Numbered from the stretch's first letter, positions 1-33,445 are shown. The stretch is DNA of 33,445 nucleotides from Protofrankia sp. CiT1 (GCF_917627385.1 NZ_CAKJTL010000134.1:12584-46028), one strand, 5' to 3'. The notes: generated from the sequence alone by a model not told the origin. A program made the numbers and translations.

Positions 1-30
1 ATCCACGCCCCTATTGCCGGGCGCTCTTAG
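1..30 (+). repeat. Truncated end of a MITE-like palindromic repeat (copy R0)
   Basis: The first 30 bases match the right end of the repeat at 2669-2878: both share ATCCAC, then CTATTGCCGGG or CTGTTGCCGAA, then a final CTCTTAG. The rest of the element lies outside the window. The terminal motif, read inward from the outside, is CTAAGAGCGCCCGGCAATAG, the best-preserved copy of the inverted end seen here. No gene ends at this boundary inside the window. Confidence 0.6.
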
Positions 31-193
31 TTCGCTGACAATCACCGATGCCCCGCGGGCTGATGGGCGCTACGGCCTGTCGTTGTCGACCCTGCGCGGC
101 TTCGCCTGCCCAGCAGAGAAATGCGTCCGCCCGGCAGAGGAACGGAGGAGCTGCCGGCCGCTCCACGCCCAACAAGCCAGGCGAACCGCAAGA

Positions 194-883
194 TCAGACG
201 ACAACCGGGTCAAGGAGGTGGGGGTCGTTGTTACGTACGTTCCCAACCCTCGAACTGACGGGGTACGCCCGCAACATGCCGGCGGGCGCCGGCCCGAGCA
301 TCCCCGTCACGGCTTCCGGGTCGTTGACGCACGGGTCGAGCCAGCGCGACCAGGAGGCCTGTGGGAGAAGCACGGGCGAACGTGGATGCAGAAACTCCAG
401 CCCACCGGCCGCGGTGGTGGTGATGACGGTGAAGGTCGCGAGCACACCGCCCGATGGCGGATGCCACACCTCGTAAAGACCCGCGAGCCCGGCGGGCGTA
501 TCGTCAGCCGGCCGTACCAGGTAGGGCTGTCCGCGGCGGGCGCCATCGGCCCGGTGCCATTCGTAATAGCCGGTTGCCGGTACCAGGCAGCGACGGGCGC
601 GCAGCGCGGCACGGAACGCGGGCTTGGTGGCGACCGTCTCCGCCCGGGCATTGATCAGACGGTTACCGATCGCGACATCACGTGCCCATGATGGCACCAG
701 CCCCCAGCGGGCCGTCCGCAACCGCGCGCCTGCCAGCGGCCCCTCAGACGGAATGACAACCACCGGAGCGATGTTGGTCGGTGACACGTTGAAGTTCGGC
801 TGAACGCCGTCAGTCTCATCACGTGCCGCGAACGACTCCGTCAGTTGCCGTGCGCTCAAAGCGTTGGCGTAACGACCGCACAC
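194..883 (-). CDS. SOS response-associated peptidase (SRAP/YedK/HMCES family)
   Basis: 229-residue SRAP-domain protein. The family senses abasic sites in single-stranded DNA and forms a thiazolidine DNA-protein crosslink through the N-terminal cysteine. The start is placed at the GTG at 883-881 because this makes the protein begin M-C-G-R-Y, putting the catalytic cysteine at position 2 as the family requires. A longer reading frame upstream would bury it. Other family signatures are N-A-R-A-E-T with its conserved Asn, the G-Y-Y-E-W segment with the catalytic Glu, and H-P-R-S-P-V-L-L-P near the C-terminus with the conserved His. Length matches the family (about 220-250). It stands alone, with a 118-bp gap to the next minus-strand gene upstream. 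Assignment is firm; the in vivo role in abasic-site protection is from family knowledge. Confidence 0.93.
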   Translation of the reverse strand: MCGRYANALSARQLTESFAARDETDGVQPNFNVSPTNIAPVVVIPSEGPLAGARLRTARWGLVPSWARDVAIGNRLINARAETVATKPAFRAALRARRCLVPATGYYEWHRADGARRGQPYLVRPADDTPAGLAGLYEVWHPPSGGVLATFTVITTTAAGGLEFLHPRSPVLLPQASWSRWLDPCVNDPEAVTGMLGPAPAGMLRAYPVSSRVGNVRNNDPHLLDPVVV

Positions 884-1001
884 AGCATGACAGTCTGCCA
901 GCGAGCGGCCCGGCCCGCATCCGGCCGTCACGGCCCGGCCCGGCCATCACCAATAGGCCATCACCGTCTGATCGCGTCGGGTGCCGACCATCGGCTGATC
1001 A

Positions 1002-1676
1002 TCAACGGAACAGCCACGCGGCCGCGACAGCCAGGCAGAACAGCGCCACCATCGCGAACAAGGCCACCCAGAGCCCCGCCGGTATGCGGGTCAGGCGGGC
1101 CAGCTGGTCCGGGTCTGACGTCGGCGCACCGCGGCGACGGGTCCGCTGCACCTCGATGATCGGCCTCACCCCACCGATGAGGAGGAACCAGGTGATGAAG
1201 GCCGCGAACACCTCCTGCGAACGAAATGGCGCCAACATGGACACCGCGACGACTGTCGCGGCGCTCAGCACTATCGACAGTGCGCCAAAGGCGTTGCGGA
1301 TGGCCACCAAGACCCCGAGCAGCAGCGCGACGCTCAGTCGCAACAACAGGCTCACCTGGTTGGCCGCCAGCAGCGCGGCACCGCCAAGCCCGAGGACGGA
1401 GGGCGTAATATAGCCGGCCGCTACCGTGATAACGACGCCTGGCCCGGTCGGGCGGCCCGCCGACACGGTTACCCCGGATGTATCCGAATGCAGCCGGATG
1501 CCGCCAAGGCGCCGGCCGCTTCCGACCGCCGCAAGCGCATGCCCACCCTCGTGCGCAATAGTGATCACATGTCGAGCCAGCGGCCACAGGCGATTGTTGA
1601 GCACCACGAGAAGGGCGACCGCGCCACCGGCAACGGCTGTCCATCGTGGCGGGTCACCTGTGGTGAACAACTGCAT
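1002..1676 (-). CDS. M50-like membrane zinc metalloprotease
   Basis: 224-residue hydrophobic protein with an H-E-G-G-H zinc motif at residues 42-46, inside or next to the first long hydrophobic stretch, as in the M50B-like actinobacterial membrane peptidases. At least four further hydrophobic segments follow (about 80-105, 110-130, 140-155, 160-175), and the last about 25 residues form a C-terminal membrane helix. A basic linker (R-T-R-R-R-G) precedes a short cytoplasmic-looking segment. The family is related to site-2 proteases, but no substrate is known for this branch, so a role in regulated intramembrane proteolysis is only possible. The ATG at 1676 is used; no strong ribosome binding site precedes it. 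A promoter-like sequence lies about 90 bp upstream on the same strand. It is divergent from the acyltransferase gene at 1922. Confidence 0.82.
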   Translation of the reverse strand: MQLFTTGDPPRWTAVAGGAVALLVVLNNRLWPLARHVITIAHEGGHALAAVGSGRRLGGIRLHSDTSGVTVSAGRPTGPGVVITVAAGYITPSVLGLGGAALLAANQVSLLLRLSVALLLGVLVAIRNAFGALSIVLSAATVVAVSMLAPFRSQEVFAAFITWFLLIGGVRPIIEVQRTRRRGAPTSDPDQLARLTRIPAGLWVALFAMVALFCLAVAAAWLFR

Positions 1677-1762
1677 CCACTCGTCAGGCGTCGTACGTCT
1701 CCTGTCTCAACTGTCGCCGCCGACGGGCGGGTGCGGTGTCGGTGCGACCGCCAGGACCCGAG

Positions 1763-1791
1763 TATGCAATGCTCAGCAAAAGGGGTGTCAA
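1763..1791 (-). promoter_or_regulatory. Candidate promoter for the M50-like gene
   Basis: On the minus strand a perfect -35 box TTGACA (1791-1786) is followed by a 17-bp spacer and TGCATA (1768-1763). This would give a transcript start near 1756 and a leader of about 80 nt before the ATG at 1676. The -10 is imperfect, so the call rests mainly on the -35 box, the spacing and the divergent intergenic position. Confidence 0.4.
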
Positions 1792-1921
1792 GCACCAGGC
1801 GGTATGAGGTTCCGCCGGGTCACCGTGCCAAGGGTACGATCAGATAATCACTTCTCGTGGCCGATCGGGGCCGCAGGTCGAGTCATCGTCACGACAGGGA
1901 ACGTCTGGAGGTAAGGAGCGG

Positions 1922-2671
1922 GTGGCGGATCTCGTCTACAAGCCAGTGGTCCGTTTCGCGCTCGGGGTCTTCAAGGCCCTCGATCTCACGTTGGACGTCC
2001 GGGGACAGGAACGCGTACCAGCCATCGGTGGATGCGTGGTAGCGATCAACCATGTATCATACCTGGACTTCGCGCTTGCCGGTGTTCCGTTCTGGTACTC
2101 CCACCGCCGCCTGGTACGCTTCATGGCCAAACATGAAGTCTTCACCCATCCGCTTGCCGGGCCTCTGATGCGGGGAATGCGTCATATCCCCGTCGACCGA
2201 TCGGCGGGCGCCGGCTCATACCGTCACGCGGTGCGAGCTCTGCGGGCCGGTGAACTCGTGGGTGTCTTTCCCGAGGCGACGGTCGGTCGCAGCTTCTGTC
2301 TCCAGCCCTTCAAGTCAGGGGCGGCCCGGATGGCCGCCGAAGCAGGCGTTCCGATACTCCCAGTAATTGTTTGGGGCAGCCAGCGCATCCTCACCAAGGG
2401 GCGGCCGCGTAATTTCCGGGCCGCGCGAGGAACCCCCGTGTCGATCACGGTTGGTGAAGCGATCCCGGCGGTCGACCTGAAGGACGCCCAGGCTGGGACG
2501 CAACTGCTGGCTGACGCGATGGCGAAGCTTCTCGCCGACGCCCAGCGGGACTACCCGCCGCCACCACCAGGCGAGTCACCATGGTGGCTGCCCGCTCACC
2601 TCGGTGGCTGCGCACCCACGCCCGAGGCGGTCGCGCGCGAACGGGCCGCGCTCCGCGACAAGAAGAAGTAA
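1922..2671 (+). CDS. PlsC-type 1-acyl-sn-glycerol-3-phosphate acyltransferase
   Basis: 249-residue acyltransferase of the PlsC/LPLAT family, which transfers acyl chains to lysophospholipid or related acceptors at the inner face of the membrane. The four family blocks are visible: N-H-V-S-Y-L-D (catalytic H44 and D49), I-P-V-D-R (89-93), F-P-E-A-T (116-120, a variant of FPEGT) and V-P-I-L-P-V-I-V-W-G. The GTG start follows a GGAGGTAAGGAG tract at 1907-1918, an unusually strong ribosome binding site. The C-terminus is proline-rich and ends in Lys-Lys-Lys. The TAA stop at 2669-2671 lies within the first bases of the palindromic repeat at 2669-2878, so the present C-terminus may have been set by the repeat. 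The acyl acceptor cannot be told from sequence; mycobacteria-type glycolipid acylation is an alternative to phosphatidate synthesis. Confidence 0.92.
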   Translation: MADLVYKPVVRFALGVFKALDLTLDVRGQERVPAIGGCVVAINHVSYLDFALAGVPFWYSHRRLVRFMAKHEVFTHPLAGPLMRGMRHIPVDRSAGAGSYRHAVRALRAGELVGVFPEATVGRSFCLQPFKSGAARMAAEAGVPILPVIVWGSQRILTKGRPRNFRAARGTPVSITVGEAIPAVDLKDAQAGTQLLADAMAKLLADAQRDYPPPPPGESPWWLPAHLGGCAPTPEAVARERAALRDKKK

Positions 2672-2878
2672 GAGGCTCCGGCAATAGGGCGTTCGATCAG
2701 ACAACGGCGTCCGGGTCGATGGATCGTGAGGCGGAGGAGGGAGACGCCGGAGGTATTGGGCGCTGGCCGAGGAGCCTGGGTATCCGTCCGCTGCCTCCGG
2801 TGGCTCCCTTCGCTGCCTTGCGCCGCACGCACCCAACCCCGCTCCTTGATCCACATTTCTGTTGCCGAACACTCTTAG
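2669..2878. repeat. MITE-like imperfect palindrome, full-length copy (R1)
   Basis: About 210 bp bounded by inverted ends: TAAGAGGCTCCGGCAATAGG (2669-2688) and the complement of 2859-2878, TAAGAGTGTTCGGCAACAGA, identical at 15 of 20 positions. An inner pair of arms, 2737-2754 and 2793-2810, is also complementary (14 Watson-Crick plus 3 wobble pairs of 18), so the element could fold into a nested hairpin. Its left half matches 19897-19977 at about 84% by hand count, and its right end matches 1-30. No transposase is encoded. The outermost TAA is the stop codon of the upstream acyltransferase. Confidence 0.75.
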
Positions 2879-2895
2879 ATCTTCGTTCCGGTCGT

Positions 2896-2952
2896 CACAC
2901 CCAACCAGGACCGCCGCACCCAACCAGGGCCACCGCACCCAGCCAGGACCGC
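2896..2952. repeat. 19-bp tandem repeat, three units
   Basis: Three consecutive 19-bp units (2896-2914, 2915-2933, 2934-2952) built on CGCACCCAACCAGGACCGC, each differing at one to three positions. The unit length is not a multiple of three and no convincing gene runs through it, so it looks non-coding. It starts 18 bp after repeat R1. Confidence 0.85.
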
Positions 2953-3104
2953 TCATGGCCGTTTCTTCGCGCCGCGGCAGGCACCGAGACGGCAGGACGG
3001 CAGCGGGCCTGCCGGGTTCGCCAATGCGCCCGGCCCTGTGCGCGAGCGGTGCCGCTCCGCTGGCCGCACCGGACGAATGCAGCGCCCCGGACCAGCGGCG
3101 CCAA

Positions 3105-3172
3105 GTGGATACACGACTGATCGAGATCCTTGCGGCCGATGCTCGGCCACCGCGGCCGGATGCTCTTATAGC
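3105..3172 (+). pseudogene. Possible remnant of an Lrp/AsnC-type regulator
   Basis: A short stretch translates to V-D-T-R-L-I-E-I-L-A-A-D-A-R-P-P followed by about six more residues. It closely resembles the first helix of the Lrp/AsnC winged-helix domain, where members read like LD-x-x-D-R-x-I-L-x-x-L-x-x-D-A-R. Neither the recognition helix nor the ligand-binding domain follows in any frame, so at most this is a decayed fragment. The match is short and could be chance; a neighbouring intact GntR-type regulator makes a regulatory remnant plausible. Confidence 0.25.
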
Positions 3173-3199
3173 ACAGGGGTCAGCGACCCTTTACAGAAG

Positions 3200-3228
3200 G
3201 GGTGGCTGGAAATTTTTTCCAGCCACCC
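3200..3228. terminator. Perfect 13-bp stem-loop (terminator or operator)
   Basis: GGGTGGCTGGAAA (3200-3212) and its exact complement (3216-3228) enclose a TTT loop. The stem is long and stable, but there is no T-run after it on the plus strand. It lies over 500 bp downstream of the nearest plus-strand gene end and 215 bp upstream of the GntR regulator. It could be an actinobacterial terminator without a U-tract, or a palindromic binding site upstream of the regulator gene. Confidence 0.5.
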
Positions 3229-3442
3229 TCACGCTCAACAACCCCAGCCAGCATCCCCATCGGGCCAGGCAAAGACTACTTGTGGACAACATCGAAGCCT
3301 CGGATGTGTCCGGGCTCTCTAGGGAACAGGGACGACCCATTGGTAACCTCAAGCACCAACAACATTTGAGCTGAACCCCTTGGCTCGCCGGGTCCGTGTT
3401 GTAAAGAGACTCACCTGTTCGTTGTCGATGGAGGCGCCCACG

Positions 3443-4249
3443 ATGGCTGTACAAGAGCTGGCGATGCCGGCTACTAGCAGGGCCGGCACGGTGGTCGCGA
3501 TCGGGCAGCAGGTTCGAGTCCCGAAGACCGCCGAACTCGTCGCGGCCCACCTGCGGCGCCGCATCGTGCGGGGAGAACTCGTCGAAGGTGACGCGCTGCC
3601 GCCCGAGGCCACCCTCATGGAACAGTTCGGTGTCTCCCGGCCGACACTGCGAGAAGCATTCCGGGTCCTGGAATCCGAGGCGCTGATCACAGTCAGGCGC
3701 GGCGCACATGGTGGTGCGCGGGTGCACACACCAAACGGCGACATCGCCGCCCGCTACGCCGCCCTGGTTCTGGAGTACCGCGGTACCACGCTGGCCGATA
3801 TCCACCAGGCCCGCGCTGTGATTGAGCCGCCCTGCGTGGCGATCCTGGCGGAGAACCACACACAGGATGACCTGGACAAACTCCGGCTCGCGGTAGGCGA
3901 GACCGCCGCCGCCACAGCGACCGACGATCCAGGCCAGTGCCTACAGGCCAATCTCGCCTTCCATATCCTGTTGGTGGATCTCGCTGGGAACACGACGCTC
4001 TCGGTTCTGTCGGGCATGCTGCGCCACATTCTCGATCTCGCAACGATCTCCCAGCCCGCCGCTGAGCGTGGACCCGAGCACCGGCTCGCCATCCGTCGGC
4101 GCCTCCTCGACCATGAACGCGTCGTGGACCTCATCGAGGCCCGTGAGGCTCGCGCCGCCGAAGATCTTTGGCGAGAACACCTACTGGAAGCCGGCCGTTA
4201 CCTGACCGACGGTCCGGTGGCCGCGACCGTGCTCGATCTACTCGGCTGA
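3443..4249 (+). CDS. FadR-type GntR family transcriptional regulator
   Basis: 268-residue regulator with an N-terminal winged helix-turn-helix (about residues 28-95; note L-P-P-E-A-T-L-M-E-Q-F-G-V-S-R-P-T-L-R-E-A) and a C-terminal all-helical FCD effector domain (about 115-250), the layout of the FadR subfamily. These proteins usually bind carboxylic acids and repress or activate nearby catabolic genes. The ATG at 3443 is chosen because GGAGG at 3430-3434 sits 8 nt upstream; an in-frame ATG at 3428 and a TTG further upstream lack this. The FCD metal ligands are not clearly placed: H156-like positions in A-F-H-I-L-L and the later D-H-E and E-H-L-L segments are candidates. It converges on the DadA-like gene, so its targets are not evident from the layout. 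Confidence 0.9.
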   Translation: MAVQELAMPATSRAGTVVAIGQQVRVPKTAELVAAHLRRRIVRGELVEGDALPPEATLMEQFGVSRPTLREAFRVLESEALITVRRGAHGGARVHTPNGDIAARYAALVLEYRGTTLADIHQARAVIEPPCVAILAENHTQDDLDKLRLAVGETAAATATDDPGQCLQANLAFHILLVDLAGNTTLSVLSGMLRHILDLATISQPAAERGPEHRLAIRRRLLDHERVVDLIEAREARAAEDLWREHLLEAGRYLTDGPVAATVLDLLG

Positions 4250-4284
4250 TCGGTAAGGGCCCGTGACCGTTGTTCGGCCCCGCG

Positions 4285-4446
4285 TCAGAGCCCGGATTGG
4301 TTACGTGCCCGGTCAACCGCATCAGTTCGTGTCTCGAAAGGGCCGTCAGCAAGCAGCCCAGCAATCGACCAGCGCACGACCCACCAGCGATGGCCCTCAT
4401 CGCAGATGACCTGGACGGCCCCAGCGCCGCCGGGAACGACAGCCAC
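4285..4446 (-). CDS. Possible small unknown protein
   Basis: The 53 codons from the GTG at 4446 encode a compact sequence with G-H-R-W-W-V-V-R and F-E-T-R-T-D-A-V-D-R-A-R, reminiscent of small single-domain proteins (DUF2188-like) that end in a threonine-x-x-x-A-x-x-x-A-R helix. The frame stays open upstream to 4773 but reads like non-coding sequence there. No ribosome binding site precedes the GTG. It may be a real small gene, the tail of a decayed one, or chance. Confidence 0.3.
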   Translation of the reverse strand: MAVVPGGAGAVQVICDEGHRWWVVRWSIAGLLADGPFETRTDAVDRARNQSGL

Positions 4447-4899
4447 CTGGGGAGGACGGCGGCGGGCTCCTGCCCATGATCTGGAAAGTGAATGGCAGGG
4501 CGCCGCCAGCCGCCCGTCCGCTCTGCCAGATTCCCCCCGGCTTCCGGGCGCGCGTGAAGAACAATGATTACGCATCCTCTGGCCCCCAGATTCAGATTCT
4601 CTGAGGCCGCCCACCGCGCAGAAACTCCCAACCGCGCGGCCGTTGGCCGACTCGGCGGTCAACGGCCGGCCATCCGACGCTGTGCCGATGGCACGACCGC
4701 TCATCACCTGCCCAGGCAGACTTGCACCCCGCGCGGGAGTTGTCAAAGCACGATCGGCGGGCGCAGCCGACACCCGATCGCCTCACCACAATTTGCGACT
4801 GAGAGTATTTCAATGACTTCACATTGCCACTACCCGCCAACCTGACAAACCCGCGGCCGGCGGAAACAAGTCGGCCCGCCCAGATGGCCGAGCTACCCG
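4447..4899. other. Intergenic stretch without a convincing gene
   Basis: About 450 bp between the possible small gene and the DadA-like gene. No reading frame here has family features. On the minus strand TTGACA (4746-4741) is followed by the perfect 10-bp palindrome CCCGCGCGGG (4728-4737), which resembles an operator inside a promoter. The expected -10 (AAGTCT, 4723-4718) is poor, so I do not call a promoter. Confidence 0.4.
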
Positions 4900-6240
4900 T
4901 CAGCGCAGTGGATCGAAAGGCGCGAGCTCGGCCGGAGAGCGGCCCGTGATGACCGCCTCGGCCACCAGCTGGCCGGTGACTGGTCCGAGTGTGATACCCC
5001 ACATCCCGTGACCGCCTGCGACAAACACCCGTGGTGACGCGGTACGCCCGATCAGCGGAAGACCGTCCGGGCTACACGGGCGAGAACCAACCCACTCCTG
5101 CGTCCGCGTATCGAGATCGACGCCGGCCAGCAAGGGGCGAACCGCGTTGACGATCGCCATGACACGGCGGCGGTCGAGCGGCGCATGCGGCTCCCGGAAC
5201 TCCATCATCCCGGCGATGCGCAGCCGCCCCCCCAGCGGTGTGCACGCCACCCGGTGGGCGGGAAAGTAGAGCGGGCCCTGCGGTAAGTCGCGTGCCGCGA
5301 CGCTGAAGCTGTACCCGCGCCCCGCCTGGACGGGAGTCCGGACCCCAAACGAACGAACAAGATGGGGCAACCACGCACCGCTGGCAACTACCACCGCGTC
5401 GAACCGGCCACGCTGCCCGGTGGAGAGCTCCACGCTTACATCAGCGGCGCCAGCACGGTATCGATCATGACGATCAGCGTGGATGGCGAGCACACCGACC
5501 CCCTCCCGCACCTCACCACCCCGAGCCCGGACGCTGTTCGCGAGCGACAGCACAAAGCTCCCGGGATCGCAGAATCGCTGGCCATTGATGCGGACCGCAG
5601 CGTTGATCTTATCTGTCAGCGCCGGCTGCAGTGTGCGCGCCGCGGGGCCATCGAGCAGGTCAAAATCAACGTGCTGGCCAGCGTCGCGGATCTCCTCCAG
5701 CTCCATGACCAACGCATCCCGCTCCCGTGGGTCACGGTAACAGGCCAGAAAGGGCACGGCAGTAGGGGTGGGTACCGCCACGCCACCGGCGGCAAGGAGG
5801 TCGAAAGCGTCGAACGCCCGCCGGTTGACAGGCACAAGGGCACCCATCGCCGTCCGCCAACGGCTGACCGTGCTGTTGCGGGCGAATTCGGCAAGGAATC
5901 GCAGCAGCCGCGGGTCGGCACGCGGCGGTACATACACGGGGGATGTCGACCTCAACGCGGCCCGCAGGCCATAGCGCAGCACAGCCGGTTCCGGCAACGG
6001 TGCCGCCAGGCTCGGAGTGAGCCAGCCGGCGTTGCCCCAGGACGACCCGGCGGCCACCTGGGCACGTTCGAACACTGTCACGCGGGCTCCGCGTTCCTGG
6101 AGAAACCACGCGGTGGCCAGCCCGACCATGCCGGCACCGACAACCGCCACCCGTTCCGTCCCGGGCGACCCGCGGCCGGCAGCGGAGCCCACGGATACCG
6201 GGCCTGCTTCTGATCTCCTGTCAGCGGACCAGTGCGTCAT
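4900..6240 (-). CDS. DadA-like FAD-dependent amino acid oxidase/dehydrogenase
   Basis: 446-residue DAO-family flavoprotein. The dinucleotide-binding G-A-G-M-V-G lies at residues 35-40, followed by an acidic strand end (V-T-V-F-E-R). The S-S-W-G-N-A-G-W-L-T segment is typical of DadA, which deaminates D-amino acids and passes electrons to the respiratory chain; DadA proteins are commonly about 415-435 residues. A second FAD-contact region near the C-terminus reads G-G-H-G-M-W-G-I-T-L-G-P. The first 30 residues are an unconserved extension and the true start may lie a little downstream. It stands alone, divergent from the rRNA methyltransferase and convergent with the GntR regulator. Glycine/sarcosine oxidase-like specificity is possible; the D-amino-acid assignment rests on the overall motif pattern. 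Confidence 0.87.
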   Translation of the reverse strand: MTHWSADRRSEAGPVSVGSAAGRGSPGTERVAVVGAGMVGLATAWFLQERGARVTVFERAQVAAGSSWGNAGWLTPSLAAPLPEPAVLRYGLRAALRSTSPVYVPPRADPRLLRFLAEFARNSTVSRWRTAMGALVPVNRRAFDAFDLLAAGGVAVPTPTAVPFLACYRDPRERDALVMELEEIRDAGQHVDFDLLDGPAARTLQPALTDKINAAVRINGQRFCDPGSFVLSLANSVRARGGEVREGVGVLAIHADRHDRYRAGAADVSVELSTGQRGRFDAVVVASGAWLPHLVRSFGVRTPVQAGRGYSFSVAARDLPQGPLYFPAHRVACTPLGGRLRIAGMMEFREPHAPLDRRRVMAIVNAVRPLLAGVDLDTRTQEWVGSRPCSPDGLPLIGRTASPRVFVAGGHGMWGITLGPVTGQLVAEAVITGRSPAELAPFDPLR

Positions 6241-6344
6241 ACCACCTCACCATCGGAACGCCAATTGGCCGTGGGTTGATCCGGTAGGCTGCGCCAGGCA
6301 CGTACTGTCGTTGCCATGCGGCCGATGATGACGGTGGGCCACGC

Positions 6345-7232
6345 GTGATTCATGCGGTTCTCACCTATCTCACATGCCCGATATGCGGGCTGTCTCTCAC
6401 CGTCGGCACCGGGCAGGTGCGCTGCCCGGACGGCCACGCGTACGACCTCGCTCGAGGAGGCCATCTGACGCTCACAACCGGCCGGGCCGCGGAAGTCGCC
6501 GGTGACCATGCGGAAATGGTCCGCTCACGAGAGGCGTTCCTCGCTGGCGGCCACTACGCGGCGCTCGCCGACCAGCTTGGCGCGGTCATCCGAAACTACA
6601 CGATCAAAAATGGAGCGATCGGCGGTGAACAGGTCTTCGTCGACGTCGGCGCGGGCCCTGGCTACTACCTGGCGCATCTGCTGAACCTGTGCCCCAGCGC
6701 GGTCGGCATCGCGCTTGACGTGTCCAGGCAAGCGCTGCGGCGCGCGGCGCGTGCGCATCCGCGGATCGGCGCGGTCGGTGTGGACCTGCGCGGGCCGCTG
6801 CCGGTGCGCACGGGCACCGCCTCGGTCGTGCTCGATGTCTTCGCGCCGCGCAATGTCACGGAAATGCACCGCATCCTCCGGCCGGACGGACATCTCGTCA
6901 TCGTAACGCCCACCGTCCGCCATCTGGCCGGACTTGTTGATTCGCTAGGTCTCGTCACGGTTGACGAACGAAAACCCGAGCGCCTCCGCTCGAAACTGGC
7001 TGGCTCCTTCGTCCAGCGGGACCAATGGACACTCGATCTGGATCTATCGCTTACCGCACAGGATCTTCTGCATCTCGTCATGATGGGTCCGACCGCACAC
7101 CACCGGCGCGCTGCCGACATACAGCTGCTCATCGAGGAACGATGGCCGGCCGGCGCGGCCTCGACGGCTTCGTTTATGATCGAATTATACGAGCCCTACG
7201 GCACACGCTCCCGTAAAGAGGCGGTCCCGTGA
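6345..7232 (+). CDS. rlmA: RlmA-type 23S rRNA (guanine-N1)-methyltransferase
   Basis: 295-residue SAM-dependent methyltransferase. The N-terminal zinc knuckle is complete (C11-x2-C14 and C27-x3-H31). It is followed by Y-D-L-A-R-G-G-H and G-D-H-A-E-M-V-R-S-R-E-A-F-L, the signature of the RlmA family. The SAM-binding motif V-D-V-G-A-G-P-G-Y-Y starts near residue 99. RlmA(I) methylates G745 and RlmA(II)/TlrB G748 in 23S rRNA helix 35; the latter contributes to tylosin-type macrolide resistance together with other methylases. Which guanine is modified here cannot be read from the sequence, though Gram-positive members are usually type II. The GTG start is the only reasonable in-frame start; its ribosome binding site is weak. 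Confidence 0.88.
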   Translation: MIHAVLTYLTCPICGLSLTVGTGQVRCPDGHAYDLARGGHLTLTTGRAAEVAGDHAEMVRSREAFLAGGHYAALADQLGAVIRNYTIKNGAIGGEQVFVDVGAGPGYYLAHLLNLCPSAVGIALDVSRQALRRAARAHPRIGAVGVDLRGPLPVRTGTASVVLDVFAPRNVTEMHRILRPDGHLVIVTPTVRHLAGLVDSLGLVTVDERKPERLRSKLAGSFVQRDQWTLDLDLSLTAQDLLHLVMMGPTAHHRRAADIQLLIEERWPAGAASTASFMIELYEPYGTRSRKEAVP

Positions 7233-7250
7233 ACAGGCGGCCCGCTGGGT

Positions 7251-8114
7251 TCAACGAACGTTTTGGTCGGCCGTGAACATTGTTTTGACCGTGACCGGCA
7301 CCAGCGCCCGCTGCGCGATGAGCCGCTCGAGTTCTCCGTACAGGCTGACGACAACCGCCTGATTCGCGTGTCCCAGCACCACTGCCCCCGGCTGGATGGC
7401 CTGGCGCGCGGCCGCGATGAGTTCGCCCGCCGTGACCCCCATCCGCGCGTCACCCACCGATCCGCTCCACATGAGGATCCGCGAATAGCCGAGTTCGGCA
7501 AGAACCGCTCGCGACCGCTCGTTATGCTCCCCGTACGGTGGGCGGAACCACGGTCGGGTGGTGACCCCGAATGTCCGGCTGACCCAGTCATCATTGCGTT
7601 CGACGTCAGCCCGCAGCGCCGCGTCGGAAAGGGTGCGGATACTCCGGTGGCTCCAGGTGTGGTTGACCATCGTGACCTGTCCGGATTCAATCAGCCGCCG
7701 GATGGCGTCAGCATGCTGGTTCCAGACGTTACGGTACATCCCGTTTGGCGCGAACGAGAGAGGAATATTCGTCCGGCTGGCGAAGCCGACATATCCGGCA
7801 ACCGCGACGGGATTAAAGCCGTCGTCAATAGTAAGCGCAACCCGGCGAGTCGTCTCCGGCGCGTTGAACAGAATTTGTTGCTGTTGGGGCACGGCGGACG
7901 ACGCCGACGGGCTGGCTGCCGGCTGCACGCTCGATGACGCCACCACCGGTGCCTGCAACCGCGGGACCGGCGTATCGGGCAACATGTGCGCAGACGGACC
8001 GCCAGGCTGCGCAGCGACCGCTGGCGGGGCGGGCTTCGGCCGCTCCCTGGCACAGCCGACAAGCATGTCAGCGGCTCCGAGGGCAAAAATTTTAGCAAGG
8101 ATACGTCGGTCCAC
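7251..8114 (-). CDS. Polysaccharide deacetylase lipoprotein (NodB domain)
   Basis: Carbohydrate esterase family 4 protein, 287 residues from the GTG at 8114. The N-terminus has basic residues, a hydrophobic stretch and a lipobox L-V-G-C with the modifiable cysteine at about residue 21, so it should be a surface lipoprotein. A Pro/Ala/Ser-rich linker runs to about residue 80. Catalytic motifs follow: T-I-D-D-G-F (about 95-100; base Asp and metal Asp), H-T-W-S-H (152-156; metal histidines) and R-P-P-Y-G (about 191-195). The family removes N- or O-acetyl groups from peptidoglycan or other polysaccharides. An in-frame TTG at 8150 would add 12 residues; neither start has a good ribosome binding site. 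It converges with the rRNA methyltransferase gene, with 18 bp between the stops. Confidence 0.88.
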   Translation of the reverse strand: MDRRILAKIFALGAADMLVGCARERPKPAPPAVAAQPGGPSAHMLPDTPVPRLQAPVVASSSVQPAASPSASSAVPQQQQILFNAPETTRRVALTIDDGFNPVAVAGYVGFASRTNIPLSFAPNGMYRNVWNQHADAIRRLIESGQVTMVNHTWSHRSIRTLSDAALRADVERNDDWVSRTFGVTTRPWFRPPYGEHNERSRAVLAELGYSRILMWSGSVGDARMGVTAGELIAAARQAIQPGAVVLGHANQAVVVSLYGELERLIAQRALVPVTVKTMFTADQNVR

Positions 8115-8223
8115 CCACGGGATTCTGAGGACTCCGACTACGGAGCGCAACTACAAGGACATGGATCTCGCCGCTCCGCGCAGTCGGGCCCCCTGCGGCA
8201 GGCCACGGATCCGGGCAACAGGA

Positions 8224-9033
8224 TCAGACCACGAGCCGGGACCGCCAGCTGCCCACCGCGTCCGGATGCGCGCCGTTGGCCGCGAACCAGCCCGACAGGC
8301 CGCCCGGGTAATCGTCGATGGTGGCCAGCACCCGCTCAACAGCCGAGGTCGAGGTGGTGATCAGATCGGAAGCGCCCCAGCCCGCACCAGGTAGCAACGG
8401 ATTGTTACCAACCCGACGCAACACTGCCGGCATATTCGCGGTTGTGGCCGCGTAATCCGCGAGTATCGCCTGTTGTTCGACGCCCGCCGCGCGCAGCAGG
8501 ACCGCCACGACAAGGCCGGTCCGGTCCTTGCCGGCAGCACAGTGCACAAGTACCGGGCCAGGCGTGTGGGCCACGAGATGCATGATTTCGACCACCCGTG
8601 GTCCGGCGAGCTCGACGATCGCCCGGTACATCGTGCCCAGGCCACCAGCGAGCGCGGCGGCGGTTTCGGACGTGGGGCTGGCGGGGTCGACATCACCGAG
8701 CAGCGGGATCCTCCGGACATCGGTCGTCGCCGATTCCAGCGGGTGCGGGCCGCCGTCCTGCTCAACCGGCGACCGCAGGTCGATGACCACGCGGGGCGGC
8801 CATTCGAGGTCGAACACCGGCGCCCGATCGCCATGCCGTGGCGCGTCGCTGCGGTAGAGCACACCGGCTCGGGTGCACCCGCCGTCCTCGGTCGGCAAGC
8901 CGCCCAGGTCACGCAGGTTCACCAGTTGATCTCGGCTGGGCCGCGCTGACGATCCGGCTCGAGCCCGCCGGGCCGCCGATGCCGACGAGCTGTCGGTGGC
9001 CGGCTCGGGTGCCGCGATCTCGCTGCCGCTCAT
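8224..9033 (-). CDS. Tyrosine-protein phosphatase (PTP3/PtpB-like)
   Basis: 269-residue phosphatase with the P-loop H-C-A-A-G-K-D-R-T-G (nucleophile Cys about 165, phosphate-binding Arg about 171). The lysine after glycine is typical of the bacterial Y_phosphatase3/PtpB group, which acts on phosphotyrosine and in some members on phosphoinositides. N-L-R-D-L-G-G-L, the N-terminal family signature, is present near residue 40. The ATG at 9033 is chosen because GGGAG sits about 7 nt upstream; a longer reading frame is open to 9111. No signal peptide is seen. It lies upstream of the deacetylase gene on the same strand with a 109-bp gap, so co-transcription is possible. Tyrosine phosphatases often control exopolysaccharide export, but no cognate kinase is here. 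Confidence 0.9.
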   Translation of the reverse strand: MSGSEIAAPEPATDSSSASAARRARAGSSARPSRDQLVNLRDLGGLPTEDGGCTRAGVLYRSDAPRHGDRAPVFDLEWPPRVVIDLRSPVEQDGGPHPLESATTDVRRIPLLGDVDPASPTSETAAALAGGLGTMYRAIVELAGPRVVEIMHLVAHTPGPVLVHCAAGKDRTGLVVAVLLRAAGVEQQAILADYAATTANMPAVLRRVGNNPLLPGAGWGASDLITTSTSAVERVLATIDDYPGGLSGWFAANGAHPDAVGSWRSRLVV

Positions 9034-9182
9034 GGGTTCGCTCCCGCCTGATCGTCCGATCGCGTTCCAGTGGACCACACGTATCCGTCCCAGATCTGAA
9101 CCCAGAGCCAAGATTTACGGCGTGTTCCGGAAGTCGTCGTTCGACCAGGGAGCCGCGTCCAGGCGGCTTCCGACGCACGCCC

Positions 9183-9339
9183 TAGCTCGGGCAACAGGGA
9201 CTTGTCCAGCTCGCGCCGCCCGGGCGGCGACCGACGAGCCGGGGCACCCGCGCATCGTTGTGCGATGCGCGGGGAGCGATGACGTGAGGCATGTGCCCCA
9301 GCCCCGCGACGTCACCTCCCCTGGTGCCGGTCGCTCTTA
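9183..9339. repeat. Divergent copy of the MITE-like repeat (R4)
   Basis: The left end, TAGCTCGGGCAACAGGGACT, and about 25 bp beyond it closely match the reverse complement of the copy at 20964-21146: both continue with GTCC, GCTCGCG, CGCC and GGGCGGCG. The right end, CCCTGGTGCCGGTCGCTCTTA, matches the right end at 1-30. The middle is more diverged and holds a hairpin around CCGCGCATCG/CGATGCGCGG. It lies between the divergent phosphatase and uppP genes, with no stop codon at its edge. Confidence 0.6.
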
Positions 9340-9608
9340 CGCCGAGTGGATCGGCCATGACGCCTTCCCCGGACGTCCGCGGCCGCGGATGCGGCCCTGA
9401 AGTCCGGCCATACAATCGCGAACGGCAATGCGACGGTACATGCTGTGATGCTACAAAGTTTAGACGATTTCATCCGATTTGCACTGTCAGGCGACAGCGA
9501 CAGGCGATCTGGTCGCGCTCGGCTTGCCTCCACGGGCCGTCCGCCCGGTACCGCGGAAACCGACAGGATCGCCAGGACCGACAGGACCGGCAACGAAGAG
9601 GGGTGGGC
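9340..9608. other. Leader region upstream of uppP
   Basis: No gene is apparent. The region is locally A/T-richer around 9450-9485 (CTACAAAGTTTAGACGATTT), as promoters often are in such genomes, but no clear -35/-10 pair can be defended. It ends with three imperfect 9-bp units of the type GACAGGACC (9562-9588) just upstream of the uppP ribosome binding site. Confidence 0.4.
9562..9588. repeat. Short 9-bp tandem repeat upstream of uppP
   Basis: Three imperfect units, GACAGGATC, GCCAGGACC and GACAGGACC, end 20 bp before the uppP start codon. The period matches other 9-bp arrays in the window. Length variation here would change the spacing of the uppP leader. Confidence 0.6.
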
Positions 9609-10445
9609 GTGAACCTGCTGGAGGCGGCGTTTCTCGGCGCGGTCGAGGGACTGACAGAGTTCCTCCCGGTATCGAGCACAGGACATCTGACGATCCTGGA
9701 AAAACTGCTCGGGTACTCCATCGACGATCCCGACATAACCGCGTTTACCGCGATCATTCAGGTCGGCGCGGTCTTCGCGACGCTGCTGTACTTCCGCAAG
9801 GATCTGGGGAGGATCCTGGCCGTCCTGCTCCGCGGTATCGTCCAGCCTCGCTGGCGCGGCCACCCCGACTACTTGTTCGGATGGGCGGTGCTGCTCGGCT
9901 CGCTGCCCATCGGCGTGGTCGGGCTGCTGTTCAAGGACGTGATCGAAACGACCCTGCGCAGCCTCTGGTTCGTGGGCATCGCGCTCATCATGTGGAGCGG
10001 TGTCATGGCATACGCCGACGGCAACGCCACCCAGAAGCGACATGAGGAGGACGTCACCTGGAAGGACACTCTGGCCATCGGCCTGATCCAGTGTGCCGCG
10101 CTCATCCCCGGCATCTCCCGGTCCGGCGCGACGATGTCGGCCGGTCTGACCCGAGGCCTCGACCGAGTGACTGTCACCAGACTGTCGTTCTTCCTTTCCA
10201 TCCCTGCGTTGTTCGGTGCCGCGGCCCTACAGGGCGTCAGCGCGGCCAGCAACATCTCGCACGGAGTTGGCTGGACACCGACGATCATCGCTACGCTCGT
10301 CAGCTTCGCCGTCGCCTATGTCGCCATAGCCTGGCTACTGAAATTCATCGGCAAGAACAACTACGACATGTTCATCATCTACCGGATCATCCTCGGGGTG
10401 GCCGTGCTGCTCCTCGTCGGGACGGGCGTCGTCGCGGCAACCTGA
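9609..10445 (+). CDS. uppP: Undecaprenyl-diphosphatase UppP (BacA)
   Basis: 278-residue integral membrane phosphatase that recycles undecaprenyl diphosphate to the monophosphate for peptidoglycan and polysaccharide export; its loss or excess alters bacitracin sensitivity. The two family blocks are intact: E-G-L-T-E-F-L-P-V-S-S-T-G-H at residues 13-26 (E13-x3-E17 and following Ser/His) and P-G-I-S-R-S-G-A-T in the second half. About seven or eight hydrophobic segments are visible. The GTG start follows AGAGGGGTGG. Size fits the family (about 270). The gene is followed after 25 bp by a 9-bp tandem repeat and then by the carotenoid desaturase on the same strand. Confidence 0.95.
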   Translation: MNLLEAAFLGAVEGLTEFLPVSSTGHLTILEKLLGYSIDDPDITAFTAIIQVGAVFATLLYFRKDLGRILAVLLRGIVQPRWRGHPDYLFGWAVLLGSLPIGVVGLLFKDVIETTLRSLWFVGIALIMWSGVMAYADGNATQKRHEEDVTWKDTLAIGLIQCAALIPGISRSGATMSAGLTRGLDRVTVTRLSFFLSIPALFGAAALQGVSAASNISHGVGWTPTIIATLVSFAVAYVAIAWLLKFIGKNNYDMFIIYRIILGVAVLLLVGTGVVAAT

Positions 10446-10470
10446 CGATCGAGCCGAGCCAGCTCAGGCA

Positions 10471-10523
10471 AGGCCAAGCAGGCCAAGCAGGCCAAGCAGG
10501 CCAAGCAGGCCAAGCAGGCCAAG
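10471..10523. repeat. 9-bp tandem repeat, about six units
   Basis: Five perfect copies of AGGCCAAGC plus an eight-base partial copy lie between uppP and the carotenoid desaturase. The array is uninterrupted and perfect, so it is probably young and prone to length change. It is not within an annotated gene. Confidence 0.93.
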
Positions 10524-10581
10524 AACGAGAAAAAAGGACGAAACGGCCGCGCATACAGCAGTACCCGCGTAGGGTCGCGGG

Positions 10582-12135
10582 GTGGCTCGGGTCGTCGTGG
10601 TCGGCGCGGGGGTCGGCGGGCTGGCGACAGCCGTGCGGCTGGCCGCCGCCGGGCATCGCGTCACCATCTGCGAGCGGGCGTCCGACGTCGGCGGCAAGCT
10701 CGGCAGGTTCAGCCAGGACGGTTTCACCTTCGACACCGGGCCATCCCTGCTGACCATGCCGGAGGTTTTCGCGGACCTGTTCGCCGCCACCGGCGCGCCC
10801 CTGAGCGACCTCCTCGAGCTACGCCGGCTGGACCCGATCGCTCGCTACCGTTTCGCCGACGGAACCCTTCTTGACGCCCATGCCGACGACGACGCGTTCA
10901 CCGCCGAGCTGGACGCCGTCCTTCCTCCCGGCTCCGGCCAGCAGTGGCGCCGCCTCGCCGCCCACGCCGAACGCCTGTGGGAGGCGACCCGGGAGCCGTT
11001 CCTGTCCGCCCCCACCGCCGGCGTCCGGTCGTTGGCCAGCCTGGCGCTACGGCGTCCGGGCGACATCTCCACCATCGCGCCGGGGCTGACCCTGCGTGGG
11101 CTCGGCCAGCGTCATCTGGCCGACCACCGGCTGCGGATGTTCCTGGACCGGTATGCGACCTATACCGGCTCCGATCCACGCCGGGCACCGGCGGCCCTCG
11201 CGGTCATCGCGCATGTCGAGCGTTGCTACGGCGGCTGGTACCTCCCGGGCGGCCTGCACCAGCTCGGCCAGGCCGTCGCGGAGCGGGCTGTGTGCCTTGG
11301 CGCGCGCCTGCTGCTCGACCAGGCGGTCATCGCGATCACGCGCGGTGCGGGTGGCCGGGCAGCCGGAGTACAGCTTGCCGACGGCGGGCGCATCGACGCG
11401 GATCTGGTCGTGTCGGGCGTCGACGCCCAGACGGTGTACGGCATGCTCGCGCCCCACCGACGGGCGGAGCGGCGGCTGCGCCGAGCGCGGGCATCGCTGG
11501 CCGGCTTCGTTCTGCTGCTCGCCCTGCGCGGGCGGACGCCAGATCTCGCCCATCACACGGTGCTGTTCCCCGCTGACAACGACGACGAGTTCGACGCGGT
11601 ATTCGGCGGGCGCCTAGCGGTCGATCCGACAATCTACATAAGCGCGCCCGACGATCCTGCCCTCGCGCCGCCGGGCTGTGAAGCATGGTTCGTCCTGGTG
11701 AACGCGGCCCCGCATGCAACACGTCTCCCGCCAGGCCGCGCGAGGGGCCGTGCCTCGCCCGGTGGCACCAACAGCGGCAGCGGCTCGGTCAACCGCTCGG
11801 TCAACCACGGGCTGGACTGGGAGCGGCCAGGGCTTGCTGACGCCTACGCCGCCCGGATCCTGAACCTGATGGCCGAGCGCGGCCTGGACGTCCGGGAGCG
11901 GCTGCGGTGGCAACACGTGATCACTCCAGCTGATCTGGAACAGCGGACGGGCGCGGTCGGCGGGGCGATCTATGGGACGTCCTCCAACGGCCTGCGAGCG
12001 GCGTTCCTGCGGCCGGGCAACCGGTCGCCGATTCCGGGCCTGTTCCTCGTGGGCGGGTCATCTCACCCCGGGGGCGGCCTCCCCCTGGTCGCCATGTCCG
12101 CAAAAATCGTTGCCGACATGATCGGCCCCGCGTAG
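10582..12135 (+). CDS. CrtI/CrtD/CrtN-like carotenoid desaturase or oxygenase
   Basis: 517-residue FAD flavoprotein of the CrtI superfamily. It starts with V-V-V-V-G-A-G-V-G-G-L-A-T-A and continues with the G-G-K-L-G-R and F-D-T-G-P-S-L-L-T-M-P blocks. The C-terminal FAD block reads V-G-G-S-S-H-P-G-G-G-L-P-L-V rather than the G-S-G-T-Q-P-G-V-G-V-P-M-V of true phytoene desaturase. It therefore looks closer to CrtD/CrtN-type enzymes that act later in the pathway (1',2'- or 3',4'-desaturation, or oxygenation of an acyclic end). Residues about 388-415 form a Gly/Ser/Asn/Arg-rich insertion that includes a perfect 12-bp duplication. The GTG start has only AGGG upstream. Substrate cannot be told from sequence. 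Confidence 0.85.
   Translation: MARVVVVGAGVGGLATAVRLAAAGHRVTICERASDVGGKLGRFSQDGFTFDTGPSLLTMPEVFADLFAATGAPLSDLLELRRLDPIARYRFADGTLLDAHADDDAFTAELDAVLPPGSGQQWRRLAAHAERLWEATREPFLSAPTAGVRSLASLALRRPGDISTIAPGLTLRGLGQRHLADHRLRMFLDRYATYTGSDPRRAPAALAVIAHVERCYGGWYLPGGLHQLGQAVAERAVCLGARLLLDQAVIAITRGAGGRAAGVQLADGGRIDADLVVSGVDAQTVYGMLAPHRRAERRLRRARASLAGFVLLLALRGRTPDLAHHTVLFPADNDDEFDAVFGGRLAVDPTIYISAPDDPALAPPGCEAWFVLVNAAPHATRLPPGRARGRASPGGTNSGSGSVNRSVNHGLDWERPGLADAYAARILNLMAERGLDVRERLRWQHVITPADLEQRTGAVGGAIYGTSSNGLRAAFLRPGNRSPIPGLFLVGGSSHPGGGLPLVAMSAKIVADMIGPA
11783..11806. repeat. 12-bp duplication inside the desaturase gene
   Basis: GCTCGGTCAACC occurs twice in direct succession, in frame, within a Gly/Ser-rich segment of the desaturase (residues about 401-408). 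The surrounding segment has no counterpart in the CrtI encoded at 15086, so it looks like an expanded loop. Confidence 0.85.
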
Positions 12136-12180
12136 TGCCGCATACCGCACAGCGAAAAACCGCCGCTATTGCCCGCACCC

Positions 12181-12207
12181 GTCGCTCCCGTCACTCCCGT
12201 CACTCCC
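12181..12207. repeat. 9-bp tandem repeat at the end of the CDP-alcohol transferase gene
   Basis: GTCGCTCCC, GTCACTCCC and GTCACTCCC follow each other. On the minus strand this array contains the TGA stop (12202-12200) of the CDP-alcohol phosphotransferase: the last two units read GGGAGTGAC. Confidence 0.85.
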
Positions 12208-13018
12208 CGTCACCGCGGCCGCCCGCCGCCGGGCCCACTTCCCCACCTGACAATCCAGCGGCTGCCCACAGCCCACCGCCGGGCACCGCCGAAGCCGGCC
12301 GTGGCCGCGTCCGAAGCACCCGGTGAACCACCGTGCCGAGCTGGACCAGACCGCAGGCGCACACCGTGGCCGTGGCGACAGCGCCAGCCAGACCGGCAAG
12401 GCCGGCTCTCCCGGGGTCGACCGACGCGCCCACCATCGTCAGGACAGTGATGATGATCCGGGTAGGCCGCTCACCGACCGTCACGACGCCAATCTCGGCG
12501 AACCCCACGTTCCCGGCTCGGGCGCGCAGGTATTCCAGCAGGCTGACCGCGGCCCCCGCGGCTGCGCACGCCGCACCGGGCGCACCCAGCAGCCAGAAGG
12601 CGACAATGTAGAATCCGTCACAGATCCGGTCAGCCAGCGAGTCAAGGACATACCCCCAGGGGGTCACCCGACGGGTGAGGACGGCCACACATCCGTCAAG
12701 GTTGTCCAGCAAACCACCACCCACCACGATCATCGCGGCAATCAGCGGGAACAGGCCACCCGATGCCGCGGCTGGCAGCATGGCGCTGGTCAGCAGCATC
12801 CCGGCCACCGTGATCGACGTCGGGCCGATGCCACGCATGGCCAACGGGCGTCCCAGCCGGTAGACCAGACCGAGCCAACGGCGAACGAACCACATACCGC
12901 TTGTGGCATCGTAGCCTCCGTGCAGGCCCGACCACTCCCTGAGAAAACCGTCACGGTCGGGCACCGGGGTGGTCACCAAGCCATCGTGCCTTCTGCGTAT
13001 GGTTCCGTCGTCCGGCAT
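12200..13018 (-). CDS. CDP-alcohol phosphatidyltransferase-like membrane protein with altered motif
   Basis: 272-residue membrane protein of the CDP-alcohol phosphotransferase family, which joins a CDP-linked lipid to an alcohol such as inositol, glycerol or inositol phosphate. The metal-site aspartates are present: D-N-L-D-G, then G-Y-V-L-D-S-L-A-D. However the consensus DG-x2-AR reads D-G-C-V-A-V here, so the conserved arginine is a valine. About six hydrophobic segments are visible. The N-terminus has a 45-residue soluble part including G-L-H-G-G-Y-D, and the C-terminus is Gly/Ala-rich. The ATG at 13018 is preferred over a TTG 24 bp upstream. The stop codon lies in a 9-bp tandem repeat. 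It is divergent from the small gene at 13103. The substrate is unknown, and the enzyme may be altered or inactive. Confidence 0.83.
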   Translation of the reverse strand: MPDDGTIRRRHDGLVTTPVPDRDGFLREWSGLHGGYDATSGMWFVRRWLGLVYRLGRPLAMRGIGPTSITVAGMLLTSAMLPAAASGGLFPLIAAMIVVGGGLLDNLDGCVAVLTRRVTPWGYVLDSLADRICDGFYIVAFWLLGAPGAACAAAGAAVSLLEYLRARAGNVGFAEIGVVTVGERPTRIIITVLTMVGASVDPGRAGLAGLAGAVATATVCACGLVQLGTVVHRVLRTRPRPASAVPGGGLWAAAGLSGGEVGPAAGGRGDGE

Positions 13019-13102
13019 GACCCACTTTGGATGACGGCCCAACTACCGACGACTGTCAGCCCCCTTCGAGAAGCCGCCGCCAGGCGGCCGCAGGAGACAT
13101 CG

Positions 13103-13351
13103 GTGACCAAGCACTCGCCCCTGGTCGTGGAGACACTCGACGACCTGAATCCGACAGCGGTTTTCAACGCGGAACGTGACCAGGTGGTGGTTGCGGTCCG
13201 TATCACACCCGTATTTGGCACCTTGGATCTCGACCTGGTAGCAGCGGTCGTCGACGCGGCAAACCTGGCCGGCTTTGCCCTCGTCCGCGAACGGCCCTTC
13301 CGGGACGAATGGCTGCTGTGTGTCTTCGACGCCTACGAGGATCACGACTGA
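13103..13351 (+). CDS. Conserved-looking small protein of unknown function
   Basis: 82-residue acidic protein. The GTG start is supported by AGGAGA at 13092-13097, and the coding frame has strong G/C-rich third positions. The sequence alternates strands and helices (V-V-V-A-V-R-I-T-P-V-F then L-D-L-D-L-V-A-A-V-V-D-A-A) and ends in Y-E-D-H-D, suggesting a compact alpha/beta fold. I do not recognise a family. It sits between the divergent CDP-alcohol transferase and the convergent metF, which ends 11 bp away. A much longer reading frame extends upstream but runs antisense through the transferase gene. Confidence 0.65.
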   Translation: MTKHSPLVVETLDDLNPTAVFNAERDQVVVAVRITPVFGTLDLDLVAAVVDAANLAGFALVRERPFRDEWLLCVFDAYEDHD

Positions 13352-13362
13352 CGGGCCTCCCG

Positions 13363-14265
13363 TCAGCCGGACAGGGCGCGGAACACCTCACGGGTGGCGG
13401 TCGAGCGGTTCAACGTGATGAAGTGGATGCCGGGCGCACCACCGGCCAGCAGCTTCTCGCACAGGTCCGTTGCGACCGCCACGCCGATCGCCCGCACCGC
13501 CACCGGGTCGTCGGCCACCTCGTGCAGCCGTTCGGCCAGATCCGCGGGGAAAGCGGCGCCGGACAGCTGCGCCATCCGCTCGATCTGCGCGACGTTCGTC
13601 ACGGGCATCACCCCGGGGATGATGGGCGCCTCGCAGCCGAGCCGGCGGACCCGCTCGACCAGACGGAAGTAGGCGTCCGCATCGAAGAAGAACTGGGTGA
13701 TCGCGTAGTCCGCGCCCGCGGCCAGCTTGCCGACCAGATACCGCGCGTCGGTGTCGAGGTCGGGCGAACGTGGATGCATATCTGGGAACGCCGCGACCCC
13801 GACACAGAAGTCACCTAGCGACCGGACAAGGCGTACAAGATCCTCGGCATAGCGCAGACCCTGTGGATGCGCGACCCACGTGCCCCGCGGATCACCGGGC
13901 GGATCGCCACGCAACGCGAGGACATTGTGCACCCCGGCGCCGGCGTAACTGCCGATCACCTGCCGCAGCTCGGACACGGAGTGGTTGACCGCTGTCAGGT
14001 GACCGATCGGTGTGAGAGTGGTCTCGGCCGCGATCCGTTCGGTCACACCGACGGTTCCCTTGCGGGTGGACCCGCCCGCGCCGTACGTCACCGACACGAA
14101 GGACGGATGCAGGGACTCCAGCTCCCTGATCGCTGTCCACAGATGGCGTTCCCCCGCCGGGGTCTTCGGTGCGAAGAACTCGAACGAGAACGACGTCCGC
14201 CCGGACGCGAGGAAGTCCCGCACCGTCAGCGCCCGTGATCCCAGCACACTCCTGACCACCGTCAT
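13363..14265 (-). CDS. metF: Methylenetetrahydrofolate reductase
   Basis: About 300-residue FAD-dependent reductase converting 5,10-methylene-THF to 5-methyl-THF for methionine synthesis. Signatures include [10 protein letters not shown] near residue 27 (catalytic Glu), V-T-Y-G-A-G-G-S-T, the [10 protein letters not shown] flavin segment and the I-T-Q-F-F-F-D block. Length matches bacterial MetF (about 290-310). The ATG at 14265 is chosen; a GTG 24 bp upstream is also possible. The DUF4097-like gene lies 39 bp upstream on the same strand and may be co-transcribed. Confidence 0.95.
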
Positions 14266-14304
14266 GTGCTCGAGGGTAGTGGGTACCACCCCGCGAGCAC
14301 GGGT

Positions 14305-14991
14305 TCACAAGCGCACCGGGCCGTCCGGAGCGGGACTGCACACCCGTACCCGCCCGGAGCCGCTGCCGGCCGACACACGGCGCTGCGCCGCCGGGTCAGC
14401 CGGAACACTGACATCGACGGCACCGACGTCCGCCGACTCGACGTCCACCGCATACGGGCCGTCCGGGACGACAACCGTGACCGAGCCGCTGTGGCTGTGC
14501 GCGCTCACCTTCTCGGGCGCAGACGCGAAATGCAGGATGACATCCCCCAGCCGGCTGCGTGCGGTGACCCTGCCGCCGCCCAACTCACGTCCGGCGATGG
14601 TGCCGGAATCCGTCAGCAGGACAAGATCACCGTCGGATCCCCACAGCGTCACCTCCCCGCGGCGCACCTCCGCCCGGACGCCGGTCGCCTTCGGCAACGT
14701 CAGCCGCACCCGGGCCTCGCTGGCCCGGCCGTCGATACGCAGCAGGTCACCGTTGCGGGCCAGCGCCGGGCGGGTCCGCCCGACTCGCCGCCGGACGGTC
14801 ATCTCCAGGCGGGCGTCGGTCCGGTCGGTCTCAGCGATCTCGACCCGGCCGGCGGCCAACCGGACCTCGACGGCGCCGACCTCCGCCACTGTCTGGCAGA
14901 TCTCCGCCGGTGGCCGGTACAGCAGCGTGAGGCCGCCGGCCGCCGCGCACACCAGGACGACGGCCGCTACGACCACGACCACGCTTGTCAT
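14305..14991 (-). CDS. DUF4097-like membrane-anchored beta-strand protein
   Basis: 228-residue protein with one N-terminal membrane segment (about residues 3-24) and no cleavage site, so it is probably anchored with the rest outside. The remainder is a regular series of short beta strands with alternating hydrophobic residues (for example A-V-E-V-R-L-A-A-G-R-V-E-I and G-D-V-I-L-H-F). This is the pattern of DUF4097/putative-adhesin proteins, which form a right-handed beta fold and are common beside sensor or anti-sigma modules. The ATG start has GGGGGAC 4 nt upstream. No binding partner is evident. It is divergent from crtI, sharing a 94-bp intergenic region with two palindromes. Confidence 0.72.
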   Translation of the reverse strand: MTSVVVVVAAVVLVCAAAGGLTLLYRPPAEICQTVAEVGAVEVRLAAGRVEIAETDRTDARLEMTVRRRVGRTRPALARNGDLLRIDGRASEARVRLTLPKATGVRAEVRRGEVTLWGSDGDLVLLTDSGTIAGRELGGGRVTARSRLGDVILHFASAPEKVSAHSHSGSVTVVVPDGPYAVDVESADVGAVDVSVPADPAAQRRVSAGSGSGRVRVCSPAPDGPVRL

Positions 14992-15021
14992 CTGTCCCCC
15001 GTTCTATGAGCGAAGCTGTGA

Positions 15022-15056
15022 GCGGAGCTCCGCGCGCGAATGTGATCCGCACATTC
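15022..15056. promoter_or_regulatory. Paired palindromes between DUF4097-like gene and crtI
   Basis: The 94-bp divergent spacer holds a perfect 12-bp palindrome GCGGAGCTCCGC (15022-15033) and then an inverted repeat GAATGTG-5-CACATTC (15038-15044 and 15050-15056). The second ends 29 bp before the crtI start. Such sites are typical for dimeric regulators that control divergent genes. No regulator gene lies next to it, so the factor is unknown. Confidence 0.5.
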
Positions 15057-15085
15057 TCGCTGGTGGTGATCCCCTGAGGAGAAGG

Positions 15086-16609
15086 ATGCGTACGGTGACC
15101 GGCCCGACCGAGAAAATCGTGATCGTGGGAGCGGGTCTCGGCGGCCTGTCCGCCGCCCTGCGCCTAGCCGGCGCCGGGCGGCACGTCACCGTGGTCGAAC
15201 GTGCCGAGGTCCCGGGTGGGCGAGCTGGCCGGCTGCGCATCAACGACTACCAGTTTGACACCGGGCCGAGCGTGCTCACCATGCCGGACCTGATCGCCGA
15301 CGCATTCGACTGCGTCGGGGAGAACATCGACGACTGGCTGCGGCTGCATCCGGTCGACCCAGTGTACCGGGCCTGCTACGCCGACGGTTCCACACTCGAT
15401 ATCCACGCCGACCCGGACGCGACCGCCGATGAGATCACCCGTGTGTGCGGGCCGGCCGAAGCCGCCGGGTACCGCCGGTTCGTCACGTTCGTGTCCGACC
15501 TGTACCGGGCGCAGTTGCGCGACTTCATCGACGCTTCGATCGACTCGCCCCTGAGCCTGTTACGGCCGTCCCTGGCCCGGCTGGTTGCCCTCGGTGCCTT
15601 TCGCCGCCTCGAGCCCATGGTGGGCCGCTATCTGCACGACGAGCGAACCCGCCGGGTGTTCTCGTTCCAGGCGATGTACGCGGGCCTGTCCCCGCAGGAC
15701 GCTCTCGCGCTGTACGCCGTGATCGCCTACATGGACTCGGTGGCCGGCGTGTACTTCCCGGTGGGCGGCATGCACGCCGTTCCGGCTGCCATGGCCCTCG
15801 CCGCTGCCAAGCACGGAGTGACGTTCCGTTACAGCACAACCGTGACCGGGGTGGAGATCCGCGGCCGACGGGCGGCCGCGGTCCACACGTCCTCGGGTGA
15901 GCGCATCGCCGCGGATGTGGTGGTACTCAATCCCGATCTCCCGACCGCCTACCGCGAGCTGCTGCCCGCCGCTGTCATGCCACGCCGGGTCCGCGGCCTG
16001 CGCTACTCACCGTCATGTTTCCTGCTGCTGGCCGGGTCAGGAGCCGACTACGGTGACCGGGCCCATCACACGATCCACTTCGGCCGGGCCTGGCGACGCA
16101 CCTTTGACGAGATCATCAACCGAGGCGAACTGATGAGCGATCCGTCGTTCCTGGTCACGACGCCGACGATCGGCGATCCGGCGCTGGCTCCGGCCCGCCG
16201 GCACAGTTATTACGTGCTGTTCCCGACACCGAACCTCACCGCGCCGCTGGACTGGTCGGTACTGGGCCGACGTTACCGTGACGAGGTGATCGAGACCCTC
16301 GAACGGCGTGGATACGTCGGTTTCGGTGCCGCGATCGACGTCGAGCATGTGATCACCCCCGCGGACTGGCGGGCCCAGGGCATGGCGGCCGGCACGCCGT
16401 TCGCCGCCGCCCACACCTTCGGCCAGACCGGCCCGTTTCGCCCCTCGAACCTGGCCCCGGGCCTGGACAACGTGGTGTTTGTCGGCAGCGGGACCCAACC
16501 GGGCGTCGGCGTGCCGATGGTGATCATTTCTGGGCGCCTGGCCGCCGAACGGGTGCTCGGGCGCGACCGGGCCTACCGCTCCCGGGCGCCGCGCGGACCA
16601 GCGGTCTGA
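15086..16609 (+). CDS. crtI: Phytoene desaturase CrtI
   Basis: 507-residue flavoprotein converting phytoene to lycopene by successive desaturations. The N-terminal FAD site reads I-V-I-V-G-A-G-L-G-G-L-S-A-A, followed by G-G-R-A-G-R and F-D-T-G-P-S-V-L-T-M-P. V-Y-F-P-V-G-G-M-H lies in the middle, and the C-terminal block F-V-G-S-G-T-Q-P-G-V-G-V-P-M-V is the classic CrtI signature. The length is standard for bacterial CrtI (about 490-520). The ATG start is preceded by GAGGAGAAGG. The upstream frame stays open for about 1 kb, but it lies antisense to metF and the DUF4097-like gene and is not coding. Confidence 0.95.
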   Translation: MRTVTGPTEKIVIVGAGLGGLSAALRLAGAGRHVTVVERAEVPGGRAGRLRINDYQFDTGPSVLTMPDLIADAFDCVGENIDDWLRLHPVDPVYRACYADGSTLDIHADPDATADEITRVCGPAEAAGYRRFVTFVSDLYRAQLRDFIDASIDSPLSLLRPSLARLVALGAFRRLEPMVGRYLHDERTRRVFSFQAMYAGLSPQDALALYAVIAYMDSVAGVYFPVGGMHAVPAAMALAAAKHGVTFRYSTTVTGVEIRGRRAAAVHTSSGERIAADVVVLNPDLPTAYRELLPAAVMPRRVRGLRYSPSCFLLLAGSGADYGDRAHHTIHFGRAWRRTFDEIINRGELMSDPSFLVTTPTIGDPALAPARRHSYYVLFPTPNLTAPLDWSVLGRRYRDEVIETLERRGYVGFGAAIDVEHVITPADWRAQGMAAGTPFAAAHTFGQTGPFRPSNLAPGLDNVVFVGSGTQPGVGVPMVIISGRLAAERVLGRDRAYRSRAPRGPAV

Positions 16610-16640
16610 GCGCGCCGGAACGAAAAACCGTCTTTGCCGG

Positions 16641-16669
16641 GCACCCATTCCTCCCTGTTGCCGGTCACT
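16641..16669. repeat. Solitary end of the MITE-like repeat (R5)
   Basis: CCATTCCTCCCTGTTGCCGG followed by TCACT closely matches the end of the 20964-21146 copy, which reads CCATTCCCCTGTTGCCGG then GCACT. No matching opposite end is visible nearby, so this is either a decayed copy or a solo end. It lies in the 137-bp gap between crtI and the MoxR gene. Confidence 0.4.
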
Positions 16670-16746
16670 GTGCGGCCATCGTTCGCAACAGCCGAGTGCC
16701 CTCGCTTCAAGTCCCGGTTCCAGGCGCTGGCTGCGAGACTGAGGCC

Positions 16747-17886
16747 ATGGACGAACGGCACGCCCCCGAGACCGCGCCGGCCGGCTCCAGCCTCACCGCG
16801 CCCGGCTCCGGCCGGGACGGCAGGACACTGGCCAGCCCGGATACGAGCACCGATGCCGATCACCTGGAACGTGTTCTCTTCGAGATCAAAAAAGTGATCG
16901 TCGGTCAGGACCACATGATCGAGCGGATGCTGGTGGCGCTGCTTGCCCGCGGGCACTGCCTGCTGGAGGGTGTGCCGGGAGTGGCCAAGACCCTCGCCGT
17001 CCAGACGCTGGCGACAGTGGTCGGCGGAACGTTCGCGCGCATCCAGTTCACCAGCGACCTGGTCGTGTCCGACATCGTCGGTACCCGCGTGTACCGCCAG
17101 ACCCGGGAGACCTTCGACGTCGAGCTGGGCCCGGTCTTCGCGAACTTCATCCTCGCGGACGAGATCAACCGCGCGCCCGCGAAAGTGCAGTCGGCGCTGC
17201 TGGAGGTGATGTCCGAGCAGCAGGTCTCCCTCGGCGGTGTCACCCATCGGCTGCCCGCGCCGTTTCTGGTGCTGGCCACGCAGAACCCGATCGAGTCAGA
17301 AGGCGTGTACCCGCTTCCGGAGGCGCAGCGCGACCGGTTCCTCATGAAGATCAACGTACCGTACCCGACCGGCAGCGAGGAACTGGAGATCGTCCAGCGG
17401 ATGGGCGTGCGACCGCCCGCGGCCGAGTGCGTGCTGGACCCCCAGACGCTGCTGAAACTACAGCGGCATGCCGCCGAGGTGTTCGTCCACCACGCGATCG
17501 CCGACTACGCCGTGCGTATGGTGCTGGCGACCCGGTCACCCACCGAATTCGGGATGCCCGAACTTACCGGCCACCTGGCTTACGGCGCGTCGCCGCGCGC
17601 CTCGCTCGGTCTGGTCGCGGCGGCCCGCGCGCTGGCGCTGCTGCGCGGACGGGACTACGTGGTGCCCGACGACGTCGCCGCGGTGGCCCTCGACATCCTG
17701 CCGCACCGGCTGGTGCTCTCCTACGAGGCGCTGGCGGAAGGGCTGTCCACGGACGCCATCGCCGAGCGCGTTCTCCAGGCCACCCCACCGCCACAGGTCG
17801 CGCCACGCCAGCACGGCTACTCCGGGCGCTGGACCACGAACCCGCACGGCTTTCCCGAGTACCACAACCAGGGGACAACCGCGTGA
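16747..17886 (+). CDS. MoxR-family AAA+ ATPase
   Basis: 379-residue AAA+ ATPase. Walker A reads G-V-P-G-V-A-K-T (residues 75-82) and Walker B F-I-L-A-D-E-I-N-R (about 134-142). The sensor-1 segment is A-T-Q-N-P-I-E-S-E-G and is followed by Y-P-L-P-E-A-Q-R-D-R-F, the MoxR hallmark. MoxR proteins act as chaperone-like remodellers with a VWA partner, often for envelope stress or enzyme maturation. The gene overlaps the following DUF58 gene by 4 bp (GTGA), and that gene overlaps the VWA gene by 4 bp, so the three should be translated together. The ATG at 16747 has a poorly spaced GAGG; a GTG at 16696 would add 17 unconserved residues. Confidence 0.93.
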   Translation: MDERHAPETAPAGSSLTAPGSGRDGRTLASPDTSTDADHLERVLFEIKKVIVGQDHMIERMLVALLARGHCLLEGVPGVAKTLAVQTLATVVGGTFARIQFTSDLVVSDIVGTRVYRQTRETFDVELGPVFANFILADEINRAPAKVQSALLEVMSEQQVSLGGVTHRLPAPFLVLATQNPIESEGVYPLPEAQRDRFLMKINVPYPTGSEELEIVQRMGVRPPAAECVLDPQTLLKLQRHAAEVFVHHAIADYAVRMVLATRSPTEFGMPELTGHLAYGASPRASLGLVAAARALALLRGRDYVVPDDVAAVALDILPHRLVLSYEALAEGLSTDAIAERVLQATPPPQVAPRQHGYSGRWTTNPHGFPEYHNQGTTA

Positions 17887-18938
17887 GCGCCCACCGCTCC
17901 TCCGCTGGGGCCCACCGCTCCTCCGCTGGGGCCTACGGCTCCTCCCCCGCATCGGGAACGGGTGGCCCGCTCGCCGCGGATCCGTCGATCGAACGCGCCC
18001 TGCGTCGGCTGGAACTGACCGTCACCCGGCGCCTGGACGGGCTGCTACTCGGTGATTACCTGGGCCTGGTACCCGGATCCGGAACCGAAAAAGCCGAAAG
18101 CCGCACCTACCACGTCGGCGACGACGTCCGGCGGATGGACTGGGCGGTCACCGCCCGTACCACCGTCCCGCACGTACACGACCTCATCGCCGACCGCGAG
18201 CTGGAGACCTGGGTACTCGTCGACCTCACCGCCAGCCTGGAGTTCGGCACCGCGGCCTGGGAAAAACGCGACCTCGCGATCGCCGCTGTCGCCGCGGTCG
18301 GCTACCTGACCGCACGCGGCGGCAACCGGCTGGGAGCGTATGTGCTCTCCGGTACCGGCCCGCGCGTACTACCCGCCCGTACCGGTCGCAACAGCCTGCG
18401 AGCACTGCTACGGACCTTGCTGGCAACACCGCGTACCGCGCTGGACCGCCCGGCCAGCGCGCCGGACGTCTCCGCGGCGACCGATCTGGCAGCGGCCGTG
18501 AACGGACTGCGTAATCCGCCCCGGCGCCGCGGCCTGACTGTCGTGATCTCGGACTTCCTGTCGACGGACATGTCGTGGGAACGGCCACTGCGTGCGCTCG
18601 CCGGACGCCATCAGGTACTTGCCGTCGAGATAGTCGATCCGCGCGAGCTTGAGCTCCCGCGGGTCGGGCTGCTCACCGTCATGGACCCGGAGACCGGCGC
18701 GACGCTGGAGGTACCGACCTCGTCCCGCCGGCTGCGCGAGTCCTACGCCCGCGCCGCCGCGGCGCACCGCCGCGAGACCGACGCCGCGCTTCGCCGGGCC
18801 GGCGCCGCCCACCTCGTCCTGCGGACCGACACCGACTGGCTCGCCGACATCGTCCGCTTCGTCCTGGCCACCCGCCGCAGCCGCGGCGCGGGCCGGCGTC
18901 CGCCGGTCACGGCCCGGCCGGCCGGGCCGGCACGATGA
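17883..18938 (+). CDS. DUF58 domain protein (MoxR operon)
   Basis: 351-residue cytoplasmic DUF58 protein. The core contains G-L-V-P-G-S-G and the D-D-V-R-R-M-D-W block that defines DUF58. W-V-L-V-D-L-T-A-S-L then begins a degenerate VWA-like part, with V-V-I-S-D-F-L later. DUF58 proteins are regular partners of MoxR and VWA proteins and probably bridge the ATPase to its target. The first 20 residues are an insertion of two perfect seven-residue repeats (A-H-R-S-S-A-G) plus a diverged third, encoded by a 21-bp tandem repeat directly after the start codon. The start overlaps the MoxR stop (GTGA) and the stop overlaps the VWA start (ATGA). Confidence 0.9.
   Translation: MSAHRSSAGAHRSSAGAYGSSPASGTGGPLAADPSIERALRRLELTVTRRLDGLLLGDYLGLVPGSGTEKAESRTYHVGDDVRRMDWAVTARTTVPHVHDLIADRELETWVLVDLTASLEFGTAAWEKRDLAIAAVAAVGYLTARGGNRLGAYVLSGTGPRVLPARTGRNSLRALLRTLLATPRTALDRPASAPDVSAATDLAAAVNGLRNPPRRRGLTVVISDFLSTDMSWERPLRALAGRHQVLAVEIVDPRELELPRVGLLTVMDPETGATLEVPTSSRRLRESYARAAAAHRRETDAALRRAGAAHLVLRTDTDWLADIVRFVLATRRSRGAGRRPPVTARPAGPAR
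17889..17951. repeat. 21-bp tandem repeat in the DUF58 gene start
   Basis: Units 17889-17909 and 17910-17930 are identical (GCCCACCGCTCCTCCGCTGG plus G), and 17931-17951 is a diverged third. The array begins 6 bp after the GTG start codon, so copy-number change would lengthen or shorten the N-terminus in frame. Confidence 0.92.
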
Positions 18939-19894
18939 CCTTCCTCGCCGGCCACTGGCTGTGGCTGCTGCTGCTGGTCAGCGCGCTGGCTGTCGCCTAC
19001 ATCGTGCTGGCGCTGCGCCGGAAGGTCTACGCGGTCCGGTTCGCCAGCGCCGGGCTGCTCGCGTCGGTGCTGCCCAGGCGCCCGCAGTGGTGGCGCCGGC
19101 ATGTGCCGGCCACCGTCCTGTTGCTCACGCTGGCCACCATGGTGTTGGCCCTCGCGCGGCCGGCGAGGGCGGATCGGGTGCCCCGCGAACGCGCGACGAT
19201 CATGCTGGCGATCGACGTCTCGAATTCGATGGCAGCGACGGATATCCCTCCCAACCGGCTCGAGTCGGCCAAACAGGGCGCCGAGGCGTTCGTCAATCAA
19301 CTACCACCGCGGATCAACCTCGGCCTGGTGTCGTTCGCCGGCTCGGCTGCGGTTCTCGTTCCGCCGACCACGGACCGCGAAACGGTCCGTTCCAGCATTC
19401 ACAGCCTGCAGTTGGGTCCGTCCACCGCGATTGGCGAGGGTATCTTCGCCAGCCTGCAGGCCATCACCGTGCTGGGGGATCAGGTCATCGCGGACGGCCA
19501 GACGCCACCACCGGCGGCTATCGTTCTGCTCTCCGACGGGGAGACCCAGCGGGGACGCCCGAATTCCGAGGCCAGTCAGGCCGCTGTAAGCGTCCGGGTG
19601 CCGGTGGACACGATTGCCTACGGCACCCCGAACGGTACCCTCGACGTCGGCGGCCAACAGCTCCCCGTCCCGGTCAACGAGGCGGCATTGCGCGAGATCG
19701 CACGGACGACCGGGGGCTCCTACCACCGGGCCACGTCCGGCGACGAACTGCGGTCGGTGTATGAAAGGCTGGGCAGTTCCATCGGATACCGTACCGAGTT
19801 CCATGAAATTACCATGTGGTTTGTGGGGCTGTCGCTGTGTCTCGGCCTGACCGCCACGGCACTGTCGCTGGCCTTCTCGTCCCGAATCCCCTGA
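18935..19894 (+). CDS. VWA domain membrane protein (BatA-like)
   Basis: 319-residue protein with two N-terminal membrane helices (about 6-26 and 58-76), a von Willebrand A domain and one C-terminal membrane helix (about 292-312). The metal-ion-dependent adhesion site is intact: D94-V-S96-N-S98, with a following T-A-I-G-E-G and L-L-S-D-G-E. This is the BatA/BatB layout, facing the extracytoplasmic side or forming a membrane platform for MoxR. It is translationally coupled to the DUF58 gene. The TGA stop (19892-19894) is within the first bases of a half-copy of the palindromic repeat. Confidence 0.93.
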   Translation: MTFLAGHWLWLLLLVSALAVAYIVLALRRKVYAVRFASAGLLASVLPRRPQWWRRHVPATVLLLTLATMVLALARPARADRVPRERATIMLAIDVSNSMAATDIPPNRLESAKQGAEAFVNQLPPRINLGLVSFAGSAAVLVPPTTDRETVRSSIHSLQLGPSTAIGEGIFASLQAITVLGDQVIADGQTPPPAAIVLLSDGETQRGRPNSEASQAAVSVRVPVDTIAYGTPNGTLDVGGQQLPVPVNEAALREIARTTGGSYHRATSGDELRSVYERLGSSIGYRTEFHEITMWFVGLSLCLGLTATALSLAFSSRIP

Positions 19895-19985
19895 AGGGCT
19901 CCGGTGGCAGGGCGTTCGATCAGGAAGCGGCGTCCGGCTGGATGGATCGCGAGGCGACGGAGGGAGCCGCCGGAGGTGCTGGACT
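19891..19985. repeat. Half-copy of the MITE-like repeat in front of crtB (R2)
   Basis: Positions 19897-19977 match 2674-2754 of copy R1 with about 13 differences in 81 positions (84%, hand count, no gaps). Both begin right at the stop codon of the upstream gene. The right half present in R1, including the complementary inner arm, is missing: the crtB coding sequence starts instead. The GGAGG within the repeat (19972-19976) lies 9 nt before the crtB GTG and appears to be its ribosome binding site. Confidence 0.75.
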
Positions 19986-20957
19986 GTGCGTGCGTGTGAG
20001 CTGACCGCCGCGGGGATCACCGCGCCCGAGCTGCGGCGCTCCTACCTGGCATGCCGCCAGCTCAACGCCGCCCATGGCCGCACATACTTTCTGGCGACCC
20101 TGTTACTGCCCATCTGGAAACGGCCATACGTCCACGCGCTCTACGGATTCGCGCGGTATGCCGACGAGATCGTTGATGATCTTGACTCCATGCTCCCCGA
20201 CGCCGAACGGGCGGTCTGGCTGCGCGGCTGGGGTGAGGAGTTCCTGGCTTACGCACGGTCATGCCCGGCCACGACCGCCACGACTGGCATGACTGGCATG
20301 ACCGGCACGACGTCCGTGCTACCGGCGGTTGTCGACACGATCCGGCGCTGGAACATCCCGCTTGAGCACTTCGAGGCCTTCCTGCGATCCATGGCGATGG
20401 ACCTCACGACGACCTCCTACCCGGCCTGGGACGATCTGATGGTCTACGTCCACGGCTCGGCCGTGGCGATCGGCCTGCAGATGGTGCACGTCCTGGAAGC
20501 CAACGGCGCCGCGGCCCTGCCCTACGCCCGCGATCTGGGTACCGCCTTCCAGCTCGCGAACTTCATCCGGGACGTCGGCGAGGACCTGCGCCGCGGCCGG
20601 ATCTACCTCCCTCAGGAGTCGCTGGACCTGTTCGGTGTGACGCCCGAGCGCCTCGGCACAGGCGTGGTGGATGGCCCGGTCCGCCGGCTGCTCGCGTTCG
20701 AGATCAGCCGTGCCCGGGAACTGTTCCGCGCGGCAAAGCCCGGCATCCGGCTGCTGCACCCGACATCACGCGACTGCGTCCACACCGCCTTCCAGCTTTA
20801 CCAGGGCATTCTGGATGAAGTGGAACGCGCCGACTACCAGGTCCTGGACAAGCGGGTGGCCGTCGGGCTCGGCCGGCGGGTCGCTGTCGCCGGCCCCGGC
20901 CTCGTCCGCGCCGCCCGCGTCCGCCGCGCCACCCGCGTAACCCCGCCTGCGATTTAA
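19986..20957 (+). CDS. crtB: Phytoene synthase CrtB
   Basis: 323-residue squalene/phytoene synthase that condenses two GGPP to phytoene. Both Mg-diphosphate motifs are present: A-D-E-I-V-D-D (about 59-65) and N-F-I-R-D-V-G-E-D (about 191-199), the latter followed by R-G-R-I-Y-L-P. H-G-R-T-Y-F-L-A-T and H-A-L-Y-G-F-A-R-Y are typical CrtB. Residues about 96-110 (T-T-A, T-T-G, M-T-G, M-T-G, T-T-S) come from an in-frame 9-bp tandem repeat, a low-complexity loop unlike the rest. The GTG start gives M-R-A-C-E-L-T-A-A-G-I-T, matching the usual N-terminus; its Shine-Dalgarno lies inside repeat R2. No crtE is adjacent, so GGPP must come from elsewhere. Confidence 0.95.
   Translation: MRACELTAAGITAPELRRSYLACRQLNAAHGRTYFLATLLLPIWKRPYVHALYGFARYADEIVDDLDSMLPDAERAVWLRGWGEEFLAYARSCPATTATTGMTGMTGTTSVLPAVVDTIRRWNIPLEHFEAFLRSMAMDLTTTSYPAWDDLMVYVHGSAVAIGLQMVHVLEANGAAALPYARDLGTAFQLANFIRDVGEDLRRGRIYLPQESLDLFGVTPERLGTGVVDGPVRRLLAFEISRARELFRAAKPGIRLLHPTSRDCVHTAFQLYQGILDEVERADYQVLDKRVAVGLGRRVAVAGPGLVRAARVRRATRVTPPAI
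20271..20315. repeat. 9-bp tandem repeat within crtB
   Basis: Five in-frame 9-bp units (ACGACCGCC, ACGACTGGC, ATGACTGGC, ATGACCGGC, ACGACGTCC) encode a Thr/Met/Gly-rich loop of CrtB between conserved helices. The middle units are near-identical; the outer two are diverged. Confidence 0.85.
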
Positions 20958-20963
20958 TGATTA

Positions 20964-21146
20964 CGAGTGCCCGGCAACAGGGGAATGGATCAAGGAAGGG
21001 AGCTGGGGTGCGGGAGTCGCCCTACGTTGGGCGTCGACCGGCAAGCCGGGGTACCCGCGCGTCGCGCGGCAATGGCTGGGCAGCGATGGCGCGATGCGCC
21101 GCCCAGGCGCCGCGAGCCGGACAGTCCTGTTGCCGGGCGCTCTAAC
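20964..21146. repeat. MITE-like palindromic repeat, complete copy (R3)
   Basis: About 180 bp between CGAGTGCCCGGCAACAGG (20964-20981) and the complement of 21126-21146, GTTAGAGCGCCCGGCAACAGG. The ends are near-perfect inverted repeats. Inside are smaller hairpins such as CCGGCAAGCCGG and GGCGCGATGCGCC. It fills the gap between crtB and the convergent large membrane protein gene. The stop codon of that gene (TAG, 21144-21142) is part of the right end. The interior end sequence GCACCCCAGCTCCC...CCTTGATCCA (reverse strand) matches copy R1. Confidence 0.75.
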
Positions 21147-23832
21147 TCGAGCAGGGACGCGGCCTCAGCGGCGGCTCGTCAGGATATGTGAGACCAGAGC
21201 GATACACCTCATATGGAACGTCATTATTCGTCTGAAATACCCGCTTAAGGTCCGCGGCACACATGATTGAAATGTGCCGAGTGCGGGCAATCCCATTCTG
21301 GTCGAATGCAAGAATGCCACTGACCCCTTCATACTGATGAAGGTCGACAGACTGGCGAATCTGACTGTACACCATTTTCGGATTGATTTGCGCCGGATCC
21401 CACGAGTGATCAATACCAACGGCGGGCCGACGGCTTGCGATATCGGTGACTGAACGCAACAAGAGGCGGGCCGCATCGTAGCCGAGGCTAACCCATTCCT
21501 GGATTGGCTTGCTTCCATCACAGAAGCCCAGCGCGTCACGGATATCATTGAGAAAGTTTATGCGTTCAGGCTGATGGGCATTTTTTAGCTGCTCACAGAA
21601 GCCGAGTTGCCCACGGGATATATAAGCCACCGGAAGCGTGGTCGGAGCAACAGCCCGCATTTCTGAATTAGCGATGTAACGACTCACCGATCCGTCGGCC
21701 AACAGGGTCGGGAGCCTACCGCCGCAGTCGGTGTAAACCCGGGAAACAAATGCGGGAAATTCGGTGTATCGGCCACCAAAGAAGACTATTCCGTCGAACT
21801 TGTCAGAACAGATGTCACTGACATCTGTTCCGCTGGGCCAGAATTTTTCTCTGTAATGATCTACAAACTCGGCATGTAGATCATTACGAAGAGTGTTGAC
21901 ATACAGGTCTTCGTCGCCACCGATGCGCCCCTTGGCGCCATAGGTGTAGAAGTTGATGATCGCATCGCGATGCAGCACCTGGCTGACATAGGAATGGATC
22001 ATACCTACCTCATCCCTGTTGGACGGCGAGAGCTGCAGGTAGAGATTGGACGCGCCGGCGATGCCATCGGCCGAGGTGGTCAGCGTGAGAGTCGGCAGCC
22101 CGACCGCGTCAAGCGACTGGAGCATGTCCTGGGTTTTTGTCCGGCTATCCAGCTGAGCTACTGTCGCGATCACTGTCGGGTCGTCATGTACCAGCTGGGC
22201 CAGCATCGGTACAAGTTTGTCAGCATGGCGTGTTTCGTCGCCGACGTTACCCACAATCACTCGTAGATATGGACTGGCCGGATTGTTATCGGCCTCATGC
22301 ATAGCTCGGTACTGAGCTGCCGCTACACCTTCCAATCCTTCCCGCTCAGCATCAAAGACTTCGTCACCGAGACGGGAGTCAGTCCTGGTGAACGCGGCAA
22401 GATAGACCAGTGTCACCAACGGCCGGTTACGCTTGACCTGGTGGGCACTGGCAGCTTCCCGATTTTGCGCGAAAATTTTCTTCTGTACGCCTGTCAATCG
22501 TTCATCTGGTCCAAAGGCCTGTCGATCGGAGCCACTGTAACCGATGCACTGCCGATCGATATAAATAACCCGCAGCGTATCGCCACGATGAAGAGGAAGC
22601 GTCGCGCATCCAGGGTGTATCTGACCTACTATCCAAATCACGAAAGTGCTTATGAGTAAGAGTACAACCACGGCTGGCATCCAGGGCTGAGCCAGCCACG
22701 GCGGACGCGCCGGGATGACTACCGGTAACCTGTCCTTGATGTTCAGATTATTGATACCAGATACCGCTACCGGCAACAGCCACGTATCGGGATGCCCTCG
22801 TTTGCCCGCCATGGGCAGCCGGTCATGAACAGTCGAATACGCGGCATCCAGGCCCATCAACGGCACTACTCTGCCGTCGGTGACGGCCTCAGCAAGTGGC
22901 GTCCCGTTCAGCGGCACATCCACCCCCCTTGTAACGATCAGCAGGGGGTCGGTCCACCCGTCACCGCGCACAGCGGTAACCGCTCGTATGAGTGCGTATC
23001 CGGCGTTGTCGGGCGCTACGGCGTCCAGCAGTATCACCGGGTACGCCGTACGCCGCCACGGTCGTAGCCGCCACGGTCGACGCCGATACTGCACCCGCAG
23101 ATCTTCCAGAAACGCGTCCGTCAGGAGCCGATCGATGGCTTCGGGTTCCTCATCGGCGCGTGGACCGATAGTCAACCGCTCGGCGACCGCCAGGAAAGTC
23201 GAGGCTGGCCCAGACGCGAGGTACTGCTGCCTCCTGAACCAGCGGAACTCATGCCCTGCCCCGGGAAGTCGTCCGCTGACGAGGAGCCGCAGCGCCACCA
23301 CCGGCAACGCCCTGACAAACAGCGACAGCAGCAGCCCCAACCAGCCGGTAAAACCGTGGTCTAATCCGCCCTCACCCTGGCCTCCCCGCAGCCCGAACTC
23401 CCGGCGCAGCCGTCTGGCCAGCTCCCGTTGCCGCTTGGCGACCGGCACGTTGGACAGGTTCTGCGCGGTCAGCCAGTCGACCAGCGTGAAGCAGCGAAAG
23501 CGCAGCGGGTCACGGCTGAAACGACCTACCGCCAACTTTTCATGTAACTGGTGGAGTAGCGGCTGCAGCCCACTGACCTGTGTGACGTCGACGTACGTAT
23601 GCGGCACACGTCGCTTGCCCGACTCGACAAACCGCCCGGCAAGTACCTTCAACGCCGAGTCCGCCGTGCCCGCATCCACCAAACACAGCACCGGTATCCG
23701 CCAGTCAGTACGGCCAAACCGGTTGGCATGCCGCGAGCGCGTCACTATGGACTTGACAAGCTGCACCAAGATCGTAAATCCGGCGAAAACCGCCATTATC
23801 GTACTGGATTCCTGCTCGTCAGTACTGCTCAC
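21142..23832 (-). CDS. Large membrane protein with C-terminal periplasmic-binding-protein-like domain
   Basis: 896-residue protein from the GTG at 23832 (GGGGGGAG 5 nt upstream). Visible parts, numbered from that start, are: a hydrophobic N-terminal segment (about 13-28); a cytoplasmic-looking region with two candidate membrane stretches near 163-185; a clear membrane helix (about 384-404); then about 490 residues that read like a type 1 periplasmic binding fold, as in LIV-binding proteins. Examples are V-T-L-V-Y-L-A-A-F, Y-L-R-V-I-V-G-N-V-G-D and T-V-I-A-T-V-A-Q-L-D. The first part has V-L-C-L-V-D-A-G-T-A-D-S-A-L where a P-loop might be, then V-I-L-L-D-A and L-L-I-V-T-R-G, the order seen in STAND-type NTPases, but without a Walker A lysine. 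I infer a membrane sensor. Base composition is visibly more A/T-rich than its neighbours. Current databases probably label such proteins as ABC substrate-binding proteins, but no transporter genes are nearby. Confidence 0.75.
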   Translation of the reverse strand: MSSTDEQESSTIMAVFAGFTILVQLVKSIVTRSRHANRFGRTDWRIPVLCLVDAGTADSALKVLAGRFVESGKRRVPHTYVDVTQVSGLQPLLHQLHEKLAVGRFSRDPLRFRCFTLVDWLTAQNLSNVPVAKRQRELARRLRREFGLRGGQGEGGLDHGFTGWLGLLLSLFVRALPVVALRLLVSGRLPGAGHEFRWFRRQQYLASGPASTFLAVAERLTIGPRADEEPEAIDRLLTDAFLEDLRVQYRRRPWRLRPWRRTAYPVILLDAVAPDNAGYALIRAVTAVRGDGWTDPLLIVTRGVDVPLNGTPLAEAVTDGRVVPLMGLDAAYSTVHDRLPMAGKRGHPDTWLLPVAVSGINNLNIKDRLPVVIPARPPWLAQPWMPAVVVLLLISTFVIWIVGQIHPGCATLPLHRGDTLRVIYIDRQCIGYSGSDRQAFGPDERLTGVQKKIFAQNREAASAHQVKRNRPLVTLVYLAAFTRTDSRLGDEVFDAEREGLEGVAAAQYRAMHEADNNPASPYLRVIVGNVGDETRHADKLVPMLAQLVHDDPTVIATVAQLDSRTKTQDMLQSLDAVGLPTLTLTTSADGIAGASNLYLQLSPSNRDEVGMIHSYVSQVLHRDAIINFYTYGAKGRIGGDEDLYVNTLRNDLHAEFVDHYREKFWPSGTDVSDICSDKFDGIVFFGGRYTEFPAFVSRVYTDCGGRLPTLLADGSVSRYIANSEMRAVAPTTLPVAYISRGQLGFCEQLKNAHQPERINFLNDIRDALGFCDGSKPIQEWVSLGYDAARLLLRSVTDIASRRPAVGIDHSWDPAQINPKMVYSQIRQSVDLHQYEGVSGILAFDQNGIARTRHISIMCAADLKRVFQTNNDVPYEVYRSGLTYPDEPPLRPRPCSS

Positions 23833-24624
23833 TTTGCTCCCCCCGCTGGTCTCGGCATCCGTGGACCCGACAATCAATCGCGCCCTCAATCATGCCCCAG
23901 ATATAAGCTGCCTGGTTGCTACCGGCCTTCATTCAAGGCACTGACAGGACGTGGTCAATGTGCCCTGTGACCCTGCGGGCTACCAGAAACCGGCCTGGCC
24001 CTGTGAACTGGGTGACATGCCAGCGCGGCTGCCCGCACGACGATCAGCCACTGACCGGCAGGCTAACGAAGGACCGCGCCCAAGACCCCGTCCGCCTGCA
24101 TCGGACGAGAACCACCAGCGTCAGTCACCCCGACGAAAAACTCGGCGTCGCCCGAACGCGACAGCACCTGTTGAGTCATCCCATCCCCCGATCGCGGACC
24201 ACACCAGAACCATCACTGTCAGTGATTTAACCATAGCCCGGCGAGCCCGACATCAGAGACACCGCCGCTCGGGCACCCTCTCCGCCGGAACCCCTTGGGT
24301 CGGAGGAGAGGGTCCGGCAGGGCCCCGGTGGTACGCGGTCAAAGTGCGGCCGTGGAAGGTTCGAGACGGCCGTCCCAGCGGAGCGAAGCAGATCGTGCCG
24401 CGATCCCGGCCAGCACCAGCCGCGCGGCGTTCGCGGTAAAAGACCCTGAAGGTAGATGGACGAGCGAGTTGTCGACCACGACAGCGCATCCAGGCTAAGA
24501 TTGGTGGTGTTGGGCGGTGTCCGGTTCGCGCCCGATGCAGGATCACTCTTCAGTTAGGCATCCAGCCCCTCTGAAACCGGGAAACAGGCGGGGGTTCGGG
24601 ACTGGTGCCGGGCTGGAGTGTCCT
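23833..24624. other. Long structured intergenic region
   Basis: About 790 bp between two divergent genes with no reading frame that looks coding. It holds a 15-bp palindrome ATCACTGTCAGTGAT (24212-24226) and a strong nested stem-loop (24275-24313). It could carry divergent promoters or a non-coding RNA, but I cannot place -35/-10 boxes with confidence. Confidence 0.45.
24275..24313. other. Strong nested stem-loop, possible terminator or RNA element
   Basis: The outer arms ACCCTCTCC (24275-24283) and GGAGAGGGT (24305-24313) pair perfectly over 9 bp. Inside them CCG pairs with CGG, and ACCC with GGGT around a CTT loop, with only small bulges between. No T-run follows on either strand and no gene ends just before it, so a standalone RNA or a regulatory structure is as likely as a terminator. 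Confidence 0.45.
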
Positions 24625-24981
24625 GTGGCGCCAGAGGTGCTCATCCCCCTCGTGTCGGGTTCGATCTCGACAGTCCTTGGCTCAATCGCCATAATGATCA
24701 TGTACCTCTCCAGGCAGCGGACCGAACGGATCAAACACTCTCAATTAATTGATCTTGAACGAGAACGTCTTTGGCTCACCTTGGCTGCCTTCGAGCGCGG
24801 CACGACCGCTGGACAATCTGCAGATCTTGTTGGCCTGACGCTAGCGCTCCGTGGTGGGGACGACTCAGCCCGAAACAGCCCGGACGACATCGATAGCAGC
24901 GGATCAAGGCCGTCGATGCTGGGCAGTCAATCTCCATCAGGCGTTCCTTCCTCTCCTCCCGCCTGCGCCGGCCGCAGGTAG
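24625..24981 (+). CDS. Small single-pass membrane protein of unknown function
   Basis: 118 residues from a GTG with GGAG 7 nt upstream. Residues about 4-27 form a clear membrane helix (I-P-L-V-S-G-S-I-S-T-V-L-G-S-I-A-I-M-I-M-Y). A charged helical segment follows (S-R-Q-R-T-E-R-I-K-H-S, then L-E-R-E-R-L-W-L-T-L-A-A-F-E-R), and the tail is Ser/Pro-rich and disordered-looking. No family is recognised. It is divergent from the large membrane protein gene and shares the A/T-richer composition in its first half, so the two may belong to one acquired unit. A longer open frame upstream to 24517 lacks coding character. Confidence 0.5.
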   Translation: MAPEVLIPLVSGSISTVLGSIAIMIMYLSRQRTERIKHSQLIDLERERLWLTLAAFERGTTAGQSADLVGLTLALRGGDDSARNSPDDIDSSGSRPSMLGSQSPSGVPSSPPACAGRR

Positions 24982-25235
24982 GCCGATAGTCGCGAGAAAG
25001 TCGGTAACGGCGTTCGCGAGTGAGCGCAGCTGAACCGGATCGGTTGTCGTCGGCCGCCGCCACCGAATCAGCCGAACGGGCGGCTGCCGACAGGCGGCAC
25101 CGCGTCGTTCGCCGGCACAGGTGGAGGCGACGCTGGCCACCGTGCACCGCACCCCGGTCGCGCCTCGGCTGGGTGACGTCCTACGATTCGGTCGGGATAG
25201 TGACGAGTCATATCCGTCAGGGGGGGAGTTACCCG

Positions 25236-26141
25236 ATGTTTCGGGTTCCGGTGGGTCCGACCCATGCCAACGGCGGGCCGAGTGGTCCGCCCGTAAGCGT
25301 GGTGATACCCGCGCACAACGAGCAGGCGGTCATCGGTCGCTGCCTGACGGCGCTGCGTGCCGGGGTACCCGCGGACGCCCTGGACATCGTCGTGGTGTGC
25401 AACGGGTGCACGGACGGCACGGCGGAGATCGCCCGAGCCGCCGGGGTACGGGTGGTGGAGACGCCGCGTCCCGGCAAGGCCGGGGCACTCAACCTCGGTG
25501 ACGCGGCGGTGGCCTCGTTCCCCCGCTTCTACGTGGACGCGGACGTGGTCGTGCGCGGCGACGTCCTGCTGGAAACCGCGGATCTGCTCCGCACGGACGC
25601 CGCGATGGCCGCGGCTCCCCGGTTGGCCGTCGACCTGACCGGAGTCAGCTGGCCGGTACGCAGCTTCTACCGGCTGTGGATGCGCCAGCCGTTCGTCGGC
25701 GACAGCCACGTCGGCTCCGGCGTGGTGGGCCTGAACGAGGCCGGACGGGGACGCTTCGAGCACTTCCCCGAGATCATCGCCGACGACCTCTTCCTCTACA
25801 CCCTGTTCAGTGCCGACGAGCGACGGGCCGCCCGCCCCGGCCTGGACTTCACCATCTTCCCGGCCCGGACGGTGCGCGCCCACCTGCACCGCCTCGTCCG
25901 CGTCTACGCCGGCAACCGCCAGCTGGGCCAGACAGAGGCGAAACCGGAGACCGCCGCCAACGGCCGGAGCGGCTGGGCCCGGGTGGTCAAAGAAGATCCA
26001 CGCAGAGTGGTCGACATACCCTGCTATGTCGGTATGGTGGTGCTGGCTCAGCTGCTGGCCCGCCGCAAGCTACGTCGGGGGGACCTCAGAACATGGGAAC
26101 GCGACAACACCAGCCGGACCACCAGCGCGGGGGCGGCCTGA
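25236..26141 (+). CDS. Family 2 glycosyltransferase
   Basis: 301-residue GT-A fold glycosyltransferase. V-S-V-V-I-P-A-H-N-E at about residues 20-29 is the nucleotide-sugar-binding start. D-I-V-V-V-C-N-G-C-T-D-G-T and the metal-binding D101-A-D103 follow, and D-D-L-F-L-Y lies where the catalytic acid block is expected. A C-terminal hydrophobic helix (about 263-280) may bind membrane. The ATG has GGGGGGAG 7 nt upstream; the frame is open further upstream, without coding features. It overlaps the start of the acyltransferase by 49 bp, so the two should be translated together. The sugar and acceptor are unknown; an exopolysaccharide or glycolipid (including glycosylated carotenoid) role would fit. 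Confidence 0.9.
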   Translation: MFRVPVGPTHANGGPSGPPVSVVIPAHNEQAVIGRCLTALRAGVPADALDIVVVCNGCTDGTAEIARAAGVRVVETPRPGKAGALNLGDAAVASFPRFYVDADVVVRGDVLLETADLLRTDAAMAAAPRLAVDLTGVSWPVRSFYRLWMRQPFVGDSHVGSGVVGLNEAGRGRFEHFPEIIADDLFLYTLFSADERRAARPGLDFTIFPARTVRAHLHRLVRVYAGNRQLGQTEAKPETAANGRSGWARVVKEDPRRVVDIPCYVGMVVLAQLLARRKLRRGDLRTWERDNTSRTTSAGAA

Positions 26142-26764
26142 GCAGGTCGTTACGGGCGGCTCGCTCGCTGCTCGACCCGCTGGCCTACGCGCACATCCTG
26201 CGGATCGCGCACTTCTACGGCTATTCGCACGTGCGGCCGCGCCGCCTGATGACCGTGGCACCCGGGGTGCGCCTGGCACCGAACGTCTCCATCCGCAACG
26301 GCGAGCGCATCACGATCGGTGCCGGCGCCGAGATCGGCGAACGCTGCTACCTGTGGGCCGGTGACTCGACCGGCCGTATCGATATCGGTGCGCACGCGCT
26401 GTTCGCTCCCGAGGTCTTCGTGACCGCGTCCAACTACCGGACGCCACCCGGTGTGCCCGTCATGCACCAGGACAAGGACGAACGCGACATCAGGATCGGC
26501 GCGAACGTCTGGCTGGGCGCCCGGGTGGTCGTCGTCGCGGGTGTCACGATCGGTGACGGATGCATCGTCGGTGCCAACTCGGTAGTGACCACGTCACTGC
26601 CACCGGATGCCATCGCTGTCGGCGCGCCAGCCCGAGTCGTCGGCCACCGCGGCGGCTCGCCCGACGCGACGCCGACCGACGCGACGCCGACCAACGACGA
26701 GCCCACCGGCACTCCGAGCAACAACGGACGGGGGACAGCATGGCCGTCGACGTCTCAATCCTGA
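26093..26764 (+). CDS. Left-handed beta-helix O-acyl/acetyltransferase (hexapeptide repeat)
   Basis: 223-residue member of the WbbJ/maltose-acetyltransferase-like group. Hexapeptide-repeat turns are visible from about residue 65 (V-R-L-A-P-N-V-S-I, I-T-I-G-A-G-A-E-I-G) to about 185 (V-T-I-G-D-G-C-I-V-G-A-N-S-V-V). The catalytic-type segment D-E-R-D-I-R-I-G-A-N-V-W-L-G is present, followed by A-I-A-V-G-A-P-A-R-V-V-G. The start is the ATG at 26093 inside the glycosyltransferase gene, with GGGGGGA about 10 nt upstream. The C-terminal tail contains a duplicated D-A-T-P-T from a 15-bp tandem repeat. The stop overlaps the next glycosyltransferase by 25 bp. It probably acetylates a sugar of the same product. 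Confidence 0.88.
   Translation: MGTRQHQPDHQRGGGLSRSLRAARSLLDPLAYAHILRIAHFYGYSHVRPRRLMTVAPGVRLAPNVSIRNGERITIGAGAEIGERCYLWAGDSTGRIDIGAHALFAPEVFVTASNYRTPPGVPVMHQDKDERDIRIGANVWLGARVVVVAGVTIGDGCIVGANSVVTTSLPPDAIAVGAPARVVGHRGGSPDATPTDATPTNDEPTGTPSNNGRGTAWPSTSQS
26663..26692. repeat. 15-bp tandem duplication in the acyltransferase tail
   Basis: GACGCGACGCCGACC occurs twice in direct succession and in frame, encoding D-A-T-P-T twice; a diverged third unit (N-D-E-P-T) follows. It lies in the disordered C-terminal tail outside the beta-helix. Confidence 0.88.
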
Positions 26765-27834
26765 TCATTTCTTACAACACCCGCACGCTCACCGCGACCT
26801 GCCTGGACTCGCTGCACGCGGCACCGGACACCGTGAGCACCGAGGTGCTCGTCGTCGACAACGCTTCCAGCGACGACACCGTCGCCGTGCTCAAGGAGCG
26901 CTACCCGTGGGTGCGGCTGATCGAACAGCCGACCAACCTCGGCTTCGCCCGCGCGGTCAACATCGCGGCGAGCGCCGCCACCGGCCGCTACGTGCTGCTC
27001 CTCAACTCCGACACGGTCGTCATCGACGACGCGGTGGGCCGCCTCGTCGCCTTCGCCGAGAAGCATCCACATCACGGCGTGTACGGGGGACGCACGCTGG
27101 CCCCCGACCGGGCTCTCGACCCCAGCTCCTGTTGGGGCGCGCCGACGCTGTGGAGCCACCTGTGCTTCGGCCTCGGCCTGACCACCGCGCGGCGCGGCTC
27201 GCGGCTGTTCGACCCCGAGGCACTCGGCGGGTGGCAGCGCGACAACGTCGCCTCCGTCGGGGTGGTGACCGGCTGCCTGCTGCTGGTGCGCCGGGACCGG
27301 TTCACCCAGCTCGGCGGGCTCGACCCGCGGTACTTCATGTACGGCGAGGACGTCGACTTCTCCCTTCGGGCCCGAGCCGCCGGCTACGACCCGGTGATCA
27401 CGCCGGAAGCGACTGTGGTCCACCACAGCGGTGCGTCGTCGTCCCAGCACGCGGACAAGACGATCCTCACGCTGACCGGCAAGACCACCCTCGCCCGGAC
27501 CCATCGCACCGGTTGGCAGCGCACCTTCTGCCTGGCGATGCTCGCGCTGGGCGTGGCGCTGCGGGCCGGCCTCGGCGTGGCCGCCACCCGCGCCGGCCGC
27601 GGCACCACCGGCAACCAGGGCAGCTGGCGGGCGGTCTGGCAGGCCCGCGCACGCTGGTGGCCCGGCTACCCTCCCTACCCGGCGGACGCCCCGGGCCACC
27701 TGACCACCGAGGACTCGCCTGCCGGGCTCCCCGGTGCCATGGAACAAAACGGCAGCTCAGCACAGGCTGACACGGCAGAACCGGCCGACGCCGTGGCAGC
27801 CGCGCCGGCCAAAGCCACCGAGCCAGCTGGCTGA
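26740..27834 (+). CDS. Family 2 glycosyltransferase (rhamnosyltransferase-like)
   Basis: 364-residue GT2 protein of the WcaE/rhamnosyl- or galactosyl-transferase type. V-S-I-L-I-I-S-Y-N-T starts the fold; V-V-D-N-A-S-S-D-D-T, T-N-L-G-F-A-R-A-V-N and L-L-L-N-S-D-T (metal site about 89-92) are typical. F-M-Y-G-E-D-V-D-F-S-L-R-A-R is the catalytic/acceptor block, with H-H-S-G further on. A hydrophobic helix (about 265-285) follows, then a long Ala/Thr/Glu-rich disordered tail. The ATG has GGGGGA 6 nt upstream and lies 25 bp inside the acyltransferase gene. It is the third gene of the overlapping operon. Confidence 0.92.
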   Translation: MAVDVSILIISYNTRTLTATCLDSLHAAPDTVSTEVLVVDNASSDDTVAVLKERYPWVRLIEQPTNLGFARAVNIAASAATGRYVLLLNSDTVVIDDAVGRLVAFAEKHPHHGVYGGRTLAPDRALDPSSCWGAPTLWSHLCFGLGLTTARRGSRLFDPEALGGWQRDNVASVGVVTGCLLLVRRDRFTQLGGLDPRYFMYGEDVDFSLRARAAGYDPVITPEATVVHHSGASSSQHADKTILTLTGKTTLARTHRTGWQRTFCLAMLALGVALRAGLGVAATRAGRGTTGNQGSWRAVWQARARWWPGYPPYPADAPGHLTTEDSPAGLPGAMEQNGSSAQADTAEPADAVAAAPAKATEPAG

Positions 27835-27884
27835 CGCGGGCCTTGGGTGGTGGCCGGCCGAGACCCGGCCGCCACCCATCGATG

Positions 27885-27920
27885 CGGTAGGCACAGGGGT
27901 AGCACAATGGGTAGCATCAA
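27885..27920. promoter_or_regulatory. Three direct 12-bp repeats at the mazE start, candidate operator
   Basis: CGGTAGGCACAG, GGGTAGCACAAT and GGGTAGCATCAA follow each other without gaps. Ribbon-helix-helix antitoxins commonly bind tandem direct repeats near their own start codon, so this could be the autoregulatory site of the mazEF pair. The array covers the first ATG (27907). Confidence 0.45.
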
Positions 27921-28155
27921 AAGTATGAAGATCAGCGTTAGTCTGCCGGACGACGATGTGCGCTTCATCGACGAGTTCAGTGCCGCAAGCAGCATCCCGT
28001 CACGCTCCGCGGTAATCCACCAGGCTGTTGGCCTGCTGCGGGCGGCCAGCATCGAAACCGCCTACACCGCGGCCTGGGACGAGTGGGCCGCCACCAGTGA
28101 CGCCGGGCTCTGGGATGCCACCACGGCGGACGAACTCGCCGATGCGTCGCGGTGA
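27907..28155 (+). CDS. mazE: MazE-type ribbon-helix-helix antitoxin
   Basis: 82-residue protein that begins, after six residues, with M-K-I-S-V-S-L-P-D-D-D-V, the typical beta strand of a ribbon-helix-helix DNA-binding domain; S-R-S-A-V-I-H-Q-A-V is the second helix. The C-terminal half (W-D-E-W-A...D-A-T-T-A-D-E-L) is acidic, as expected for the toxin-neutralising part. It overlaps the toxin gene by 14 bp, the usual arrangement. The ATG at 27907 has AGGGG 7 nt upstream; the ATG at 27925 would start exactly at M-K-I-S but has no ribosome binding site. The symbol is used in the broad sense; mycobacterial MazE-like antitoxins look similar. Confidence 0.85.
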   Translation: MGSIKSMKISVSLPDDDVRFIDEFSAASSIPSRSAVIHQAVGLLRAASIETAYTAAWDEWAATSDAGLWDATTADELADASR

Positions 28156-28489
28156 CATCTACTGGGTCAGCCTGGAACCAGCCCGGGGAGCAGAAGCGAA
28201 CAAGACCCGCCCCGCGGTGATCGTGAGTAATGACGCCGCCAACCGCGCGGCCGGGCGTGCCGGGCGCGGTGTGGTCACCGTCGTACCCATCACGTCCAGC
28301 ACCGATCGGGTGTTCCCGTTCCAGGTCCTGCTCAAAGCCGCTGAGTGCGGGCTCGCGGTCGATTCAAAAGCTCAGGCCGAGCAGGTGCGAGCCGTGGCCG
28401 CGGACCGGCTCGGCAACCGGATCGCAGAGGTCCCGCCCGCGACGATGGCCGCGCTGGACAACGCCTTGCGGCTGCACCTCGCGCTCTGA
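28142..28489 (+). CDS. mazF: MazF-type endoribonuclease toxin
   Basis: 115-residue PemK/MazF toxin. R-R-G-D-I-Y-W-V-S-L starts the fold, and N-K-T-R-P-A-V-I-V-S-N carries the catalytic Arg region. V-V-T-V-V-P-I-T-S-S-T is the conserved Thr/Ser strand, and A-E-Q-V-R-A-V is the late family block. MazF cleaves single-stranded RNA at short specific sequences, unless bound by MazE. Cleavage specificity is not readable here. The ATG lies inside the antitoxin gene. A 12-bp perfect palindrome, AGGCGATCGCCT, directly overlaps the stop (28489-28500). The pair sits at the end of the glycosyltransferase operon, and its gene order is the common antitoxin-first one. Confidence 0.95.
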   Translation: MRRGDIYWVSLEPARGAEANKTRPAVIVSNDAANRAAGRAGRGVVTVVPITSSTDRVFPFQVLLKAAECGLAVDSKAQAEQVRAVAADRLGNRIAEVPPATMAALDNALRLHLAL

Positions 28490-28558
28490 GGCGATCGCCT
28501 GCCTGCACATCCGCTCGCGCTCACCTGCACTCGCTTGTGGCCGGTGCGCTGACCACGG

Positions 28559-28861
28559 TCACCGACGTTGCAGCCGGCGCCCCCAGAAGACCCACCAGGA
28601 CAGTGTCTGGGTAACCAGCGCGAACCCGAAGAGAAGATCCTCGACCGGCGCATACGCGAACCTGCGGCCGATGATCGCATTCGGGTCGTACGTGACAATC
28701 GCCAGGCCGGTCAGGACACCATTCGTCATCAACTGAAAGACGACGATGACGGCATAGGCAGCCCAGAAGGCTTTGCGGGCAAGCACTCTGGTCCGCAGCA
28801 CCGCGAAGTCGATCAGGACAGTGGCGGCAACGCCGACGACGGCGAGAAAGGTATAGCTCAC
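28559..28861 (-). CDS. crtYd: Lycopene cyclase subunit CrtYd
   Basis: 100-residue membrane protein with three hydrophobic helices. The motif P-V-E-D-L-L-F-G-F at the third helix is the conserved P-x-E-[ED] signature of the heterodimeric lycopene cyclases. With CrtYc it cyclises lycopene ends (beta or epsilon rings depending on the organism). Its ATG overlaps the crtYc stop by 4 bp (ATGA at 28861-28858), so the two subunits are made together. The size is normal for one subunit; in fungi and some archaea the two are fused. It ends 69 bp from the convergent mazF. Confidence 0.92.
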   Translation of the reverse strand: MSYTFLAVVGVAATVLIDFAVLRTRVLARKAFWAAYAVIVVFQLMTNGVLTGLAIVTYDPNAIIGRRFAYAPVEDLLFGFALVTQTLSWWVFWGRRLQRR

Positions 28862-29220
28862 TGCTCCTCCCCCACCAGCCCGCCGTCCACCGCCGGCTCG
28901 TCGCCCACCGGCCAGCCCGTGACCGCGCGGACGGCCTCCAGCGTCAGCACCGCGCAGACCGGCACCACCAGGAAGAACAGCAGCTCCTCCAAGGGGAGAC
29001 GGCCGACCAGCAGTACCCCGGTCAGCTGGCCGCGGTCATAGCCCCAGTGCCGGCGAGAGATCGCGTAGAAGTCCCAGCCGGCGAACACGGCGACCACCGG
29101 CAGCAATGTCAGCACCAGCCGCAGTGGACGTGCGTACACCCGCGTACGTAGGAATACCTCCAACGGCGCCGTACCGACGAGGCAGGCCGCCAGGACGGCG
29201 AGGTAGCTCAGGTGCCGCAC
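28858..29220 (-). CDS. crtYc: Lycopene cyclase subunit CrtYc
   Basis: 120-residue membrane protein with three helices and the motif R-L-P-L-E-E-L-L-F-F at the third. This is the partner of CrtYd. The tail is acidic (D-E-P-A-V-D-G-G) and extends about 20 residues past the helix. The GTG start is 15 bp after the thiE stop, so the cyclase genes appear to be co-transcribed with thiamine synthesis rather than with the other crt genes, which lie 8-18 kb away on the other strand. Confidence 0.92.
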   Translation of the reverse strand: MRHLSYLAVLAACLVGTAPLEVFLRTRVYARPLRLVLTLLPVVAVFAGWDFYAISRRHWGYDRGQLTGVLLVGRLPLEELLFFLVVPVCAVLTLEAVRAVTGWPVGDEPAVDGGLVGEEQ

Positions 29221-29235
29221 CGCTTGTCGGGTGAG

Positions 29236-29928
29236 TCAGGCCGCGCGGAGCCGGCCGCTCAAGGCGGCCGCGGCGGCACCCGGATCGGCGGCCTCGGTGA
29301 TGCCCCGGACGACGACGACCCGCCGGGCGCCGGTGTCAAGGACCTCGTCGAGGGTTGTCCCGTCCACCCCGCCGGTGACGAACCACGGCTTGGCCCCGAG
29401 CGCGAACGGCGGAGCGAGCCGGGCGGCCAGACGTGGCAGCTCCAGCCCGACCGGGGCCCGCCCTTGTTTGGTGGGGGTCGCCCGCACCGGCCCGACACAG
29501 AAGTAGTCCACGTCGGGATCTTCTATCGCGGCAGTGAGCTGATCAATATCATGAGTGGACTGCCCGATCAGCACGTCCGGACCGAGCAGCTGACGGGCCA
29601 GCTGGGGCGGGATATCGCACTGCCCCACGTGCAGCACGTCCACCCCGGTGAAGGCGGCGAGATCGGCCCGATCGTTGGCGCTCACCAGCGCGCCACGCCC
29701 CTGGGCGATCTCGCGCGTCGCGGCAAGCCCAGCGGCCTCGGGCTGCCACTCCAGACCCTTTTCACGCAGCTGGACGACGTCCACCCCGGCGGCGAGGACA
29801 TCGTCGAGAAACTCGGGAAACGCCGGCCGGAGCCCGGTACACAGGTAGAGCCGGGCATCGGCAAGCCGCACCAGCCGCGCCTCGGCCGTACGAGATACCA
29901 GCGCATCAGAATCCCGCACCATACCCAT
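29236..29928 (-). CDS. thiE: Thiamine-phosphate synthase
   Basis: 230-residue TIM-barrel enzyme coupling HMP-pyrophosphate and thiazole phosphate to thiamine phosphate. V-D-V-V-Q-L-R-E-K, V-S-A-N-D-R-A-D, V-L-H-V-G-Q-C-D, I-G-Q-S-T-H-D and F-C-V-G-P-V-R-A-T-P-T-K are the phosphate- and pyrimidine-binding segments. A 20-residue N-terminal extension precedes the barrel. No TPP riboswitch is recognisable upstream. The FAD enzyme and other genes upstream on the same strand are not thiazole-synthesis genes, at least within this window. Confidence 0.94.
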   Translation of the reverse strand: MGMVRDSDALVSRTAEARLVRLADARLYLCTGLRPAFPEFLDDVLAAGVDVVQLREKGLEWQPEAAGLAATREIAQGRGALVSANDRADLAAFTGVDVLHVGQCDIPPQLARQLLGPDVLIGQSTHDIDQLTAAIEDPDVDYFCVGPVRATPTKQGRAPVGLELPRLAARLAPPFALGAKPWFVTGGVDGTTLDEVLDTGARRVVVVRGITEAADPGAAAAALSGRLRAA

Positions 29929-30065
29929 GACCTTACGTGTGACATACCCGGCGGCACAGCATACCCGCCACGACCGGGCCCGCCCAGCCGCTTCTCATTC
30001 GCGCGGATCAACGGCCGCGGCGACCAGCCACGACCAGCGGCGGCCGGACGGTCCTTACAAGAGCC

Positions 30066-30425
30066 TTAAAAAGCCAGTGCCTGGGCCCGGCGTTTGACCT
30101 CCCGGCCGCGGTTCTCCGTCAGCGCCCGCACCGGGGTACCGGGCAGGGTCGGGTCGTCCCGGAAGAGCCAGCCCATCGACTCCTCGTCGGAAAACCCCGC
30201 ATCCGCCAGCACTGTCAGCAGGCCGGGCAGACCTTTGATGACCGCTCCGTCGACGATGAAATCGGCAGGCACCCGTAGGACACCCCCGGAGCGTACGGCC
30301 AGCAGCTTACGGTCTCGCACCATCTGACGCACCCGCGTGATGGGCACCCCGAGCCGGTCAGCGACATCGGGCAGGGTCAGCCAATCCACGGTCAAAGTAA
30401 ACACCGGGCAACAGCTCTTGGTCAC
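30066..30425 (-). CDS. Rv2175c-family DNA-binding protein
   Basis: 119-residue winged-helix protein. W-L-T-L-P-D-V-A-D-R-L-G-V-P-I-T-R-V-R-Q-M-V (residues about 15-36) is the recognition helix region. V-P-A-D-F-I and L-P-G-L-L-T-V-L-A-D-A-G-F-S-D-E-E follow, as in Rv2175c of mycobacteria, a substrate of the kinase PknL. The last about 20 residues are basic (R-G-R-E-V-K-R-R). The GTG start overlaps the stop of the oxidoreductase by 4 bp; a GTG 12 codons later is possible and would drop a cysteine-containing extension. The DNA target is unknown. Confidence 0.9.
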   Translation of the reverse strand: MTKSCCPVFTLTVDWLTLPDVADRLGVPITRVRQMVRDRKLLAVRSGGVLRVPADFIVDGAVIKGLPGLLTVLADAGFSDEESMGWLFRDDPTLPGTPVRALTENRGREVKRRAQALAF

Positions 30426-32023
30426 GCCGGGGGGATGGGAGCCGCGCCGGCAGCCGCCGATCGGGTGGCCGCCTCCATCACGGCCACCACCCGCCGGGCC
30501 GTCTCCACCAGGTACGGCATCGGCCAGCCCGACACCAGGCGGTCTGCCAGCTCGCTGTGGAAAACCGAGGGGGTGGGCGGCGGAAACGCCAGCCGGGTCC
30601 GGCTCCCGTCCCCGGTGACCAGGTTCAGCGGGCCGGGAAAAGCGTCAAGCGCCCGCTCGGAATGCCGCCCGGACCGGGCGCTGGGCCCCGCCAGCCCCGC
30701 CGGCTCCACCGCGGTCTCGCTGATAATCGAAGCCGTACTACCAACGACGTGGAACCTCGGCAACGCCACCGCGGCGAGGTCGGAAATCGTGACCTGAGCT
30801 TCGGCGCCATCGGCGAAGTGGAGCAGGACCCGGGTGTGGTCAGCGTTGCTGACGTGGTGCCAGACCCGCTTGTGCGTGGTTGCCGACACCCACTCGACAG
30901 GTTCGGTGAGCAGGTCGAGGACCCAGTCCAGATGGGCGAAGCCACGGTCGTAGATGACACCGCCGCTCACCCTGGTGTCGTCATGCCAGGTACCGGCGGG
31001 ACGCGCGAATGCGCCCTGGAAGGTCTCCAGCCACAGCACATCGCCGACCGCGCCCGACCGCACCGCGGCCCGCAGCGCCCGGTAACCGGGGTCGTCATGC
31101 TGGTCGGCGTGCACGGCCAGGACGAGCCCCCGCTCGGCCGCGGCGGAGATGAGATCATCAGCTTCCTGGGTGGACAGGCAGAACGGCTCCTCGACCACGA
31201 CGTGCTTCCCGGCCTCCAGCGCCCGCATGGCCCACTCGGCGTGGGTATGCGTCGGCGTGGCGACGATGACGAGGCCCACGTCATGATCACTCACCAGCTC
31301 GGCTGGATTGGCGATCCGGCGGGCACCGCGATCGCCGCCACGAGCCGGCGGGCGGGATCCCCCGTCGCAGACCGCGGCCATCTCCAGGCCTTCGGTCGCC
31401 TCGACGGCCAGGTGATGGATGGCGGCGGAGTCGGCCGTACCGAGCAGCCCCACCCGTACCGGCGGCGCGTCAAGGACCCCCAGGGCATGGCGCAGCCACC
31501 GGCCGATCAGTCGGTGGTAGGCCGGATCAGCCAGCGTGCGGTCGCTCGAGCCGACCGTGAACATGCCGAGGCCTGTCGACGGGCGCCAGGTGCACACCGG
31601 ATGGTCCGCGAGCTCGTGGCGAACCATCAGCAGCTGCTGCACGTCATCGGCGATCTTGTCGGAAACGACCCACTGGTCGACCGGGCGGAAGGCGCCGATC
31701 CGTGCGGTGAACTCACCGCCGTCCGGCCCCGGGATCAGCCGGAGCTCGTGGACCGGCGTCACTCTCCCGGGCAGCAGCCCCAACGCCTCGACCAGCGGGC
31801 TGTCCGGCGGCAGTGAGCGCAGCGTGGGACCGGCGAGCAACACGGGGACGGACTGCCGCGCACGGTCCAGCACGTCCTGCTCAACATCGTCGAGGGGACG
31901 GTCAATGAGCACGAGAAGCGCGTCCGCGGATCGTGCGGACGTGGGCCCAAGCCCGGCGCCCCGCAGGTGGTCGCCGAGAACGCTCGCGCCGGGCAGGTTC
32001 GAGACCAGGTGAATGCGGGGCAC
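30422..32023 (-). CDS. ThuA-like / Gfo-Idh-MocA fusion oxidoreductase
   Basis: 533-residue protein. Residues about 190-520 are an NAD(P)-dependent Gfo/Idh/MocA oxidoreductase: V-R-V-G-L-L-G-T starts the Rossmann fold, V-I-V-A-T-P-T-H-T-H and A-G-K-H-V-V-V-E-E-P-F are family blocks (the usual E-K-P reads E-E-P), and G-G-V-I-Y-D-R-G-F-A-H-L-D-W is the catalytic helix. The first 185 residues resemble ThuA-type glutamine-amidotransferase-like domains, ending in C-T-W-R-P-S-T-G-L-G-M-F-T-V-G and A-D-P-A-Y-H-R-L. ThuA and Gfo/Idh/MocA enzymes often co-occur in sugar catabolism, so a sugar or inositol-like substrate is likely. The GTGA overlap links it to the Rv2175c-like gene. Confidence 0.83.
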   Translation of the reverse strand: MPRIHLVSNLPGASVLGDHLRGAGLGPTSARSADALLVLIDRPLDDVEQDVLDRARQSVPVLLAGPTLRSLPPDSPLVEALGLLPGRVTPVHELRLIPGPDGGEFTARIGAFRPVDQWVVSDKIADDVQQLLMVRHELADHPVCTWRPSTGLGMFTVGSSDRTLADPAYHRLIGRWLRHALGVLDAPPVRVGLLGTADSAAIHHLAVEATEGLEMAAVCDGGSRPPARGGDRGARRIANPAELVSDHDVGLVIVATPTHTHAEWAMRALEAGKHVVVEEPFCLSTQEADDLISAAAERGLVLAVHADQHDDPGYRALRAAVRSGAVGDVLWLETFQGAFARPAGTWHDDTRVSGGVIYDRGFAHLDWVLDLLTEPVEWVSATTHKRVWHHVSNADHTRVLLHFADGAEAQVTISDLAAVALPRFHVVGSTASIISETAVEPAGLAGPSARSGRHSERALDAFPGPLNLVTGDGSRTRLAFPPPTPSVFHSELADRLVSGWPMPYLVETARRVVAVMEAATRSAAAGAAPIPPA

Positions 32024-32134
32024 CCAGGCACTGTAGTAATCGTCTCACCAGCATCCCGACAGGGGGCTGCCCGGAAACAGCGGCGACTCATGACCGTTCA
32101 GCCCAACAGCGTGGCTCAGCCCAGCCAACACGGG

Positions 32135-33319
32135 TCAGCCCAACGGCACCGACACGTCCGCGAACCCGGCCGGATCGATCGACACGCCGGTCAGCATCAT
32201 GCGCCGGCCACGCACGGCGTCAGCTGGGCGGCCGACCGCGACCACCCCCGTCAGCTGGCCGGCATCGTCGAACCAGCCAGCTGACCAGCCCTTGGGCTGG
32301 CTCGGGTCACCCCGCCAGACCGGCTTCGTGCCGGCCGGGCGGCGGCCCACAAATTGGATCATGCGTCCGAACTGCTCCGACCAGAAGTAGGGCACCGGGT
32401 CATAGACCGGGGCGTCCGCCAGTGGTGCGCCCGCGGCCGTACACAGCAGGGTGGCGGCGGCGACAACGGGTGACTGCTGGGCACAGTCCCAGTGTTCGAC
32501 CCGCATCCGTGCCGAGTAGCGCCGTGACCACCACGCGGCGCTGTCACCCACACAGACGACCGGTGTGGACCACTCGGCGGCAAGGTGCTCATCCACGACG
32601 ACCCCGCGGTCGAGCGCGATCCCGCAGCCGGCGAGCCAGCCGGTGGCCGGCCGCACCCCGATGCCTACCACGATCTCGTCCGCGGGCAGCCGCTCCCCGC
32701 CGACGAGATCAAGCCCGTCCGGCCGGACGGCACGCACCGATGTACCCAGCCGTAACGCCACGCCGGCCTGGGCATACCAGTCGATCATGCGGGCGCCGAC
32801 CGCCTCCCCCAGCGCCTGCGCCAGCGGAACGCTCGCGGCCTCGACGACGGTCACCGCCGCCCCCGCGGCCGCGGCGGTCGTCGCCACCTCCGCGCCGATC
32901 CAGCCCGCTCCGACCACCGCCAGCCGAAGGCCGGGACGCAGGACGGCCCGTAACGCGCGAGCGTCGTCGATGGTGCGCAGGACGCGCTGCGGCCCGTCCC
33001 CGGGCAACCGCACCGGGTCGGCTCCGGTGGCGATAACCAGCCCGTCGCAATCAAGCGGACCGCGATCGGTCTCGACGCTCCCCGGCCGCAGCCCGGTAGC
33101 GCGCCGGCCGAGCAGCAGCTCGGCATCGATCTGGCCAAGGGGCAACGCGGTGTCGTCACGACGCCCGGCGAGCACGGCCTTCGACAGCGGCGGCCGGTCG
33201 TAGGGGACGTGCTCCTCCGCGCCGAGCAGGGCCAGCGCCCCGGTGTAGCCGGCAGCCCGCAGCTCCTGACAGGTACGCAGCCCCGCGAGCCCCGCGCCCA
33301 CAACCACGATCCGCTTCAT
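32135..33319 (-). CDS. Ferredoxin/rubredoxin reductase-type FAD-dependent oxidoreductase
   Basis: 394-residue class with two dinucleotide folds: FAD at the N-terminus (I-V-V-V-G-A-G-L-A-G-L, residues about 4-14) and NAD(P)H in the middle (L-A-V-V-G-A-G-W-I-G-A-E-V-A). V-P-Y-D-R-P-P-L-S-K is the hallmark of reductases that pass electrons from NAD(P)H to a [2Fe-2S] ferredoxin or rubredoxin serving oxygenases such as P450s. V-C-V-G-D-S-A-A is the C-terminal FAD block. The ATG at 33319 is used; a longer frame to 33352 adds 11 residues. No ferredoxin or oxygenase gene is nearby in the window. Confidence 0.9.
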   Translation of the reverse strand: MKRIVVVGAGLAGLRTCQELRAAGYTGALALLGAEEHVPYDRPPLSKAVLAGRRDDTALPLGQIDAELLLGRRATGLRPGSVETDRGPLDCDGLVIATGADPVRLPGDGPQRVLRTIDDARALRAVLRPGLRLAVVGAGWIGAEVATTAAAAGAAVTVVEAASVPLAQALGEAVGARMIDWYAQAGVALRLGTSVRAVRPDGLDLVGGERLPADEIVVGIGVRPATGWLAGCGIALDRGVVVDEHLAAEWSTPVVCVGDSAAWWSRRYSARMRVEHWDCAQQSPVVAAATLLCTAAGAPLADAPVYDPVPYFWSEQFGRMIQFVGRRPAGTKPVWRGDPSQPKGWSAGWFDDAGQLTGVVAVGRPADAVRGRRMMLTGVSIDPAGFADVSVPLG

Positions 33320-33371
33320 GCCAGCGAGGGTAGCCGGTGGCGACTGCGGCATATCCGCGTTTCACACCCGG

Positions 33372-33445
33372 CTCTCAGAGCGTGTTTGAGATCGTCATTC
33401 CGGCTCGCCGTGCCCAGGCGCCCCCTGGCTGCGTTGTCAGCCACA
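33372..33445. mobile_element. Possible insertion-sequence end at the window edge
   Basis: From about 33376 the sequence reads CAGAGCGTGTTTGAGATCG, like the terminal repeats of many actinobacterial IS elements, followed by GGCTGCGTTGTCAGCC, also seen near ends of IS5-type elements. No transposase is visible because the window stops. It could equally be ordinary intergenic sequence. Confidence 0.3.

Follow-up and report, generated by a model that had tools for sequence, protein, structure and literature searches.

A putative Protofrankia membrane receptor joining a degenerate STAND NTPase domain to an extracytoplasmic Venus-flytrap domain

The window, i.e. the whole stretch of 33,445 nucleotides of Protofrankia sp. 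CiT1 DNA that was analysed, carries a long gene on the minus strand whose protein, when used alone, found no match in Pfam, NCBIfam and PDB sequence searches; matches were obtained only with family profiles. What this protein is, and whether it belongs with the small ORF that diverges from it, is the question raised by the locus. The initial annotation had proposed an 896-residue membrane sensor, unlike an ABC transporter in layout, with a STAND-like cytoplasmic region lacking the Walker A lysine, membrane helices and a LIV-binding-protein-like extracytoplasmic domain, which together with the small divergent gene might form a signalling or defence receptor. The features considered here are as follows.

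21142..23832, minus strand: degenerate-STAND/TM/Venus-flytrap receptor, likely 896 aa from GTG 23832 (open frame, GGGGGGAG, Umezawaea homologue)
22675..23793, minus strand: predicted N-terminal degenerate STAND NTPase domain, residues 33-405 of the 915-codon frame (hmmsearch, hhalign)
23641..23697, minus strand: eroded P-loop slot IPVLCLVDAGTADSALKVL, where intact relatives have LPVVVAVGPPGSGKTVLL; no Gly-Lys-Thr (hhalign alignment)
23278..23334, minus strand: hydrophobic segment within the N-terminal domain, residues 186-204 (hydropathy scan)
22999..23046, minus strand: Walker-B-like strand AYPVILLDAVAPDNAG opposite NSILLLDNAHSPSG, first Asp kept and second position changed (alignment)
22618..22674, minus strand: predicted transmembrane helix, residues 406-424, directly before the flytrap (hydropathy scan)
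21151..22617, minus strand: predicted extracytoplasmic type I periplasmic-binding/Venus-flytrap domain (AlphaFold2, Foldseek, family profile)
24517..24981, plus strand: small orphan ORF with one hydrophobic helix; probable start nearer GTG 24625 (open frame)

The minus-strand frame at 21142-23889 runs open for 915 codons, and translation probably begins at the GTG at 23832, which gives 896 residues and has GGGGGGAG upstream at Shine-Dalgarno distance. A full-length relative with about 40 % identity was found in Umezawaea tangerina, which shows the 896-residue gene of the initial annotation to be conserved rather than a fortuitous open frame. Its GC content is 0.58 compared with about 0.69 in the neighbouring genes (third codon position 0.65 and 0.84, respectively), which fits either later arrival or relaxed selection.

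The C-terminal half was modelled by AlphaFold2 with good core confidence (pTM 0.75), and Foldseek grouped the model with LivK/LivJ and with the ligand-binding domains of class C receptors, the best hit being LivK 3td9 (E=7.7e-13). The receptor's single sequence had no Pfam match on its own; the profile of the flytrap family matched LivJ 4gnr (E=6.3e-11). On this model and these profiles, the C-terminal half is assigned to the type I periplasmic-binding (LIV-binding type) fold and sequence family, as had been proposed. The membrane helices that had been noted are also borne out, with a strong predicted TM helix at residues 406-424 and the hydrophobic segment at residues 186-204, in whose place some relatives have two helices. 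The TM helix adjoins the flytrap in the relatives scanned for hydropathy (the fused protein of locus L094 was judged by eye).

Three more relatives are encoded in the Protofrankia sp. CiT1 genome, with the C-terminal half common to all: a near-twin in architecture, which runs off contig C128, a TIR-domain protein (L026) and a Ser/Thr kinase protein (L027). The full architecture of the receptor was found in Umezawaea tangerina, Parafrankia colletiae, Candidatus Frankia californiensis, a Frankia CiP1 genome and Protofrankia coriariae; the genus-mates of the window genome stand among these Frankia/Protofrankia records. Within the class, matches to the N-terminal domain were present in at least 33 of 394 genomes and matches to the flytrap domain in at least 76, and a phylum-wide draw gave matches in at least six of 296 genomes, all six from the same class as the receptor's host; these counts are lower bounds, obtained from the best few candidates per genome.

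Some relatives encode the two halves in separate genes. Among 25 such standalone TM-flytrap genes from related Actinomycetes, 21 have a STAND NTPase gene directly 5' on the same strand; these partner genes are 640-775 codons long and either overlap the TM-flytrap gene or lie up to 89 bases from it. The partner family, present in 26 loci, matched the Pfam families AAA_16 (14 of 17 members), AAA_22 (12 of 17) and novel STAND 5 (nSTAND5, 5 of 17), and its Walker B reads LLDN; a GGHP-type GxP motif is present in most members. GxxxxGK[ST] lies at the expected place in 14 of the 21 partner NTPases, the other seven having variants such as GxxGxGR, GKG and GAS, in which the Walker A lysine or the serine/threonine is lost. 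The NTPase is thus eroded in these seven split pairs too, and its activity may be of little importance more generally. The co-occurring partner of the flytrap in relatives is a STAND NTPase gene, which in the receptor is fused to it. Consecutive frames overlap by 150-173 bases in three units (L141:4141-9070, L092:4314-7972 and L097:4850-8633), where the downstream gene probably starts later than its frame does.

The N-terminal half of the receptor is, by sequence, a homologue of these partners. The receptor protein alone matched a profile of the intact partners, built without the fused members, at E=1.1e-11 (hmmsearch, database size 1000), the best of 200 shuffles of the protein reaching E 0.25 in the same search. 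The profile of the degenerate domain matched the intact partner family with Prob 99.6 and E=2.3e-24 over 303 columns (hhalign), and 20 column-shuffled controls gave E 0.24 or more. Because these matches far exceed the shuffled controls, the half is assigned by sequence to the STAND NTPases as a homologue without a P-loop, in agreement with the STAND-like region without a Walker A lysine that had been suggested. GxxxxGK[ST] is absent from the receptor protein and from all 35 of the degenerate fusions examined, and the loop at the P-loop site differs in length and residues between relatives. At the Walker B position (hhhhD[DN]) the receptor has VILLDA, in which the first Asp is retained and the second position is Ala. 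The GxP motif of the helical segment that follows the STAND core is also absent, the receptor's domain stopping at the TM helix. The AlphaFold2 model of this half had a pLDDT of 55 and Foldseek returned no significant match to solved folds; it is the sequence profiles that point to a P-loop-like fold. The domain (370 residues) and the TM helix are conserved across relatives. The fused protein of L094 keeps a Walker A (GPGGSGKT), and fusion and erosion of the P-loop are therefore separate steps.

The same flytrap family is fused to a range of other modules, namely Ser/Thr kinase, TIR, TIR+kinase, TIR+NB-ARC, EAD1 and DUF4062. A phylogenetic tree of 101 flytrap domains, 13 of them without a module label, comprised 47 rows with degenerate STAND (in three sequence clusters), 22 with a separate STAND gene, six with DUF4062, five with EAD1, two each with TIR, TIR+kinase and kinase, and one each with TIR+NB-ARC and intact fused STAND; some labels were taken over from a tested protein in the same BLAST cluster, for instance EAD1 in L142/L143 and the labels of several proteins in two of the degenerate-STAND clusters. 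The receptor's flytrap pairs with that of Umezawaea (96 % SH-aLRT), within a clade of 27 that mixes degenerate STAND, kinase, TIR, TIR+NB-ARC and EAD1. Module labels change 22 times on the tree, compared with a least possible number of 11 and an average of 64.5 for shuffled labels; this number of changes, with the mixing of labels, indicates that the sensor has been kept whilst the output was swapped repeatedly. Chances are about even that the Actinomycetes harbour a widespread, unnamed class of TM receptors in which one flytrap lineage is combined with exchangeable immune-type outputs (live STAND in gene pairs; pseudo-STAND, TIR, kinase, TIR-kinase, NB-ARC, EAD1 and DUF4062 as fusions) and fusion accompanies NTPase loss.

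Within the flytrap family, TIR, Ser/Thr kinase, TM helix and flytrap are joined in single proteins at L161:4168-7101 and L163:3040-6534, an unusual two-enzyme receptor. EAD1 is fused to a TM-flytrap in the receptor's bacterial family at L140:3520-5952 and L141:4141-6645 (EAD1 Pfam-tested in both) and at L141:6473-9070, the two flytrap genes of L141 lying in tandem with overlapping frames. DUF4062 (PF13271, tested in L180) is the cytoplasmic module in L180, L182, L186, L187, L195 and L172, and in several of these loci an MFS transporter gene is conserved beside the DUF4062-flytrap receptor.

In the window, genes for a MoxR ATPase (bpMoxR-like match), DUF58 and vWA/BatA stand in a row at 16696-19894, with a squalene/phytoene synthase gene next to them at 19986-20957. 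The MoxR-DUF58-vWA set lies on the opposite strand to the receptor, beyond (5' of) the phytoene synthase gene, and a link between the receptor and this upstream MoxR-vWA operon was rejected, the relatives being without that operon. Apart from the receptor, no window ORF found a convincing counterpart in the loci of the relatives. The phytoene synthase gene is shared by one genome alone, in which the contig ends about 0.7 kb downstream. On the other side of the receptor, at 27847-28489, a ribbon-helix-helix antitoxin-like ORF precedes a PemK/MazF-type toxin gene (PF02452, E=2e-27), forming a type II toxin-antitoxin pair.

Taken together, the gene probably encodes a single-chain membrane receptor with a flytrap outside, one TM helix and a pseudo-STAND domain inside, which would have arisen from a fused and eroded STAND + TM-flytrap pair and would now act as a platform. 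The ancestor would have comprised a STAND NTPase gene followed by a TM-flytrap sensor gene; the pair would have fused, and the STAND protein would have lost its C-terminal part as well as nucleotide binding. In the present protein, a small extracellular ligand would close the flytrap and the movement would be relayed to the inside through the TM helix. Having lost its ATP switch, the pseudo-NTPase domain may form a membrane-held platform for dimerisation or for docking of cytoplasmic partners, in the slot where sister proteins have their output, be it a live STAND NTPase, a kinase, a TIR domain or an EAD1 adaptor. What we infer is the sequence in which the evolutionary steps occurred, the amino-acid-like type of ligand, the direction of the signal and the platform role. 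A signalling receptor is well supported, and this part of the initial annotation is upheld; the defence role that it also suggested is possible, given the association with TIR, EAD1 and STAND modules.

Defence takes a more definite form in the reading that the receptor belongs to a conflict system, anti-phage or other, of the iSTAND or effector-associated-domain type, which senses an invader or damage and triggers a toxic response via other proteins. It is favoured by the sensor's association with TIR, EAD1, NB-ARC and STAND modules, by the PBP reported behind TM helices in the EACC1-caspase system (system 4 of PMC7159879) and by the inactive STAND modules that are core parts of such systems. 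Against it, no PADLOC model matched the receptor protein, no EACC1, caspase or effector gene adjoins the receptor gene, and the receptor itself has no caspase match. Furthermore, in the 19 loci of family f17 (e.g. L165, L147 and L096) the fused receptors occupy a fixed position beside genes for pyridoxamine oxidase, citrate synthase, a DtxR-like protein and SpoIIE. Defence islands are expected to turn over, whereas this shared neighbourhood suggests long-term vertical inheritance and, being a conserved housekeeping one, points to a resident signalling role in that family. We regard the conflict-system reading as rather unlikely. An altered P-loop that still binds nucleotide, so that the N-terminal domain works as a slow switch, would be in keeping with the retained beta-1 strand and first Walker B aspartate; it is improbable given the lack of GxxxxGK[ST] in the degenerate fusions and the variability of the loop described above.

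The resemblance of the flytrap half to LivJ/LivK could also mean that the protein serves an ABC transporter as an orphan substrate-binding protein with an unusual N-terminal anchor. This is very unlikely, as a 370-residue STAND-homologous domain and the TM helix are conserved across relatives, kinases and TIR domains occur as fusions to this sensor, and the window ORFs scanned gave no match to a permease or transporter ATPase, a result that also favours the original view of a layout unlike that of an ABC transporter. Finally, the large and small genes could be a dedicated two-component pair, a view that draws on their divergent arrangement and on the hydrophobic helix and charged helix of the small ORF. 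No homologue of the small ORF was detected among 57 related genomes or in 1.5 Mb of fetched loci, those of the receptor's relatives included, and a match in G051 was due to chance, its frame being unsupported. Nor did the small ORF match Pfam, even at E=10, or EACC1, which was considered as a candidate (EACC1, PF19953, sits on two other contigs of the same genome). Its codon-position composition is mildly coding-like at best, and it may be a real orphan gene. The small gene is thus not conserved beside homologues of the receptor, an outcome that the initial annotation had named as refuting, and the idea of a conserved divergent partner is hardly tenable and, by these sequence comparisons, largely refuted. 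The preferred reading remains that of a single-chain receptor with a pseudo-STAND domain.

Proteins of the STAND/NLR type usually do their sensing inside the cell. In this family their NTPase lineage is linked, in a gene pair or a fusion, to an extracellular ligand-binding domain of the amino-acid-receptor type, which also serves as the sensor for TIR and kinase outputs. The receptor family offers a route, open to testing, by which small molecules outside the cell could act on bacterial NLR-like machinery; if the proposal is true, it would be a bacterial counterpart of the cell-surface receptors that feed NLR-like machinery, and would provide a natural series from an NLR-like active switch to a pseudo-enzyme. 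STAND domains, inactive STAND modules and a PBP behind TM helices in an EACC1-caspase system (PMC7159879) are already described. The open-access literature held no description of the STAND + TM-flytrap pair, of the fused pseudo-STAND form or of a shared sensor with exchangeable outputs, nor, as far as we found, a name for the flytrap receptor family with exchangeable outputs.

The nearest described architecture is system 4 of PMC7159879, which consists of EACC1 and a caspase with variable C-terminal domains, TM-PBP among them. It shares with the receptor a PBP behind TM helices, joined to a cytoplasmic signalling domain; the receptor differs in having no EACC1 5' of a caspase/cyclase gene and no caspase. 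iSTAND and iSTAND2, components of MoxR-vWA ternary conflict systems in multicellular bacteria (PMC7159879, PMC8195603), are likewise catalytically eroded STAND modules in signalling proteins, whereas the receptor has a TM + flytrap fusion, no bDLD/EAD fusion and no Pfam match, and does not lie in a conserved operon with MoxR and vWA, the set in the window being on the other strand. Along its length, the N-terminal half of the receptor shows homology to intact STAND-like family members (NB-ARC/NACHT/AAA_16-type), but it lacks Walker A, has an altered Walker B, has lost the GxP-containing C-terminal part and forms part of a membrane receptor. The C-terminal half shares fold and sequence family with type I periplasmic-binding/ANF-receptor (class C GPCR type) domains and differs in being tethered C-terminally behind a pseudo-NTPase, outside any transporter. 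Receptor Ser/Thr kinases with extracellular sensors are also comparable, since sister flytrap proteins have a Pkinase domain in the cytoplasmic slot; in the receptor described here, a pseudo-STAND domain replaces the kinase.
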